Below are positions 1 to 64,000 of a DNA stretch of 64,000 nucleotides, piece by piece (position 1 is the first letter of the stretch; each line of letters begins with the position of its first letter). The notes beneath the pieces were generated by a model. It saw nothing but the letters and a program-made list of their open reading frames with translations, did not search any database and had not been told where the DNA came from. Made by a program: the position numbers and the translations under genes. This stretch comes from Truepera radiovictrix DSM 17093 (GTDB taxonomy: Bacteria; Deinococcota; Deinococci; Deinococcales; Trueperaceae), in the NCBI RefSeq assembly GCF_000092425.1, contig NC_014221.1, forward strand, positions 749,001 to 813,000, written 5' to 3'.

Positions 1-379
1 TGCTCGAGGCGGTCAGCTCGACGACGGGGGGGGCGTTGTCGGGGTCGTCGGGCGCTTCGGCGACGGTGACCTGAACCGTGTCGCTGGCGCTCACCCCGCG
101 GCGGGTGGCGGTCACCCGGACGTCGTAGGTACCGGCCTCGGTGAAGGTGTACGAGCGGCTGGCGCTGCCCTGCACGGTGCTGCCCGTACCGAAATCCCAA
201 ACGTAACCGACGGCGCCGTCGGCGTTGGGGACGGCCGCGCTAAAGTTGACCGTCAAGGGGGCCTGACCTTGGGTCGCGTCGGCGGTCAGCGCGACGCCAA
301 ACGGCTCCTCGGGGGGGGCGTCTCGTCCACAGGCTGCGAGCAGCACGAGCAAAAGCATGAACGTGAGGGATCTTTTCAC
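1..379 (-). CDS. PKD-domain lipoprotein, N-terminal part
   Basis: Reading the minus strand from a GTG at 379, with AAGGAG about 8 nt upstream, gives a lipoprotein signal peptide: basic start, hydrophobic run and lipobox LLAAC with Cys at residue 17. A PKD-like beta-sandwich repeat follows (roughly residues 28-110, containing YVWDFGTGS and AGTYDVRVTA). The frame stays open to base 1, so the C-terminal part lies outside the window. PKD domains are extracellular spacer or binding modules. The protein is probably anchored on the outer face of a membrane; its function cannot be told from this fragment. Confidence 0.8.
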   Translation of the reverse strand, partial: MKRSLTFMLLLVLLAACGRDAPPEEPFGVALTADATQGQAPLTVNFSAAVPNADGAVGYVWDFGTGSTVQGSASRSYTFTEAGTYDVRVTATRRGVSASDTVQVTVAEAPDDPDNAPPVVELTASS

Positions 380-578
380 AACAACGCTCCTTCGGGGGTG
401 CGCCCCATGTCGTTCAGTCTGACCCAGCCCTCTGAGAGGTCGCTGTGAGGCCGCTAACAGCTTCTCGTGGGAGAGCGGCCGACCCAAAGCGCGTACGCCG
501 ACCCGTCAGCGGCGCCAAGGCCCGTGGTGCGGGCGCCCGGGGCGGTCGTGCCGCGTGAGGGCAGCCGGGGGCGCGTGG

Positions 579-584
579 TAGCTT
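579..584 (+). promoter_or_regulatory. -10 box of a probable leaderless upp transcript
   Basis: TAGCTT matches TANNNT and ends 5 nt before the upp ATG. No good ribosome-binding site and no clear -35 are seen. Such boxes immediately before start codons are known to drive leaderless mRNAs in Deinococcus. Confidence 0.5.
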
Positions 585-589
585 AGGGC

Positions 590-1228
590 ATGCCCGACAC
601 GGCCCCGGTCACGGTCATCGACCACCCGCTTGTGCAGCACAAGCTCGCCATCTTGCGCGACAAAAACACCGACGTCCGCAGCTTTCGCGACCTCTGCCGC
701 GAGATCAGCATGCTCATGGCCTTCGAGGCGATGCGGCACCTTCCCCTCGAAGAGGTCACCGTCGAGACCCCCGTCGCCCCCGCCAGGGTGCGCCGTTTGA
801 GCGGCAAAAAACTCGCGTTGATCGCGATTTTGCGCGCGGGGCTGGTGATGGTCGACGGCATCTTGACGCTCGTACCGGCCGCGCGCGTCGGCCACATCGG
901 CCTCTACCGCGACCCGCAGACCTTGGCACCGGTGCAGTACTACAACAAACTCCCCTCGGACGTCGCCGAGCGCGACGTGTTTCTGCTCGACCCGATGCTC
1001 GCGACCGGCGGCAGCGCGGTCGCCGCGGTGAGCATCCTTAAAGGGCTCGGCGCCAAGGCGATCCGGCTCCTCTGCATCTTGGGTGCCCCCGAAGGGATCG
1101 CGGCGGTGCACGAAGCCCACCCCGACGTCGAGATCATCCTGGCGGCGCAAGACGAGCGCCTCAACGAGCACGGCTACATCGTACCCGGCCTCGGCGACGC
1201 GGGCGACCGCATCTACGGGACGCGCTAG
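590..1228 (+). CDS. upp: uracil phosphoribosyltransferase
   Basis: A 212-residue protein of normal family length. It salvages uracil with PRPP to make UMP in the cytoplasm. The PRPP-binding loop [12 protein letters not shown] lies at residues 132-143. The flexible-loop segment [10 protein letters not shown] is at 81-90, and the uracil-binding C-terminal stretch [17 protein letters not shown] is at about 195-211. All signature residues are present. It appears monocistronic, being followed by a strong hairpin and a new promoter. The ATG at 590 is chosen because the family N-terminus begins there and a TANNNT box sits just before it. Confidence 0.96.
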
Positions 1229-1262
1229 CTCGGTGCCGGTAGTGCGGAGCCCAGGAGTTCGG

Positions 1263-1285
1263 GCGCGGTCGCGAAGCGACCGCGC
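1263..1285. terminator. perfect hairpin between upp and wecA
   Basis: GCGCGGTCGC (1263-1272) and GCGACCGCGC (1276-1285) are perfect 10-bp arms around a GAA loop. No T tract follows on either strand, so it may be a Rho-assisted terminator, an mRNA end stabiliser or a dispersed palindrome. Confidence 0.45.
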
Positions 1286-1373
1286 AAGACCGAAGGGGCG
1301 CCCGTAGCGCCACTTGCACCGCCTGAAGGCTATAGGGTACATCCCTACTTTACACACCGCGCGGGGAGCAGCG

Positions 1374-1379
1374 TAAACT
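1374..1379 (+). promoter_or_regulatory. -10 box of a probable leaderless wecA transcript
   Basis: TAAACT ends 6 nt before the GTG start at 1386, again with no ribosome-binding site in the gap. A possible -35-like TTTACA at 1349-1354 is 19 bp upstream. Confidence 0.5.
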
Positions 1380-1385
1380 AGAGGG

Positions 1386-2491
1386 GTGCGCGCCACGCTC
1401 CTGCTCTACCTGCCCGCCGTGCTGCTCACCTTTTTGCTCGCGCTGCTTTGCGTCGCGGCGCTGTCGCCGCTCGTGGCGCGCGCTGCTAGGCGCGTCGGGG
1501 CGGTGCAGCAAGGCGGCGGTCGGCGCGTCCACGAGGGGGCGGTCCCCAACATCGGCGGGCTGGCGATCTTCACCGGCTTTATGCTCGCCCTGATTGTCGG
1601 CGGGGCGCTCCAACCGGAGCTCATCGGCGCCCTTCGCCTCGAACTCTTGGCCATCATTTTGGGCGCCGCGCTGATGACGCTCTTGGGGCTTTTCGACGAC
1701 CTCTGGGAGCTCTCGCCCGTACTGCGCCTCGCGGGGCAGTTTGTGGCGGCGGGGATCCTGGTCGCCAACGGCGTGACGATCGACTTTATCACCAACTACT
1801 TCGACCCCACCGCCTCCCCGTATCACTACCTCGGCGTACCGCTGTCGGTCGGTGTGACGCTGCTCTGGGTCGTGGGTTTTACCAACGCTTTCAACTTTAT
1901 CGACGGGCTCGACGGGCTCTCGTCGGGGATCGCCGCGATTTCAAGCCTCGCCCTTTTGGCCGTCGCCGTGCAGCTCCCCGACCGCGGGGCGGCGGTGCTG
2001 CTCTTGGCGGCGCTCGCGGGCGCGGCGCTCGGCTTTTTGCGCCACAACTACAACCCCGCCAAGCTCATCATGGGCGACTCGGGGGCCTACTTGCTCGGTT
2101 TCGTGCTGGCCGCGGCGAGCGTCCTGGGGGCGCTGAAAGTCACCGCAGCGGTCACCGTCGCCGCGCCCGTGTTGATCCTCGGGCTGCCTGTACTCAACCT
2201 CACCCAGGTGACGCTGCGCCGCCTGTCGCGCGGGGTCAACCCGGCAACGGCGCGTAACGACCACCTGCACGACCTCATCCGGTTGCGGAGCGGGTCGAAG
2301 CGGCTGACGGTGTTGATCCTCTGGGGGGCGGCGCTCGTCTTGGCGACGGGGGGGTTGACCCTGTCCCAGACGCCGCCGCAGCTCATCTACCTGACGATCG
2401 CGGTGACCGTGCTGCTGATTGCCAGCGCCTGCTGGTTGCGGCTGCGCGAGCTCGGGCGCGCCGAGCCTGCGCGCGAGCCGTCGGCCCAGCC

Positions 2492-2495
<4 letters not shown>
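1386..2495 (+). CDS. undecaprenyl-phosphate N-acetylhexosamine-1-phosphate transferase (WecA/TagO/MraY-like)
   Basis: A 369-residue polytopic membrane protein of the MraY/WecA family. It attaches a UDP-sugar-derived GlcNAc-1-P to undecaprenyl phosphate, starting a surface glycan or teichoic-type polymer. Visible signatures are [11 protein letters not shown] (the DD motif, about residue 100), [15 protein letters not shown] (about 165) and the cytoplasmic HxH-type motif NDHLHDLI (about 292), separated by around ten hydrophobic spans. Its GTG start follows a TANNNT box, and its stop overlaps the start of the epimerase gene by 4 nt. That coupling suggests a GlcNAc/ManNAc-containing polymer. MraY itself is less likely because the neighbours are not mur genes. 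Confidence 0.9.
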
Positions 2496-3625
<1,130 letters not shown>

Positions 3626-3662
3626 ATCCTGGCTGAGCCACGTGTGGGCTTCCGGGCTAGCC

Positions 3663-4265
3663 TTAGGGGCGCGGTGTACGTGCGGCGAGGAGGTGTTTGA
3701 GCGCGACGGCGAGGGCGATGAGAGCAGCGCTCAGCGCGAACGTGAGCGCGACCGGCGTAGGGGCGCCGCGCAGCGAGAGGTAGACGAGCGCGGGGTAGAG
3801 GGCCGCCGTGACGAAGACCGCGCGGTCCACGCCGCCGGGCCGCGCGCGCCAGAGAAGGGTGAGCAGCATGAGCACCCCAAAGCTGCAAAGCCCCCCCAGC
3901 GGGTAGAGCGGCAGGGCGGTCCCCAGCGTGGTGGCGAGCCCTTTGCCGCCGCGAAACCCCACCCAGACCGACCAGAGGTGCCCGACGACCGCCCCGACGC
4001 TCGCGGCAGCGGCGGGTACGGGGAGGGCGCCTGGGGGCGACCACGCGGCGCCGAGGGCGCTCGCGAGCGCCCCCTTGGCGAGGTCGAGCGCCAACACGAC
4101 GGCGCCGAGACCCCACCCGAGGTGCCGCGCGGCGTTCATCGCCCCCATGTTGGTCGACCCCACCGCGAAGATGTCGGCCCCCCTAAGCCGCGCGAGCAGC
4201 GCCGCACTCGGCAGGCCGCCGAGGAGGTAGCCGGCGGCGAGCGCGAGGAGCGTAGCGCCGATCAT
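3663..4265 (-). CDS. plsY: acyl-phosphate:glycerol-3-phosphate acyltransferase PlsY
   Basis: A 200-residue integral membrane enzyme that makes lysophosphatidate from acyl-phosphate and glycerol-3-phosphate. The three cytoplasmic motifs are recognisable: VGSTNMGAMNAAR (residues about 35-47, the SxNxGAxN-type loop), GHLWSVWVGFRGGKGLATT (about 95-113, phosphate-binding GGKG) and a hydrophobic C-terminal span with about five membrane segments in all. It begins 9 nt after the recO stop, so the two are probably one transcript. Confidence 0.94.
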   Translation of the reverse strand: MIGATLLALAAGYLLGGLPSAALLARLRGADIFAVGSTNMGAMNAARHLGWGLGAVVLALDLAKGALASALGAAWSPPGALPVPAAAASVGAVVGHLWSVWVGFRGGKGLATTLGTALPLYPLGGLCSFGVLMLLTLLWRARPGGVDRAVFVTAALYPALVYLSLRGAPTPVALTFALSAALIALAVALKHLLAARTPRP

Positions 4266-4274
4266 CGCGCCGGT

Positions 4275-5048
4275 TTACGGTGCCGCCGCCTGCGGCGGCG
4301 GCGTGGGCTCTGGCCCCTGGGTGGCCAGGCCGCTGAGGCTTTTCAGCTCACCGACGTGAAAGGTGAGGTAGCGCAGCAGGAGCGTCCAGTGCGCGCGGCG
4401 CGGCTCGAGCGGGCGCGCTAACACCTCGCGGACGCTCTGGCGGTGTAGCGCGATAAGGTCATCCACCACGGGCGCCGCTACGCGAAAGCCGCTCGCGCAC
4501 GCCGCGCAGCTGAGCCCACCGGCGGCGACGTCGAAGCGCCCCTCCCCGGAGCCCTCCAAGGGGCCGCCGCAGCGGGCGCAGCGCGCGAGCCGCGGGGCGA
4601 GCCCCCCCTGTGCCAGGAGCCGCCACCCCATCACGAGCGCGACCGCCTCCGGGTCGGGGTGGCGGGAGAGGCCGCGCAGCGCGCCCGCGAAGAGGTGATA
4701 GAGCTGCCCCTCGAGCTGCACCTCGACCGCGAGCTTGTCGGTGAGTTCGGCGAGCACGTGCGCGTAGGGGTAGATCGCGGGGTCGCTGAGGCGGGGCAGG
4801 GCGCCGTTAAGCTGCACCTGGGTAATGAGGGCAAGCTCGTCCGAGCCTCCATTGCGGCCGTACTGCTGCACCGTGACGTCGTGAAAGAGGCTCAGCTTAC
4901 CCAGGTTGCCGCCGACGAGCTTGCCCTTGCGCGCGACCGCGCGCCACTTGCCCGTCTCGCTCAGCAAGGTGACCACCACGTCCCCGCTCGGCAGCTCCGA
5001 GCGGCGCAGCACGATCCCCTCGCGTACGGTGTAGCGCCCCTTGCCCAC
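4275..5048 (-). CDS. recO: DNA repair protein RecO
   Basis: A 257-residue RecO: an N-terminal OB-fold (residues 1-80, YTVREGIVLRRSELPSGDVVVTLLS) followed by a helical domain with a zinc-finger-like set of four cysteines (CARC at about 158 and CAAC at about 180). RecO loads RecA onto SSB-coated single strands with RecR in the RecF pathway. The GTG start at 5048 follows a TANNNT box, and plsY follows in the same operon. The gene is divergent from the histidine kinase gene. Confidence 0.93.
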   Translation of the reverse strand: MGKGRYTVREGIVLRRSELPSGDVVVTLLSETGKWRAVARKGKLVGGNLGKLSLFHDVTVQQYGRNGGSDELALITQVQLNGALPRLSDPAIYPYAHVLAELTDKLAVEVQLEGQLYHLFAGALRGLSRHPDPEAVALVMGWRLLAQGGLAPRLARCARCGGPLEGSGEGRFDVAAGGLSCAACASGFRVAAPVVDDLIALHRQSVREVLARPLEPRRAHWTLLLRYLTFHVGELKSLSGLATQGPEPTPPPQAAAP

Positions 5049-5054
5049 CCCTTT

Positions 5055-5060
5055 AGTCTA
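5055..5060 (-). promoter_or_regulatory. -10 box of a probable leaderless recO transcript
   Basis: Minus-strand TAGACT lies 6 nt before the recO GTG; no leader or ribosome-binding site fits in between. Confidence 0.5.
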
Positions 5061-5156
5061 CGTCCGGGCACCCCCTGGGGGTGTTTCGTGGGCTGTTGGC
5101 GCCTCACACCTCACGCCACGTCACGACCGGCTCATCTCACCCGCCGCCGAAGCCGG

Positions 5157-5162
5157 TAGATT
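5157..5162 (+). promoter_or_regulatory. -10 box of a probable leaderless histidine kinase transcript
   Basis: TAGATT lies 7 nt before the ATG at 5170. It is divergent from the recO box about 100 bp away, so both genes share a short control region. Confidence 0.5.
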
Positions 5163-5169
5163 AGGCGCT

Positions 5170-6501
5170 ATGACACTGCGCGCGCGCCTCAGCCTCTTGG
5201 TCACGCTGGCGCTGCTGCTGGGCCTCTTTTTGTCGGGTACGCTCGCCTACGTGCTCTTCGTGCAGCAGCAGCAGGCGCAGCTCAGCGAGCTGCTCTTGCG
5301 CGACCTCGAGCGGGTGCAGCTCCTCGTGGGGCAGGGCTTCTCCGCCGTCGGCGCCCGCCTCGTCGAGGACCGCGGCGCGTTTACCCTGCAGTTCGTCGGC
5401 CCCGAGAACCAGGTCGTGCTGGGCGGGGGGGAGGCGCTCCCCGCGGCCGACTGGCCGGTAACGGTCGTGCGCGACGAGCGCATCTACCTCGCCGCTTCGA
5501 CCCCCTGGATTCTGGGGGCGCAGGAAGCGGGTACCATCCGCCTCGCGCTCGACATCACCGACGCGGTGGCCTCGCGGCGCAACCTCCTGCGCAGCTTGTT
5601 GGTGAGCGGCGCGGTGATCGCCCTGGTCGCGACGGTGCTCAACCTCGCCCTGCTTAACCGCGCGCTCGCGCCGCTCGCGCGCCTCGCGGCGGCGGCGCGG
5701 CGCGTCGACCCCGCTTCACCCGCCCCCATCCCCTACCGCGGCCCTCACGACGAGGTCGCCAACGTGGCCCAAGCGCTTAACCGCGCGCTCCGCGGCATCC
5801 GCAAGCGGCAGCAGGCCGAGCGGGCGTCCTTGGCCGAAATCGCCCACGAGCTCGCGGCGCCGCTCACGCTCGTCGCGGGGCACCTCGAGTCGCTCGTCGC
5901 CGCGCACCCCCAAGACCCGCAGCTCGAGGCGGCGCGCGGCGCGGCCAAAGAGCTGCTCTACACCTCCAAAGACCTCCTGACGCTTTCGCGCGGCGAGCTC
6001 GAGCGGCCGCTCGACCTGCAGGTGCTCGACCTCAGCGCCGTGGTGCGGCGCATCGCGCGCGAGTACCCGGGGGTCGCGCTCGGCGCGCTCCCCGCCGCCG
6101 AGGTCGCGGGCAGCCCCGAAAGGCTCGCGCAGCTCACCCGCAACCTCGTGCGCAACGCCGTGCAGGCGGCCGGCGCCGAAGGGGTGACGCTGGAGCTCAC
6201 CGCGGGCGCCGACGAGGTCGTGTTGACGGTCGCCGACCGCGGCCCCGGCGTCCCCCCCGAGGAGCTGCCGCACCTCTTCGAGCGCTTCTACACCCGCCGC
6301 AAACAGGGTGGGGTGGGGGTAGGGCTCAGCGTCGCCCAGCAGATCGTGCAGCAGCACGGCGGCCGCATCGCGGTGGCCTCGGAGGTGGGGGTGGGGACGA
6401 CCTTTACGGTGTCGCTGCCGAGCTTGGGGGCGCAGCTCGAAGGGGGCGATGACCCCACCGAGGATGCGGTCGCGCCAGGCGAACTGGTGACCGACGGCTA
6501 G
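5170..6501 (+). CDS. membrane sensor histidine kinase, orphan
   Basis: A 443-residue protein starting at the ATG at 5170; upstream in-frame codons lie in the promoter region. Order: TM1 about 7-30, a periplasmic sensor of about 105 residues, TM2 about 138-160, HAMP about 161-213, a dimerisation domain with phospho-acceptor H226 in IAHELAAPLT, then an ATPase domain with the N box (NLVRNAVQAAG), G1 (DRGPGVP), F (LFERFY) and G2 (GVGVGLSV) motifs. The H box has Ala-Ala where HELRTPL is usual. No response-regulator gene lies nearby, so its partner is unknown. Confidence 0.9.
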   Translation: MTLRARLSLLVTLALLLGLFLSGTLAYVLFVQQQQAQLSELLLRDLERVQLLVGQGFSAVGARLVEDRGAFTLQFVGPENQVVLGGGEALPAADWPVTVVRDERIYLAASTPWILGAQEAGTIRLALDITDAVASRRNLLRSLLVSGAVIALVATVLNLALLNRALAPLARLAAAARRVDPASPAPIPYRGPHDEVANVAQALNRALRGIRKRQQAERASLAEIAHELAAPLTLVAGHLESLVAAHPQDPQLEAARGAAKELLYTSKDLLTLSRGELERPLDLQVLDLSAVVRRIAREYPGVALGALPAAEVAGSPERLAQLTRNLVRNAVQAAGAEGVTLELTAGADEVVLTVADRGPGVPPEELPHLFERFYTRRKQGGVGVGLSVAQQIVQQHGGRIAVASEVGVGTTFTVSLPSLGAQLEGGDDPTEDAVAPGELVTDG

Positions 6502-6541
6502 AACCGTCGCTCACCCCGCAGACGCCCCGCGCGGCGGCTGC

Positions 6542-6547
6542 TAGCGT
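6542..6547 (+). promoter_or_regulatory. -10 box of a probable leaderless transcript
   Basis: TAGCGT matches TANNNT and ends 5 nt before the ATG at 6553. Confidence 0.4.
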
Positions 6548-6552
6548 CGCGT

Positions 6553-7086
6553 ATGGCCTCTACCTCCAAAACGTCCGACGACTACGACGAGCGCTACACC
6601 GACCCCGAGCTGCGGCGGCGCCTCAAAGAGGAGCTTCGCGCCTCCGACAAAGGCGGCAAACCCGGCACCTGGTCGGCGCGCAAAAGCCAGCTGCTCGTTC
6701 ACGAGTACGAAAAGCAGGGTGGCGGTTACAGGGGCGGCAAGGGTGCAGCGGCAAAGTCGCTCGAGCGCTGGACGGACGAGAACTGGACCACGCAAGACGG
6801 GGGCGCGACCGCGCGGCAAGAGGGCGGCCCGACCAAGCGCTACTTGCCGCAGCGCGCCTGGGAGCTTCTAAGCGAGGAGGAAAAGCGCGAGGCCGAACGC
6901 ACGAAAGCGGCGGGCGACCGGCGGGGGGAGCAGTACGTTGCGAACACCCTGGCGGCCAAAGAGGCGAAGCGGAAAGCGGGGGCGGGCCCCTCGAAAAAAG
7001 CCCTTTACGAGGAGGCGCGGCGGCGCGGCGTGCGCGGCCGCAGCAAGATGAGTAAAGCCGAGCTCGAGCGCGCCCTAGCGGCTTAG
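6553..7086 (+). CDS. DUF5872-type basic protein with a C-terminal SAP/Rho-N-like helix pair
   Basis: 177 residues, strongly charged. The N-terminal block YTDPELRRRLKEEL...ASDKGGKPGTWSARKSQL...YEKQGGGY (about 14-58) resembles the DUF5872 family, found in bacteria and large DNA viruses. The middle (about 60-125) is low in hydrophobics, and the last 35 residues (KKALYEEARRRGVRGRSKMSKAELERALA) look like a SAP or Rho-N nucleic-acid-binding motif. A DNA- or RNA-associated role is plausible but inferred. Its stop overlaps the convergent small gene downstream of recA by 3 nt. Confidence 0.75.
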   Translation: MASTSKTSDDYDERYTDPELRRRLKEELRASDKGGKPGTWSARKSQLLVHEYEKQGGGYRGGKGAAAKSLERWTDENWTTQDGGATARQEGGPTKRYLPQRAWELLSEEEKREAERTKAAGDRRGEQYVANTLAAKEAKRKAGAGPSKKALYEEARRRGVRGRSKMSKAELERALAA

Positions 7087-7322
7087 CGCCGGTTTTCGCG
7101 CGACAGGAGGGGGACGCGCCGCTCGCGGAGCTGCCCGCACGCGCTCACCTCGAGCTCCCAGACCGCGAGCTCGGGGCGCAGCTCGTAGGCAAACGCCTCG
7201 AGCCGCTGCCAGAACTCGCCGTCCCAAGCGTCGCGGTGCGCGATGAGGTGATCCAAAAAGCGTTCGGGTGCCGACCCGCCGAGGGCGTAGGTCAGCACCT
7301 CTTTGAGGTCGGCGTCCGTCAC
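7083..7322 (-). CDS. small hypothetical protein downstream of recA
   Basis: 79 residues starting with a GTG only 4 nt after the recA stop, so it would be cotranscribed and probably translated by coupling (no ribosome-binding site is visible). It is soluble, acidic in the first half (TDADLKEVLTYAL, HLIAHRDAWDGEFWQRLEAF) and basic at the end (LLSRENRR). I recognise no domain. RecX is the usual recA neighbour, but this is too short and lacks its helical repeats. Confidence 0.6.
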   Translation of the reverse strand: MTDADLKEVLTYALGGSAPERFLDHLIAHRDAWDGEFWQRLEAFAYELRPELAVWELEVSACGQLRERRVPLLSRENRR

Positions 7323-7326
7323 GGCG

Positions 7327-8406
7327 CTACTGCGCGGCGCTCGGCTCCGCGTCCGCGAGGCTGGGCGTCGCCGCCCCCCCCCGGACGGCGGCGACGACGC
7401 GTTGGCGCAAGGCGTCGATGAGGTGGGGGTTGTCGAGGAGGTAGCTAGCGGCTTTTTCCTTGCCCTGACCGATGGTAACGCCGTCGTACTTGTAAAAGGA
7501 GCCGGACTTTTGGATGAGGTCTAAGTCGGTGGCGATGGTGATGAGGTCGCCGAGCTTGTCGATGCCTTTGCCGAAGAGGATCTCGACCTCGGCTTCTTTA
7601 AAGGGCGGGGCCACCTTGTTCTTGGTCACCTTGACCCGCACCTGGTTGCCGACCTTGTCGGCGCCCGACTTGACGTCGCCCTTGCGGCGGACCTCCAAAC
7701 GGACCGAGGCGTAGAACTTGAGCGCCCGCCCCCCCGGGGTGGTCTCGGGGTTGCCGTACATGACGCCGATCTTTTCGCGGATCTGGTTGATGAAAATGGC
7801 GGTGGTGCGGCTTTTGGCGAGCGCGCCGGTGAGCTTGCGCAGGGCTTGGCTCATGAGCCGGGCTTGCAGACCGACGTGGGCGTCGCCCATCTCGCCCTCG
7901 ATCTCGGCTCTGGGGACCAAAGCGGCGACCGAGTCGACCACCACCACGTCGACCGCGCCGGAGCGGACCAGGAGCTCGGTGATCTCTAGAGCTTGCTCGC
8001 CGGTGTCGGGTTGGGAGACGAGGAGTTCGTCGGTGTCGACGCCCAGGGCTTTAGCGTAGGTGGGGTCGAGCGCGTGCTCGGCGTCGACAAAGGCGGCGAC
8101 GCCGCCGAGGCGCTGGGCTTCGGCGATGACGTGCAAGGAGAGGGTGGTTTTGCCGCCGGACTCGGGGCCGTAGATCTCGATGATGCGGCCTCTGGGGACG
8201 CCGCCGACGCCCAGGGCGAGGTCGACGGACATCGAGCCGGTGGGGATAACGCCCTGGTCGAGTAGCGAGCGGTCGTCGCCGAGGCGCATGATGGCGCCCT
8301 TGCCGAACTGCTTCTCGATCTGCGACAGCGTGCTCTCCAGGCTCCGCCGCCGTGCGGGGTCGAGGGCGGTGCGCTGAGGGTCGGGTTGCGGGTCTACTTG
8401 GGACAT
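7327..8406 (-). CDS. recA: recombinase RecA
   Basis: 359 residues from the ATG at 8406, which has AGGAGG correctly spaced; in-frame codons further upstream are promoter DNA. RecA forms ATP-dependent filaments on single-stranded DNA for strand exchange and repair. Walker [10 protein letters not shown] is at residues 80-88; the Walker B stretch [14 protein letters not shown] and the L1/L2 loops ([33 protein letters not shown]) are intact. The C-terminal tail is short and mildly acidic. A 79-residue gene follows in the same transcript. Confidence 0.98.
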
Positions 8407-8427
8407 AAAGCCTCCTCGATACCGGCC

Positions 8428-8433
8428 AGTATA
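8428..8433 (-). promoter_or_regulatory. probable recA -10 box
   Basis: Minus-strand TATACT lies 21 nt before the recA ATG, inside an AT-rich patch (AAATTTAAGG) unlike the surrounding high-GC DNA. It would give a short leader carrying the AGGAGG site. I see no convincing LexA-type dyad. Confidence 0.5.
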
Positions 8434-8567
8434 CCTTAAATTTTGAGGCTCTGGGTCGGATGGCAGACATTCGCGCGTGGCGCCCCTAGGGCGCACTCGG
8501 TATGATGGGTGGTCATGAAGAGCGTGGGTGTAAAGAGCACGTTACGGGGCCCTAGGCGGGCGACGCG

Positions 8568-10004
8568 ATGACCGCCGAACCCGCTCAGAGCGACCTCTAC
8601 GCGGTCGTGGGGGCGCTCCACGACGCGGTATTGGTGTTTTCGGTGGAGGGCGCTCTGGTCTACGCCAACGGTGCGGCGCTCGCGCTGCACGGCGTCAGGG
8701 AGCTGAGCGCGCTCGGGGGGGACGCCGAGACCTACGCGCGGCGCTTTCCGGTCTACGTCGGCGGGGCGGAGCAGCCCGCCGCGGCGCACCCCGCGGTCCG
8801 CGCGGGGCGCGGCGAGCACCTCTCGGGGGAGACGCTGCAGCTAGGGCGCTCGGGCGAGGAGCCGCAGTGGGTGCTCGAGGCCCGCAGCCTGACCCTCTCC
8901 GAGGGGGGCTGCGCGCTCATTTTCAACGACATTACCGACGAGGCCGAGGCGGAAAAGCGCTTCGAGCGCACCTTCGCCGCCAACCCCGCGCCCGCCGTGA
9001 TCAGCCGCTACCGCGACCTGCGCTTTATCAAGGTCAACCAGGGGTTTTTGGAGATGACGGGGTACCGTCACGACGAGGTCGTCGGCCGTTCGGTCTACGA
9101 GCTCGACCTCCTCGCGGGGGTTAAGGACCGCGAGGAGGCGCTTAGGCGCTTTCGCGAACAGAGGACGGTGCCGCAGATGGAGGCGCGGCTGCCGACCAAG
9201 GGGGGCGACAAGCTGGTGATCGTCGCGGGGCAACCCTTGGAGGTCATGGGCGAGCCCTGCATGCTCTTCTCGTTTATCGACCTCGAGCGTTGGGAAAAGG
9301 CGCAGCTCGAGCTGCGGCACTCCGAAGAGCGCTTCGCCAAAGCCTTCAAGCTCGCGCCGGTCGCGGCGACGCTCAGCGTCGAGGGCGTTTTGGTCGACGT
9401 CAACGCCGCTTTCGAGGAGCTCACCGAGTACCACGCCGCCGAGGTGCTCGGCAAACCCCTGCGCGCGCTGCGGCTCTGGGAGGACCCGCCCGAGGGGGCG
9501 GGCCGGCAGCTCGAGCGCAAGCTGCGCACGAAGTCGGGTGCGGTGCTCGACACGTTGGTCTTCGCCGAAGCGATCACCCTAGAGGGCAAACCGGGGCTGC
9601 TGAGCATGTTCCACGACATCACCCTGCGCAAACAGACCGAAGCGGAGCTTCTGGCCGCCATCGACGCGGTGATGCAAGACGCCACCTGGTTCGGCCGTTC
9701 GGTGGTCGAGCGGCTGTTGCGGGCGCGCCGCGGGGCGACGGCGGAGGCGCCCGGGGCGACGCTCGGCGACCTGACGGCGCGCGAGCGGCAGGTGCTCGAG
9801 CTCATCGCCGAGGGGCAGAAAAACGAGGAGATCGCGCTCGCCCTTGGGTTGTCCAAAAACACCGTGCGTAACTACGTCGCCAACCTCTACGCCAAGATCG
9901 GCGTGCAGGGCCGCGCGGAGGCGGTGATCTGGGCGCGCGAGCGCGGGGTGATCGGGACCACCAAAGCGCCCCTGATCGTGCTGCCCAACACGCTCTCGCG
10001 GTAG
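8568..10004 (+). CDS. three-PAS-domain LuxR-type regulator
   Basis: 478 residues. Three PAS domains (about 10-125, 130-250, 250-365; note GCALIFNDITDEAEAE, MLFSFIDLERWEKAQ and LLSMFHDITLRKQTE ending each) lead through a linker containing AIDAVMQDATWFGRSVVERL to a LuxR-type helix-turn-helix (about 398-458: LTARERQVLELIAEG, NEEIALALGLSKNTVRNYV). No kinase or receiver domain is present, so it looks like a one-component sensor-regulator. The gene at 43363 is a paralogue with the same linker. It is divergent from recA. Ligand and targets are unknown. Confidence 0.88.
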   Translation: MTAEPAQSDLYAVVGALHDAVLVFSVEGALVYANGAALALHGVRELSALGGDAETYARRFPVYVGGAEQPAAAHPAVRAGRGEHLSGETLQLGRSGEEPQWVLEARSLTLSEGGCALIFNDITDEAEAEKRFERTFAANPAPAVISRYRDLRFIKVNQGFLEMTGYRHDEVVGRSVYELDLLAGVKDREEALRRFREQRTVPQMEARLPTKGGDKLVIVAGQPLEVMGEPCMLFSFIDLERWEKAQLELRHSEERFAKAFKLAPVAATLSVEGVLVDVNAAFEELTEYHAAEVLGKPLRALRLWEDPPEGAGRQLERKLRTKSGAVLDTLVFAEAITLEGKPGLLSMFHDITLRKQTEAELLAAIDAVMQDATWFGRSVVERLLRARRGATAEAPGATLGDLTARERQVLELIAEGQKNEEIALALGLSKNTVRNYVANLYAKIGVQGRAEAVIWARERGVIGTTKAPLIVLPNTLSR

Positions 10005-10329
10005 AGGCGTCCGCGCGGCGGGGGGCGTCTGACGCGCTTTTACTGCGCTTTTACTGTGATGTGCGCTGGCACCTGAGCGACGGGGTCAACGCCGAGGGGA
10101 GCGCGTGGCAACAAGGATGGGGTGGCAGAGAGGGATGAGCAGACCGCCCCCCAGGAATGAAGGCCAGGTCGTCTGACGACCACGCTCTCACGGCAACGGA
10201 CGTCCGCCGCACGCCCTTCCCGAGACGACCCCCGTGGTGGCTCCCCTAGGGCTACCGCGCGGCGCCCACCACGCCCCCATACCCCGCCGCGGTGGCAGCC
10301 TACCTACGCCGAACCCGCACGCTCCCCCG
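10005..10329. other. intergenic stretch without a convincing gene
   Basis: Holds a short direct repeat (CGCTTTTACTG twice near 10034-10057) and a hairpin GGTCGT-CTG-ACGACC at 10167-10181, between the end of the PAS-LuxR gene and the end of the convergent oxidoreductase gene. I see no credible coding frame or T-tailed terminator. Confidence 0.5.
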
Positions 10330-11484
10330 TCAAGGTTTCGTCCACCGTGCGGGCGTCCACTTCGCGTCGCTGCGGGCGCTCTCGACCGTCTTCTCGATGA
10401 AGTGCACCCCGCGGGCGCCGTCGTAGACGGTCGGGAAGTCGAGCGCGCCGTTAGCGGGCGCCTGCCCGGTCTGGCGCGCGCGCATCGCCGCCGCCGCACC
10501 CCGGTAGACGTTGGCGAACGCCTCCACAAAGGCTTCGGGGTGCCCCGCTGGGAGGCGCGCGGCGCGCTGAGCCCCTTCCGAAAGGTAGGGGTTGCCGGGT
10601 CGGCGCACCTGCATGGGTTCGCCGTTCGGTTTGACAAACAGCGCCATCGGCGTCTCCTGGTGCCACTCGAGCCCCCCCTTCTCCCCGTAGACCCGCAACC
10701 GGAGCCCGTTCTCCTCCCCCGCCGAGATCTGCGAGGCGATCAACACCCCCTTGGCCCCCCCCTCGAAGCGCAGCAGGAGGTTGCCGTCGTCGTCTAGGCG
10801 CCGGCCGGGGACGAAGGTCGTGAGGTCGGCGCAGATATGGGTGAGTTCAAGCCCCGTGACGTAGTGCACGAGCTGCTCGGCGTGCGAACCGATGTCGCCG
10901 ATCGCGCCCGCGACCCCGCTCCGAGCCGGGTCGGTGCGCCAGTCGGCCTGTTTGTTAGAAACCTCCGACGCGAGCCAACCCTGGTTGTACTCGACGATCA
11001 CCTTGCGCACCGCCCCGAGCGCTCCAGACTGCACGAGGTGCCGCGCCTCTTTGACCATCGGGTAGCCCGAGTAGTTGTAGGTCACGGCGAAGACGACGCC
11101 GGTTCGCTCGACGACCTCGATGAGCCGATCTGCCTGCTCGCTCGTGTGCACCAACGGCTTGTCGCAGACCACGTGAAAGCCCGCTTCGGCAAAAGCGTGC
11201 GCGACCGGGAAGTGCATGTGGTTGGGGGTGACGATGGTGACGAAGTCGATGCGCTCGTCTTCGGGGAGCGCGAGCTCGCCCTCTAACATCGCCTCCCAGC
11301 TGCCGTAGGCGCGGCGCTCGGTGAGGCCCAGCTCGAGCCCCGAGGCCTTGGCTTTTTCCGGCGTCGAGGAGAGCGCGCCGGCGACGAAGTCGATCTGCCC
11401 GTCTAGAGCGGCCGCCATCCGGTGCACCGCCCCGATAAAGGCGTCCTTGCCGCCGCCGACCATCCCCATCTTGAGTTTTTTCAC
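10330..11484 (-). CDS. Gfo/Idh/MocA-family oxidoreductase
   Basis: 384 residues from a GTG with GGAGG upstream. The N-terminal Rossmann fold (residues 1-130) has [14 protein letters not shown] and the family KP motif in the form [10 protein letters not shown], with Asp where Glu is usual. The C-terminal alpha/beta domain contains [19 protein letters not shown]. Such enzymes oxidise or reduce sugar or polyol hydroxyls with NAD(P). It is the last gene of a run of minus-strand genes starting with the RbsABC-like importer, so its substrate is probably derived from the imported sugar. Confidence 0.9.
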
Positions 11485-11620
11485 AACACGTCCTCCGTCT
11501 CTTGCGCGTCGCGCAGCTCAGCGTTGAAGCGGGTCGCGAGGACGCACCCGCTGCCCGGCAGCGCCTCCCACCCCCGGGGTGCGCGACGACGATCCTCCCA
11601 GTAAGGCGCGCGCACCCGTC

Positions 11621-12625
11621 TTACGCGTCGCGCCCGAAAGCCGCGTCGAAGGCGCCCGCCGCCGGGGCGAAGTCGAGCTTTTTCACAAACGCCGCCGACT
11701 CGGTCGCGCCGTGGACGCGGTCCATACGCGAGTCCTCCCACTCGACGCTCAAGGGGCCCGCGTAGCCCACGTCGTTAAGCGCCACGATCACGCCCTCGAA
11801 GTCGATGTCGCCGCGCCCGACGCTGCGAAAGTCCCAGTAGCGGCGCCGGTCGCCGAAGTCGGTGTGGCCGCCGAAGACGCCCACCTCACCGGTGCCGCGA
11901 CCCCACCAGGCGTCTTTCATGTGGGCGTGAAAGATGCGCTCGCCGAAGGCGTAGATAAACCTGACGTAGTCTACCCCCTGGTAGCCCAGATGCGAGGGGT
12001 CGTAGTTGAAGCCGAAGCGCGGGTGCCGTCCGACCGCCTCCAAAGCCCGCTCGGCCGAGGCGAGGTCGAAGGCGATCTCGGTGGGGTGAACCTCGAGCCC
12101 GAAATTCACCCCGACCTCGTCGAAGACGTCCAAGATAGGGCCCCAGCGCTCGGCGAAGTCGTCGAAGCCGCGCTGCCAGTAGGCTTGGGTGGTCGGCGGA
12201 AAGGCGTAGAGCGCGCCCCAGATGGGCGAACCCGTAAAGCCGTTGACGACCCCGACGCCCAGCTTGGCGGCGGCGCGGGCGGTGGCTTTCATCTCCTCGG
12301 CGGCGCGCCGACGCACCCCCTCGGGGTCGCCGTCGCCCCAGACGTGCGGCGGCACGATGGCCCTGTGGCGCTCGTCGATGGGGTCGCAGACCGCTTGGCC
12401 GACGAGGTGGTTGCTGATGGCGTAGCACGTGAGGCCGTGCTCAGCCAAGAGGTCGTGGCGGCCCTGGCAGTACGCCTCGTCCTCGAGGGCCCGCTGCACG
12501 TCGAAGTGGTCGCCCCAACAGGCGAGCTCGAGGCCGTCGTAGCCCATCCGTGCAGCTAAGGGGGCGAGTTCGGCGAGCGGCAGGTCGGCCCATTGACCGG
12601 TAAAGAGCGTAACGGGTCGTGGCAT
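11621..12625 (-). CDS. sugar phosphate isomerase/epimerase (xylose-isomerase-like TIM barrel)
   Basis: 334 residues with the metal-binding barrel motifs of the AP-endonuclease 2 superfamily: [15 protein letters not shown] near residue 28, [14 protein letters not shown] (metal Glu), [16 protein letters not shown] and [11 protein letters not shown]. Family members isomerise or epimerise keto-sugars and inositols. It sits between the binding-protein gene and the Gfo/Idh/MocA gene, which suggests a step after uptake. The exact reaction cannot be read from sequence. Confidence 0.88.
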
Positions 12626-12773
12626 AAAACCTCCTTAGTCCCCCAAAAGCAGCGCCGCGAGCGGTAACTGCGGGCATCACGTCGGAACGTGGGTGCGGGG
12701 CGGTGCCGTGCGCGTGATGCTACCCGCAAAGAGAGGGCGACCGTTTGGGGCCGCCCTCACCTTAACGCACGCG

Positions 12774-13742
12774 CTAAAACGGCGAGTCGGGGAAGTAGAA
12801 CTGCTCGGCGTTCTCCTGGGTGACGAGCTCAGAGGTCAGCAGGTACTCGCCGACGATGGGGACGCCGCCGCCGACGTAATTGAGAGCGGTCACCTCCATC
12901 GCCGTGGCGATCATCGACGGGGGATAGGTGACGTTGACGGGGACGAGCTCGTCACCCTCCATCACGCGCTGGATGACCTCCTTTTTACCCGCGCCGCCCA
13001 CGATAAACTTGATCTGCTCGGCGCGCCCGGCTTGCTCTACGGCGGCGAGCACCCCCTCTAACATGTCGTCGTCAGAGGCCCAGACGGCGTCGATGTCGGG
13101 GAAGCGGGTTAAAAAGTCCTGCATCACCTCGAAGGCGGTGTCGCGGTTCCAGTTGCCGTGCCGAGCGTCGAGGACGTTGATCCCCGAGCCCTCCAGGGCC
13201 GCGTTAAAGGCGTCGACGCGCTGGGTGTCGATGACCACCGGCAGGCCGCGCAGGATGACGATGTTGTCGCCCGGCTCCAGGTTCTCGACGAAGTACTCCC
13301 CGGCGACGCGCCCGAACGCCTCGTTGTCCCCCGCGACGTAGAGGTCTTGAATGCTGGGATCGGCGAGCCCGCGGTCGACGACCGTGATAAAGACCCCCTG
13401 CTCTTTCACTTGGGCGACCGGTTGGGTGAGCGGGTCGGACTCAAACGGGAGCACCACGAGCGCGTCGATCTGGTGGATGGCCAAAAGGTCCTGCAGGTCG
13501 TTGGCCTGTTCGCTGGGGTCGGCGGCGGTGTTGATGACGAAGGTGAGGTTGGGGTAGGTCTCCTGCAGGCGCCGAGCGGCCTGCTCGGCCCAGTAGTTGA
13601 CGCCGCCCGTCCAACCGTGGGTGGCGGCGGGGATGGAGACGCCGATGGTGACGCGTTCCGGTTCGTCCTGCGCGCCCGCTAAAGGCAGTGCGAGGAGCAA
13701 ACCGAGGAGGGCGAGGCGGCGCTTGTGCGTGGCGTGTTTCAT
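12774..13742 (-). CDS. sugar ABC transporter periplasmic binding protein (RbsB-like)
   Basis: 322 residues from the ATG at 13742, with AAAGGTG upstream; codons before it are intergenic. A signal peptide ([25 protein letters not shown]) is followed by a periplasmic-binding-protein fold of the ribose/galactose class ([60 protein letters not shown]). It delivers a sugar to the permease/ATPase pair encoded just upstream. The monosaccharide specificity is unknown. Confidence 0.92.
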
Positions 13743-13883
13743 AGCATACACCTTTCGTGCCTCGAGGCAGGGGTAGGGAGCGGATAAACGGCGTCCGGCG
13801 TGCTGAGACGTGGCGCACTTACCATTTACATGGTGCACCCCCGCAGAGCGCGCGGCGCTAACAGCTCGGGGCACCGGCGAGCG

Positions 13884-14879
13884 CTAGCGCTCATCGCCTC
13901 GGCTCCGCTGCAGCAGCACCGCCGCGATGATGATGAGGCCCTGCACGGCGCCGTTGAGGTACTCGCTGATAAAGCCGGTCAAGTTGAGGACGTTGCCGAT
14001 GGTCGAGAGCATCACCGCACCGACCACCGTGCCCCAGACGTGCCCCGAGCCGCCGCGCAGCGCCGTGCCGCCGATGATCACCGCGGCGATCGCCTCGAGC
14101 TCCCACAGCACCCCCGTGCTCGCCGAGGCGGAGCCGAGGCGCGGCACGTAGATAATGGTCGCGACCGACACGCAGAGCCCTTGGAGCACGTAGGTCAACG
14201 TCTGCACGCGGTCGACGTCGATGGCCGAGTAGCGCGCGACCCGCTCGTTCGAGCCGATGGCGTAGCAGTAGCGCCCGAAGCGGGTGCGGTGCAAGAGGAC
14301 GCTGCCCAAAACGGCCACGGCGGCAAACACCAACACGGGGTAGGGGACACCCAAGAGCGACCCCGTGTAGACCGGGCCGTACACCCCGCGCACGCCGAAG
14401 TCGAGTGACAGCGTGCCGCCGTCGGCCAGGTAGGTCACGAGCGAGCGAAAGATCCCCAGCGTTCCCAAGGTGACGATAAAGGCGGCGATCTTGCCCCGCG
14501 TGATAATCAGCCCGTTGAGGAGGCCCGCGAAAAGGCCCAAGAGCAGCGAGACCCCGATCCCCAAAAGCACCGTCACGACCCCCGCGCCAAAGGTCGCGAC
14601 GGCGCTATTCATGGCGATGATCATGACCCCCGCGATAAAGGCCGCCATCGAACCGACCGAGAGGTCGAGCCCGCCGGAGATGATGACGAAGGTCGCGCCG
14701 ACCGCGATGATCCCGATAAAAGCGCTTCGGGTAAGGACGTTAAAGAGGTTTGTGGGCGACAAGAACACGGGGTTGATGAGCGCCCCCGCGACAAAGAGCG
14801 CCACGAGACCGATAAGGGGTCCCAAGGCGCGGAGGTCGAAGCGGGGGGCGCGCGGCGCGGCGCGGAGGGGTGCACTCAT
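13884..14879 (-). CDS. sugar ABC transporter permease (RbsC-like)
   Basis: 331 residues starting at the ATG at 14879, which overlaps the ATPase stop (ATGA). A polytopic inner-membrane protein of the ribose-type branch with about ten spans. The characteristic [18 protein letters not shown] segment is at about 65-82, and [21 protein letters not shown] is near the C-terminus. It partners with the ATPase at 14876 and the binding protein at 12774. Confidence 0.94.
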
Positions 14880-16432
14880 GCGGCTCGTCCTTTCGGGGAG
14901 GGTCGGTCTCGCGGCGCCGCGTCGGGGGGTGCCGCGTCGGGGGCGCGCTTCAGGCCGGTGGCGTAGCGGACGATCTCGTTTTCGTTCACCGCTTCCCCAG
15001 CGAGGGTGCCCGTCACGACGCCCGAACGCATCACCACGACGCGGTGCGCGAGGCCGACGAGCTCGGGCAGCTCGGACGAGATGAGGATGCACGAGCGCCC
15101 CTCTTGCAGCAGCTGCTGGATGAAAAAGTAGATCTGCCGCTTTGTCCCGATGTCGATCCCCCGCGTCGGTTCGTCGAGGATCAAGATCTCCGGGTCGGTC
15201 TCCATGACCTTGGCCAACACGAGCTTCTGCTGGTTGCCGCCGGAGAGCGCGCCCGCTTTAACAAAGAGGCTCGGGGCGCGGATGTCAAAGGTGCGCACGG
15301 CCCTCGTAAGCGCCTCTTGCTCGCGTCTGGGGTCGAGCAAGGGGTGGGCGTAACGCTTAAGCGACAAGAGCGTCAGGTTGGGGCGCAGCGGCAGTTCGGT
15401 CAGGAGCCCCTTGCCCTTGCGGTCCTCGCTGACGTAAGCGACGCGCGCCGCGACGGCGTCGCGCAGGCTGCGGATGCGTAGCGGGCGGCCGTTGCGCGTC
15501 AGGGTGCCCGTCATCGGCCTCAGCCCCAAGATGCCCTCGAAGAGCTCCGTGCGCCCCGCCCCGACGAGGCCCGCAAAGCCGAGCACCTCGCCGCGCCGGA
15601 GCTCGAACGTCACCCCGCGCGCCCACCCCGGAACCGAGACGTCTTTGGCGGCGAAGACGACCTCGGCGCGCGCCGGCGGGCGCTTCGGGGGGTACATGTC
15701 GGACAGCTCGCGCCCGACCATGAGGCTGGCCATCTCGTCTTGGGTGAGCGCTGCGGCGGGGGCCGTGGTGACGAGCTTGCCGTCGCGCAACACCGAGACG
15801 CGGTCGGCGATCTCGGCGACCTCGGCGAGCTTATGCGTGATGTAGACGACCGTAACGCCCTGGGCTTTAAGGCGGCGGATCAGCCGGAAGAGCACCGCCG
15901 TCTCCTTGCCGGTCAGCACGTCGGTGGGTTCGTCCATCAGCAGCACGCGCACGTCGCGCGAGACCGCTTTGGCGATCTCGACCATCTGTTTTTGCGAGAC
16001 GCTCAGCGCCCCGACGCGCGCGCGCGGGTCGACGGGGGTCTTTAGCTCGGCCAAGAGTTCAGCGGCCCGCGCGCGCATCTCGCGCCGCTGCAAAAAGGGC
16101 CCGCGGTGCTTTTCAACCCCTAAAAAGATGTTCGCCTCGACCGTGAGGTCGTCGGCGAGGTTGATCTCCTGGTGGATGAGCACCACGCCGCGCGCCTCGG
16201 CGTCGCGGGGGCGCCGAAACCGCACCTCGGCGCCGCCCAAACGGATCGTCCCCGCCGTTGGGCTGAGGTAACCCGACAAGAGCTTCATGAGGGTGCTTTT
16301 GCCCGCGCCGTTCTCGCCCACGACGGCGTGCACCTCCCCCGGCAGCAGCTCGAGCGAGACCCCGTCGAGGACGCGGACGCTGCCGAAGTCGCGGGTGAGG
16401 TGCTGGGCGCTGAGAGCGGGCGGGGGGCTCAT
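14876..16432 (-). CDS. sugar ABC transporter ATP-binding protein (RbsA/MglA-like)
   Basis: 518 residues with two tandem ABC domains, as in RbsA/MglA. The first has Walker [17 protein letters not shown] (about 36) and [14 protein letters not shown]; the second has a degenerate P-loop region ([16 protein letters not shown]) and a full signature [16 protein letters not shown] with Walker [15 protein letters not shown]. It drives uptake by the downstream permease. One oddity: [11 protein letters not shown] replaces the usual ...ALTERE in the first D-loop. It is the first gene of the importer run. Confidence 0.94.
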
Positions 16433-16690
16433 CGGGCGCGCCTCCCGCGCCGCTCACCCCGCAGTAGGCACCACGAGTTAGGATGCCGTTGGCTGGGGCA
16501 CCTTATCGGCGTCCGTAAGGGAGGGTACGGGGAAGACGCCACCATGGCTTACCGCCTCTTTCGCAAACGCCCCCTAGCAGCGCGCTGGCCACTTAGGGAC
16601 AAAACGTGTAGGCTGTCATGACGCAAACCTATGATGTAACGCTACCTTACCGCGCGGGTGCGGGGGCGGTGTGCTTTGTTTGAGCGAACT
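16433..16690 (-). promoter_or_regulatory. upstream region of the sugar importer operon, with a dyad
   Basis: Non-coding DNA between the importer operon and the IS200/IS605 end. GTAACGCTACCTTAC (16636-16650) is an imperfect dyad with GTAA/TTAC ends that could be a repressor site. No regulator gene of LacI type is nearby, and the insertion element lies immediately upstream. Confidence 0.35.
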
Positions 16691-16830
16691 GTGACATGCT
16701 CCCCAGACTAAAGTCAAGAGCTTCTCAGGCAACGTATGCGTTGACCGCTGCGTTGGCGCCTGATGGGAATGTCCTCCCCAAGATGACCCGTGCCGCCGCT
16801 ACGTCTCGCTGCAACTCACACCCGCACTCG
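16675..16830 (-). ncRNA. probable omega RNA (reRNA) of the TnpB nuclease
   Basis: In this family the guide RNA is made from the 3' end of tnpB and the element right end, and its guide is read from flanking DNA. Here the minus-strand sequence after the tnpB stop folds into a stem (GCTCTTGACT with AGTCTGGGGAGC, about 16697-16721) ending at ATGTCAC. The next bases, read leftwards from 16690 (AGTTCGCTCAAACAAA), would be the guide. The 5' limit is a guess based on known omega RNA lengths. Confidence 0.5.
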
Positions 16831-17840
16831 CACGAGTGCCAGCGTTCAGAGAGCAGCTTCTTGGCAACGCGCCCACAGTCGGGGCAGGTCTGCGAAGTGT
16901 ATTTCGGGTCAACGGCAACCACTCGCTTCTCAGCTTCTTCCGCTTTAGAGGCGAGTATTGCCAGGAACGTTGACCATCCGGCGTCATATACCGACTTGGC
17001 TAGGCGAGTTCGCCCTAACCCTTTGACGTTCAGCGCTTCGTGTGCGATTGAGTCGTGCTTGCGCACGAGTTTGCGCGCCGTCTTGTGGTGGAAGTCTAGG
17101 CGCTGCCTCTTGACTTTGCGGTGCAGCTTGGCAACGCGCTCACGCTGTTTCGCGCGGCGATTGCCCCGATTGCCCCCCCGCTTCTTCCTCGCAAGGCTGC
17201 GCTGTGCCCTTCTCAGCTTCTTCTGCGCCTTGCGGAAGTAGCGGGGCGCGTCTACAAACTCACCATCTGAGGTGATGAGGAAGTGGTTTAGCCCAAGGTC
17301 TATACCGACTTCGGAGCCCGTAGGCCCCTGCGGCCTAGTCTCGACTTCGCAGACGATGACCGCGTACCACTCATCTACCTCGCGCTTGACCGTGAGTGTC
17401 TTAACCGCTCCCTCCAAAGGGCGGTGCAGCTTAACTCGGACGTTACCGATCTTGGGGAGGTACACATGACCGCCGATGGTGCCCTTGTACTGCGGATAGC
17501 AAAAGGAGTCGAAGCGACGCGCCGACTTAAAGCGCGGGTACCCGGGTTTTTCGCCTCGCTTAACCCGACGAAAGAACGCTGCAAACGCCTTGTCCAGGCG
17601 GCGCAAGGTGTCTTGCAGCACTTGGCTGTGAACGTCCTTGTACTCGGGGCGCCCTTCCTTGACCTCTGGCAGCGACACGGCCTGGGCGTGATAGCTGACC
17701 GTGACGCCACGCTTCCGGTAGGCGGTACGGCGCTCCTCAAGGGCGGCGTTGTAGAGTTCGCAGCACCGCGCCAACGTCCAATCCATGCGCTCGGCTTGCG
17801 CCTGAGTCGGATAGAGGCGGTATTTAAAGGCTTTGAGCAT
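16725..17840 (-). CDS. tnpB: RNA-guided nuclease TnpB (OrfB)
   Basis: 371 residues, a full-length TnpB. It begins with the MLKAFKYRLYPT helix-turn-helix start. A RuvC-like domain carries all three acidic residues: D181 in VGIDLGLN, E268 in AHEALNVKGL and D346 in LQRDVAAARVI. A four-cysteine zinc ribbon has CPDC at 319-322 and CEC at 337-339. The intact site suggests an active nuclease. It starts right after tnpA, with the stop of tnpA and ATG of tnpB adjoining. The usual RDxNAA motif reads RDVAAA. Confidence 0.93.
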   Translation of the reverse strand: MLKAFKYRLYPTQAQAERMDWTLARCCELYNAALEERRTAYRKRGVTVSYHAQAVSLPEVKEGRPEYKDVHSQVLQDTLRRLDKAFAAFFRRVKRGEKPGYPRFKSARRFDSFCYPQYKGTIGGHVYLPKIGNVRVKLHRPLEGAVKTLTVKREVDEWYAVIVCEVETRPQGPTGSEVGIDLGLNHFLITSDGEFVDAPRYFRKAQKKLRRAQRSLARKKRGGNRGNRRAKQRERVAKLHRKVKRQRLDFHHKTARKLVRKHDSIAHEALNVKGLGRTRLAKSVYDAGWSTFLAILASKAEEAEKRVVAVDPKYTSQTCPDCGRVAKKLLSERWHSCECGCELQRDVAAARVILGRTFPSGANAAVNAYVA

Positions 17841-18242
17841 CTAGTCTACCTGCTTAGACTTCTGCGCCGCGATGTAGCGCCCGATGATATCAGCGGAGAC
17901 GGACCCGGCAGAGCCGACGTAGAACGCGCTCGTCCACAAATGCCCACGGGCGCGGAGTTCGGGGTAGTCCATGAGCAGCCAGCGGGCCGACGCGCCTTTA
18001 AGGATCTTGGCGATGTCGGAAGGCGACCACTTCGGCGGGGCGGAAAGGAAGACATGGGCGTGGTCAGGCATGATTTCCAGACCGTGAATGACCCAATCGC
18101 GTTCTTTGCAGATGTGCTCGAAAAGCTCTTCAAGTCGCTGCGCCACCGGACCCTTGAGCACGCTACGGCGGTACTTCGGCACGAATACCAGGTGGTAATT
18201 AAGGTTGTGACGCGAGTGCCGCGTAGCACGCTCCAAAGTCAT
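17841..18242 (-). CDS. tnpA: IS200/IS605 single-strand transposase TnpA
   Basis: 133 residues, the normal length for this Y1 HUH transposase. The HUH pair is H61 and H63 in MPDHAHVFLS, and the catalytic tyrosine is Y123 in IIGRYIAAQ. It cuts and joins single-stranded element ends recognised through hairpins. All active residues are present, so transposition may still be possible. It lies just upstream of tnpB in the same orientation. Confidence 0.93.
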   Translation of the reverse strand: MTLERATRHSRHNLNYHLVFVPKYRRSVLKGPVAQRLEELFEHICKERDWVIHGLEIMPDHAHVFLSAPPKWSPSDIAKILKGASARWLLMDYPELRARGHLWTSAFYVGSAGSVSADIIGRYIAAQKSKQVD

Positions 18243-18371
18243 GTGTATATGTAGCGCGAACTAGCCAGCAGTGTCGTCGACTCGTTCGCTGCGCTCACCT
18301 GAGGGATCCTTGTATTCCCGGGTTAAGGGACCGGGATGCAAAAGCCCCTCGGACTATCCACCACTGTAAAT

Positions 18372-18400
18372 CCCCCCTCGACCTGTCAAACCGAGGGGGG
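18372..18400 (-). terminator. hairpin after the second Gfo/Idh/MocA gene
   Basis: CCCCCCTCG (18372-18380) pairs with CGAGGGGGG (18392-18400). On the minus strand it lies just beyond the stop at 18406 and is followed by ATTTAC, a weak T tract. The proposed IS left-end target TTTAC directly abuts it, so the element landed at the foot of this terminator. Confidence 0.5.
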
Positions 18401-18405
18401 CGGGT

Positions 18406-19455
18406 TTAGGCCAGCGAAGGGGCGGTGAGCGTCACGGGTTGGCGCGAGCGCGCGCTCTCATAGGCGGCCAAGACCAGCCGCACCGCTTCAAGCCCGTCTT
18501 GGCCGGTGCAGACCACCTCGCGCTCGCCCCGAACGGCCGCCACGAAGTCCACCAGAGCCGCCGAGTGCGCGTCGAGGCCACCGAAGGTCGTGTGCGAGAT
18601 GTCGGGTTCGTGCCACGCCGAACCCTGCGAGGCGCGGAAGCGGTGCGTCAGCACCCCCGTGCGGTTCGAGTACTCGAGCGCGCCCTCTGTGCCGTAGATC
18701 CAAAAGGCGTTCTCCCAACCGGTCGCCGTCCAGGCGTTTTCGACGCTGCCCAGCGCGCCCGAGGCGAAGGTGAGCGTCACCACCGAGGTGTCCTCGACCT
18801 CGATGGCAAAGCCGAGCGTGGCGGTGTTTGCGTAGAGCTCCCGCACGTCGCCGCCGAAGTAGCGCGCCAAGTCCATCATGTGGCAGCCGTTATCCAAGAG
18901 CGTCCCGCCCCCGGCGTTGGCGAGCTTGCCGAACGAGTCGCGCACGCTCTTGGCGCCCCCCCAGTCGTGCGCTTGGCGCAGCCGCATAAAGGTGAGGCGG
19001 CCGAGCGCGCCGGCTTCGATCAGCTCTTTGGCGCGGTGCGCCGCCGGGTCGCTGCGCAAGTGGTGGCCGATCTGCAGCACGACCCCCGCTTCGCGGCACA
19101 CGCGGATCATCTCCTCGGCGTGGCCCAGCGAGAGCGAGATGGGTTTCTCGCAGAGCACGTGTTTGCCCGCGCGTGCGGCCGCGAGCGTGACGGGGTGGTG
19201 CAGGGCGTTGGGCAAGCAGACCGACACGGCCTCGATGTCGGGGTCGGCGAGGAGCTCCTCGTAGGTGCCGTAACCCCGCGGGATGTGCCACTCCTGCTGC
19301 CGCCGCGCGAGCGCCACGGGGTCGGCGTCGGCGATGGCGACGATGTTAGCGCCCGCGGCGGTGTAGCCCTGGTAGTGAAAGATCGAAACGCCCCCCGCGC
19401 CGATGATGCCGACTTTGAGGGGGGAGGCTGCAGGGGGGCGGTGGCTTTGGGTCAT
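18406..19455 (-). CDS. Gfo/Idh/MocA-family oxidoreductase (ThuB-like candidate)
   Basis: 349 residues from the ATG at 19455, which has AGGAG 6 nt upstream; the open frame continues upstream only through repeat DNA. Rossmann motif VGIIGAGGVSIFHYQG (residues about 16-31), the canonical VLCEKPISLS and a C-terminal dimerisation domain (GGTLLDNGCHMMDLARYFGG) are seen. It follows a ThuA-like gene in the same direction. ThuA/ThuB pairs are known in rhizobia to form and process 3-keto-disaccharides, so a keto-sugar role is likely. Confidence 0.9.
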   Translation of the reverse strand: MTQSHRPPAASPLKVGIIGAGGVSIFHYQGYTAAGANIVAIADADPVALARRQQEWHIPRGYGTYEELLADPDIEAVSVCLPNALHHPVTLAAARAGKHVLCEKPISLSLGHAEEMIRVCREAGVVLQIGHHLRSDPAAHRAKELIEAGALGRLTFMRLRQAHDWGGAKSVRDSFGKLANAGGGTLLDNGCHMMDLARYFGGDVRELYANTATLGFAIEVEDTSVVTLTFASGALGSVENAWTATGWENAFWIYGTEGALEYSNRTGVLTHRFRASQGSAWHEPDISHTTFGGLDAHSAALVDFVAAVRGEREVVCTGQDGLEAVRLVLAAYESARSRQPVTLTAPSLA

Positions 19456-19482
19456 GGGGGCTCCTGGGAGGGGGGTGAAAGG

Positions 19483-19594
19483 TGAGCGATGAGTGATGAG
19501 CAACGAGCAATGAGCAACGAGCAATGAGTACTGAGTGATGCGTACTGACTACTGGCTACTGGCTACTGACTACTGACTACTGGCTACTGGCTAC
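19483..19594. repeat. array of 16 phased 7-bp repeats
   Basis: Sixteen consecutive heptads without a single phase slip: on the plus strand TGAGCGA, TGAGTGA, TGAGCAA, CGAGCAA and so on, grading into TGACTAC/TGGCTAC units. The array fills the gap between two genes. It runs into the end of the ThuA-like gene, where it supplies the last residues (SSQ) and the stop codon. The proximal end lies about 28 nt before the next ATG. Confidence 0.9.
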
Positions 19595-20312
19595 TGCTCT
19601 TGACCGGCTCGAGCGGTTCGGCGCGGTTGCCGAACTGCGTCTTCACGCGCCCCGTCGGGGCGGCCCAGTGCGCGGCGTTGACGAGAACGCGCTGCACCTC
19701 GCTCTGGTGGTAGATGGGGAAGGTTTCGTGACCGGGGCGGAAGTAAAACACCTTACCCTGGCCGCGGTAGAAGCACGCGCCGCTGCGGAAGACCTCGCCG
19801 CCCTGAAACCAGCTGATAAAGACCAGCTCGTCGGGCGCGGGGATGTCGAAGGGCTCGCCGTACATCTCGGCTTTGGGCACCACGAAGGTGTTGTCTAACC
19901 CCTGCGCAATGGGGTGGTGCGGCGCCACGACCCAGAGGCGTTCGCGCTCGCCGATCTCGCGCCACGACAGGTCGCACGAGGTGCCCATGAGGCGCTTGAA
20001 GGGTTTTGAAAAGTGCCCCGAGTGCAGCACCACGAGCCCCATCCCCTCCAGAACGCGCCGCTGCACCCGTTCGGCGACCTCGTCGCTGACCTCGTCGTGG
20101 GCGATATGCCCCCACCAAAAGAGCACGTCGGTGGTCTCCAAAACGTCCCCGCCGAGGCCGTGCTCCGCCTCGTCTAAGGTCGCGGTGCGCACCTTGAAAC
20201 CCGCCCCCCGAAGAAACGCGGCGATGGCGCCGTGAATCCCCTCGGGGTAGATCTCGGCGACCTTGGGGTTTTTCCGCTCGTGCCTGTATTCGTTCCAGAC
20301 GGTTACGCGCAC
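19584..20312 (-). CDS. ThuA-like protein
   Basis: 242 residues of the ThuA family (class I glutamine-amidotransferase-like fold). Key segments are [23 protein letters not shown]-type start, [34 protein letters not shown], the [10 protein letters not shown] motif and [15 protein letters not shown]. ThuA acts with ThuB-type oxidoreductases in 3-keto-sugar metabolism, and such an oxidoreductase gene is next downstream. The C-terminal SSQ and the stop codon are encoded by the 7-bp repeat array. Confidence 0.88.
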
Positions 20313-20884
20313 GTCGTCTCCTTTGGGGCGTTGCCGCTAGGCGTCGTCGGTAAGGCGCGCAGGACGAGCCCCTGGTCAAAACTCTTGACCGACCGTTTGC
20401 AGATGGCGCGTCCTTTTCCCTCCCAACGCGCGACCGCTCCCTGCAGCACCCTCGATCGGCTACGCAGACCTTACCCCAACTTGGCGGCGGGCTCAAGGTG
20501 CCGCGGGCTCGAGGCGTGCTTTTGCAGTGCTCCCTCGTTAAGATTAAGGAAGGATGAACGTTTTAAGCACATCCGTGAGGGCGCGGGCGTTAAGGTGAGG
20601 TGTAGGGGTTCGCGCTGCCCAGCGTTTAACTCCGTAGCCGCACGGCGCACCTTCTCTAGGGGAGGCCACCGCTAAAAGGTCGCTGCCGTGCGGTTTTGTT
20701 TGGCCGCCGACCGCCGGCGCAGGGGCGGTTTCATCCCTTTTCAGCTTCCCTTAAGCCCGGTGGCGTAGGGTAGTGGGGGTGTGGATCCTACCGCGTGGGT
20801 TGCGCCGCTAGAACGCGCGTTGGTGGCACCCGCAGGTGGCGCAGCGCCTCGCCAAGGGCGACTAGGCCAGCTTCTGGAGGAGAT
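20313..20884. other. intergenic region, 570 bp
   Basis: Lies between the divergent ThuA-like and barrel-like genes. It must hold both promoters, but I cannot identify a clear -35/-10 pair, a hairpin with a T tract or a credible small gene. Confidence 0.4.
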
Positions 20885-21391
20885 GTGAAGAACGCTTTAC
20901 GGACTGCTTTGGTGCTGCTCGCGCTCGTGACGCCGGTCGGGTTCGCGCAGCGGTTTTATTTGGGTGCTGTCGCTGGGACGCCGCTCTCGACGCAGATGGA
21001 GACCGTGACCGACAGCTTCGAGCTCGGCGCGCAGCTCGGCGTAAACGCCACGCCTTCGTTCGGCGTGCGCGCCGCGGTCGAGGGTAACCTCCCGCGCGGT
21101 GAGGTCCGTCTGGGTAGCCTCGCCGCCCTCTTCCGCTTCTACTTGCCGCTAAGCGCCAACGCGCTCTACCTCGGGGGCGGCGCCGACGCCTTTTTGAGCG
21201 GCGTACCGGGGTCGCTCGCCGAGCTGCGCACCGCGCCGCTCGGCGCGCACGCCGTAGCCGGTGCGGAGTTCCGCTTCGGTCGTTTTGGCGTCTTTGCCGA
21301 GGCGCTCCCCGGTTACGTTCTGGGGCGCGACCCCTCAAACCCGAGCGCCTACTACGTGCGCGCGCGCGGCGGGGTCAACCTGCACTTTTAG
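20885..21391 (+). CDS. secreted, probable outer-membrane beta-barrel protein
   Basis: 168 residues from a GTG with GGAGG upstream. A clear signal peptide (VKNALRTALVLLALVTPVGFAQ) is followed by alternating hydrophobic strands with glycine turns (FYLGAVAGTPL, ALYLGGGADAFL, GAEFRFGRFGVFAEALPGYVLG, YYVRARGGVNLHF), ending in a terminal Phe as in outer-membrane proteins. It resembles small OmpA/OmpW-like barrels in architecture only; no family is recognised with certainty. An insertion sequence begins 9 nt after its stop. Confidence 0.75.
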   Translation: MKNALRTALVLLALVTPVGFAQRFYLGAVAGTPLSTQMETVTDSFELGAQLGVNATPSFGVRAAVEGNLPRGEVRLGSLAALFRFYLPLSANALYLGGGADAFLSGVPGSLAELRTAPLGAHAVAGAEFRFGRFGVFAEALPGYVLGRDPSNPSAYYVRARGGVNLHF

Positions 21392-21416
21392 GCTCAGCTA
21401 GGGTCTGTCTGACTGA

Positions 21417-21905
21417 TTAGAGCCAGAGGATAATGGAGGCGACAAGCACGCCCGCGAGGTAGTTCCGACCCCGCTTGTCATAGCGGGTTGCTACAGCACG
21501 AAAGTCTTTAAGTCGGTTGATGCAGCGCTCAATGACGTTGCGCCCCTTGTACGCCTTGGTATCAAAAGCAGGTGGACGCCCACCTTTGGAGCCCTTGGCG
21601 AGCCGGTGCTTTTTGGCGTCTTCTCGCTCAGGGCTGATACAGCGAATGTTCCGTCGCCTCAACCCTTGGCGCTGCTTCTTAAAGCTGTAAGCCCGGTCCA
21701 AGCGGAGCTGTGAGGGGCGCTTTCGGGGTCGCCCTCTACCTAAACGTGGTACGTGTATCTCGTCGAGCACCCGCTCCAACCAAGCGGCATCGTTGCGTTG
21801 CCCGGCGGTCACGACAAGGGACAGGGGGCGAACCTTCCCATCAGCACAGACATGAACTTTGCTGGTATGCCCGCCACGCGAGTGGCCTAACCACTCATCT
21901 GTCAA
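21417..21905 (-). CDS. IS5-type transposase, C-terminal frame (orfB)
   Basis: 162 residues of the DDE_Tnp_1 catalytic domain: second Asp D70 in LRLDRAYS and Glu E126 in [15 protein letters not shown], the usual YREK-like region. It is in the -1 frame relative to orfA, and their overlap contains A6G6. It is expected to be made as an orfAB fusion by slippage. A TTG at 21905 could start it alone, but the first catalytic Asp would then be missing. Confidence 0.88.
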
Positions 21906-22276
21906 GCCCCCCTTTTTTCGCCCTCGGCGGGCCGCTTTCTCGCACCTGCAGCGCTCCGGTGGGCTTTGATGTGACTGCTGTCCAAGGCCGCTCCGTCCCA
22001 GTCAATATCGCCTGTGGCGTCGGCATGCGCTTGAAGGGCTTGTAGGATGCGCTGCCAGTCACCGCTACGTTCCCACCTCGTGAACCGGTCCCAGCAGGTT
22101 TGCCAGGCTCCGTAGCGCTCAGGAACATCTCGCCAAGGTGCTCCAGTCTTGAGCCGCCACAAAATGCCGTTGATAACTCGGCGATGGTCAACGTAGGCGT
22201 GGCCGCGTTGGGGATTCGCAGGTAAATGCGCTTTTAACGCTCGCCACTGTTTCTCGCTTAAGTCCGTCCGTGCCAT
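21902..22276 (-). CDS. IS5-type transposase, N-terminal frame (orfA)
   Basis: 124 residues with the DUF4096 DNA-binding start ([57 protein letters not shown]) and the first catalytic Asp, D99 in [13 protein letters not shown]. It ends at a TGA just after an A6G6 slippery run (complement of 21907-21918). Ribosomal -1 frameshifting or polymerase slippage there would fuse it to orfB. Confidence 0.88.
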
Positions 22277-22457
22277 GCCTTTACCCTAAAACATCAGTCA
22301 GCCCTTCTGTCAGACAGACCCTAGCAGACGTCGCCCGGTAGCGCAGCGCTTAGCGGGCGGCTAGACCGGTGGGCACAACGACATCAGCAACACGGGAGAG
22401 ACGCTTTTGGGTGTCTCTCCCAACGTTTAGGGCGTAGCGACCTCGGCGCTAGCCTCC

Positions 22458-22637
22458 CTAAAAGGCTAGGTTGACGCCCAAAAGCAGCATCACGAACAAG
22501 ATCACGGCGATGATTAGAAACAGCCCGAAGACGATGCGCGCGACCGCCGCAGCGCCCGCCGCCACCCCCGAAAACCCGAGGGCGCCGGCGATCACGGCGA
22601 CGACGAGCGCGATGATCGCGATTTCAAGTAGGCCCAT
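22458..22637 (-). CDS. DUF1328-type small membrane protein
   Basis: 59 residues starting at an ATG with GGGAGG upstream. It is almost wholly hydrophobic, with two membrane spans (IAIIALVVAVIAGALGFSG and IVFGLFLIIAVILFVMLLL) around GVAAGAAAVAR. This is the layout of the DUF1328/YtjA family, of unknown function and often stress-induced. It stands alone between the insertion sequence and the FAD/Rieske gene. Confidence 0.85.
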   Translation of the reverse strand: MGLLEIAIIALVVAVIAGALGFSGVAAGAAAVARIVFGLFLIIAVILFVMLLLGVNLAF

Positions 22638-22755
22638 TGTTGTCCTCCCTTAAAGGCAGGGTAGGGGGTAACCAAGGGGACAAACTGTAAGGCGCAACGA
22701 AATGCGTATTACATTTCGCGCTTCGCCAAAGTGCGCGCGCCGCCGGTAGCGCGGC

Positions 22756-24282
22756 TCACTTGGGCTCGAGCCCCCTATGCGCGGGGCCGTTGATCACCCG
22801 CCCGTAGGCGTCGAAGCGCGAGCCGTGGCAGGGGCAGTCCCACGTCCGCTCCGCGCTGTTCCAGGCCACCACGCAGCCTAGGTGCGGGCAGATGGCGCTG
22901 CGCTCATGCAGCACCCCCGCTTCGTCGCGGTAGACCGCCCGCTTGGCCGGGCCGAAGCCGACCACCGCCCCCTCTCCCGGCCCGAGCGCCGCCGCGTCCC
23001 CCCTGGCGGGGGTCGCGAGGTCGAGAAACTGCGCCGCGACGTTGAGGTTCTCCTTGAGAAACGCGCCGCCCGCCTTGAGGGGTTTTCGCGCGGGGTCGTA
23101 AAGGGTCGCCCACGGGTTGTCCCGACCCAAGATGAGGTCGCGCAGCAGCACGCCCGCCAGCGAGCCGTGGGTCATCCCCATCCCCGAGTCGCCGGTCACC
23201 AGGTAGACGTTCTCCTCACCGGGGCTGCGCCCGATAAAGGCGAGGCCGTCTAGGGTCTCGTAAACCTGCCCCGACCAGCGGTAGCGGACCCGGCCGAGCT
23301 TGGGGAAGCGCTCGCGCGCCCACGCCTCGAGCCGCCCGTAGCGCGCCGGGGCGTCGTCCGCCTGACCGGTCTTGTGGTCCTCGCCGCCGACCAAGAGGAG
23401 CTCGGTGGCCTCGTCCAAGCTCTGGAGCCGCACGTAGTGGTAGGGGTCTTCGGTGTCCCAGTAGAGCGCCCGCTGGACGCTCCCGCGCGGCACCTCGGCG
23501 GCGATCACGAAGCTCAGGTAGGGCGCCTGTTTGGTGTGCGTGGCGACGCGGTCGTGAATGGGCGCGTTGGTCGCCACGACGACGGCCCCCGCCGTTACCG
23601 TGAGGCCGCTGTGGGTGCGGACTTTTGCCGGTGCGCCGCCCTCGACCGTTTGGACCGCCGTCTCGGTATAGAGCTCCCCGCCGCGCGCCCCAAAGGCGTG
23701 CGCGAGCCCCCTAAGGTAGCGCATCGGGTCGAACTGCGCTTGGTTGGGAAAGTGCAGGCAGGGCAGCGTGTCAAAGCCCTCCAGGGGCGCCTTGTCCACC
23801 CACGCCACCTCGCGCAGCCCCGCGCGGCGCGCCGCCTCTAGCTCCTCGCTAAGCACGCGCCGCGACGCGCCGGGGGGGACGAAGAGGTAGCCGCTCACGC
23901 GCTCGAAGTCGCAGGCGATCCCCTCCTCCTGGCTGATGCGCTCGATGAGGTCAATAGCGGCCGTGTGGCTCTGTGCGACCGCCCTGGCGCCAGCTTCGCC
24001 GTAGAGCCGGATGACCTCGCTGTAGCGGTCGTCGAAGGCGTTAGCGAGCTGCGCGGTGGTGCGCCCCGTGTTGCCGCCGCCGACCGGCCCCTGGTCGAGC
24101 ACGGCGACCCGCCTCCCTTCGCGGGCGAGCAGGTAGGCCGTCGTCAGTCCGGCGAGACCCGCGCCGACGACGCAGACGTCGACGGTGAGGTCCCGCGTCA
24201 AAGGGGCGGTGAAGAAGGGGCGAACGGTCTCGTCCCAGCTCGGGCGGCTGGCGCCGGTGTGGGCGGTGTCGGGGTGGGTCAT
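22756..24282 (-). CDS. FAD-dependent oxidoreductase fused to a Rieske [2Fe-2S] domain
   Basis: 508 residues from the ATG at 24282, with AGGAG upstream. Residues about 35-400 are a DAO-type FAD domain with dinucleotide motif [15 protein letters not shown] (GAGLAG at 40-45) and NTGRTTAQL nearby. The last 90 residues are a Rieske domain with both ligand pairs, CPHLGC and CPCHGSRF. The fusion suggests electrons pass from the flavin to the cluster. Related fused proteins are annotated as gamma-glutamylputrescine-type or Rieske oxidoreductases; the substrate is unknown. Its leader matches that of the oxidoreductase gene at 18406. Confidence 0.9.
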
Positions 24283-24300
24283 GGGGGCTCCTGGGAGGGG

Positions 24301-24364
24301 TAAGCAATGAGTAATGAGCAACGAGCAATGAGTACTGAGTACTGAGTGCTGACTATTGAACTAC
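24301..24364. repeat. array of nine 7-bp repeats
   Basis: Plus-strand units TAAGCAA, TGAGTAA, TGAGCAA, CGAGCAA, TGAGTAC, TGAGTAC, TGAGTGC, TGACTAT and an 8-nt TGAACTAC. It has the same unit types and order as the 19483 array, and lies at the same distance before the following ATG (minus strand). Confidence 0.88.
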
Positions 24365-24518
24365 TGGCCGTGAGGCTGCACCCAGCATAGGACGCGCGTG
24401 CGCCCGCTAGGGTGCGCTTCGCTAAAGTCTCGAGGCTCGGGTGCGGCGTGAGGCCCTGGCGCGTGGCCACCCGCCCCCGTGCGCCAGGGCCTTGCCGCAA
24501 ACCCGTGACGCAACCCCG

Positions 24519-24524
24519 TAAACT
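24519..24524 (+). promoter_or_regulatory. -10 box of a probable leaderless formamidase transcript
   Basis: TAAACT ends 6 nt before the ATG at 24531, with no ribosome-binding site between them. Confidence 0.5.
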
Positions 24525-24530
24525 GTAAAG

Positions 24531-25466
24531 ATGTCCAACCTCCACGCTCACACCCTCCACGCCCACCAGAGCCACACCGGTTGGGACAACAGCCTCCCGC
24601 CCGTCGCCGAGGTGAACCCCGGCGACACGCTGACCCTCGAGACCCTCGACGCCTCCGGGGGGCAGCTGCGCGCGGACTCGAGCGTCCGCGACGTGCTCAC
24701 CCTCGACTTTGGCCGCGTCAATCCGGTCACCGGCCCCGTGCGCGTGCTGGGCGCTGAGCCGGGGGACGCGCTGGCGGTCAAGCTGCTCGAGTTTCGTCCG
24801 AGCGGTTGGGGGTGGACCGCCAACATCCCGGGTTTCGGCCTCCTGGCCGAGGACTTCCCCGACGCGCACCTGAAGACCTGGCGTTTCGAGGGGGAGACGG
24901 CCGCCTTCGCCGACGGCATCACGGTGCCCCTCAAAGCCTTCCCGGGGACCATCGGGGTCGCGCCCGCCGAGCCGGGGCAGCACAGCGTGGTGCCGCCGCG
25001 CGCGTGCGGCGGCAACCTCGACATTCGCGACCTGGCTGCCGGCACGACCCTCTACCTGCCCGTCCAGGTCGACGGGGCGCTCTTCTCGCTTGGCGACACC
25101 CACGCCGCCCAGGGCGACGGCGAGGTGTGCGGCACCGCCATCGAGTCGCCGATGGCCGTCACCGTGCGCTTCGACCTCGTCAAGGGCGCGAACCTAAGAG
25201 CGCCCCAGTTCGAGACGCCAGCGCCCGTGACGCGCCACCTCGACGACAAGGGATACTTCGTCACCACGGGCGTCGGTCCGGACCTCATGCAGGCGGCCAA
25301 GGACGCCGTGCGGGCGATGATCGACTACCTGGGCAAAACCTACGGCCTCAGCCCGGAGGACGCCTACCTCTTGTGCAGCGTCGCGTGCGACCTGCGCATC
25401 AGCGAGATCGTCGATCAGCCCAACTGGGTGGTGTCTTTTTACCTGCCGCGCAAGCTGTTCTCCTAG
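24531..25466 (+). CDS. acetamidase/formamidase family amidase
   Basis: 311 residues matching FmdA_AmdA over its length: HQSHTGWDNSLPPVAEVNPGD-type N-terminus, VRVLGAEPGDALAVKLL, AEPGQHSVVPPRACGGNLDIRDL and LFSLGDTHAAQGDGEVCGTAIE. These metal-dependent amidases release ammonia from formamide or short amides. It is probably monocistronic with a leaderless start. No nitrogen-regulation gene is near; the true substrate is uncertain. Confidence 0.92.
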   Translation: MSNLHAHTLHAHQSHTGWDNSLPPVAEVNPGDTLTLETLDASGGQLRADSSVRDVLTLDFGRVNPVTGPVRVLGAEPGDALAVKLLEFRPSGWGWTANIPGFGLLAEDFPDAHLKTWRFEGETAAFADGITVPLKAFPGTIGVAPAEPGQHSVVPPRACGGNLDIRDLAAGTTLYLPVQVDGALFSLGDTHAAQGDGEVCGTAIESPMAVTVRFDLVKGANLRAPQFETPAPVTRHLDDKGYFVTTGVGPDLMQAAKDAVRAMIDYLGKTYGLSPEDAYLLCSVACDLRISEIVDQPNWVVSFYLPRKLFS

Positions 25467-25507
25467 CCTGCGCCCTCCATGGGCGTAGCCTCGCGGCCGG
25501 TAAAGAG

Positions 25508-25569
25508 CAGTGGCCAGTAGTCAGTAGCAGCACTCAGTACTCAGCACTCGTTGCTCATTGCTCGTCACT
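25508..25569. repeat. array of nine 7-bp repeats before the ribokinase gene
   Basis: Plus-strand units CAGTGGC, CAGTAGT, CAGTAG (6 nt), CAGCACT, CAGTACT, CAGCACT, CGTTGCT, CATTGCT and CGTCACT. This is the complement of the arrays at 19483 and 24301, so the orientation relative to the downstream gene is the same. A C-rich stretch and GAAGGAG follow before the ATG. Confidence 0.85.
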
Positions 25570-25593
25570 CCCCCTCCCCCTGAAGGAGCCCTC

Positions 25594-26493
25594 ATGATCG
25601 TCGTCGTCGGCAGCCTCAACATGGACCTCGTCGTTCGCGTTCCGCGCGCCCCGCGCCCCGGTGAGACGCTCCTGGGGTCGGGGTACGAGACGCACCCCGG
25701 CGGCAAGGGGGCGAACCAGGCGGTCGCGGCGGCCCGCTTCGGCGCCCCCGTGCGGATGGTCGGGCGCGTGGGGCGCGACGCTTACGGCGACCCGCTCGCG
25801 CACCGCCTCGCGGCCGAGGGCATCGACCTGGGTTTTTTGGAGCAGACGGACGACAAGACGGGGGTCGCTTTTATCACCGTGGACGAGGCGGGGCAGAACA
25901 GCATCATCGTGGCGCCGGGGGCGAACGCGGCGCTGCGGCCCGAGGACCTCACCGAAAGGGTGTTCGAGGGCGCCGAGGTTGTCCTCGTCCAGCTCGAGAT
26001 CCCTCTAAAGACCGCCCTGCGCGCCGCTGCGCTAGGCCGTGCGGCGGGGGCGCGCGTCCTTCTGAACCTCGCGCCCGCGCAGGCGCTGAGCGCGGCGCAG
26101 CTCGGCGACGTCGACCTGCTCTTGGTCAACGAGCACGAAGCGGCGACGCTGCTCGGCGCGCCCGAGGTGCTCGGGGACTTGGGGGCGGCCCTAGCGGGGC
26201 TCCGGCGCTTTGTCCCGGCGGTCGTGCTGACGCTCGGGGGGCGCGGCGCAGCTTGGGCGGGGCCGGAAGGGAGCGGGCTCGAGCCCGCGCACAGGGTTCG
26301 CGTCGTCGACACCACGGCGGCGGGGGACGCCTTCGCGGGGGCGCTCGCCGCCGAGCTGGCGCGGGGGGCGACTTTGGAGGCGGCGGTGCGCTACGCGGGG
26401 GCGGCGGGGGCGCTCGCGGTGAGCCGTTCGGGGGCGCAGCCCTCGCTGCCGACGCGCGAGGAGGCCGAGCGGCTGCTGCGGGGCGCGGGCTGA
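25594..26493 (+). CDS. ribokinase (PfkB-family sugar kinase)
   Basis: 299 residues from the ATG at 25594, with AAGGAG upstream. The two PfkB signatures are present: GGKGANQAVAAARFG near residue 40 and DTTAAGDAFAGALAAEL near 240, which holds the catalytic Asp. The VGSLNMDLVVRVPRAP start and LLNLAPAQ region are ribokinase-like. It would phosphorylate ribose or a similar sugar at O5. The RbsABC-like importer is about 10 kb away in the opposite orientation and could supply the substrate. Confidence 0.92.
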   Translation: MIVVVGSLNMDLVVRVPRAPRPGETLLGSGYETHPGGKGANQAVAAARFGAPVRMVGRVGRDAYGDPLAHRLAAEGIDLGFLEQTDDKTGVAFITVDEAGQNSIIVAPGANAALRPEDLTERVFEGAEVVLVQLEIPLKTALRAAALGRAAGARVLLNLAPAQALSAAQLGDVDLLLVNEHEAATLLGAPEVLGDLGAALAGLRRFVPAVVLTLGGRGAAWAGPEGSGLEPAHRVRVVDTTAAGDAFAGALAAELARGATLEAAVRYAGAAGALAVSRSGAQPSLPTREEAERLLRGAG

Positions 26494-26502
26494 CCCGCTA
26501 CG

Positions 26503-26796
26503 CTACGAGGCGTCGGGCAGCATGAGCCACAAAAGCGCGTAGACGACGCCCAACACGCCCCCCGTGGCGAGCACCAACACGGCCACCATAAGGCGCAGGT
26601 CGCGCGCGTCGGTCCCGACGTACTCGGCGATACCGCCGATCACCCCGCCGACTTTGCGGTCTCGCCTCGAGCGCCGCAGCGGTACGGTGGTGCCGGGCCG
26701 CCGCGCGCGGCGTTCGTCGTGCGGCAGGGCGTCGTAGGGGTTGCCAGGCCGAGGGGGGGTGGGGCGCTCGTTGGGGTCGTGGGCCGGTTGGGTCAT
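26503..26796 (-). CDS. PspC-domain membrane protein
   Basis: 97 residues: a proline-rich polar N-terminus (about 1-45), then a PspC domain (RSRRDRKVGGVIGGIAEYVG...DARDLRLMVAVLVLATGG) with one or two membrane spans and ending WLMLPDAS. PspC proteins sense or respond to membrane stress, but no other psp gene is nearby. It is convergent with the ribokinase gene, 9 nt apart. Confidence 0.88.
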   Translation of the reverse strand: MTQPAHDPNERPTPPRPGNPYDALPHDERRARRPGTTVPLRRSRRDRKVGGVIGGIAEYVGTDARDLRLMVAVLVLATGGVLGVVYALLWLMLPDAS

Positions 26797-26813
26797 AGCG
26801 TTCCTCTCTCAAG

Positions 26814-27164
26814 CTAGCGTGTGGCCTCCGCCGGTTCGGCGAGCAGCGTGAGCGGCAGCTGCGGCGCGAGCCGCGCGTCTTGCAGGGCGGCGTGCACCTG
26901 GGCTTCGAGCGCCCGCACGGCGACGCCGCGGTAGTGGTCGGGCAGCAGCGCGAGGTGCGCGAGCGCTTTGGCGTAGTTGCGGCGCCCCCCGCGCGCGTTG
27001 CCCATCGCCCGCGCCTTATGGAGCGCGGCGGCGAGCAAGATCGCGCCCGCGTACAGGCTCCGGTCGCGCCCCTGCGCCGCCCCCCACGGCCCCTCCCACG
27101 CCTCGTGCGCCTCCCAGTAGGCGCCCGCGTTGAAGTGCCGCGCCCCCGCCTCCCAACCGCTCAC
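26814..27164 (-). CDS. DUF309 domain protein
   Basis: 116 residues from a GTG 4 nt after the stop of the metallopeptidase gene. The DUF309 signature HFNAGAYWEAHEAWEGPW is near residue 9, then a helical stretch (LYAGAILLAAALHKARAMGN). Function of the family is unknown; it is often found as a short standalone protein. It is almost certainly in one transcript with the upstream gene. The start is chosen by this spacing because a longer frame would overlap that gene fully. Confidence 0.85.
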   Translation of the reverse strand: MSGWEAGARHFNAGAYWEAHEAWEGPWGAAQGRDRSLYAGAILLAAALHKARAMGNARGGRRNYAKALAHLALLPDHYRGVAVRALEAQVHAALQDARLAPQLPLTLLAEPAEATR

Positions 27165-27168
27165 CGCT

Positions 27169-27564
27169 TCAGGCGTCCCGCCGGAAAAGCCGCCGGAAGC
27201 CCTCGTCGCGCCGCCTGTCCTCCTCGATGAGGCTGGCGTCGCCCGCCAAGGACTCGACGTGGTGGCGCAGCTCGTGGGTGAGCGTCTCCCACAGCTCCGC
27301 CTCCCAATCGAAGTCGGGGTCGTCTTCGGCGAGGCGCGCGAACGAGCCGTAGTAGAGCGCGACGTGCCGCCCGAGCCCCTCGCCCGCGCCCAGAAAGTCG
27401 TCCGGCCCTGGGTCGAGGTACTCGCCCAGGCGGTAGACCTCGTCAAAGCCCTCCTCGAGCCGCGCGTCGGGGAGCGCGTGCACCCCCTGGAGCCCCCGCA
27501 AAAACTCCTGCGGAATCTCGTCGACCATCTCCGCGAGCGTCCGCTGAAACGCCTCAAAGGTCAT
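27169..27564 (-). CDS. small zinc metallopeptidase family protein (minimal MMP-like)
   Basis: 131 residues. The only clear motif is the zinc-binding helix LTHELRHHVE (HExxH, about residues 98-107), close to the C-terminus. It is preceded by an acidic region and a conserved LYYGSFAR. This matches the short metallopeptidase family formerly called DUF1025/possibly zincin-like. Substrate is unknown. It is the first gene of a two-gene transcript with DUF309 and starts close behind a TANNNT box. Confidence 0.85.
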   Translation of the reverse strand: MTFEAFQRTLAEMVDEIPQEFLRGLQGVHALPDARLEEGFDEVYRLGEYLDPGPDDFLGAGEGLGRHVALYYGSFARLAEDDPDFDWEAELWETLTHELRHHVESLAGDASLIEEDRRRDEGFRRLFRRDA

Positions 27565-27569
27565 AGACC

Positions 27570-27575
27570 AGTCTA
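27570..27575 (-). promoter_or_regulatory. -10 box of a probable leaderless metallopeptidase transcript
   Basis: Minus-strand TAGACT ends 5 nt before the ATG at 27564. The same hexamer precedes recO. Confidence 0.5.
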
Positions 27576-27612
27576 CCGGAGCCGGTGGTAGGAGGTGGTA
27601 GCTGAAACGAGC

Positions 27613-27954
27613 TCAAGCGCCTCTAGAGAGGCTTAAAAAAGATCCTTCGGTAGCACGACAAAAAGCCTTGATGGTTTCTTCGTGCTGTCTTAAGAGGCGC
27701 TCGACATCGCTCGTAGAGCAGTTTCCCAAACGTACCCAAACCACTTTCGGTGGGTGTCCTAGCAGAAAGCTGCGCTGGTGAAAGTCCGCGTCTTTGGACA
27801 CGATAGTAAAACCGTGCTGCTTGGCATACTCCCATACAGCCGTGTCGTCCGCGTCCTTAAGCCCTACATCTCGCACGTGTACGGCGTCTCGAAAGAGGTC
27901 TTCAAGGGAATGGATCAAGCGGTAAGAGAGATTTTGGTCGAGCAGCAGTTTCAC
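27613..27954 (-). CDS. DUF5615 PIN-like protein
   Basis: 113 residues beginning MKLLLDQNLSYRLIHSLEDLF, the DUF5615/Mut7-C-like PIN-fold start with Asp6. Other acidic positions are seen in VRDVGLKDADDTAVWEYA and TIVSKDADFHQRS. It overlaps the DUF433 gene by 4 nt. Such pairs are generally regarded as VapBC-like toxin-antitoxin modules, this protein being the presumed nuclease. Activity is not shown by the sequence. Confidence 0.88.
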   Translation of the reverse strand: MKLLLDQNLSYRLIHSLEDLFRDAVHVRDVGLKDADDTAVWEYAKQHGFTIVSKDADFHQRSFLLGHPPKVVWVRLGNCSTSDVERLLRQHEETIKAFCRATEGSFLSLSRGA

Positions 27955-28181
27955 GCCGCGGGAGGTACCGTGACAAGGCGCCGTTCACGCTCAGCCGCAA
28001 AAGCGATGCACGCTTTTAGATCCTCTTTGGTGAGGTCGGGGAAATCCTGTAGGATCTCCTCTTCCGTCATGTCGGAAGCGAGATAGTCGAGTACTTCGTA
28101 GACGGTGATGCGGAGCCCCCGAACGCAAGGCTTACCACCACGCTTGTTCGGATCTATGGTGATGTAGTCTCGGTAGTCCAT
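27951..28181 (-). CDS. DUF433 protein, partner of the PIN-like gene
   Basis: 76 residues with the DUF433 pattern: YITIDPNKRGGKPCVRGLRITVYEVLDYLASDM, a winged/helix-turn-helix-like fold, then EEEILQDFPDLTKEDLKACIAFA. It is the presumed antitoxin and DNA-binding partner of the DUF5615 protein. It is encoded first and overlaps it by 4 nt. The ATG lies 7 nt after a TANNNT box. Confidence 0.9.
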   Translation of the reverse strand: MDYRDYITIDPNKRGGKPCVRGLRITVYEVLDYLASDMTEEEILQDFPDLTKEDLKACIAFAAERERRLVTVPPAA

Positions 28182-28188
28182 GCTTACC

Positions 28189-28194
28189 AGCTTA
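28189..28194 (-). promoter_or_regulatory. -10 box before the DUF433 gene
   Basis: Minus-strand TAAGCT ends 7 nt before the ATG at 28181, consistent with another leaderless start. Confidence 0.4.
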
Positions 28195-28520
28195 GGGTCG
28201 TGCCCGATCGGTGTGCAAGCGAAGGACGTCTCGAGGCCCCTGCCGAACCCCTAGAGGGTAGTGAAAGACTCCCTTATGAGAAGCTTTTAACGGTCCTCCG
28301 CACCGAAGACGGTTACAGTATCGCCCCCAAAGCGGCCACATATGCCGTCTGCGTGAGCTTTTTGACATCTCCTGCCCAAGTGCCGCGGATGAGCGAAAAG
28401 TAATAATCCTGTGACAGTTCACCCCGTATCTTCATCCCAGCGAACGAGGTTCGCAGCAATGCCAGCGAGCAACCGGCCATCATCCATCCCGTATCCGGAA
28501 GCTCAAGAAGGGGTACAGCT
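28195..28520. other. intergenic region upstream of the pilin genes
   Basis: Lower in GC than the surroundings. A TTGACA-like hexamer occurs at 28362-28367, but no -10 lies at the right distance; TAATAATCC begins at 28401. A 67-codon frame inside it has no ribosome-binding site or recognisable domain and is not called. Confidence 0.4.
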
Positions 28521-28898
28521 ATGCGCAACGCCAAAGGTCGCCAAGCCAACCAAGGTTTCACCCTTATCGAACTGCTGATCGTCATCGCCATTATCGGCAT
28601 TCTCGCGGCGGTCCTCATTCCAAACCTCCTGCAGGCGCGCAACCGCGCGAACGATACCGCAGCCCAAGCCTACATCCGTAACTGCTACACGGCGGTCGAA
28701 AGCCAGCGCGACCCAGTGACGCAAGCGCTTCCAACCGCGGCGACCTGTGACGCGCTCGAGCCTGGAGTTCCCACGCCTGCTGCGGTCACGGGACCGGGAA
28801 CGATTACGGCTGACGGCAACGGTGGGTTCAGCGTCGCGGCGACGAGCGTCACGAACACCAACTTCACCTTCGACGGCGCCACGATGACCTCGAACTAG
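28521..28898 (+). CDS. type IV pilin-like major subunit
   Basis: 125 residues. A short basic leader (MRNAKGRQANQG) precedes the class III cleavage motif G|FTLIELLIVIAIIGILAAVLIP, with Glu at mature position 5, followed by a long hydrophobic helix. The globular part is small and has one cysteine pair (NCYTAV and TCDAL) for a probable disulfide loop. It would be processed by prepilin peptidase and assembled into a pilus used for adhesion or DNA uptake. The ribosome-binding site is GAAGGGG. A terminator follows at 28921. Confidence 0.94.
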   Translation: MRNAKGRQANQGFTLIELLIVIAIIGILAAVLIPNLLQARNRANDTAAQAYIRNCYTAVESQRDPVTQALPTAATCDALEPGVPTPAAVTGPGTITADGNGGFSVAATSVTNTNFTFDGATMTSN

Positions 28899-28920
28899 GC
28901 TGGCAGTTGACGTCTGGAGA

Positions 28921-28948
28921 AGCCGAGCCCAGTCGCTCGGCTTTTTCC
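28921..28948 (+). terminator. intrinsic terminator between the two pilin genes
   Basis: Perfect 8-bp arms AGCCGAGC (28921-28928) and GCTCGGCT (28935-28942) around CCAGTC, followed by TTTTCC. It should end much of the first pilin transcript, leaving the next genes to readthrough or a separate promoter. Confidence 0.85.
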
Positions 28949-28957
28949 TTGCACTTT

Positions 28958-28985
28958 CTCTCGAGGTTTGGCTCTCGAGGTTTGG
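28958..28985 (+). repeat. 14-bp tandem duplication
   Basis: CTCTCGAGGTTTGG occurs twice with no gap (28958-28971 and 28972-28985). The second copy runs into AGGTG and forms the GGAGG ribosome-binding site of the second pilin-like gene. Confidence 0.85.
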
Positions 28986-28993
28986 AGGTGACC

Positions 28994-29365
28994 GTGACGG
29001 TCTTCCGTACAGGCGGGTATAGCCTTATCGACGCGCTTATGGTGGTTTTTATCGTCGGTTTGCTGACCGCCATCCTCACGCCAAACCTACGGCGCGCTGT
29101 CGCGACTGCCAACGACGCGGCCACGAAAGCCTACATCCATCACGTCATCAAGGGCGTCGAGGCAGAGCGAGATATCGCCACGATGACCCTGCCCGCGGCA
29201 AAGACGTGCGCCGCGCTCGCCCACCTGCGCGCCGATCCTTTAAGCGTGGCGAGCTGCGTCTACGACCCGGACGTCGCTAACGAGACCTATACGATCAGCG
29301 CTACGAGCGTCACGGGCAAGCGCTTTTACTACAATGGCGCTGAGGTCGTGCAGCTCGAGCCGTAG
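28994..29365 (+). CDS. type IV pilin-like minor protein with a variant cleavage motif
   Basis: 123 residues starting at the GTG at 28994, 5 nt after GGAGG. The leader VTVFRTG precedes G|YSLIDALMVVFIVGLLTAIL, so mature position 5 is Asp instead of the near-universal Glu. The body resembles the preceding pilin (AYIHHVIKGVEAERD against AYIRNCYTAVESQRD; TISATSVTGKRF against SVAATSVTNTNF) and has two cysteines, KTCAAL and ASCVYD. It is probably a minor pilin or a diverged duplicate. Confidence 0.88.
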   Translation: MTVFRTGGYSLIDALMVVFIVGLLTAILTPNLRRAVATANDAATKAYIHHVIKGVEAERDIATMTLPAAKTCAALAHLRADPLSVASCVYDPDVANETYTISATSVTGKRFYYNGAEVVQLEP

Positions 29366-29379
29366 CCCATAGGAGCGCT

Positions 29380-29586
29380 ATGAAGACAACCCTGCGCGTC
29401 CTTTCCCTCGCCGCGCTCGTGCTCGGCACCTTTTGGGGCACCTACGCGCTCGCCAACGGTTTTCGGGCGCCAGACAGCGATCCCTGGTACTTCGTGCCGC
29501 AGGCGGCGGGCTTTTATCTGTTCGGCGCGACCGGTTGGGCCGTTTTGGGGGCGCTCGCGCGGTTGTTGCGGGGCTCGAGGCGTTAG
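29380..29586 (+). CDS. small membrane protein after the pilin pair
   Basis: 68 residues, with AGGAG before the ATG, starting 14 nt after the second pilin gene. Two hydrophobic spans are seen (LRVLSLAALVLGTFWGTYAL and FYLFGATGWAVLGALARLL), with a polar loop RAPDSDPWYF between them and a basic tail. No family is recognised. Linkage suggests an accessory role in pilus assembly or simply cotranscription. Confidence 0.7.
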   Translation: MKTTLRVLSLAALVLGTFWGTYALANGFRAPDSDPWYFVPQAAGFYLFGATGWAVLGALARLLRGSRR

Positions 29587-29660
29587 GGGGTAAGAGCATG
29601 GTCTTTGCCCCCCCGCGCCCCACCCCCAAGGGTGAGCGCCACCCCGCACCGGGCGAACGC

Positions 29661-29687
29661 TAAAAAGCCCCACCGAGGTGCGGGGCT
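29661..29687 (-). terminator. intrinsic terminator for the small acidic-protein genes
   Basis: Read on the minus strand, AGCCCC and GGGGCT arms (29682-29687 and 29666-29671) enclose a small bulged stem and are followed by TTTTTA. It lies 30 nt beyond the stop of the 56-residue protein gene. Confidence 0.75.
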
Positions 29688-29716
29688 CCTTGGCTTTGCG
29701 CTCTGGGCCGGGTGCG

Positions 29717-29887
29717 CTAGGCGCCGCTCTCCTCGCGAGTGCGCTTTTCGCGCTCTTGGCGCATCTCCTCTTCCCAGGCGTCGACCCGTTTTTTCTGCTC
29801 CTCAAAGGTGTCGTCGAGCTCGAGCTCTTTTGGGGTGTCGCCGTCGGCGTCGTCGGGTCTGGCGTCGTCGGCTTCGGGGTTGTCCAC
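29717..29887 (-). CDS. 56-residue acidic protein
   Basis: Starts at a GTG at 29887 with GAGGAGGAG upstream and ends just before a T-tailed terminator. The first half is Asp/Pro-rich (NPEADDARPDDADGDT) and the second half a charged helix (FEEQKKRVDAWEEEMRQERE). It has no hydrophobic core and no recognised family. It follows a second acidic gene 25 nt upstream, so the two form a unit. Confidence 0.65.
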   Translation of the reverse strand: MDNPEADDARPDDADGDTPKELELDDTFEEQKKRVDAWEEEMRQEREKRTREESGA

Positions 29888-29912
29888 GCGGGCTCCTCCT
29901 CGCGGGGGGTGT

Positions 29913-30188
29913 TTAGAGCTCCTCGCGATCGTCGTACGTCAGCTCGTCCTCGATAAGGTCGTCTTCGATGGCCTCGAGCTCGTCGTCGTCGAGGTCGTCG
30001 CTGTAGTCCTCGTCGTCGAGCTCGAGCTCGTCCTCGTCGACCTCCTCGTCGAAGTCGTCCTCGTCGACGTCTTCGTACTGGTCATCGTCGGGGTAGATGT
30101 CGTCCTCTAGGGGTTCGGCGTCGGAGAACAGGTAGCTAGAAGGGGGCTGCATGACGGGCTCTGCGTTGAAGCGCTGCGCTGTGTTCAT
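29913..30188 (-). CDS. 91-residue highly acidic protein
   Basis: An ATG start with TAGGAG upstream. After an ordinary N-terminus (NTAQRFNAEPVMQPPSSYLF) the rest is nearly all Asp, Glu, Leu and Tyr (for example DDDQYEDVDEDDFDEEVDED). It resembles no enzyme. It could be an unstructured metal- or protein-binding chain or a nucleic-acid mimic; this is speculation. It lies upstream of the 56-residue acidic gene in one transcript. Confidence 0.65.
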   Translation of the reverse strand: MNTAQRFNAEPVMQPPSSYLFSDAEPLEDDIYPDDDQYEDVDEDDFDEEVDEDELELDDEDYSDDLDDDELEAIEDDLIEDELTYDDREEL

Positions 30189-30283
30189 ACCGGCTCCTAT
30201 CGCGGTGTGGTCTTGACCCTCTGCTATTGTGAGCTGAGGCGCAAAACGAGATTGTAGGGCGGAGCAACGAGCTGCTCCCGACG

Positions 30284-30311
30284 CTCATTGCTCAGTACTC
30301 ATTGCTCATCG
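30284..30311. repeat. four-unit heptad array
   Basis: CTCATTG, CTCAGTA, CTCATTG and CTCATCG in exact phase, of the same unit family as the longer arrays at 19483, 24301 and 25508. It lies between the acidic gene start and the regulator stop at 30321. Confidence 0.75.
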
Positions 30312-30320
30312 CTGTGCTGC

Positions 30321-31262
30321 CTACGTGTAGCGCACCTGCAGCACGATGTCTTGCGGGTAGTTGCCGAAGCGCCGCCCGAAGAGGTTGAGGCCGCCGACGT
30401 GGTGGGCGTTCTCTTTGACGCCGATGCGCACCGCTATAAAGCGCTCGCCGTGGAGCCTGAGGTCATCCAGGGTGATCTCGGAGAGCCGGACGCCGTCGAC
30501 GAAAGCGCCCTCCCGGGTGACGCTAAAGACCTTGAGGAGCCCAAACTGCGAGTTGCGGTCCTCCCACCAGTCGGGGGTGAGGTGCCCGCGCTGCCCGCCG
30601 AAGTCGCCGGGGCTCGTCCAGGTGCCGAGCTCGCGCCCGTTAAGCCAGACCGTGATGTCCGAGGGCCAGGGGGTGCGGTGCAGGGGCGCTTCGCTGCACA
30701 CCTCGAAGCTGACGCTGAGGCTCTCCAGGGTGGCGCCCGCGGGGACGCGGTTGGGAAAGCGGTACTCGGCGTAGCCTTGATGAAACCAGAGGAGCTGGGC
30801 GCGTAGGCGCTCGGGTTCGAAAAACGAGGTGGGGTCGTCGAAGAGTCCGATGATACCCTCCTCGCTCGCCAGGCCACAGCTCGGAACGGCGCGCAGATCG
30901 GTGTAGGCGCCGATCGGCATGCTGATCTCGATCATCTGGGCGCCCTGGCGCCGAGACTGCGGGAGCCGTATGTGCAGGGTATCGACGGCGCGCGCGCAGA
31001 TCTTTTGAGAGCCGCGCACGGCGGGTTTGCGTTCGGTGAGGAGCAACCCGGCGGCCTCGAGGATGCCGATATGCAGCGTCGCCGTCGAGAGCGGCAGGCC
31101 GAGGGCGGCGGCGATCTCGCTCGTGTTGAGGAGCTGATCGCTCAAGAGCTCCAGGATGCGCAGGCGCGGTTCGGAAGCGAGCGCCCGCAGCACCTCGTTG
31201 GCGCGGGGGTTGCGCGCGTCGGCCTGAAGGATAAGGTCGCGGGACGTGGGGGACTCGGTCAT
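30321..31262 (-). CDS. ArsR-type regulator with a C-terminal beta-rich domain
   Basis: 313 residues, much longer than a plain ArsR. The N-terminal winged helix (about 20-85: VLRALASEPRLRILELLSD, NTSEIAAALGLPLSTATLHIGILEAAGLL) is followed by a beta-rich domain of about 200 residues with repeated strand patterns (ISMPIGAYTDLRAVPSCGL, SDITVWLNGRELGTWTSPGD). That part probably senses a carbohydrate. It is divergent from the GH2/ABC/GH43 operon, which it likely controls. The sugar-binding role is inferred. Confidence 0.85.
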   Translation of the reverse strand: MTESPTSRDLILQADARNPRANEVLRALASEPRLRILELLSDQLLNTSEIAAALGLPLSTATLHIGILEAAGLLLTERKPAVRGSQKICARAVDTLHIRLPQSRRQGAQMIEISMPIGAYTDLRAVPSCGLASEEGIIGLFDDPTSFFEPERLRAQLLWFHQGYAEYRFPNRVPAGATLESLSVSFEVCSEAPLHRTPWPSDITVWLNGRELGTWTSPGDFGGQRGHLTPDWWEDRNSQFGLLKVFSVTREGAFVDGVRLSEITLDDLRLHGERFIAVRIGVKENAHHVGGLNLFGRRFGNYPQDIVLQVRYT

Positions 31263-31415
31263 CGGTACCTCGGTAGTGGCAAGGCGAGCTCGTGGGGGCG
31301 GTGCCCCGACGCTACCCCCCTGGGAATGACCCCAATGTACGACGCCCGTGGGCGGCCTAGCGAGGTCGTGACGACGCCCGCAGCGCGCTCAGAAAGTCGA
31401 GCGGGAGTCGTTTTT

Positions 31416-31447
31416 ATCACAGAAAAACATGCATAAAAACATGTGAT
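31416..31447. promoter_or_regulatory. candidate operator in the regulator/GH2 intergenic region
   Basis: A 32-bp dyad bounded by ATCACA (31416-31421) and TGTGAT (31442-31447), also containing two direct copies of AAAAACATG (31423-31431 and 31435-31443). It is strikingly AT-rich for this genome. It lies between divergent genes, so it is a good candidate site for the ArsR-type regulator or a CRP-like protein. Confidence 0.5.
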
Positions 31448-31570
31448 CGTTTCTGGATCATTAGAGGCGGTGTGTCGGCTAGTCGTGGCGAGCCTTAGCC
31501 TAGCAGAAAACCGTCTCTGAAGGGCTTTTGAGGGGGTGTATTTGGGGGTGGACGGGTGGGGGCGGTGGGT

Positions 31571-31599
31571 TTGACAAAGGCGCGCGCATGTACTACACT
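31571..31599 (+). promoter_or_regulatory. sigma-70-type promoter of the GH2 operon
   Basis: TTGACA (31571-31576), a 17-bp spacer and TACACT (31594-31599): the best promoter match in the window. The leader to the TTG start is about 120 nt. Confidence 0.8.
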
Positions 31600-31727
31600 G
31601 CGGCTCAGTAAGCTACAGGTAAACATGAAGCTTTTGGGTGGGCTCGAGCGCTGCACCTCGCGCGCTGTAGTGGCGGACGTTTGAGGCGCTTCCGTGCGGG
31701 CCCACCGAGGACGCGAAGGAGACTCCG

Positions 31728-33590
31728 TTGGACGACACCCCAGCTGTTCCCCCCGAGCCCCACCGCGAGGCGCCTGCAGGGGTGGTTGACGCGGCGTATC
31801 CGCGGCCGCAGCTGCGGCGCGCGGCGTGGCGGTCGCTCGACGGCCCCTGGCGCCTTGCGTTCGGTGACGCGCGCACGCCGGAGGCGGTCGTGTGGACGCA
31901 CGAGATCACCGTGCCCTTTCCGCCGGAGTCGGCGGCGTCGGGGATCGGTGACGGCGACTTTCATCCGGTCGTGTGGTACGAGCGCCCCTTCACGGTGCCG
32001 CCGACGTGGGCGGGGCGGCGGGTGCTGCTGCACTTCGGGGCGGTGGACTACGCGGCGACGGTGTGGGTCAACGGGCACCTGGTGGCCACCCACGAGGGGG
32101 GGCACACGCCCTTTTGGGCCGACATCACGGACGCCCTCAGGGGGGAGCCGGGGGCCGAGCAGCGCGTGACGGTGCGCGCCGAGGACGACCCCTGGGACCT
32201 GCACAAGCCGCGCGGCAAACAGGACTGGCTCAAAGAGCCGCACGCGATCTGGTACCCGCGCACCACCGGCATCTGGCAGAGCGTGTGGCTCGAGCCCGTA
32301 GGGGAGGCGCGCGTCAGCGGCTTGCGCGTCACCCCCGACGTGGCACACTTTAGCCTCCTCCTAGAGGTGAGCTGCGCGCTCCCGAGCGCCTCTGGCGCCG
32401 AACCTGGCATCGCGCCGGGGGGTGAGCTGACGCTCGAGTTCACCTTGCGGCGCGGTGAAGAGGTCTTGGCGCGCGACACCGCCGCCTTGAGCGCCCGCGG
32501 CGCGCACGCCACCGTGCGGCGCACCCTACACCTAGACGACCCCGGCATCGACGACGCGCGCGCGCACCTGCTGTGGAGCCCCGAGTCGCCGACGCTGCTG
32601 GAGCTTGACGTGGTGCTCCGGCGCGAGGGCGAGGTGCTCGACCGCGTGGCGAGCTACACGGCGCTGCGCTCGGTCGAGGTGCGCGGTGGGCACTTTTTCC
32701 TCAACGGGCGGCCCTACTTTTTGCGCCTGGCGCTCGACCAGGGCTACTGGGACGACACGCTCCTCGCGGCGCCCTCGCCGGAGGCGCTCCGCAAGGACGT
32801 CGAGCTGGCCAAGGCGATGGGGTTTAACGGGGTGCGCAAGCACCAGAAGCTCGAGGACCCGCGTTACCTCTTTTGGGCCGACCGCCTGGGGCTGCTCGTC
32901 TGGACGGAGCTGCCGAGCGCCTACGCTTTTTCGCCACAGACCGCCGCGCGCCTTACAAGGGAGTGGTTGGAGGCGATCGCGCGCGACTACAACCACCCGT
33001 GCGTGGTCGCTTGGGTGGCCTTTAACGAGTCCTGGGGCGTCCCCGATCTGCCGCTCGTGGCGGCGCAGCGGCACCTCGTAGCGGCGCTCTATCACCTCGC
33101 CAAGAGTCTGGACCCGCACCGGCCGGTCGTCGGCAACGACGGTTGGGAGCACGTGGTCACCGACCTGCTGACCATCCACGACTACAGCCGCGACCCGGAG
33201 ACCTTGCGCGCGCGCTACGGCACGCGCGCGGCCGCGCAGGAGAGCAGTGTGCACGTCCGGCCAGCCGGGCGCGAGGTCGTGCTCACGGGGTTTGAGGAGG
33301 CGGTGAACGTGCGGGAGGCGCCGATCGTCCTCTCCGAGTTCGGCGGGGTGCGCTACGCGCCGCCGCAAGCGGGCCAGGGTTGGGGCTACGACCAGGTCGA
33401 GAGCGAGGAGGCGCTCTTGGCGCGCTACCGCGCCCTCATCGCCGCGGCGTCCGAGGCGGGGTTGGCGGGGTTTTGCTACACCCAGTTCGCCGACACCTTC
33501 CAGGAGCAGAACGGGCTGCTCTATAGCGACCGGCGGCCCAAGCTGCCGTTGGAGGCGCTTTACGAGGCGACCGCGCAGCGACGGCACTAA
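31728..33590 (+). CDS. glycoside hydrolase family 2 protein
   Basis: 620 residues from a TTG with GAAGGAG 8 nt upstream. Order: sugar-binding jelly roll (about 20-190, ending WYPRTTGIWQSVWLEPV), an immunoglobulin-like domain (190-300), then the TIM barrel (about 310-610). Catalytic acid/base is E434 in AFNESWG and the nucleophile is E537 in IVLSEFGG. Family members are beta-galactosidases, glucuronidases or mannosidases. No signal peptide is seen, so it probably acts on imported oligosaccharides. Confidence 0.92.
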   Translation: MDDTPAVPPEPHREAPAGVVDAAYPRPQLRRAAWRSLDGPWRLAFGDARTPEAVVWTHEITVPFPPESAASGIGDGDFHPVVWYERPFTVPPTWAGRRVLLHFGAVDYAATVWVNGHLVATHEGGHTPFWADITDALRGEPGAEQRVTVRAEDDPWDLHKPRGKQDWLKEPHAIWYPRTTGIWQSVWLEPVGEARVSGLRVTPDVAHFSLLLEVSCALPSASGAEPGIAPGGELTLEFTLRRGEEVLARDTAALSARGAHATVRRTLHLDDPGIDDARAHLLWSPESPTLLELDVVLRREGEVLDRVASYTALRSVEVRGGHFFLNGRPYFLRLALDQGYWDDTLLAAPSPEALRKDVELAKAMGFNGVRKHQKLEDPRYLFWADRLGLLVWTELPSAYAFSPQTAARLTREWLEAIARDYNHPCVVAWVAFNESWGVPDLPLVAAQRHLVAALYHLAKSLDPHRPVVGNDGWEHVVTDLLTIHDYSRDPETLRARYGTRAAAQESSVHVRPAGREVVLTGFEEAVNVREAPIVLSEFGGVRYAPPQAGQGWGYDQVESEEALLARYRALIAAASEAGLAGFCYTQFADTFQEQNGLLYSDRRPKLPLEALYEATAQRRH

Positions 33591-33712
33591 CGAGCCGCCG
33601 ACGCGCGACGGAGGGGGGAGCTATGGCCTAGCGCGTACGAAGGGGTAAACCGCACGGCAACGACCAGGCCCCGCCTGAAGCGGGGGTGCAGTGACGCTAG
33701 AGGAGGCGTGAT

Positions 33713-35077
33713 GTGGTAAAGCGGAACACGGTGCAGGAAAACAGGGTGAAGCGGCAAGCGGCGCGACGGCGTAGGGTGCAGCGGCGGTTCGGCAGGCGCA
33801 CCCAGGCGGCTGCGATGACGGCGCTGCTCCTCACGGGCGGCCTGTCGCTCGCGCAGGTGACCTGCAGCGAAGAGGCGAGCGGCGCGCAGATCACCTTTTG
33901 GAACGGCTTTAGCGGCCCCGACGGCGAGTTTATGACGCAGATGGTCAACGCCTTTAACCAGGAGAACGAGCAGGGCGTCAGCGTCAACATGACCATCCAA
34001 CCCTTTACCGACTACTACAACACCGTCAACGCCGCCCTAGCCTCCAGGACGCTCCCCGACGTGCTGCAGGTCCACCTCGACCAGATCGCCACCCAAGCGG
34101 TGCGCGGCACCATCCGCCCGCTGGACGAGGCGCTTCTAGAGACGCTCGGCGTCCGCGCGGACGACTACCCGGAGGCCGTCTGGAACGGCACGCAGTATAA
34201 CGGCGAGCGCTACGCCGTGCCTTTAGACATCCACCCACTCGTGATGTGGTACAACCGCGACGCCTGGGAGGCGGCTGGGCTCGAGGACCCCGCGGGGCGC
34301 GTGCTGGGGGCCGAGGAGTATAGAGCGGCGCTCGAAGCGCTGAGCGAGCAGGGCGAGGGCGCGGTGGCGTGGTCGGTGACGACGGGGTTTCCCATCACCT
34401 GGATGTTTGAAATCCTGCTCTACCAGTTTGGCGGCGATCGCTTTAACGAAGACGGCACCGAGGTGGCCTACAACAGCGAGGCGGGGGTGCAGGCTTTGAC
34501 CTACCTGCGCGACGCGCAAGCGGCCTTTTCGCGGCCCAACCTGCCGGTCGACGCGGGCGTCACGGCCTTTAAGCAGGGTCAGTCCTACACCGAGTGGAAC
34601 GGCACCTGGCAGCTCGCCAACCTCACGGGTGAAGGGTTCGCCCCCGGGTGGGGGGCGCCGATTCCCAACATCGGCGGCACGTACGCGGTCACGGCGGGCG
34701 CGCACACCTTGGCGCTCGGCAACACGGCGACCGAGGACCCCGCGAAGACGGCGGCGGCAAGCTGCTTTATCGGCTACTTGAGCACGAACTCGCTCGAGTG
34801 GGTCGCGGGCGCGGGGCACATCCCGGCGAGCCTCTCGGTGCGCGAGAGCGAGGCGTTTCAGGCGCTCGAGGCCCAGGCCTCGTACGCGGTGATGGCCGAC
34901 GCGGCGGTGTTCCCGCCCACCATCCCCGGGATCACCGACGCCCTCGCCCCCCTGGCGCAAGCGGTCGAGGCGGTGATGGCGGGTCAGCAGACCGACATCC
35001 AGGCGGCGCTCAACGACGCGGCCGCGCAAGGCAACCAGATCCTGGAGCAAAACCGCCAGCGCTACGGCGGTCGCTAG
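33713..35077 (+). CDS. extracellular solute-binding protein of a sugar ABC importer (family 1)
   Basis: 454 residues from a GTG with AGGAGG upstream. An unusually long, arginine-rich N-terminus (about 30 residues) precedes the signal hydrophobic core MTALLLTGGLSLAQ. The mature part has the family start ITFWNGFSGPDGEFMTQMVNAF and later PLDIHPLVMWYNRDAW and YTEWNGTWQLAN. It captures an oligosaccharide for the two downstream permeases. No ATPase gene is in the operon, so a shared MsmK/MalK-type ATPase elsewhere is likely. Confidence 0.92.
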   Translation: MVKRNTVQENRVKRQAARRRRVQRRFGRRTQAAAMTALLLTGGLSLAQVTCSEEASGAQITFWNGFSGPDGEFMTQMVNAFNQENEQGVSVNMTIQPFTDYYNTVNAALASRTLPDVLQVHLDQIATQAVRGTIRPLDEALLETLGVRADDYPEAVWNGTQYNGERYAVPLDIHPLVMWYNRDAWEAAGLEDPAGRVLGAEEYRAALEALSEQGEGAVAWSVTTGFPITWMFEILLYQFGGDRFNEDGTEVAYNSEAGVQALTYLRDAQAAFSRPNLPVDAGVTAFKQGQSYTEWNGTWQLANLTGEGFAPGWGAPIPNIGGTYAVTAGAHTLALGNTATEDPAKTAAASCFIGYLSTNSLEWVAGAGHIPASLSVRESEAFQALEAQASYAVMADAAVFPPTIPGITDALAPLAQAVEAVMAGQQTDIQAALNDAAAQGNQILEQNRQRYGGR

Positions 35078-35127
35078 GTGCGGGGGGGGCGAGGTGCCCC
35101 CCTCTAAGCCGCTCTAAGGAGGCGCGT

Positions 35128-36075
35128 ATGACGACCCACACCGAGGGCCAAGCGGGGGCGCAGACCCTGGCCACCCGCCCCGCCAAAAAGCGCGGGCGGG
35201 TCTCGCTGACCCCCTACCTGTTCGTGCTGCCGCACCTTATCTTTTTCGCCGCGTTTTTGGGTTGGCCCCTGTTTTACGGCGTCTATATCAGCCTGTTCAA
35301 CTTCGACTTCACCCTGCCCAGCTTCCGACCCTTCGTGGGGTTGCAGAACTACGCCAACCTGTTCGACCCCACCAGCTTGCAGTACCGCGACTTCTGGCGA
35401 GCGCTGCGCAACACGGGCACCTTCATGCTCTGGAGCGTGCCTCCCCTCGTCGTGGTAGCGCTCCTCCTCGCCGTGCTCCTCAACGGCGACTACCGCGGCC
35501 GCAACGTCTTTCGCGCCATCTACTTCGCGCCCTGGTCGCTCTCGGCGGTCGTCGCCTCACTGCTGGGGTGGTGGATGTTTCAAGACCAAGGCGGCATCAT
35601 CAACGTGGCTTTGGGGGCGCTAGGGCTCGGCCCCGTGCCCTGGCTCGGGGCGCTCCCCTGGGCGTGGATCGCCATTACGGTCGCCACGGTCTGGTGGACG
35701 GTCGGGTTTAACACCATCATCTTCTTGGCGGCGCTGCAAAACATCCCCAGTTCGCTCTACGAGGCGGCCGCCATCGACGGCGCGTCGGAGGTGCAGCAGT
35801 TTTGGAGCGTCACCCTGCCCTTGCTGCGCTCGGTGACGGTGTTCGTCGTGACGATTACGCTGATCGCCTCGGCCAACCTCTTCGCGCAACCCTTCGTGAT
35901 GACGCGGGGCGGTCCGGCGGGGGGTACGGAGTCGGTGATCATGCGCATCTACGCCGAGGGCTTCGGCGCCTACCGGATGGGGAGCGCCGCCGCCATGTCC
36001 ATCTTCGTCGCCGTGGTGCTGCTGGTACTCACCGCTCTAAACTTTCGCATCTTCGGCCGCACGGAGGTGAGTTGA
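35128..36075 (+). CDS. sugar ABC transporter permease (MalF/UgpA-like)
   Basis: 315 residues from the ATG at 35128, with AAGGAGG upstream. Six membrane spans; the first follows a polar 27-residue N-terminus. The EAA loop that docks the ATPase reads EAAAIDGASEVQQFWSVTLP (about residues 212-231). It pairs with the permease encoded next. Confidence 0.94.
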   Translation: MTTHTEGQAGAQTLATRPAKKRGRVSLTPYLFVLPHLIFFAAFLGWPLFYGVYISLFNFDFTLPSFRPFVGLQNYANLFDPTSLQYRDFWRALRNTGTFMLWSVPPLVVVALLLAVLLNGDYRGRNVFRAIYFAPWSLSAVVASLLGWWMFQDQGGIINVALGALGLGPVPWLGALPWAWIAITVATVWWTVGFNTIIFLAALQNIPSSLYEAAAIDGASEVQQFWSVTLPLLRSVTVFVVTITLIASANLFAQPFVMTRGGPAGGTESVIMRIYAEGFGAYRMGSAAAMSIFVAVVLLVLTALNFRIFGRTEVS

Positions 36076-36107
36076 GGGGTGCTGCACTCCGTGAAAGGAA
36101 CCCGATA

Positions 36108-36953
36108 ATGCAAGTTGCGCGACGCGCGGGCCGCGGGCGGCTCGGGTCGGCGCTGCGCTACGCCGTCCTGGTCGTCTTCGCCCTCTTTTTCACCCTCCCG
36201 TTGTTGTGGATGCTGGTGACCGCTCTTAAACCTCCCGCCGAGTGGCTGCTGCCCAACTGGGTGCCGCAAAACCCGACCCTGGGCAACTTCACCGCCATCC
36301 TCAACAACCCGGCGCTCCCCGTGTTCCGCTGGTTTCTCAATAGCGCCCTCTTGGCCGCCGTCGCCACCGCCGCGACGGTCGCTCTAGACGCGATGGCCGC
36401 CTACGCCTACGCGCGGCTGCGCTTTCCGGGGCGCAATGTGCTCTTCGGCGTGTTGCTGAGCACCCTGGTCATGCCCGGCATCATCTTCCTGGTGCCCAAC
36501 TACCTGACGGTTGCGGCCTTGGGCGGCCTGAACACCTATTGGGGGGTGGTGCTGCCGGGGCTCGCGGGGGTGTTCGGGGTGTTTTTCCTGCGCCAGTTTT
36601 TCCAGTCGCTCCCGCGCGAGATCGAGGAGGCGGCTCTCATCGATGGTGCGGGGCTCTGGACGACGTTTTTCCGCGTCGCGCTGCCGCTCTCGGGCCCCGC
36701 GCTCTCGACGCTCGCCATCATCACCTTTTTGGCCTCGTGGAACGACTTTTTGTGGCCGCTCCTCATCGTCGGCAACGACCCCCTAAAGCAGACGCTGCCC
36801 GTCGGGCTCGCGCGGTTGCAGGGGGCGTACACCTTCCAGTACGGCCAGCTCATGGCGGGGGCGGTCTTTACGGCGCTGCCCGTGCTCGTCTTGTACCTCC
36901 TGCTGCAGCGCTACATCATCCAGAGCGTCGCGGCGACGGGGCTCAAGGGATAG
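36108..36953 (+). CDS. sugar ABC transporter permease (MalG/UgpE-like)
   Basis: 281 residues from the ATG at 36108, with AAAGGAA upstream. Six spans and an EAA loop EEAALIDGAGLWTTFFRVAL (about 184-203); the C-terminus LQRYIIQSVAATGLKG is typical of MalG-type subunits. It completes the membrane part of the importer. Confidence 0.94.
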   Translation: MQVARRAGRGRLGSALRYAVLVVFALFFTLPLLWMLVTALKPPAEWLLPNWVPQNPTLGNFTAILNNPALPVFRWFLNSALLAAVATAATVALDAMAAYAYARLRFPGRNVLFGVLLSTLVMPGIIFLVPNYLTVAALGGLNTYWGVVLPGLAGVFGVFFLRQFFQSLPREIEEAALIDGAGLWTTFFRVALPLSGPALSTLAIITFLASWNDFLWPLLIVGNDPLKQTLPVGLARLQGAYTFQYGQLMAGAVFTALPVLVLYLLLQRYIIQSVAATGLKG

Positions 36954-36963
36954 GGGGACACAC

Positions 36964-37983
36964 GTGCTTTGGCGCACCGCTTTGGCAGTAGGACTCACGC
37001 TCGCGACAGGAGGACCCCTTGTGGCTGCGGAGGCCCCACCCCCCCGCTACACCAACCCCGTCGTCACGCCCGTCGCGGCCGACCCGAGTGTGATCCGCGC
37101 GGACGACGGCCGCTACTACCTCTACGCCACCCAAGACGATTGGGGCGACGGCGGGGGGTCGCGCTACGTGCCCATCTTTACGTCGCCAGACCTCGTAGAG
37201 TGGACGTACATCGGTGACGCCTTTTCGTGGCCGCCCGCCTGGAAGACGGGGGGCGGTTTCTACTGGGCGCCGCACATCACCAGGCGCGGTGACCTCTACG
37301 AGCTGTTCTACTCGGCGTCGCTCTGGGGGGACCCGAACCCGTGCATCGGGCTCGCTACCGCTCGGAGCCCCGAGGGCCCCTTCGAGGACCTCGGGCGGCC
37401 CGTCTTCTGCTCCGAGGACATCGGCGTGCGCAACTCGATCGACCCCTTTGTCTGGGACGAAGGGGGGAGGCGCACGCTCATCTGGGGGAGCTTTCACGGC
37501 ATCTACGCCGTCGAGCTCGCTGAGGACGGCACCCGCGCGGTCGGCGAACCCGTGCGGCTGGCTGACACCCGTTTCGAGGCGCCGTGGGTCACGTACCGAG
37601 AGGGTTTTTACTACCTCTTCCTCTCGGCGGGGTCGTGCTGCGACGGCGAGTGGAGCACCTACACGGTCTACGTGGGGCGCTCCGAAAGCCTCTTGGGGCC
37701 GTATCTCGACGCGCAGGGGCGCGACCTCAACGCGGGCGGCGGCGACATCGTGCTGGCCGCTAACGACACGTGGGTCGGGCCGGGGCACAACGCCGTCGTC
37801 ACCGACGACGCGGGGGCGGACTGGTTCGTCTACCACGCCATCCCGCGGGACGCCCCGCGGCTTCGTAACGGGGTCAACAACCGGCCGACGCTCATCGACC
37901 GGCTCGAGTGGCGTGACGGTTGGCCGCTCGTCGCGGGGCCGAGTGCGACCGAGCAGGAGGGCCCGGTCGTCAGCGCGCCCTAA
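36964..37983 (+). CDS. glycoside hydrolase family 43, probable secreted arabinanase/arabinosidase
   Basis: 339 residues from a GTG 10 nt after the permease stop. A signal peptide (LWRTALAVGLTLATGGPLVAA) precedes a five-bladed propeller domain. Catalytic residues are recognisable: Asp in VAADPSVIRADDG (general base), Asp in NSIDPFVWDEGG and Glu in FEAPWVTYREGFYYLF (acid). The layout is that of endo-1,5-arabinanases and arabinosidases. Being exported, it would release arabino-oligosaccharides for the co-encoded importer. A C-C pair (SCCDGEW) may form a disulfide. Confidence 0.9.
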   Translation: MLWRTALAVGLTLATGGPLVAAEAPPPRYTNPVVTPVAADPSVIRADDGRYYLYATQDDWGDGGGSRYVPIFTSPDLVEWTYIGDAFSWPPAWKTGGGFYWAPHITRRGDLYELFYSASLWGDPNPCIGLATARSPEGPFEDLGRPVFCSEDIGVRNSIDPFVWDEGGRRTLIWGSFHGIYAVELAEDGTRAVGEPVRLADTRFEAPWVTYREGFYYLFLSAGSCCDGEWSTYTVYVGRSESLLGPYLDAQGRDLNAGGGDIVLAANDTWVGPGHNAVVTDDAGADWFVYHAIPRDAPRLRNGVNNRPTLIDRLEWRDGWPLVAGPSATEQEGPVVSAP

Positions 37984-37984
37984 C

Positions 37985-38983
37985 CTACAGCTCGTTGTTG
38001 CGCGCCGCCGCGCGCTCGGAGAGCCGGGTCAACAGCGACGGCGCGAGCCTCGAAGGCACCTCGTGGGCGACCCTCGCCTCGTCGCCCCCCGGGGCGGGAT
38101 CCGGCAGCAACCCGTTGGCGGTCGCCATCGCGGCGGCGACGAACCCCGGGAAGAGCGCCTCGGCGGCGACGGCGGCTCTGCCGTGAGGGGCGAGCACGAG
38201 CCGCGGGGCGCCGCGCCGGGTCGCCTCCACGATGCACCTGGCGGCCCTTTCGCCGCTCATCGAGACCAAGGGCAGCGAGTCGCTGAGCGCGAACCAGGTG
38301 AGCTCGAGCGCGTGCTGCCCCTTGACGCTCACGTTGCGGTACGACCCGGTGCGCGTGAGCCAGGGGCAGACCGTGGTCACCCGCACGCCTTCGCGCGCGA
38401 GCTCGGCCCGCAGCGCGTCCGAAAGCCCGACCAGGGCGAACTTGCTGGCGCTGTAAGGGGCGAGGTGCGGGACGGCGACCTTGCCGCCGATAGAGGCGAT
38501 GTTGACGATGCGGCCACCCCGCCCCCTGAGGTGCGGCAGCGCGGCGAGCGTGGCGTAGAGCGGCCCCCAGAAGTGGGTGCGCATGGCGGCCTCGAAGTCG
38601 GCGGTGTCCATATGCGCGTAGGGGCCTACCTGGATGATGCCGGCGTTGTTGACGAGCACGTCGAGCCGGCCAAAGGCGCGCACGGTCTCCGCGACCGCCC
38701 GCTCGACCTGCGCGCGCTCACCGACGTCGGCGGGGAGCGTCAGCACGGCGGCCCCGTGGGCGCGCCGCAGCTCCGTAGCGGCGCGCTCCAAGGTCGCCTC
38801 CGAGCGGGCGAGGAGTGCCAGGCGCGCCCCCTCGCGCGCGAAGCGGCGGGCGAGCAGGAGCCCAAGCCCCCTCGAGCCCCCCGTGATGAGCACCACCTTG
38901 CCCCGAAAGCTCCCGCTGCGGCGGGCGCGGCGTAACGAGAGCGCGCCCGCAGCGAGGGAGAGCGCGCCGAGTACTGTCTTCAC
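37985..38983 (-). CDS. short-chain dehydrogenase/reductase, extended form
   Basis: 332 residues. An N-terminal hydrophobic stretch (VLGALSLAAGALSL) may anchor it to the membrane. The SDR core has the cofactor motif ITGGSRGLG (about 33-41), NNAGI and the YSASK active site with the upstream Ser of NIASIGG. About 70 extra C-terminal residues follow, as in membrane-associated SDRs. The GTG start has GGAGG. It is convergent with GH43, the stops 1 nt apart. Substrate is unknown. Confidence 0.9.
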   Translation of the reverse strand: MKTVLGALSLAAGALSLRRARRSGSFRGKVVLITGGSRGLGLLLARRFAREGARLALLARSEATLERAATELRRAHGAAVLTLPADVGERAQVERAVAETVRAFGRLDVLVNNAGIIQVGPYAHMDTADFEAAMRTHFWGPLYATLAALPHLRGRGGRIVNIASIGGKVAVPHLAPYSASKFALVGLSDALRAELAREGVRVTTVCPWLTRTGSYRNVSVKGQHALELTWFALSDSLPLVSMSGERAARCIVEATRRGAPRLVLAPHGRAAVAAEALFPGFVAAAMATANGLLPDPAPGGDEARVAHEVPSRLAPSLLTRLSERAAARNNEL

Positions 38984-39454
38984 GTGTCACCTCCCCGAAA
39001 GCAGGCTAGCAGGCGGCGGCAGCGCGCACCTTGTCTTAGGCGGCTATGTCGGTCTTGGGCGGCTATGTCGGGCAGCTGGCTCAGGGCGGCCCCAAGAGCC
39101 CCCGCTGCCTTGTCCACGTTACCGCCCCTTAGCTTGGGGCTGCTGGACTTGCGAGGCGGGCAAGTAGTACATGCGTACCGCTCAGCCGTGCTGGCTTAAC
39201 CCCACCCGTCACGAGCTCGCGCCGCTGGGGTCGGTGATGTGTAGTTCGGGCTACTGTCTGCGACGGACCTCATCCTTGGGGGCGGTGACGGCGCGCATTC
39301 TCGCGGGGGGCGGGCGGCGCGGGTGTACTAGGCGAAGTGGTACGCTGGCTTCTTTTACCCGCGACCCGGGCGTGCTACAACGGTGGAAACCTGCAAGCTT
39401 AAGAGCGCTGCAGGCCACTACCGTGGCGCGCCGAGCGCCACCTTTGGGGGGAAC
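38984..39454. other. intergenic region, 470 bp
   Basis: Lies between the SDR gene and the YciE-like gene. Apart from the 19-bp tandem duplication it shows no credible gene. TGTACTA at 39324-39330 echoes the promoter word seen at 31590 and 62384. Confidence 0.45.
39034..39071 (+). repeat. 19-bp tandem duplication
   Basis: TCTTAGGCGGCTATGTCGG (39034-39052) and TCTTGGGCGGCTATGTCGG (39053-39071) differ at one base and adjoin exactly. Confidence 0.85.
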
Positions 39455-39946
39455 ATGAGTCTAAACTCGCTCCAAGACCTCTTCGTCGAACAGCTTCAGG
39501 ACCTCTACAGCGCCGAGGGGCAGTTTGCGCAGGCGCAGCCCAAGCTCGCCGAGGCCGCCTCGAGCAGCGAGCTCAAAGCGGGCATCATGCAGCACGTCGA
39601 CGAGACGAAAAAGCAGCTCGAGCGCCTTGAAAAGGTGGCCGAACTCTGCGGTGTGGGGAGCCTCAAGGGCAAGACCTGCCAGGCGGCCAAGGGTCTCGTC
39701 GCGGAGGCGCAGGAGCTCCTGGAGGAGGAAGCCGACCCGAAGGTGCTCGACGCCGGCATCATCGCGGCGCTGCAGCGCGTCGAGCACTACGAGATGGCGG
39801 GTTACGGGACGGTCGTGGCCTACGCCAAGCAGCTCGGCCACGACGAAGCGTTTAAGCTCCTGCAAGAGACGCTCGAGGAGGAAAAAGCGACCGACGAGAA
39901 GCTCTCTCAGCTCGCCGAAACGGCGATCAACCAGCAGGCGGCTTAA
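39455..39946 (+). CDS. YciE/DUF892 ferritin-like protein
   Basis: 163 residues from the ATG at 39455; the upstream in-frame codons are intergenic. Four-helix ferritin-like fold: LQDLFVEQLQDLYSAEGQ (metal-ligand Glu), IMQHVDETKKQLERLEKV, the AALQRVEHYEMAGYG signature, and a last charged helix ending LSQLAETAINQQAA. Family members bind di-iron or di-manganese and are stress-induced. It heads a group with Mn-catalase, suggesting a role in oxidative or desiccation stress. A strong terminator follows. Confidence 0.92.
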   Translation: MSLNSLQDLFVEQLQDLYSAEGQFAQAQPKLAEAASSSELKAGIMQHVDETKKQLERLEKVAELCGVGSLKGKTCQAAKGLVAEAQELLEEEADPKVLDAGIIAALQRVEHYEMAGYGTVVAYAKQLGHDEAFKLLQETLEEEKATDEKLSQLAETAINQQAA

Positions 39947-39965
39947 GCGCCCCGAAAGAGCAACC

Positions 39966-39999
39966 GGTGGCACCGCGCTAGAGGTGCCACCCTTTTTTT
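39966..39999 (+). terminator. intrinsic terminator after the YciE-like gene
   Basis: GGTGGCACC (39966-39974) and GGTGCCACC (39983-39991) form a 9-bp stem around GCGCTAGA, followed by CTTTTTTT. Confidence 0.92.
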
Positions 40000-40124
40000 C
40001 ACGCCCTACTCGTCGCACGGCTTGCGACACATCACGCATGCGCTGCTGACATCGACCAACGCCGTTGCCGACGCATCGGAGCCGACGTCACAGGAGGCGT
40101 CAGTGAGGCGTCGAGGAGGTCAGG

Positions 40125-40328
40125 ATGAACGCCACCCCACACCCGCTAGCAACGACCGAGCCGTGGTCCCTATGGGCCACCGACCAGGACGGTCGCCCTG
40201 GTCGCACCCCGGGACAGGCCGAGGGGGACGACCCGGAGGACGCGCCCGCGGGCGCGGAGCAACCTGCAGAGGAGACCGCGTCCCAGGCGACCCCCGACCA
40301 GGCCGAGGGGGAGGAAGAGGACGCGTAG
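40125..40328 (+). CDS. 67-residue acidic, disordered-looking protein
   Basis: The ATG has GGAGG upstream. The sequence is rich in Glu, Asp, Ala, Pro and Gln (AEGDDPEDAPAGAEQPAEET), with no hydrophobic core, like desiccation-type hydrophilic proteins. It lies between two stress-protein genes in the same orientation. No family is recognised; reality as a gene rests on the start signal and position. Confidence 0.6.
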   Translation: MNATPHPLATTEPWSLWATDQDGRPGRTPGQAEGDDPEDAPAGAEQPAEETASQATPDQAEGEEEDA

Positions 40329-40477
40329 CGCTTTTAAACCTCAGCGGCGCCGCCACCTAGCGTCGTCTCTGCACCCTAATACGCGAGCGCACGCCCTACC
40401 AGCCGACGCACGGCGCGCGGTTGTAGCGCGCCCGGCAGCCCCAGCGAAGACGCCAAAAAGGCGCTTGAGGAGAGAAC

Positions 40478-41335
40478 ATGTTTTACCACGACGGCAAGCT
40501 TCAGTACAGCGTGCGGGTGGATACGCCCAACCCCGTGTTCGCGCGGATGTTGCAGCAGGCAATAGGCGGCCAGGAGGGGGAGATCCGGGTCGCTATGCAG
40601 TACCTCTTTCAAGCGTGGAACGCGCGCGGCCCCAAAAAGTACCGCGACATGCTCCTTGAAACCGGTACCGAAGAGCTCGCCCACATCGAGATGCTGGCAA
40701 CCGCGGTGGCTCTTAACCTCGAGGGTGCGCCCCCCGCGTTGCAAGAGCAGGCCGCCAAGGAGAACCCGCTCGTGGCGGCCGTTCTGGGCGGGATGGATCC
40801 GCGCCACTACCTCTCGGGGGGGTTGGGCGCTCTGCCGGCGGACGCCAACGGCGTGCCGTTTACCGGGGCTTGGGTCGTCTCGAGCGGCAACTTAGCGGCC
40901 GACATGTACGCTAACGTCATGGCCGAGGCGACCGGGCGAGCGCTGGCGACGCGGCTCTACGAGTTTACCGACGACCCCGGGATGAAGGACATGCTGGCGT
41001 TTCTGATCGCCCGCGACACCATGCACCAGCAGCAGTGGCTCGCGGTTTTAGAGGAGTTGGGTGGGCACACCGGCGCGCTGCCGATCCCCAACTCGTTCCC
41101 GCAGGCGCAGGAGAACGGCGAGGTGAACTACGCCTTTTTGTCCACCCACATAGACGGCCCGCAGACCGAGGGGCGCTGGACGCAAGGGGCGTCGCTCGAC
41201 GGTAAGGGGCAGTTCAGCCAGCGCCGCGCCGAACCGCAGGGGGGGGAGCCGCAGCTCGCGCCGCCCGTGCCACAGGTGCACGCGCAGCTCGAGCAGGGGG
41301 CTGATAACCCCAAGAAGGGCGAGGTGCTGCGCTGA
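40478..41335 (+). CDS. manganese catalase
   Basis: 285 residues of the non-haem catalase family, which decomposes hydrogen peroxide at a di-manganese centre. The ligands are all present: E35 (GQEGEIRVAMQY), E66 and H69 (TEELAHIEM), E150 (VMAEATGR) and H183 (RDTMHQQQW). The C-terminal 50 residues are Gln/Pro-rich. GGAGAG precedes the ATG. Its stop overlaps the next start (TGATG), so the SRPBCC protein is translationally coupled. Confidence 0.95.
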   Translation: MFYHDGKLQYSVRVDTPNPVFARMLQQAIGGQEGEIRVAMQYLFQAWNARGPKKYRDMLLETGTEELAHIEMLATAVALNLEGAPPALQEQAAKENPLVAAVLGGMDPRHYLSGGLGALPADANGVPFTGAWVVSSGNLAADMYANVMAEATGRALATRLYEFTDDPGMKDMLAFLIARDTMHQQQWLAVLEELGGHTGALPIPNSFPQAQENGEVNYAFLSTHIDGPQTEGRWTQGASLDGKGQFSQRRAEPQGGEPQLAPPVPQVHAQLEQGADNPKKGEVLR

Positions 41336-41997
41336 TGGGACCCGCTCCCGATCACCCCGACGCCCCCACCCTAGCGGGTGACCACGGGGCAGGTGATCGC
41401 GACCGAAACCGCCGCGACCAGGGCGGAAAGGTGACGCTGCTCGTCGCCGGTGCCGCCCTCGTGGGGCTGGGCGTCGCGGTCGCGTTGGGTGCGCGCGCCC
41501 GCTCGCGGACCCCCAACGACCGGCGCATCCGTATCGAACAGCACGTCACCATCAACCGTTCGCCGGAGGAGCTCTACCGCGTGTGGCGCAACCTAGAGGG
41601 CTTGCCGCAGATCATGCGGCACCTCGAGTCGGTCAGCGAGCTGACCGAGGGGCGCTCGCGCTGGACCGCCAAAGCCCCCTTGGGTCAGAGCGTCTCGTGG
41701 GAGGCCGAGATCACCCAGGACCTTCCGGGGCAGATCATCGCGTGGCGCTCGCTAGCGGGCGCTGACGTCAAGAACGCGGGGTCGGTGAGCTTTACGGCGC
41801 TCCCCGGAGCTCGCGGCACCGACCTCAAGGTGGTGCTAGCCTACGAGCCGCCGGCTGGCAAGGTGGGCGCGGCGCTCGCCAAGCTCTTCGGCGAGGAGCC
41901 GGAGATGCAGCTCCGCGAGGACTTGAGGCGTTTTAAACAGCGCATGGAGACGGGTGAAGTCGCGACCACCGAGGGCCAACCCTCGGGCCGCGCCTAG
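41335..41997 (+). CDS. SRPBCC (START/Bet v1-like) protein with an N-terminal membrane span
   Basis: 220 residues: a polar N-terminus, a membrane span (VTLLVAGAALVGLGVAVALGA, about 34-54), then a START/Coq10-like domain (about 65-195: IEQHVTINRSPEELYRVWRN, LEGLPQIMRHLESVSEL, SVSWEAEITQDLPGQIIAWRS). Such domains bind hydrophobic ligands. It is coupled to the Mn-catalase gene and followed by an alcohol dehydrogenase, an arrangement seen in other bacteria's stress islands. Confidence 0.88.
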   Translation: MGPAPDHPDAPTLAGDHGAGDRDRNRRDQGGKVTLLVAGAALVGLGVAVALGARARSRTPNDRRIRIEQHVTINRSPEELYRVWRNLEGLPQIMRHLESVSELTEGRSRWTAKAPLGQSVSWEAEITQDLPGQIIAWRSLAGADVKNAGSVSFTALPGARGTDLKVVLAYEPPAGKVGAALAKLFGEEPEMQLREDLRRFKQRMETGEVATTEGQPSGRA

Positions 41998-42018
41998 GCG
42001 GGCATTGGAGAGGACGCC

Positions 42019-43185
42019 ATGAAAGCACTCTGTTGGTACGGCCGCGGCGACGTGCGGGTCGAGCGGGTCCCCGACCCTGAGCTCCTCAACCCGCGCGACG
42101 CCATCGTCAAGGTGACCCGAACCGCCATCTGCGGCTCCGACCTGCACCTTTACGACGCCTACATCCCCACCATGCGCAAGGGCGACATCTTGGGCCACGA
42201 GTTTATGGGGGAGGTCGTCGAGGTCGGCTCTGGGGTCGACAACCTCGCCGTCGGCGACCGCGTCGTGGTGCCCTTTCCCATTGCGTGCGGGGGGTGCTAC
42301 TTCTGTCAGAATGACCTCTGGTCGCTCTGCGACAACTCGAACCCCAACGCTCGCTTAGCTGAGGCGCTTTTCGGCCACGCGCCCGCCGGGATCTTCGGCT
42401 ATTCGCACCTCATGGGGGGGTATGCGGGGGGACAAGCCGAGTACGTGCGGGTGCCGTTTGCCGACGTCGGCCCTTTCAAGGTGCCTGAAAGTGTAAGCGA
42501 CGATCAAGTGCTCTTCTTGACCGACATCTTCCCGACCGGCTACCAAGCCGCCGAGGTCGCCGGTATCAGCGGCGGGGAGACGGTCGCCGTGTGGGGGTGC
42601 GGACCGGTCGGCCAGTTCGCCATCAGGAGCGCTCTGATGCTGGGCGCGGAGCGGGTGATCGCCATCGACCGCGTTCCCGAGCGCCTGGAGATGGCCAAGC
42701 AGGGGGGCGCCGAGGTGATCAACTACGAGGAGGTCAGCTCGCGCGACGCGCTCACCGCCCTCACCGGCGGGCGCGGCCCGGACGTGTGCATCGAAGCGGT
42801 CGGGATGGAGGCGCACGGCATGGGCGCTGCGGGCGTCTACGACCGCCTTAAGCAGGAGCTCAAGGTCGAGACGGGGCGCCCCCACGCGCTGCGCGAAGCG
42901 ATCCTCGCGTGCCGCAAGGGTGGGGTCGTGTCGGTCGCCGGGGTGTTCGGCGGGTTTATCGACAAACTGCCGATGGGGGCGGCGTTTAACAAGGGGCTGA
43001 CCTTCAAAATGGGGCAGACGCACGTCCACCGCTACTTGAAACCGCTGCTAGCGCGCATCGAAGAGGGCGCCATCGACCCCTCGTTCGTGATCACCCACCG
43101 CCTCGCGCTCGATGACGCCCCCGCGGGCTACAAGATGTTTCGCGACAAGCACGACGGCTGCGTCAAGGTGGTGCTGCAACCGTAG
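42019..43185 (+). CDS. zinc-dependent alcohol dehydrogenase (formaldehyde-dehydrogenase-like)
   Basis: 388 residues, MDR superfamily. Catalytic zinc ligands lie in [11 protein letters not shown] and [12 protein letters not shown]; the structural zinc loop is [16 protein letters not shown]. The cofactor motif [13 protein letters not shown] is at about 192. Length and a C-terminal insertion resemble the glutathione-independent formaldehyde dehydrogenase-like branch. It ends the stress island, 21 nt after the SRPBCC gene. The true substrate is not known. Confidence 0.93.
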
Positions 43186-43362
43186 TTGTAACCGTAGGGG
43201 CGCCGCGACCCCTGCCAGGGCCAATAGCAGCCTCTGCCGCGTTTGCGCAGGGGCGCTTTGGTTTACCGTTGAGTTTGGGTGCTTCGCGGAAACGCTTCGG
43301 AGCAGGGCCACGATCAGGGCGGAGGGTGTCTTGCCAAGGCGGCGAAGGCGAGCCGATACGCG

Positions 43363-44523
43363 ATGAGTAGAGACGTCGACAACGGGCAGGTGCAAGGGGG
43401 TGGGGTCAGCGACAGCGAGCGCTACCGCTTGGTGGTTGAGAACCTCAAGGACTACGCGGTTTTCACGATGGACCAAACGGGCCGGATCGACTCGTGGAAC
43501 ATCGGGGCGGAGCACCTGCTCGGCTACCGTGAGGAGGAGGCGCTCGGCGAGAGCGGCGCCATGATCTTTACCCCCGAAGACCGCGCCCTGGGGGTCCCCG
43601 AACGCGAAATCGCCACCGCCCGCGAGATGGGGCGCGCCGAGGACAACCGTTGGCACCTGCGCCGCGACGGCAGCCGCTTTTTCGCCAACGGTGTGCTCAT
43701 CGCCCTCTCTCGAGAGGGCCCGGACGGAAAGGCGATCGTCGGGTTCGCCAAGATCATGCACGACGAGACCCGCCGCCTCGAGCAAGACGAGGCGCTGCGC
43801 CGCGCTAAGAACGAGCTCGAGCAGCGGGTGGCGGAGCGCACCGAGGCGCTGCGCCGCTCCGAGGCGCGTTTTTCCAAGGCGTTTCACGCGAGCCCCGCAC
43901 CGACGGTGATCATCCGCCTCGCCGACGAGCGCTTTTTGGACGTCAACGCCAGCTTCTTAAGCGCTACGGGTTACGAACGCGATGAGGTCGTCGGGCGCAC
44001 CCTCGCCGAGGTCGGTCTCTACGACGACGCGCCGGGGCGCGATTACGCCGCCGATCTCCTGCACCGCGGGAGTCCGGTGCCGCTGCACGAAACCGAGGTG
44101 CGGACGAAAGCGGGGGGGCGCCTGAGCGTCATGGCGGCAAACGAGCTGATCGAGCTCGAGGGGGAGATGTGTCGGCTCGACATCTTTATCGACATCAGCG
44201 CCCGCAAGCGCTCCGAAGAGGAGCTGATGGAGGCGATTCAGGAGGTCATGTCGGACACCGCCTGGTTTAGCCGCCAAGTCATGGAGAAGCTCGCGCAGCT
44301 GCGCTCGGGGAGCGTCGCGCTGAGCGGCACCGAGGCGCTCACCCCGCGTGAGCAGCAGGTCCTGGGGCGCATCGCCAAGGGTCTTAGCAACAGCGCCATC
44401 AGCCAAGAGCTCGGGCTCGCCCCGCAGACGGTGCGCAACTACGTCGCGAGCATCTACCAGAAGCTCGGCGTCCGCTCGCGCGCCGAGGCGGTGGTGTGGG
44501 CCAGGGAGCGCGGGCTCGGCTAG
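43363..44523 (+). CDS. two-PAS-domain LuxR-type regulator, paralogue of the 8568 gene
   Basis: 386 residues from the ATG at 43363. PAS1 about 16-135 (YAVFTMDQTGRIDSWNIGAE), a coiled coil about 140-172 (RRAKNELEQRVAERTEALRR), PAS2 about 172-295, then the linker MEAIQEVMSDTAWFSRQVMEKL and a LuxR helix-turn-helix (about 318-380: LTPREQQVLGRIAKG, NSAISQELGLAPQTVRNYV). The linker and DNA-binding part closely match the gene at 8568. It is a probable one-component sensor and lies just after the stress island it might control. Confidence 0.9.
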   Translation: MSRDVDNGQVQGGGVSDSERYRLVVENLKDYAVFTMDQTGRIDSWNIGAEHLLGYREEEALGESGAMIFTPEDRALGVPEREIATAREMGRAEDNRWHLRRDGSRFFANGVLIALSREGPDGKAIVGFAKIMHDETRRLEQDEALRRAKNELEQRVAERTEALRRSEARFSKAFHASPAPTVIIRLADERFLDVNASFLSATGYERDEVVGRTLAEVGLYDDAPGRDYAADLLHRGSPVPLHETEVRTKAGGRLSVMAANELIELEGEMCRLDIFIDISARKRSEEELMEAIQEVMSDTAWFSRQVMEKLAQLRSGSVALSGTEALTPREQQVLGRIAKGLSNSAISQELGLAPQTVRNYVASIYQKLGVRSRAEAVVWARERGLG

Positions 44524-44595
44524 ACCCGCGCCGATGGGTGCCGACACGGCTACCTCGCCCCTGTGGGGGTCGTGGGTTAAAAGCGTATGAAACAA

Positions 44596-44617
44596 CTTTA
44601 ATGAAGTAATGTTAAAG
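44596..44617. promoter_or_regulatory. AT-rich island with a dyad before the lipoprotein gene
   Basis: CTTTAA (44596-44601) and TTAAAG (44612-44617) flank 10 nt in a roughly 35-bp AT-rich patch, about 100 nt before the next ATG. TATAGT follows at 44639-44644. A protein-binding site is plausible. Confidence 0.35.
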
Positions 44618-44714
44618 GCGGCCGAGCGAGGGGCTTTTTATAGTGAGGCCATCGGTCGCGCTCCCTCCCCCCCTACCCCTACCCCCTCCCGCGCGCGTAC
44701 CAGGAAGAGGTCTT

Positions 44715-45965
44715 ATGCTCTGCGCTCGCGTCTGGCTCGTTCTGCTCGTCTTGCTTACCGCGTGCGGCTCCGCGCCGCCGGTTCCGGCTGAACCCAAACC
44801 CCCTTCGGAGCCGCAGTTCGGCTCGAGCGGCGACGACACCGCCGTCGGCGTCGCGCTAGCGGGCGAAGGGGACGTCTACGTCGTCGGCAACAGCGAACGC
44901 TTCGACACCTGGCCGATCGACGACCGCGTCTTTCTGCGCCGCTACACGCGTGAGGGGAGGCTGCAGTGGGAGCTGTTGATGGAGCCCGAGGCGGGCACCG
45001 AGGGGTACGCCTTCTACCCCGACGCGCTCGCGGTCGCCGCCGACGGTGAGGGCAGCGCCTACGTCGCGTGGGCTGCCGCCTATCAGGGGCACCCCGTAAA
45101 ACCCGACTTCGAACGCGTGTACCTGACCAAAGTCAGCCGGCGCGGGGAGCGGCTGTGGCAGCGCCGCACGGACCCCGTCACGGGGCTCGCCGTGGATGGG
45201 GCGGGGAACGTCTTCGTCGCTGCAGGCGGGGAGGGGCACCTCATCAAGCTGACGCCCTCCGGCGGCGTCGTGTGGGAGCGTTCGGGGTTCGCCGTACCGA
45301 CCGGCGTGACCGTGACGACCGCCGGTGACGTCGCGGTCATCCGCGAGGATGGGGTGGTGGCGAAGTACACGAGCAACGGCGAACCGCTCTGGCAGAAGCG
45401 GGTCTTCAGCAGCGAAGGCGAGGGCCCTTATGGGCGCAAGATCGCCGCGGGAACCGCAGGGGGGCTCTACGTGGTGGGCAAGCACGTCTACCACGCCACG
45501 TCACGGCCGAGCTGCGAGGGGGCGACGCGCTACGAGGAGCGGGCCTATGTGCGCCTCTATCACCTCGGCCCCGACGGCGCGGCGCGTTGGACCCGAGACG
45601 TCACCGACAACCACTGGGTCGAAGACGGCTGCCTCGGGAGTTTCGGTTGGAACCCCGCGACGGCGCTCTCGGTCGCAGCGGACGCCGTGGGGAACGTCTT
45701 CGTCGCGAGCGGCGTCGCTAGAGCGACCGACAACCCCTTCCGTCCGACCATCACCGACGCGCTGCTCGTCAAGTACACGCCCGCGGGCGAACGCGCGTGG
45801 CAGCGGACCTTCGGCGCGGATCAGGACGACTACGCCACGGGGGTCGCCGCTCGCGGTGAGGGGGAGGTGTACGTCGTCGGCGTCACCACTGGGGATGAGG
45901 GCGGCTACCGCGACGCTTTTGTCCACCGCGTCGATGGCGCCGGCGACCGCGTCTGGGGTCGCTAG
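44715..45965 (+). CDS. beta-propeller-type lipoprotein
   Basis: 416 residues from the ATG at 44715, with AGGAAGAGG upstream. A lipoprotein signal (LCARVWLVLLVLLTACGS, Cys about 16) leads to repeated blades of about 45 residues with DGAGNVFVAAGGEGH-type turns (GDVYVVGNS, GSAYVAWAAA, GNVFVASGV, GEVYVVGVTTG), the pattern of SBBP-type beta propellers. DDTAVGVALAGEGDVYVVG and DDYATGVAARGEGEVYVVG mark the first and last blades. It is anchored outside the cytoplasm; ligand unknown. Confidence 0.88.
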   Translation: MLCARVWLVLLVLLTACGSAPPVPAEPKPPSEPQFGSSGDDTAVGVALAGEGDVYVVGNSERFDTWPIDDRVFLRRYTREGRLQWELLMEPEAGTEGYAFYPDALAVAADGEGSAYVAWAAAYQGHPVKPDFERVYLTKVSRRGERLWQRRTDPVTGLAVDGAGNVFVAAGGEGHLIKLTPSGGVVWERSGFAVPTGVTVTTAGDVAVIREDGVVAKYTSNGEPLWQKRVFSSEGEGPYGRKIAAGTAGGLYVVGKHVYHATSRPSCEGATRYEERAYVRLYHLGPDGAARWTRDVTDNHWVEDGCLGSFGWNPATALSVAADAVGNVFVASGVARATDNPFRPTITDALLVKYTPAGERAWQRTFGADQDDYATGVAARGEGEVYVVGVTTGDEGGYRDAFVHRVDGAGDRVWGR

Positions 45966-45984
45966 CGCCGCACCGACCCGGGGA

Positions 45985-46013
45985 GGACAAAAGAGCGAGG
46001 CGTCGCCTCGCTC
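45985..46013 (-). terminator. intrinsic terminator after cysC
   Basis: GAGCGAGG and CCTCGCTC form an 8-bp stem (45993-46000 with 46006-46013) followed on the minus strand by TTTTGTCC, beyond the cysC stop. It may also help end the convergent lipoprotein transcript. Confidence 0.75.
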
Positions 46014-46126
46014 ATCGCCTCGCTGCGTCTGGCGGCTAACCCGTGGTTAGCCCCCTCACCGATCCCAACGCGGTCTTATGTGGGGGCCATGTGGGGTTCA
46101 GGGTGACGACGCGCCTAGCGGCGGCC

Positions 46127-46756
46127 CTACGAACGCTTGAGGTACCCGCGCGCCTCGAGCTCACCCAAGATCTGCGCGACGCTCTCCTCGACGCTCTTGC
46201 GGTCGGTCGGTAGGGTGATCTCGGGGTTTTCGGGCGGCTCGTAAGGGTCGTCGATACCGGTAAAGCCCCGAATCTGGCCCGCTCGAGCCTTTTTGTAGAG
46301 CCCCTTGGGGTCGCGCGCCTCGCACACCTCCAGGGGCGTACTGACGAACACCTCGATAAACTCGCCCTCCTCGACGATGCCACGAACCATCTCGCGGTCG
46401 CGCCGGTAGGGGGAGATAAACGCGGTCAGCACGATGATACCGGCGTCGACGAAGAGCTTGGCCACTTCGCCGATGCGGCGGATGTTCTCCTCGCGGTCCT
46501 CGGCGCTAAAGCCCAAGTTCTTGTTGAGCCCGTGCCGGACGTTGTCGCCGTCGAGCAAGTAGGTGTGGTAGCCGCGGCTGTGTAGCGCGCCCTCGAGGGC
46601 GTTGGCGACCGTCGACTTGCCCGCACCGGAGAGCCCGGTAAACCAGAGGATGCAGGGTTTTTGGTGCTTGAGCGCGGCGCGCCCCGCCTTGTCGACGCTC
46701 TGGACGTGCCAGGTGATGTTGGTCGCTCTGGGCGCCGGTGCTTGGGTTTGGCTCAT
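46127..46756 (-). CDS. cysC: adenylylsulfate (APS) kinase
   Basis: 209 residues. It phosphorylates APS to PAPS, the universal sulfate donor. P-loop [17 protein letters not shown] is at about 42; the APS-binding segment [17 protein letters not shown] and [12 protein letters not shown] follow, then [22 protein letters not shown]. It starts 9 nt after the sat stop. The pair makes PAPS, while no PAPS or APS reductase is in the window. Confidence 0.95.
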
Positions 46757-46765
46757 CGGGGGTCC

Positions 46766-47977
46766 TTAAGCGGGCTGCTCGCGCAGGTCGCGAGCGCTCT
46801 GCGCTTCGGCTTGGGCGCGGTAAGCGCGGACGAGGATCTCGGCGACCTCCGGCCGGGAAAACTCGGGTGGGGGCAGCTGACCGCTCGCGAGCAGCGCGCG
46901 CACCTTTGTCCCGGAGAGGTGAACGCGCTCTTCGGGGGAGCTCGACGTCGTCTTGGGGGTCGCCATCTGCTGCGTGCGTTTGCAGAAAAAGGCGTGCTCG
47001 AACTTCATGGGGGTGATCTCGAGGCCCCCCTCGGGCAGCTCGTCGAAGATCCGCTGCGCGTCGTAGGTGCCGTAGTAGTCGCCGACGCCGGCGTGGTCGC
47101 GGCCGACGATCAGGTGGGTGCAGCCGTAGTTCTGGCGTGAAATGGCGTGCAAGATCGCCTCGCGCGGGCCGCCGTAGCGCATCGCGGCAGGGTAGACGCC
47201 CAGAAACACCTTCTCCTTGTTGTAGTACTTGTCGATGAGCACTTCGTAGCACTGCATCCGCACGCTCGCGGGGACATCGTCGGACTTCGTGGTACCGACC
47301 AAGGGATTGATAAAGAGGCCGTCGACGCTCTCCAAAGCCGTCTTGGTGATGTACTCGTGCGCGCGGTGGATGGGGTTGCGCGTCTGAAACGCGACCACCG
47401 TCTCCCACCCCCGTTCGGCGAAGGCGGCGCGCGTCTCGGCCGGGGTCCACTTGTAGTGGTCAAATTCCCCTTTGGGCAGCTCCGCGATGACCGAGATCGG
47501 GCCACCTAAGTAGACGTTACCCGCTTCCATCACCGCCGCGACGCCGGGGTGTTTGGGGTCGTCCGTGCGGTAGACCCGCCTCACCTCCTCGATCTGATCG
47601 GGGCGGTAGAGGTCGGTAAGCTCCATCACGGCGAGCACCTCGCCGCTAGGCCCCGCGAGCGCGAGTTCGCTGCCGACGCGAAGGTGCGCCGCCGCTTCCT
47701 CGCGCACCTGCAGGGTGATGGGGATGCTCCACACCGTACCGTCGGCGAGGCGCATGTCGCGGACGATGCTCGTGTAGTCCGCCTCGCTGACGAAGCCGCT
47801 TAGGGGGCTGTAGATGCCGGTCGCGAGGCACTCGAGGTCGGCGAGCGAGCGCTCCGAGAGCGTGACGCGCGGCAGGTCGCGGGCGCGCTCTCGGGCGTGT
47901 TCGCGCGCCTCACCGCGCACGAAGCGGTCGACCAGGGTGCCGCCGTGGGGGGGGATGAGGTGGGTGGAATCAGCCAT
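46766..47977 (-). CDS. sat: sulfate adenylyltransferase (ATP sulfurylase)
   Basis: 403 residues of the single-chain Sat type. N-terminal PUA-like domain (LSGFVSEADY, WSIPITLQV), then the catalytic domain with FQTRNPIHRAHEY (residues about 196-208) and the ATP motif GRDHAGVGDYYG. It activates sulfate to APS. It is upstream of cysC and has its own -10-like TATACT and leader. Confidence 0.95.
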   Translation of the reverse strand: MADSTHLIPPHGGTLVDRFVRGEAREHARERARDLPRVTLSERSLADLECLATGIYSPLSGFVSEADYTSIVRDMRLADGTVWSIPITLQVREEAAAHLRVGSELALAGPSGEVLAVMELTDLYRPDQIEEVRRVYRTDDPKHPGVAAVMEAGNVYLGGPISVIAELPKGEFDHYKWTPAETRAAFAERGWETVVAFQTRNPIHRAHEYITKTALESVDGLFINPLVGTTKSDDVPASVRMQCYEVLIDKYYNKEKVFLGVYPAAMRYGGPREAILHAISRQNYGCTHLIVGRDHAGVGDYYGTYDAQRIFDELPEGGLEITPMKFEHAFFCKRTQQMATPKTTSSSPEERVHLSGTKVRALLASGQLPPPEFSRPEVAEILVRAYRAQAEAQSARDLREQPA

Positions 47978-47995
47978 AAGAACTCCTAACGTACG

Positions 47996-48001
47996 AGTAT
48001 A
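47996..48001 (-). promoter_or_regulatory. probable sat-cysC -10 box
   Basis: Minus-strand TATACT lies 18 nt before the sat ATG, with AGGAG in between. It gives the sulfate genes a promoter of their own besides any readthrough from cysQ. Confidence 0.5.
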
Positions 48002-48081
48002 CAGGCCGCGCCCCAGGGAGCGCTCAGCGGGCGCACAACGCTCGCCGGCCGACCAGGGGCGCTTGCTGACAGCGCGCCCGC

Positions 48082-48912
48082 TTACAGGGCGCTCGGTTGC
48101 AGCGCGCTGCGTACGCGCTCGAAGAGCGCCTCATCCGCTGCGGCGATAAAGTAGGGGTTGCGCAGGTTCTCCTTGTTGTAACGCAGCCGCTCGCCGCGCG
48201 CGGCGCGCACAAAGCCGCCAGCCGCCTCGACGACGCACTGGGCGGCGGCCGTGTCCCACTCCATCGTCGGACCAAAGCGCGGGTAGAGGTGGGCCTGGCC
48301 GTCAGCGACCAAGCAGAGCTTTAACGACGAGCCGATCGACACGAGCGCGACCTCGAGATCTTCGCGCAAGGCGGCGACGAGGGCCTCGGTTTCGGCGCCC
48401 GCGTGCGAGCGGCTGGCGACGAGGTTGAGGGTGCCCCCCTGGAAACGCGCCGCCGTCAGGGGGTTCTGCTGCCCTGGTCCTTTAAACGCGCCGACGCCCG
48501 CCGCCGCCCAGTAGGTGAGCGCCAGCGCGGGGGCGTGCACGACGCCGAGAACCGGCGCGCCCCCCTCGATGAGCGCGATGTTGACGGTAAACTCGCCGTT
48601 ACGCTTGATGAACTCTTTTGTACCGTCTAAGGGGTCGACGAGCCAGAAGCGTGGCCACTGGCGCCGCGCTGCAAACGGTACGGTTTTGGACTCCTCGGAG
48701 AGCACCGGCACCTCGGGGGTGAGCGCCTTAAGCCCCTCGACGATGAGGCGGTGCGAGGCGAGGTCGGCTTGGGTGAGGGGGGAGTCGTCGGCTTTGGTCG
48801 TCGTACCGAAGTCGGTGCGCTCGTAGACCTCCATGATGGCCACCCCGGCGCGTTCGGCGAGGGCGATGAGTTCGGCGGCGAGGTCTTTGGTGGCTTCGGG
48901 GTCGCTGGACAT
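48082..48912 (-). CDS. cysQ: 3'(2'),5'-bisphosphate nucleotidase (CysQ)
   Basis: 276 residues from the ATG at 48912, with AAGGAG upstream. Inositol-monophosphatase fold with the metal-binding motif LVDPLDGTKEFI (about 84-95), an earlier Glu in LSEESKTVP, and the second motif WDTAAAQCVVEAAGG (about 223-237). It degrades PAP, the by-product of sulfate transfer. It lies between the glycosyltransferase genes and sat-cysC, so the cell can both make PAPS and clear PAP. Confidence 0.94.
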   Translation of the reverse strand: MSSDPEATKDLAAELIALAERAGVAIMEVYERTDFGTTTKADDSPLTQADLASHRLIVEGLKALTPEVPVLSEESKTVPFAARRQWPRFWLVDPLDGTKEFIKRNGEFTVNIALIEGGAPVLGVVHAPALALTYWAAAGVGAFKGPGQQNPLTAARFQGGTLNLVASRSHAGAETEALVAALREDLEVALVSIGSSLKLCLVADGQAHLYPRFGPTMEWDTAAAQCVVEAAGGFVRAARGERLRYNKENLRNPYFIAAADEALFERVRSALQPSAL

Positions 48913-48971
48913 GGGTCTCCTTCGGTGGCCAGGTGGCCGCAGTGGACCGCCTGGGGTCCACGGGGTTTGGG

Positions 48972-50195
48972 TCAAGGTCGGTGCTCGGCGTGGGCGCGCT
49001 CGAGCACCCCCATGAGGTCGCGCGCCAAGAGGTCGCGGGAAAAGCGCGTTTCGGCGAGCTCAAAGGCGCGCTTGCCCGCCCGCTCGAGCCACGCCCCGTC
49101 CGCGAGCGCCCTCAAGAGGCGGGTCTTGGCCTCGTCGAGGTCGTTGGGGGGGAGCACGAGCCCCGCGCCGGTCTCCTGTAACATCTCGGCTTGCCACCCC
49201 CCGTAGTTGATCAGCATCGGCGTGCCCGAGGCGAGGCCGTCGAAGAACTTGTTGGCCGAGTTGTGCCACATCTCTTTGAGGTCGATGAAGAGCGAAGTGG
49301 CAAACGTGGCCGCCGAGAGGATGCCGGGTACCTCGGCTTTGGGCACCTTGGGGAGCATGTGGAAGTTATCGCCCAAGACGCCGAGCTCGCGGGCGCGCGC
49401 GCGCACCTTCTCCTCCTCACGCCCGCCGCCGACCACCAGAAAACGCACCTCGGGCGCTTCGGGGCGCACCTTGGCGGCGAGTTCGGCGAGGTACGAAACG
49501 CCGTTGATCTCGCCCATGGTACCGACGTAGACCACCAAGGGCCGGTCGCCCAGCCAAGCGTGCCGCGCCCGGAAGGCGGCGCCCGCTTCGGCGGGGACGT
49601 TGAAGAGCTCGATGTCGGCGCTGTTGGGGATGACGTGAACGCGCTCTTCCGGGTAGCCGGTGCGCACCACGCCCGCTTTCATCCCCGGCGAGAGGGCGAC
49701 GACGCGCGCGGCGTTGCGGTAGGCGAAGCGCTCGAGCCACTGCGCCGAGGCGATAGACAGTCCGCCCCTAAGCGCCCCGATGGCGATCGGCAGCTCCGGC
49801 CAGAGGTCGCGGACCTCGAAGACCATCGGCACACCCTTGCGCCGCGCGGCGTACACGGCCGGCAGCGCGATGGTGAGCGGGGTGCTGGTGGCAAAGACGA
49901 GGTCGGCGTCTAGCTCGGCGGCTTTGCGCGCCGCACCGATGGCGAATTTGAAAAACGCGCGGATGCGCTCGGGAGCGCTCAAGCTGTTCGAGTAGGGGAC
50001 GGGCAACCAGTGGACGCGGATGCCCGCCTCGTCGGTCGTGCGCCACCCCGTCTGGCCCGGCTGGGGGTTGCGGTCCGAGGTGATGAGGTCGACCTCGTGG
50101 CCCCACGCGACGAAGCGCCGCGCCATCTCATACGAGCGGATGCTCCCCGGTACGGCGGGGGTGTGAAAGTACTGGTGGATATAGGTGATTTTCAT
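48972..50195 (-). CDS. glycosyltransferase family 4 (WbuB-like)
   Basis: 407 residues, two Rossmann domains. The start MKITYIHQYFHTPAVPGSIR and FEVRDLWPELPIAIGAL resemble WbuB-type fucosamine transferases; the nucleotide-sugar part has VVYVGTMGEINGVSYLAEL and LASGTPMLINYGGWQAEML. It adds a sugar to a lipid-linked glycan. Its start overlaps the stop of the gene before it by 4 nt, one of three tightly coupled transferase genes. Confidence 0.9.
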   Translation of the reverse strand: MKITYIHQYFHTPAVPGSIRSYEMARRFVAWGHEVDLITSDRNPQPGQTGWRTTDEAGIRVHWLPVPYSNSLSAPERIRAFFKFAIGAARKAAELDADLVFATSTPLTIALPAVYAARRKGVPMVFEVRDLWPELPIAIGALRGGLSIASAQWLERFAYRNAARVVALSPGMKAGVVRTGYPEERVHVIPNSADIELFNVPAEAGAAFRARHAWLGDRPLVVYVGTMGEINGVSYLAELAAKVRPEAPEVRFLVVGGGREEEKVRARARELGVLGDNFHMLPKVPKAEVPGILSAATFATSLFIDLKEMWHNSANKFFDGLASGTPMLINYGGWQAEMLQETGAGLVLPPNDLDEAKTRLLRALADGAWLERAGKRAFELAETRFSRDLLARDLMGVLERAHAEHRP

Positions 50196-51418
50196 AGCGG
50201 TACCGTTTCCTGCTGCGCCGAGGGCGCGACGAGAGGTTCGGAAAAACGCGCCTCCAAGGCGTCGACGATGCGGCGCACGTCGTGCAGCTCGAAGACCCGA
50301 GCACGCCCCGTTTGCGCGAGGCGTGCGCGCCGTTCGGGGTGGGAGATGAGCTCGAGGAGGGCCTCGACGAGTGCGGAGACGTCTTCGGCGGGCACCAGTA
50401 GGCCCGCTCCTTCGGTGAGGAGCTCTTTGGTGCCGCCCACGTCGGTGGCGATCACCGGCAGCGCGTGCGACATCGCCTCCATCACGGCGACCGAGATCCC
50501 CTCGTGGAGGCTAGGGAGCACAAAGGCGTCGAAGGCGCCGCTCGCGTAGAGGCGCAACAGTTCGGCGTGGTCGACGTTGCCGAGAAAGGTGACGCGGTCG
50601 CTCAGCCCTAGCTCGCGGACCTGCGCCTCGAGCTCCTCGCGCAGCTCGCCCCCACCGGCTAGGGTGAGCGTTACGCACAGGTCCCGCCTTTTAAGTTCGG
50701 CGAGCGCTGCCAGCAAGTAGCGGTGCCCTTTACGCGGGATGAGCGTCGCCGTGCAGACCACGCGCAGGTGCGTGCCCTCGGGGAGTGGCGTCGGCTCTAC
50801 CGCCGCAGCGTCTAAGGGGACGCCCATACGGATCACAACGCCTTTTTCGTCAAGCAGAGAGCCTGCCACGGGGCGCGCGCGTTCAAACCCGTCTTGCGAG
50901 ATAAAGCGCGCGAAGTGGGCGCTCTCGAGCTTTGCCGGGAGGGCGTTCGGTTGCACGATGTCCCAGCGGTGCGCGGTAAAGCTCCAGGGGATGCCGCTCA
51001 CCTCGCCGGCGATCATCGCGGCTGTAGCAGCGACCGACGCCCAGTAGCCGTGGATGTGTTCAGCTCCCCAAGCGCGCGCGACCCGTGCCAGCCAGAGCGC
51101 TCTGGGGAAGACGGCGAGGTTTTTCTCGACGACGTCGCGCTTTTGGCCCTCGAGGACGCGGCGCAGCACCCCGACTGCGCGGCCCGGTCGGCGGACGAAC
51201 TGGGCGGCACCACCCCCGAACGAGGCCGCTGAGACGAGGGGCGCATAGAGCGTGTGCGGTACGAACGGGAGGGCGTCGCTGGGCGGGGTGGCGGCGTAGC
51301 GCGACATCGGCGCGAGCCGCACCTCGTGCCCGCGCCGCGTGAGCTCCTGCAGTTCGGGTACGGCGAAGACCTCGGTCGTGCCGTAGGGTAAGGAGGCGGT
51401 GACGTAGAGGAGTTTCAC
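50192..51418 (-). CDS. glycosyltransferase family 4
   Basis: 408 residues, GT-B fold. The N-terminal acceptor domain (LLYVTASLPYGTTEVFAVPEL) and HGYWASVAATAAMIAGEVSGI precede the donor domain with VCTATLIPRKGHRYLLAALAEL and the EGISVAVMEAMSHALPVIAT motif, which contains the E-x7-E retaining signature. It overlaps both neighbouring transferase genes by 4 nt. Donor and acceptor sugars are unknown. Confidence 0.9.
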   Translation of the reverse strand: MKLLYVTASLPYGTTEVFAVPELQELTRRGHEVRLAPMSRYAATPPSDALPFVPHTLYAPLVSAASFGGGAAQFVRRPGRAVGVLRRVLEGQKRDVVEKNLAVFPRALWLARVARAWGAEHIHGYWASVAATAAMIAGEVSGIPWSFTAHRWDIVQPNALPAKLESAHFARFISQDGFERARPVAGSLLDEKGVVIRMGVPLDAAAVEPTPLPEGTHLRVVCTATLIPRKGHRYLLAALAELKRRDLCVTLTLAGGGELREELEAQVRELGLSDRVTFLGNVDHAELLRLYASGAFDAFVLPSLHEGISVAVMEAMSHALPVIATDVGGTKELLTEGAGLLVPAEDVSALVEALLELISHPERRARLAQTGRARVFELHDVRRIVDALEARFSEPLVAPSAQQETVPL

Positions 51419-52611
51419 CGGTTCACCGTCTCGACACGCGCGCTATCTGTAGGAGGGTGTTCTGGCGCTTGTCGGTGGCGCAGAGCGGCGAGGCGATGCG
51501 GCGGGAGGAGCACCTCGAGGTAACGCGGCACCGTTGCCTGCTCAGAGAAGTCAGCTGCCCTGCCCTGTAACTTTTCTCGTGGGGGTGGGGCAGCGAGGGT
51601 TTTGGTCATTGCCTCTGCAAGCGCCGCAGCGTCACCCACGGGCACTAAGGGACCGTACTGGCCACCTGCGAGCACCTCAGAAGGTCCGCTTGGACAGTCC
51701 GTTGCAACGACCGGACAACCGCAGGCCATCGCTTGGATGAGGACTCCCGGAAGTCCTTCAAACCTCGAGGAGAGGACGAAAAGGTGTGCGCGTGCCATGT
51801 AAGCGAAAGGGTTGTCGACGAAGCCGGGGAGGTCGACATCCGCTGCAATCCCCAACTCCGTTACAAGCGCCTCCAACGCCCCTCGCTCCCCACCCTCACC
51901 AAGGATGACGAGGCGCACTGGGCGTTTGCGGCGCATCTCGGCGAACGCGCGGATGAGGGTAGGGAAGTCTTTCTGTGGAGCGAGGCGTCCTACACCCAAG
52001 ATGACAGGGGGTTCTCCCTCGTTAAACCAAGGGTGCTCGAGTGGCGCGCGCGCTTTTTCCTGGAGCGTGTCGGTGACTACGGGATTGTAGATGGTGAAGA
52101 CGCGCTCTGAAGGGAGCGGCACGAAGCGTTGGAGATCTTCGGCGACTCCTTGTGATACAGCAATGTGCGCGTCGGCCCAAGGGTAGGTACGGCGTACAGC
52201 TTCACGCAGGATCTTGCGCTTAAGCGAATGCACGGTTCCGGGAAAGAGCATATTCGATTCGCGGTTTATAACGCGCGTTGGTACGCCGGCAAGGCGCCGT
52301 GCAAGGAGTGCGACGACGCTTGCATGATTCAAGGTTGTGAGAAGCGCGTCGGGCCGTTGTCTGTGCAAGTAACGCACGAGCTTGGGTAAGCTGGCGAACA
52401 CGCCTGGCGAAGTTAGGTCTATGATCCGGATGTCTGGCTTAACCTGATTAAGGTAGGGACCTCGAGCCGCTGCCAGAACAAGGTCAACGCGGGCTCCACA
52501 TTCAAGGAAACCGTGGGCCAAGTTTACCATCATCCGTTCGGCACCGCCGCCGTCCAGGTTGGGCAGGTATAGCGTGATGTATGGAGGGTCGGTCGATGGT
52601 GAGAAGGACAA
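51415..52611 (-). CDS. glycosyltransferase family 4
   Basis: 398 residues. A glycine-rich start LYLPNLDGGGAERMMVNLA, a donor domain with ILGVGRLAPQKDFPTLIRAF and the E-x7-E motif EGLPGVLIQAMACGCPVVATD mark a retaining GT4 enzyme. Codon use is less GC-rich in the first half than in its two downstream neighbours, a transition into the AT-richer wzy-like gene. Confidence 0.9.
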   Translation of the reverse strand: MSFSPSTDPPYITLYLPNLDGGGAERMMVNLAHGFLECGARVDLVLAAARGPYLNQVKPDIRIIDLTSPGVFASLPKLVRYLHRQRPDALLTTLNHASVVALLARRLAGVPTRVINRESNMLFPGTVHSLKRKILREAVRRTYPWADAHIAVSQGVAEDLQRFVPLPSERVFTIYNPVVTDTLQEKARAPLEHPWFNEGEPPVILGVGRLAPQKDFPTLIRAFAEMRRKRPVRLVILGEGGERGALEALVTELGIAADVDLPGFVDNPFAYMARAHLFVLSSRFEGLPGVLIQAMACGCPVVATDCPSGPSEVLAGGQYGPLVPVGDAAALAEAMTKTLAAPPPREKLQGRAADFSEQATVPRYLEVLLPPHRLAALRHRQAPEHPPTDSARVETVNR

Positions 52612-52653
52612 GCTAATCCCTCTTCTCTCTCAGGCGAGTGTCTGGCGTAATCT

Positions 52654-53889
52654 TCAATGAATCTGCGAGGATGCTGTTAGTGGTTGCGGCGGTTGCGTTG
52701 GCGTCGACGACGGTGCAAGTAGGGGTACAGCAACAACGAGCGCTTTACGAGTTGTCATAAGGGACAGCAAAACCCAAGTGATCTTGTTGTACTCCCAAGC
52801 GGCAGGTATGTTAGCCGTAATCAAGCTGGCCCACAAAACAAGATAAAACCATCGATCTGAAGTATTGGGTAAGAAAAAAGGTAGGACGGAAAGTAAAAAA
52901 AGTAAGACGAATAGCATTATACCAACTACTCCTAACTCTGCCATAATGGAAATGAAAGAATTATGGGCATTCATGGCAGAGCCTAGTTCTGAAGCGACTG
53001 CGGTCGAGAAACTACCAATTCCGTAACCCAACCAGGGTCGCTCAGCGATGATGCGAAGGCCTGCAGCCCAGATCGCACCCCGCGAGGTCATGTCACCTTC
53101 ACTAATCTCAGCAGACGCTTCAGAAAGGCGTGTAAGGTTTTCAGGAGGGACGGTGTTTAGGACGCCGTAGATGCCGATGGGGATGAGGAAAAGCAGGAAC
53201 GCTTTGCGCGTTAAGCTAAGAGAACGAAAGGAGAATAGGATGAGGCTCATGCCTACAAGCGCGTTGATAAACCCCCCTCTAGAGGCCGTGAGACCGATCG
53301 CTAGAAGCGAGGTTGGTAGGTAGAAAAAGTTGATCCAGGAAAGCCAAGCGTTTCTGTACATGCTCGCCAGATGCCAGGCGATAGGTATGCCAAGAGCCAG
53401 AGTAATAGCGATCCAGTTGGGGTTGTCGCCGCTTAAACCTGAGTAGCGGCCTGAATTAGCAAACGAAAGCCCCAAAATAAAAGAAGCCATGATGGAGGCG
53501 CATGAGACATAGGCACCCCAAACATAGGCCTGCAGCAGGGCCCGAAGTTGCTTGTTGTTGCGACAGAGTTGCCAGACGAGAAAAGTCACTAAAAGGAGTT
53601 GGGCGTAGGTTTGCGAGCGATTAAACGAGGCGGTAGGTGCGATACTCCAAAAGTACGAAAGAAAGGACCAAAGCGTGAAAGCGGCAGCGGTAAGAACTAG
53701 GAGCGAAGGGACCCGCAAACGCAGCCCTTGCTTCGAAAATAGCGATAAGAAGCCCATGGCGAACGCAACAAGGCCAAAAAGGCTCCCTATGGAACCGACG
53801 ACTGGAACGGCGATCGAGCGTTCCCACGGCAGAGAGAAGACGAAAAGCCAGAGGGCGGAAAAAGCTAACGCGCCAAGCTTGATAGACAT
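52654..53889 (-). CDS. O-antigen ligase/polymerase family membrane protein (Wzy/WaaL-like)
   Basis: 411 residues from the ATG at 53889, with AAGGAG upstream. Around ten membrane spans; the signature region is GDNPNWIAITLALGIP followed by a large loop with TSRGAIWAAGLRIIAERPW, YGIGSF and the NAHNSFISIMAELGVVG motif of O-antigen ligases. It would polymerise or ligate the glycan made by the neighbouring transferases. GC content is visibly lower than in the flanking genes. Confidence 0.88.
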   Translation of the reverse strand: MSIKLGALAFSALWLFVFSLPWERSIAVPVVGSIGSLFGLVAFAMGFLSLFSKQGLRLRVPSLLVLTAAAFTLWSFLSYFWSIAPTASFNRSQTYAQLLLVTFLVWQLCRNNKQLRALLQAYVWGAYVSCASIMASFILGLSFANSGRYSGLSGDNPNWIAITLALGIPIAWHLASMYRNAWLSWINFFYLPTSLLAIGLTASRGGFINALVGMSLILFSFRSLSLTRKAFLLFLIPIGIYGVLNTVPPENLTRLSEASAEISEGDMTSRGAIWAAGLRIIAERPWLGYGIGSFSTAVASELGSAMNAHNSFISIMAELGVVGIMLFVLLFLLSVLPFFLPNTSDRWFYLVLWASLITANIPAAWEYNKITWVLLSLMTTRKALVVAVPLLAPSSTPTQPPQPLTASSQIH

Positions 53890-53938
53890 GTTCTCCTTTA
53901 CTCTTCGTTTCTCATGACAGTTCAAGCTCAGACAAGCG

Positions 53939-55507
53939 TTATCTCGCTTGAAAGCTAAAACGACGCCTGAGATTGTAAGGCAGATAGCCACTTAGTGTCT
54001 GTATAATCCACATTCCGTCTCTTCCCAAAAAGAGCGTCGGAGACAACCATAACAACGCACAATATGTAGCCCCCACCGCTCCTGCTGCCGCTAGCAAGGT
54101 AATGAGCTCTGGAAGGACAAAGGGGCGTAAGATAGCTGCGAGGACCCAAGCTTCGGCGAGGACGATACCGCTTACCAGAAGGGCTGGCAGATGAATACGG
54201 GCGAGCTCGAGCCAGGTCATCTTGGTAAGCTGCAAAGAAAGCTGCGCCATTGAAAAAAAGTTAAAGGCGATGGCGATGCTGACACCTGTTGCAACCCCGG
54301 TGATACCTCCGTAGTGCCCAAACCAGGCACCCAAAACCACCATAACGGAAAAGATGAACTGCCGCAGTGCACGCCGAAACACGGCACCTGCCGCTCTGCT
54401 AAGAGCGTCTCCCATTTTGTAGGAGGTGCGAAAGAGCATCGTGGCGGCAAAAATGCGAAAGGGGGGGACAACGGCATCCCACTGCCTTCCGAAAAGAACT
54501 CGTATGATCTCGGGAGCCATGACGAACATAAAGGCGCTAAGCGGCAGCACGATGAGAGCGATAGCAACTACCCCTCTACGATAGACCGCGCCAAGGGTGT
54601 GCGGTCTGTCTTGGACTTTAGCCATAGAGGTGAAGAGTACGGTGTCGAGAACCTGTCCAAAATAGGTTGAAGGGAGCACCATAAGCTGAAAGGCACGACC
54701 GTAAAGACCAGTAGCGCTAGCGCCCATGGTTGCACCTACGATGAGGTTGTCAGAGGTGTTGGCGATGCGGTTAAAAACTTGTCCAAGCGTAAAGCCACCG
54801 CCGAAGCGGAGTAAACCTGAAAGAGCAGACCACTTGAGCTGAAAGCTTTTGGCGTGAGGCGTCGCGCGCAGAAAAAGCAAACTGGATACCGCTGATTGTG
54901 TAAGCGACGCCCATACAAGCGCCCAAGTACCAAAACCCAAAAAAGCTAGTGCAACACCTACGATGCCAAAGCCGACGATATAAGAGGTGACACCAAAACG
55001 CGCTTTGATGCGGAAGTTGAGGTTGCGATGGTTTAAAGAGCGTGCCACCAAGCCAACACCGTTGATGATGAAGAGGAAAGAGAGCCCACGCATCACCGAA
55101 GCAAGCATGTGCTGATCAATCTCGCGAAAGACGCTGGCGAAGGTCGGTGCCAGCAACCAAGCAACGCCTGTGAAAAGGGCGCTGAGCAAGAGCGTTAGGG
55201 TGTAGCCGGAGCGGATGTGGTCTTCAGTGAGGGTGCTGCGTTGGATTAAGGCGGGGCCGATGCCAATTTGCGAAAAGAGACCGGCAAAAACGGTAATGAT
55301 GTTGGCGATGTTTAGCAAACCGAACTCTTCGGGTGTAATCAGCCTCGAGAGGATCCCCAGAACCAGAAACTGCAGCGCGGCTTGTGCCCCGGTGCCCGAA
55401 AACGACCAGAAAAAACCGACGAGGGTGCGGTGCGTTAGTCCCTTTTTGGGTGCCTGTTGGGGCCTTTTGACGACGGTGACGTTTGGAAACTTCGTAGGTT
55501 TGGGCAC
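53939..55507 (-). CDS. polysaccharide flippase (Wzx/MATE-like)
   Basis: 522 residues from a GTG with GAGG upstream; longer frames lie in intergenic DNA. About twelve to fourteen spans in the polysaccharide-transporter pattern: ALQFLVLGILSRLITPEEFGLLNIANI near the start, RSLNHRNLNFRIKARFGVTSYIVG and GGFTLGQVFNRIANTSDNLIVG further on. It moves lipid-linked repeat units across the membrane and is the first gene of the cluster. It is also AT-richer than its surroundings. Confidence 0.9.
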   Translation of the reverse strand: MPKPTKFPNVTVVKRPQQAPKKGLTHRTLVGFFWSFSGTGAQAALQFLVLGILSRLITPEEFGLLNIANIITVFAGLFSQIGIGPALIQRSTLTEDHIRSGYTLTLLLSALFTGVAWLLAPTFASVFREIDQHMLASVMRGLSFLFIINGVGLVARSLNHRNLNFRIKARFGVTSYIVGFGIVGVALAFLGFGTWALVWASLTQSAVSSLLFLRATPHAKSFQLKWSALSGLLRFGGGFTLGQVFNRIANTSDNLIVGATMGASATGLYGRAFQLMVLPSTYFGQVLDTVLFTSMAKVQDRPHTLGAVYRRGVVAIALIVLPLSAFMFVMAPEIIRVLFGRQWDAVVPPFRIFAATMLFRTSYKMGDALSRAAGAVFRRALRQFIFSVMVVLGAWFGHYGGITGVATGVSIAIAFNFFSMAQLSLQLTKMTWLELARIHLPALLVSGIVLAEAWVLAAILRPFVLPELITLLAAAGAVGATYCALLWLSPTLFLGRDGMWIIQTLSGYLPYNLRRRFSFQAR

Positions 55508-55748
55508 GACTACCTCGAGGGGAAGAGCTGAATTTGGATGCGCCAGACAGCCCGCGCGTGGGCGCTTCGGTGGCGCAGCGACGCAGCGCAAAAGCATACC
55601 ATAGGTCTTTGGCTCTCCCCAGCGCGCAGCCTTGAGGCAACGGCTGCAGCGCAGCGGAAGTGCGGGGTAGCGGCCACGGCGCTTACGCTACCAGAGCAGC
55701 GCGCGCACGCTGCAGAAAGGGTCACAGCGCGCGACGTTAGAGCCGCCC

Positions 55749-55961
55749 TTAGTTGAGCTCGCGTTCGACGTGCAGGTTGGGCGGCGGTTCTTCGTCCCCC
55801 TCGAGGTAGAGGTAGTCGTCGATGGTCTCTAGCAGGTCGCGCAGCCGCGGGTCGTCGACCAGCGCGTCGCAGAGCTCTAACTGCTCCTCTTCGTCAAGTG
55901 CGGCGAGCGCTTCGATAAGCTCGCCTACCGAGAGTTTGGCCACGATGAGATCCCCTTCCAT
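55749..55961 (-). CDS. 70-residue hypothetical protein
   Basis: Starts at the ATG at 55961. Acidic and helical: LSVGELIEALAALDEEEQLELCDALVDD, then LRDLLETIDDYLYLEGDEEPPP. It looks like a small single-helix-bundle protein; no family recognised. It is divergent from purA. Confidence 0.65.
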   Translation of the reverse strand: MEGDLIVAKLSVGELIEALAALDEEEQLELCDALVDDPRLRDLLETIDDYLYLEGDEEPPPNLHVERELN

Positions 55962-56194
55962 CGCTGACGCGTTCGGTTCACGCCGCGGACGTAGACTCAA
56001 GGGGCAGGTGAGAAGCCTTTACAACGACCACGCCGCAACTGCCGTAACGTAGAGATACCACATGTAGGGGCGTGGGCACGTAGGTGTCGGGGGCGCGTCC
56101 ACGACTAAGACGCTGCCCGCAAGCGGCGTTGCCGAGGCGCAGCTCCTGGTGTGATCGCAAGATGGGTGTGTCATACTTGGCCCTTGGAGGTAGC

Positions 56195-57406
<1,212 letters not shown>

Positions 57407-57483
57407 GCGAGCGAGGGGACCCTAAAGGCCCCCGTGTTCTTAGCTAGGGTGTCACCTAGAGCCTAGACGAATCGCACGGTTGG

Positions 57484-57525
57484 GTGCGGCAGCAAGCTTC
57501 GAGCTTGCTGCCGCACGTTATTTTC
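57484..57525 (+). terminator. intrinsic terminator after purA
   Basis: GTGCGGCAGCAAGC (57484-57497) and its exact complement (57503-57516) form a 14-bp stem around TTCGA, followed by GTTATTTTC. Confidence 0.9.
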
Positions 57526-57551
57526 AAGTCTTAATCAAAGCGCCTCCCGTC

Positions 57552-57582
57552 TTGACCCTCCGGCTACCGGAGGCGTCATGCT
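57552..57582 (+). promoter_or_regulatory. MerR-type promoter/operator
   Basis: TTGACC (57552-57557) and CATGCT (57577-57582) are 19 bp apart, the long spacer typical of MerR-controlled promoters. Inside lies the perfect dyad CCTCCGG-CTA-CCGGAGG (57557-57573). The regulator gene starts 35 nt downstream. Confidence 0.8.
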
Positions 57583-57616
57583 AGCCCTGTGAGCGCTTAT
57601 AGCAGAGGAGGTGTCG

Positions 57617-58441
57617 GTGTTTAAGATAGGCGACTTCGCTAAACTCACGCGCGTCTCGGTCAAAACCCTCCATCACTATGACGACATCGGGCTCTTTAAG
57701 CCCGCCTATGTGGACCCGGCGACGGGTTACCGCTTCTACTCGTTCGAGCAGCTCCCACGCCTTAACCGCATCTTGGTGCTTAAGGCGTTGGGGTTTAGCC
57801 TCGAGCAGGTCGCCAAACTTTTAGAGGAGGCGCTGAGCTCCGACGACCTTCAGGGCATGCTGCGCCTGCGGCAGGCGGCGTTGGAGCAGCAGGTCGAGGA
57901 AGCGAGGACGCGCCTGAGAGAGGTCTCTGCGCGCCTTTATCAAATTCAAAGGGAGGGAAAGATGCCCGAACATGAGGTCGTGCTGAAAACCGTTGCGCCC
58001 GTCTGGATCGCTTCGGCGCGGGAGACCGTGCTCGAGCCCGAGAGGATGCGCGAGCGGTGCCTAGCGCTCCTAGAGGAGGTCTTCGGGGCGGTCGAAGCGA
58101 ACGCGCTCGCCGCTACACCGACCACGCTCGCCCTTTATCACGACGGCGCCGAAGGGGTAGACGTCGAGATGGCGGTGTTCCTCGAGCCGCAAAGAGGGCC
58201 CCAACAGTATGGCCGTGTGCGCGTCAGGGAGCTGCCCGCCGCGAGGATGGCGAGCGCCGTCTACAAGGGTAGCTTCAACGCCTTTGAGGTCATTGGACAG
58301 CTTCACGCCGATCTCGGCCGGTGGCTTGAAGCCAGAGGCTACCGGGTGTGCAGCCCTTCCCGCGAACTCTATCTGCAACCACCTGAGGACTACAGCCAAG
58401 ACGGGGTGATGGAGCTTCAGTATCCTGTGACGAAGGGGTAA
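57617..58441 (+). CDS. MerR-family regulator with GyrI-like effector domain
   Basis: 274 residues. The GTG at 57617 is preferred because GAGGAGG lies 5 nt before it; a GTG at 57611 is possible. The N-terminal MerR helix-turn-helix (FKIGDFAKLTRVSVKTLHHYDDIGLF, YRFYSFEQLPRLNRI) is followed by a coiled coil (about 75-118) and a BmrR/GyrI-like small-molecule domain (about 120-272, ending LYLQPPEDYSQDGVMELQYPV). It likely activates its own promoter on binding a lipophilic or cationic compound. Confidence 0.92.
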   Translation: MFKIGDFAKLTRVSVKTLHHYDDIGLFKPAYVDPATGYRFYSFEQLPRLNRILVLKALGFSLEQVAKLLEEALSSDDLQGMLRLRQAALEQQVEEARTRLREVSARLYQIQREGKMPEHEVVLKTVAPVWIASARETVLEPERMRERCLALLEEVFGAVEANALAATPTTLALYHDGAEGVDVEMAVFLEPQRGPQQYGRVRVRELPAARMASAVYKGSFNAFEVIGQLHADLGRWLEARGYRVCSPSRELYLQPPEDYSQDGVMELQYPVTKG

Positions 58442-58531
58442 CGCCTCCGGTGAAGAGGGGGCGCAAGGCGTTCGGATGGTCGTGTTCAGAGCAGGTCACC
58501 CGGCCTGCGCCGCCCGCCGTAACAAAGGGGC

Positions 58532-58554
58532 GGGGTACGGCGTCGCCATACCCC
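58532..58554 (-). terminator. possible terminator after citrate synthase
   Basis: GGGGTA (58532-58537) and TACCCC (58549-58554) enclose GG...CC, giving a mostly paired hairpin 9 nt beyond the citrate synthase stop. The T tract that follows on the minus strand is weak. Confidence 0.35.
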
Positions 58555-58562
58555 CAAGCGGC

Positions 58563-59705
58563 TTAGCGTTCGCTGAGCGGCACGAAGGTCTTGCCCCTGG
58601 GGCCTTCGTACTTGAGTTTGGGCCGCATCAGGCGGTTGTCGGCGTACTGCTCTAAGAGGTGCGCCATCCACCCCGGTACGCGCGCGACGGCGAAGATGGG
58701 GGTGTACATGTCGGCGGGGAAGCCGAGCATCCGGTAGACCGAGGCGCTAAAGAAGTCGACGTTGGGTTTGACCTGTTTGCCGCGGCGCTCCATCTCGCGG
58801 TCCATCACGCGCTCCATCTCCTGGCTCATCTCGAACCACTTGGCGTCACCCGACTCCGCGGCGAGCTTTTCGGCGACGCCCTCTAAGATGGCCGCGCGCG
58901 GATCCAACACGCGGTAGACGCGGTGCCCGAAACCGGGGATGCGCGCTTTTTCCTGGCTGAGCTTGTCGAGCACAAAGCGCTCGACGTCCTCGACGCCGTT
59001 GATCTGCTCGAGCATCTGCATGACAGCCGTGTTGGCGCCGCCGTGCAAGGGGCCCTTGAGCGACCCGATGGCGGCAGTGATCGCGCTATAGACGTCGGTC
59101 AGCGTCGAGGCGGTGGCGCGCGCGACGAACGTCGAGGCGTTCGAGCCGTGCTCGGCGTGGAGCACCAGAGCGACGTCCATGACCCGAACGGCGGCCTCGG
59201 TGGGTTCTTCGCCGGAGAGCATGTAGAGAAAGTTCGCGGCGACGCCAAGTTCTGGGTGGGGGTCGACGGGATCTTTGCCCTCGCGCAGCCGCTGCAGCGC
59301 GGCGGTGAGGGTGGCCGCCTGGGCGGTGAGTTTGAGGCCGATGCGGCGCACGTTGGCGAGGTCGACGCCGTCGCGGTCTTTGTCGGCTGCGGCGAGGGCG
59401 GAGACGGCCGTGCGCAGCGCGTGCATCGGGGAGGCGTCGGGTGGGAACAGGCGGAGGACTCCTAACACCTCCTCTGGAACGGCGAAGTGCGGTTTGAGCT
59501 CGTCTTGAAAGCTGTGGAGCTCCGCTTCGGTGGGTAGCTCGCCGTTCCACAGGAGATAGATGACCTCTTCAAAGGAGGCTTTGTCGGCGAGTTCGCGGAT
59601 GTCGTAACCGCGGTAGATCAGCTCACCCTTGAGACCGTCGATGCTGCAGATCTTGCTGGTGTCGATGAGAACGCCGTCTAGGCCGCGGTGAATGGTTTGT
59701 TCCAT
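58563..59705 (-). CDS. gltA: citrate synthase
   Basis: 380 residues from the ATG at 59705, with GGAGG upstream; the longer frame is intergenic. Type I bacterial/archaeal length. Catalytic and CoA-binding regions: LHAEHGSNASTFVARA, GPLHGGANTAVMQML, GFGHRVYRVLDPRA and KPNVDFFSASVYRMLGFP. It condenses acetyl-CoA and oxaloacetate. 2-Methylcitrate synthase cannot be excluded from sequence, but no prp genes are nearby. Confidence 0.94.
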   Translation of the reverse strand: MEQTIHRGLDGVLIDTSKICSIDGLKGELIYRGYDIRELADKASFEEVIYLLWNGELPTEAELHSFQDELKPHFAVPEEVLGVLRLFPPDASPMHALRTAVSALAAADKDRDGVDLANVRRIGLKLTAQAATLTAALQRLREGKDPVDPHPELGVAANFLYMLSGEEPTEAAVRVMDVALVLHAEHGSNASTFVARATASTLTDVYSAITAAIGSLKGPLHGGANTAVMQMLEQINGVEDVERFVLDKLSQEKARIPGFGHRVYRVLDPRAAILEGVAEKLAAESGDAKWFEMSQEMERVMDREMERRGKQVKPNVDFFSASVYRMLGFPADMYTPIFAVARVPGWMAHLLEQYADNRLMRPKLKYEGPRGKTFVPLSER

Positions 59706-59845
59706 AGTGCCTCCAGGGAGTTCATGCTTCTTATACTTTACCCGCTGCAGCGCCCACATACGAGGCGGAAACGGGTGACCCCAGTACACCCCGTAGCACC
59801 CCACGGCCCAAGACCCTGGGGCGCCTACGTGTAACGTGTAGGGGC

Positions 59846-61129
59846 TTAGTCTTGCAGGTGCGGTTCCCACCACGCCAGCCCGACGCAGGCGCCAGCGGCC
59901 GGTAAAAGTACCCCAAACAGGGTGCGGGCGAAGGGGGGGCTACCGCGCGAGAAGGCGATGGCCACTTTGAAGAGGCTGTTGGCCGCGGTTGCCAGGGCGA
60001 GCGCCCGGGTCGCGGTCACGCGGTCGACCTCGCCCCCGAGCCCCTGCGCCACGCTGAGGGTGATGGCGTCGAGCTGCGTCAGCCCGCCCAAGACACCTGC
60101 GGCGTAGAGACCTTCGGGTCCAAGCAGCTCCTGTGCGGCGCGCGCCGCGAGGGCCACAGCGGCGTAGAGCAGGGCGAAGGTGAGGGCGGGGCGGAGCCGA
60201 AAGGGGTTCTCGAGCGCCGGTAGCTGCGCCGTCTGCGAGCGGCCGCGCCGGTAGAGCAGCCCCGCGCCGAGCAGCGTGACAGCGGAGAGGCCGGCGAAGG
60301 GCGGCAGCACCGCTGTAACCAACGCGGGTTTGATGACGCTCAGGTAGACGAGCAGCCGCACGAGCGTCATGTTGGTCGCGAGCAGCACGCCGGTCGCGAG
60401 CAGCGTTGCGCCCGAGCCCCCGTCGCCTGGCTCCGCTTGCGCCTGCAGCTCGCGGCTGCGGCCGCTAAAAGAGAGCGTCACGGCGGTCGAGGAGGCGAGC
60501 CCGCCCACCACGCCGCTAAAGAGGAGGCCGCGCTGGGTGCCGAAAAGCTGCGTGGCGACGTAGCCGACGAACGACACACCGGAAATGAGCACCACCAAGA
60601 GCCAGATGGTGCGCGGGTTGAGCACCCCCCAAGGGCCGTAGGCGGCGTCGGGTACCAGCGGCAAGACGACCAACGAGACGGCCGCAAAGCGCACGACGGC
60701 GTAGAGGTCTTCGCTCGTCAAGCGGCCCGCGAGGGCGTGCAGCTCGGTGCGCAGCGACAGCACGCCGGTGGCGATCACCGCGCCCGCCAGCGCCGTGACG
60801 TAAAACCCCAGCCCCGCTGTGACGCCGAGCCCGAAGGTGACGAGCGCGGCGACTTCGGTGGTGCCGCCGACCTTGTCCCCCTGCGAGGTGCGCCAGTAGG
60901 AGAGCGCGAGCAGCGTCCCCAAAGCGAGGAGCCCCAAGGGGACGACGGCGGCCCCAACGAGCGGTTGCAAAAGCGCGCTGAGCGCGCCGAAAAGCGCGAT
61001 CAGCGGGAAGGTGCGGATGCCCGCGAAGATCGAGCCCCTGTCCTGGCGTTTGCGCTCGCGCTCGAGCCCGACGAGTAGCCCCAGCAGGGTCGCGATCAGC
61101 AGCGACCAGATCGCATCGGCGTCGTTCAC
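59846..61129 (-). CDS. MgtC/DUF4010 membrane protein
   Basis: 427 residues from a GTG. The N-terminal third is MgtC/SapB-like (LLIATLLGLLVGLERERKR, FAGIRTFPLIALFGALSALL), and the rest is a DUF4010 multi-span domain (SGVVGGLASSTAVTLSFS, GVLGGLTQLDAITLSVAQ). About twelve spans. Its role is unknown; MgtC-like domains are tied to magnesium stress and virulence in some bacteria. It begins 18 nt after the HRDC gene. Confidence 0.9.
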   Translation of the reverse strand: MNDADAIWSLLIATLLGLLVGLERERKRQDRGSIFAGIRTFPLIALFGALSALLQPLVGAAVVPLGLLALGTLLALSYWRTSQGDKVGGTTEVAALVTFGLGVTAGLGFYVTALAGAVIATGVLSLRTELHALAGRLTSEDLYAVVRFAAVSLVVLPLVPDAAYGPWGVLNPRTIWLLVVLISGVSFVGYVATQLFGTQRGLLFSGVVGGLASSTAVTLSFSGRSRELQAQAEPGDGGSGATLLATGVLLATNMTLVRLLVYLSVIKPALVTAVLPPFAGLSAVTLLGAGLLYRRGRSQTAQLPALENPFRLRPALTFALLYAAVALAARAAQELLGPEGLYAAGVLGGLTQLDAITLSVAQGLGGEVDRVTATRALALATAANSLFKVAIAFSRGSPPFARTLFGVLLPAAGACVGLAWWEPHLQD

Positions 61130-61147
61130 GCGAAAGGGGCGACCCCC

Positions 61148-61462
61148 TTAGCGCTGCTGAGGGGTGTCGCCACGCAGCACCCGTAAGAGCGCCTCGCCGT
61201 AGCGCTCGAGCTTGACCGGCCCAATCCCTTTGACCTCACCGAGCTCGGCGAGCGTCTGCGGGTTGTGCACGGCGAGCTGCTCGAGGGTCTCGTTGCGCAA
61301 GACGATGTACGCCGGGGTGCCCTCGGCAGCAGCCGTCTCGCGGCGCCAGGCCTCGAGGCGCTCTAGGCGCGCGCGCGCTTCGGGGGGGAGCGTCGCCGCG
61401 CGAGGTTCGGCCGTGAGCTCTGCGCTCGGCGCTTCGGTCGTCGGGTCGCTCTCGCCCCCCAT
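61148..61462 (-). CDS. HRDC-domain protein, possibly the displaced C-terminus of the membrane protein
   Basis: 104 residues if begun at the ATG at 61462. Residues about 25-100 are an HRDC domain (LERLEAWRRETAAAEGTPAYIVLRN, LEQLAVHNPQTLAELGEVKGIGPVKLERYGEALL), a nucleic-acid-binding fold of RecQ and RNase D. The same frame stays open and is Pro/Ala-rich for some 40 codons upstream, overlapping the membrane gene. It may be expressed only through a frameshift. Confidence 0.75.
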   Translation of the reverse strand: MGGESDPTTEAPSAELTAEPRAATLPPEARARLERLEAWRRETAAAEGTPAYIVLRNETLEQLAVHNPQTLAELGEVKGIGPVKLERYGEALLRVLRGDTPQQR

Positions 61463-62022
61463 CGTCGGTGGGGCGCTCGGCGGCGGGGGGCCGGGTGGGC
61501 CTGGGTGGGGGTGCTCGGCGCGGCCTGGGTGGGGGCGGCGTTCGGTGCGTCTGGCGTGGGTGCGCTCGGTGGTGGCACGACGACCGTGGTGCGCGTTCTC
61601 GGGAGCGCCCCGCGGTCGCGCAGGAGCAGGTAGCTGCCGACGGCGACGAGCAGCAAACCGAAGCCGGTCGAACCGAAAAGCCCCGAAGCGGTAAAGGTGC
61701 TGAAAAGCCCCAACGCCGCCAAGATGCCGGCGACGTAGAGCGGCCAACGGCTGGGGCGCGGTTCGACGCGGTCGATAACGAAAAAGCCGACGGCGAGGCT
61801 TAAGAGCTTGCCCGCTTGGGTCGGGAAGAGCATGCCGACCGCGACCCCCGCGAGGACAGCGCCGGCGACCAGAAAGCCGTAGTTTTTGCGGCTGGCGTAC
61901 GCGGCGATAAAGGCGGCGGCGACGCTGCCCATCCAGAGCCAGTTCGCCTCCCCGGCTCGCGACAGCAGCGAAAGCACGCCGACCGCGATGAGCAGGTAGG
62001 CGATCAGGCGTCCTTTAGTCAT
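61363..62022 (-). CDS. membrane protein with Pro/Ala/Thr-rich linker
   Basis: 219 residues as encoded, with GGAGG before the ATG. Six or so membrane spans in the first 135 residues (LIAYLLIAVGVLSLLS, GFLVAGAVLAGVAVGMLF, GFGLLLVAVGSYLLL) and then a PAT-rich linker (SAPTPDAPNAAPTQAAPSTP). After that the sequence turns abruptly to Arg-rich (APRRRAPHRRWGARATRR), typical of an out-of-frame reading. A -1 shift at the G6 run (61485-61490) would continue into the HRDC domain. Confidence 0.8.
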   Translation of the reverse strand: MTKGRLIAYLLIAVGVLSLLSRAGEANWLWMGSVAAAFIAAYASRKNYGFLVAGAVLAGVAVGMLFPTQAGKLLSLAVGFFVIDRVEPRPSRWPLYVAGILAALGLFSTFTASGLFGSTGFGLLLVAVGSYLLLRDRGALPRTRTTVVVPPPSAPTPDAPNAAPTQAAPSTPTQAHPAPRRRAPHRRWGARATRRPKRRAQSSRPNLARRRSPPKRARA

Positions 62023-63681
<1,659 letters not shown>

Positions 63682-63682
<1 letters not shown>

Positions 63683-64000
63683 TGGCGCAGCTCAACCTGG
63701 TGCAGAGTGTAGCGCGGACGCTCGCGAGCGAGATGGCGCGCGACGAGCGCGTGGTCGTCTTAGGTGAGGACGTGGGTAAACGCGGCGGCGTCTTTCTGGC
63801 GACCGAGGGGCTGTTCGACCGCTTCGGCCCCGACCGCGTCATCGACTCCCCGCTCTCCGAAGCGGCGATTCTAGGGGCGGCCGTCGGGATGGCCGTCCAC
63901 GGCTTGCGCCCTGTGGCCGAGATCCAGTTCGCCGACTACGTCTACCCCGGTTTCGACCAGCTCGTCTCGCAAGCGGCGAAGCTGCGCTACCGCTCGGGCG
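63682..64000 (+). CDS. 2-oxoacid dehydrogenase E1 beta, N-terminal part
   Basis: Starts at the ATG overlapping the E1 alpha stop (TGATG) and runs off the window end after about 106 residues. The reading shows [60 protein letters not shown] and [19 protein letters not shown], all typical of E1 beta (transketolase-like). E2 and E3 genes presumably follow outside the window. Confidence 0.94.

What the first reader, a model, noticed from the sequence alone, without database searches (positions are those of the whole stretch)
16675..18371. TnpB element with reconstructable ends, TAM and guide
The pentamer TTTAC abuts the left end and GTCAC closes the right end, so precise excision would restore TTTAC followed by AGTTCGCTCAAAC. 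That joint is exactly TAM plus guide as predicted for TnpB, which would cut it and so promote re-insertion. All catalytic residues of TnpA (H61, H63, Y123) and TnpB (D181, E268, D346) are intact.
Basis: partly seen in the sequence, partly recalled or inferred. Interest (0 to 1): 0.6.

Follow-up and report, generated by a model that had tools for sequence, protein, structure and literature searches.

The report
IS605 element with mismatched left end

Summary
tnpA is 18242-17841 and tnpB 17840-16725; the element proper is 18365-16691. TTTAC is 18370-18366 and the 16-nt guide 16690-16675. Catalytic residues are confirmed. The right end (...GTCAC) is confirmed against dozens of relatives. For the Thermus relative L106, three genomes hold the exact empty site. 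Precise excision would give TTTAC+AGTTCGC..., as stated.

The step "TTTAC is the TAM this TnpB reads" is not supported. (1) In relatives the 4 nt before the left hairpin pair with the target word (AATC/TTAG, AAAG/TTAC, AAAA/TTAT, AAGT/TTAA). Here the site reads GCAT (or CATC, shifted one base), leaving at most one of three pairs with TTAC. (2) The TnpB residues that contact TAM -1 co-vary with that base across relatives (K: G; M/T: C; Tyr+Ala: T). This TnpB has Tyr+Ala, predicting TTTAT. (3) Its right hairpin is the weakest of 68. The copy is unique in the genome. Best reading: an acquired, genetically intact but poorly mobile copy. The TAM -1/residue correlation is the most interesting by-product.

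The parts
18366..18370 (-). left flank word TTTAC, position of the target/TAM
   Evidence: Sequence. 31 nt from the left hairpin, as in Thermaceae relatives (30-32 nt). Last base C is discordant with the left guide and with the TnpB TAM residues.
16691..18365 (-). the insertion sequence proper, 1675 nt
   Evidence: Right boundary from the RE motif conserved in relatives; left boundary by geometry and the TTTA|AG match to relatives, one of which (L106) has its empty site in three genomes. No empty site for the window's own copy.
18336..18339 (-). left guide position G_L: GCAT (CATC if shifted by one base into the stem, 18335-18338)
   Evidence: Four nt 5' of the left hairpin; homologous to AATC in Thermus and Deinococcus relatives.
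18317..18335 (-). left subterminal hairpin IP_L, CCCGG-loop-CCGGG
   Evidence: Inverted repeat, same place as in relatives.
17841..18242 (-). tnpA, Y1 HUH transposase, 133 aa; H61, H63, Y123
   Evidence: Pfam Y1_Tnp 3.6e-37; NCBIfam NF033573 above cut-off; PDB 2f4f, 2ec2, 2xm3 and 2vhg relatives.
16725..17840 (-). tnpB, RNA-guided endonuclease, 371 aa; D181, E268, D346; TAM -1 contact residues Y50 and A54
   Evidence: NCBIfam guided_TnpB 6e-99; ISDra2 TnpB 8bf8 at 5e-52; residue mapping.
16721..16724 (-). right guide G_R GAAG, complementary to TCAC by the IS608 pattern
   Evidence: 54 elements with GAAG/TCAC, 11 with GAAT/TCAA, 2 with GAAA/TCAT.
16698..16721 (-). right hairpin IP_R with TTTA loop, also expected to be the last stem of the guide RNA scaffold
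   Evidence: Folds at -8.9 kcal/mol, the weakest of 68 related right ends; two-nt bulge.
16691..16695 (-). right-end cleavage word GTCAC
   Evidence: Conserved in relatives, divergent after it.
16675..16690 (-). expected guide segment AGTTCGCTCAAACAAA (host DNA)
   Evidence: First 16 nt after the right end, as in ISDra2 (PMC8612924); no RNA evidence.
18372..18400 (-). perfect hairpin just upstream of TTTAC, terminator-like, after the oxidoreductase gene
   Evidence: Inverted repeat CCCCCCTCG...CGAGGGGGG; host DNA, not part of the element.

Best explanation
A single-copy IS605-type transposon with tnpA and tnpB, of foreign base composition, sits between an oxidoreductase gene and a sugar-ABC ATPase gene. 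TnpA would cut single-stranded DNA 3' of a target word at the left end and after GTCAC at the right end; TnpB would carry an RNA made of the tnpB 3' end, the right end and 16 nt of flanking DNA as guide, and cut resealed donor sites. The proteins and the right end fit this working design. The left boundary does not: the left guide does not pair with TTAC, and the TnpB TAM residues predict TTTAT rather than TTTAC. I therefore expect excision to be inefficient or absent and TnpB cutting of the TTTAC joint to be weak at best: an element with intact genes but decayed ends. Shown: sequence, homology, ends in relatives, rule and correlation. Inferred: loss of activity, TAM preference, RNA production.
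For: Families and catalytic residues. Right-end motif in relatives and guide/word complementarity in 68 of 84 (shuffled: 4.2 of 15.4). Empty sites for the Thermus relative L106 in three genomes give TTTTAG|...GTCAC| exactly. IS608 guide/target pairing is established (PMC5934647). Left-end rule in relatives; hits above chance (22 against 1.4 at the strictest threshold). Window left end gives no rule-consistent hit and has only one TTA in the flank, TTTAC. TAM -1 residue correlation: 22 of 26 uncurated non-redundant elements, 0 of 20000 permutations, at least six changes of -1 base on the tree. Weakest right hairpin of 68. Single copy. GC 60% against 69% in neighbours.
Against: Both ORFs are intact, which argues against long decay. 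Left-end mismatches also occur in two other related cases (L090; the duplicated L212/L213), so the rule has exceptions. TnpBs can tolerate a non-cognate -1 base with reduced activity (PMC11043419). No RNA or activity data.
Confidence: 0.6

Rival explanations
1. One reading: a fully active element whose TAM is TTTAC; excision restores TTTAC+AGTTCGC and TnpB cuts it, favouring recovery of the element.
For: Intact catalytic residues; GTCAC with matching right guide; TTTAC at the expected distance; TTAC-class relatives exist in Thermus and Deinococcus.
Against: TTAC-class relatives have a left guide ending in G and Met/Thr at the -1 contact position; the window has neither. Weakest right hairpin. 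No second copy.
Confidence: 0.22
2. The left boundary is misplaced and the true target word lies elsewhere, for example TTTGAC within the upstream hairpin.
For: TGAC pairs with CATC at two of three positions, better than TTAC.
Against: It lies 49 nt from the hairpin, against 15-32 in relatives; only TTTAC occurs at the usual distance and it is followed by AG as in relatives.
Confidence: 0.07
3. The element is immobile because TnpB is now kept for a host role, such as guided regulation or plasmid/phage interference.
For: Intact tnpB beside decayed-looking ends.
Against: RuvC residues are intact, unlike nuclease-dead TnpB-derived regulators (own knowledge); tnpA is intact too; the guide has no other close site in the genome; no orthologous copy in 38 family genomes.
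Confidence: 0.06

Closest known systems
ISDra2 (Deinococcus radiodurans), IS200/IS605 family
   Same: tnpA-tnpB order, HUH/Y1 TnpA, RuvC TnpB, TTTA-loop right hairpin, guide from 3' flank.
   Different: TnpB about 38-40% identical by eye of the alignment (E 5e-52); TAM there TTGAT; here flank TTTAC, predicted TAM TTTAT.
IS608 (Helicobacter pylori)
   Same: Guide/word pairing pattern at the right end (GAAT/TCAA there, GAAG/TCAC here).
   Different: IS608 left guide AAAG matches TTAC; the window has the same word TTAC but guide GCAT/CATC.
IS605-type elements of Thermus/Meiothermus (L105, L106, L109) and Deinococcus (L147, L150, L155)
   Same: TnpB 56-63% and TnpA up to 65% identical; same right-end architecture; left hairpin at the same distance in Thermaceae.
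   Different: Their left guide, target word and TnpB -1 residue agree with each other; in the window they do not.

Membership tests
IS200/IS605 (IS605 type: tnpA + tnpB) | Y1 HUH transposase with HxH and catalytic Tyr | tested here: met
   PF01797, NF033573 above cut-offs; H61, H63, Y123.
IS200/IS605 (IS605 type: tnpA + tnpB) | tnpB with RuvC DED and zinc-ribbon | tested here: met
   PF01385, PF07282, NF040570; D181/E268/D346.
IS200/IS605 (IS605 type: tnpA + tnpB) | subterminal hairpins at both ends, no terminal inverted repeats | tested here: met
   IP_L 18317-18335 and IP_R 16698-16721.
IS200/IS605 (IS605 type: tnpA + tnpB) | right guide complementary to right cleavage word | tested here: met
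   GAAG/TCAC.
IS200/IS605 (IS605 type: tnpA + tnpB) | left guide complementary to left target word | tested here: not met
   GCAT/CATC against TTAC, at most one of three pairs. This affects activity of the copy; homology still places it in the family.
IS200/IS605 (IS605 type: tnpA + tnpB) | insertion without target duplication; precise empty site | tested here: inconclusive
   Shown for relative L106 in three genomes; no empty site found for the window's copy.
active RNA-guided TnpB | guide RNA from the right end with 16-nt guide | not testable with these tools
   Needs small-RNA data.
active RNA-guided TnpB | TAM equals the word at the left flank | tested here: inconclusive
   Residue correlation predicts -1 = T, flank has C; needs a TAM assay.

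The most novel reading that the evidence does not exclude
In this TnpB clade the residue equivalent to ISDra2 S56 (with Y52) sets the last TAM base (Lys: G; Met or Thr: C; Ala with Tyr: T; Gln with Arg: A) and has changed repeatedly in step with the left DNA guide of TnpA, so that transposase target and nuclease TAM co-evolve; the window's copy has fallen out of step.
Probability: 0.55. Interest if true: 0.6.

Novelty: new member of a known kind. Interest (0 to 1): 0.38.

Why it matters
As an element it is ordinary. The comparison it prompted gives a simple, testable rule: one or two TnpB residues predict the last TAM base, and that base tracks the fourth base of the left DNA guide read by TnpA. 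If it holds, TAMs of many TnpBs could be read from sequence, and it would show how two separate recognition systems, DNA pairing and protein contact, stay matched. I found no statement of this rule in the held papers, but the search was limited.

Tried and rejected
Empty site of the window's copy: not in 38 other family genomes; the one same-genus genome keeps the oxidoreductase gene (80%) but not the neighbouring gene order. Guide sites elsewhere: no site within one mismatch of TTTACAGTTCGCTC; 11 sites at two mismatches, 8 for the reversed control. Rfam: no match. Guide-RNA fold: not better than shuffles (z -0.72), so it is no evidence either way. Empty sites for Meiothermus L104 and Deinococcus L147: only one flank found. 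Alternative left word TTTGAC: wrong distance. First automatic right-end scans were noisy; replaced. L212/L213 looked like mobile copies with a mismatched left guide, but they share upstream flank, so they are a duplication. No structure prediction was run.

Full report
What is there. The genome is a single contig of 3,260,398 bases, the length published for Truepera radiovictrix RQ-24 (PMC3072082); the organism name is an inference from that match. On the minus strand, tnpA (18242-17841, 133 aa) is followed directly by tnpB (17840-16725, 371 aa). TnpA is a Y1 HUH transposase and TnpB an RNA-guided endonuclease by curated profiles and by solved relatives. The element's GC content is about 60%, its neighbours' 69%, which suggests acquisition. 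It is the only copy in the genome. Two other IS605-type families are present in the same genome, with three and two copies.

Right end. Downstream of the related tnpB genes, the motif GAAG-hairpin-GTCAC recurs and the sequence then diverges. In IS608 the right cleavage word TCAA is matched by guide GAAT and the left word TTAC by guide AAAG, each just 5' of a hairpin (PMC5934647). These pairs fit a pattern in which word base 1 pairs with guide base 2, word 2 with guide 1, and word 4 with guide 4; I derived this pattern from those sequences. In 84 distinct right ends found near related tnpB genes, guide base 4 is complementary to word base 4 in 68 (54 GAAG/TCAC, 11 GAAT/TCAA, 2 GAAA/TCAT, 1 GAAC/TCAG); shuffled sequence gives 15.4 hits per round of which 4.2 agree. 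The window has GAAG/TCAC. The right end at 16691 is therefore secure. Its hairpin is, however, the weakest of the 68 (-8.9 kcal/mol).

Left end. For the Thermus relative L106 (TnpB 63% and TnpA 61% identical by the searches) I joined its two flanks at TTTTAG and after GTCAC. That joint exists uninterrupted in three other Thermus genomes. So the boundary is exact in the relative: cut after TTTAG, element begins AG (one base of ambiguity to the right). The window has TTTAC followed by AG, 31 nt from the left hairpin, as in the Thermaceae relatives. The left boundary at 18365/18366 is thus likely, by geometry. No empty site of the window's own copy was found.

Left guide. Relatives agree with the pairing pattern: AATC or AAGC with TTAG, AAAG, AATG or AACG with TTAC, AAAA with TTAT, AAGT with TTAA. 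An automatic scan found rule-consistent left ends in 46, 29 and 22 of 136 elements at rising thresholds, against 14.4, 5.1 and 1.4 in shuffled sequence; this scan requires the rule, so it shows excess over chance rather than how often the rule fails. A looser scan that did not require the fourth pair had it in 39 of 85 picks, many of which are wrong picks. The window has GCAT directly before the hairpin (CATC if shifted one base), which leaves at most one of three pairs with TTAC. Two other single cases are also mismatched (L090; L212/L213, a duplication), so exceptions exist.

TAM residues. In the ISDra2 TnpB structure Y52 and S56 contact TAM base -1 (PMC10097598). I mapped these positions in the relatives. 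Without curation, taking the top left-end hit of each element and one per protein cluster, Lys goes with G (9 of 11), Met or Thr with C (4 of 4), Ala with T (8 of 9); 22 of 26 fit the code including Gln/A, against none of 20,000 permutations reaching that. The code was formulated after seeing the data, and relatedness is not removed by the permutation. On a tree, the -1 base changes at least six times, for example from FK/G to AM/C and to FT/C inside the Thermus group and between YA/T and M/C in the Deinococcus group, which lowers the concern about relatedness. Some labels used on the tree were read by homologous position, by me. The window TnpB has Y50/A54, the combination seen with T. This predicts TTTAT, while the flank is TTTAC.

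Interpretation. Two separate readings, the DNA guide and the protein, disagree with TTTAC and with each other (CATC would ask for a word ending in G). With the weak right hairpin and the single copy, decayed ends on a still intact gene pair is the most economical account; I give it 0.6. A non-cognate -1 base lowers but need not abolish TnpB cutting (PMC11043419), so some activity at TTTAC is possible.

Verdict. Ordinary family member, correctly recognised, with ends mostly right and the TAM claim not supported. The by-product, a residue code for TAM base -1 that moves with the transposase's left guide, deserves a direct test. I did not find it in the held papers, a limited search.

Noticed in passing
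L008, L010, L012 (G000:C1, about 603-699 kb) and L013, L014: Two further IS605-type families in the same genome, three and two near-identical copies; copy boundaries give left word TTAT and right end GTCAA.
   Followed up: partly
L019-L024 and G000:C1:2638622-2638984: Seven identical copies of a tnpA-only, IS200-like element of about 573 nt in the same genome; no tnpB.
   Followed up: partly
136 TnpB elements, for example L106, L150, L155, L087, L183, L045: Residues equivalent to ISDra2 TnpB 52/56 co-vary with the last TAM base and with the fourth base of the left guide.
   Followed up: yes
window 18372-18400: A perfect 9-bp hairpin directly before the TTTAC word, like an intrinsic terminator of the oxidoreductase gene; the element sits where its T-tract would be.
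   Followed up: no
L212, L213 (G063): Duplicated element with target word TTTAT but left guide AATC, as if its left end came from a TTAG-type element.
   Followed up: partly
L154, L156: TTAC-class elements that end in GTCAA rather than GTCAC: left-word class and right-word class are not tied.
   Followed up: no
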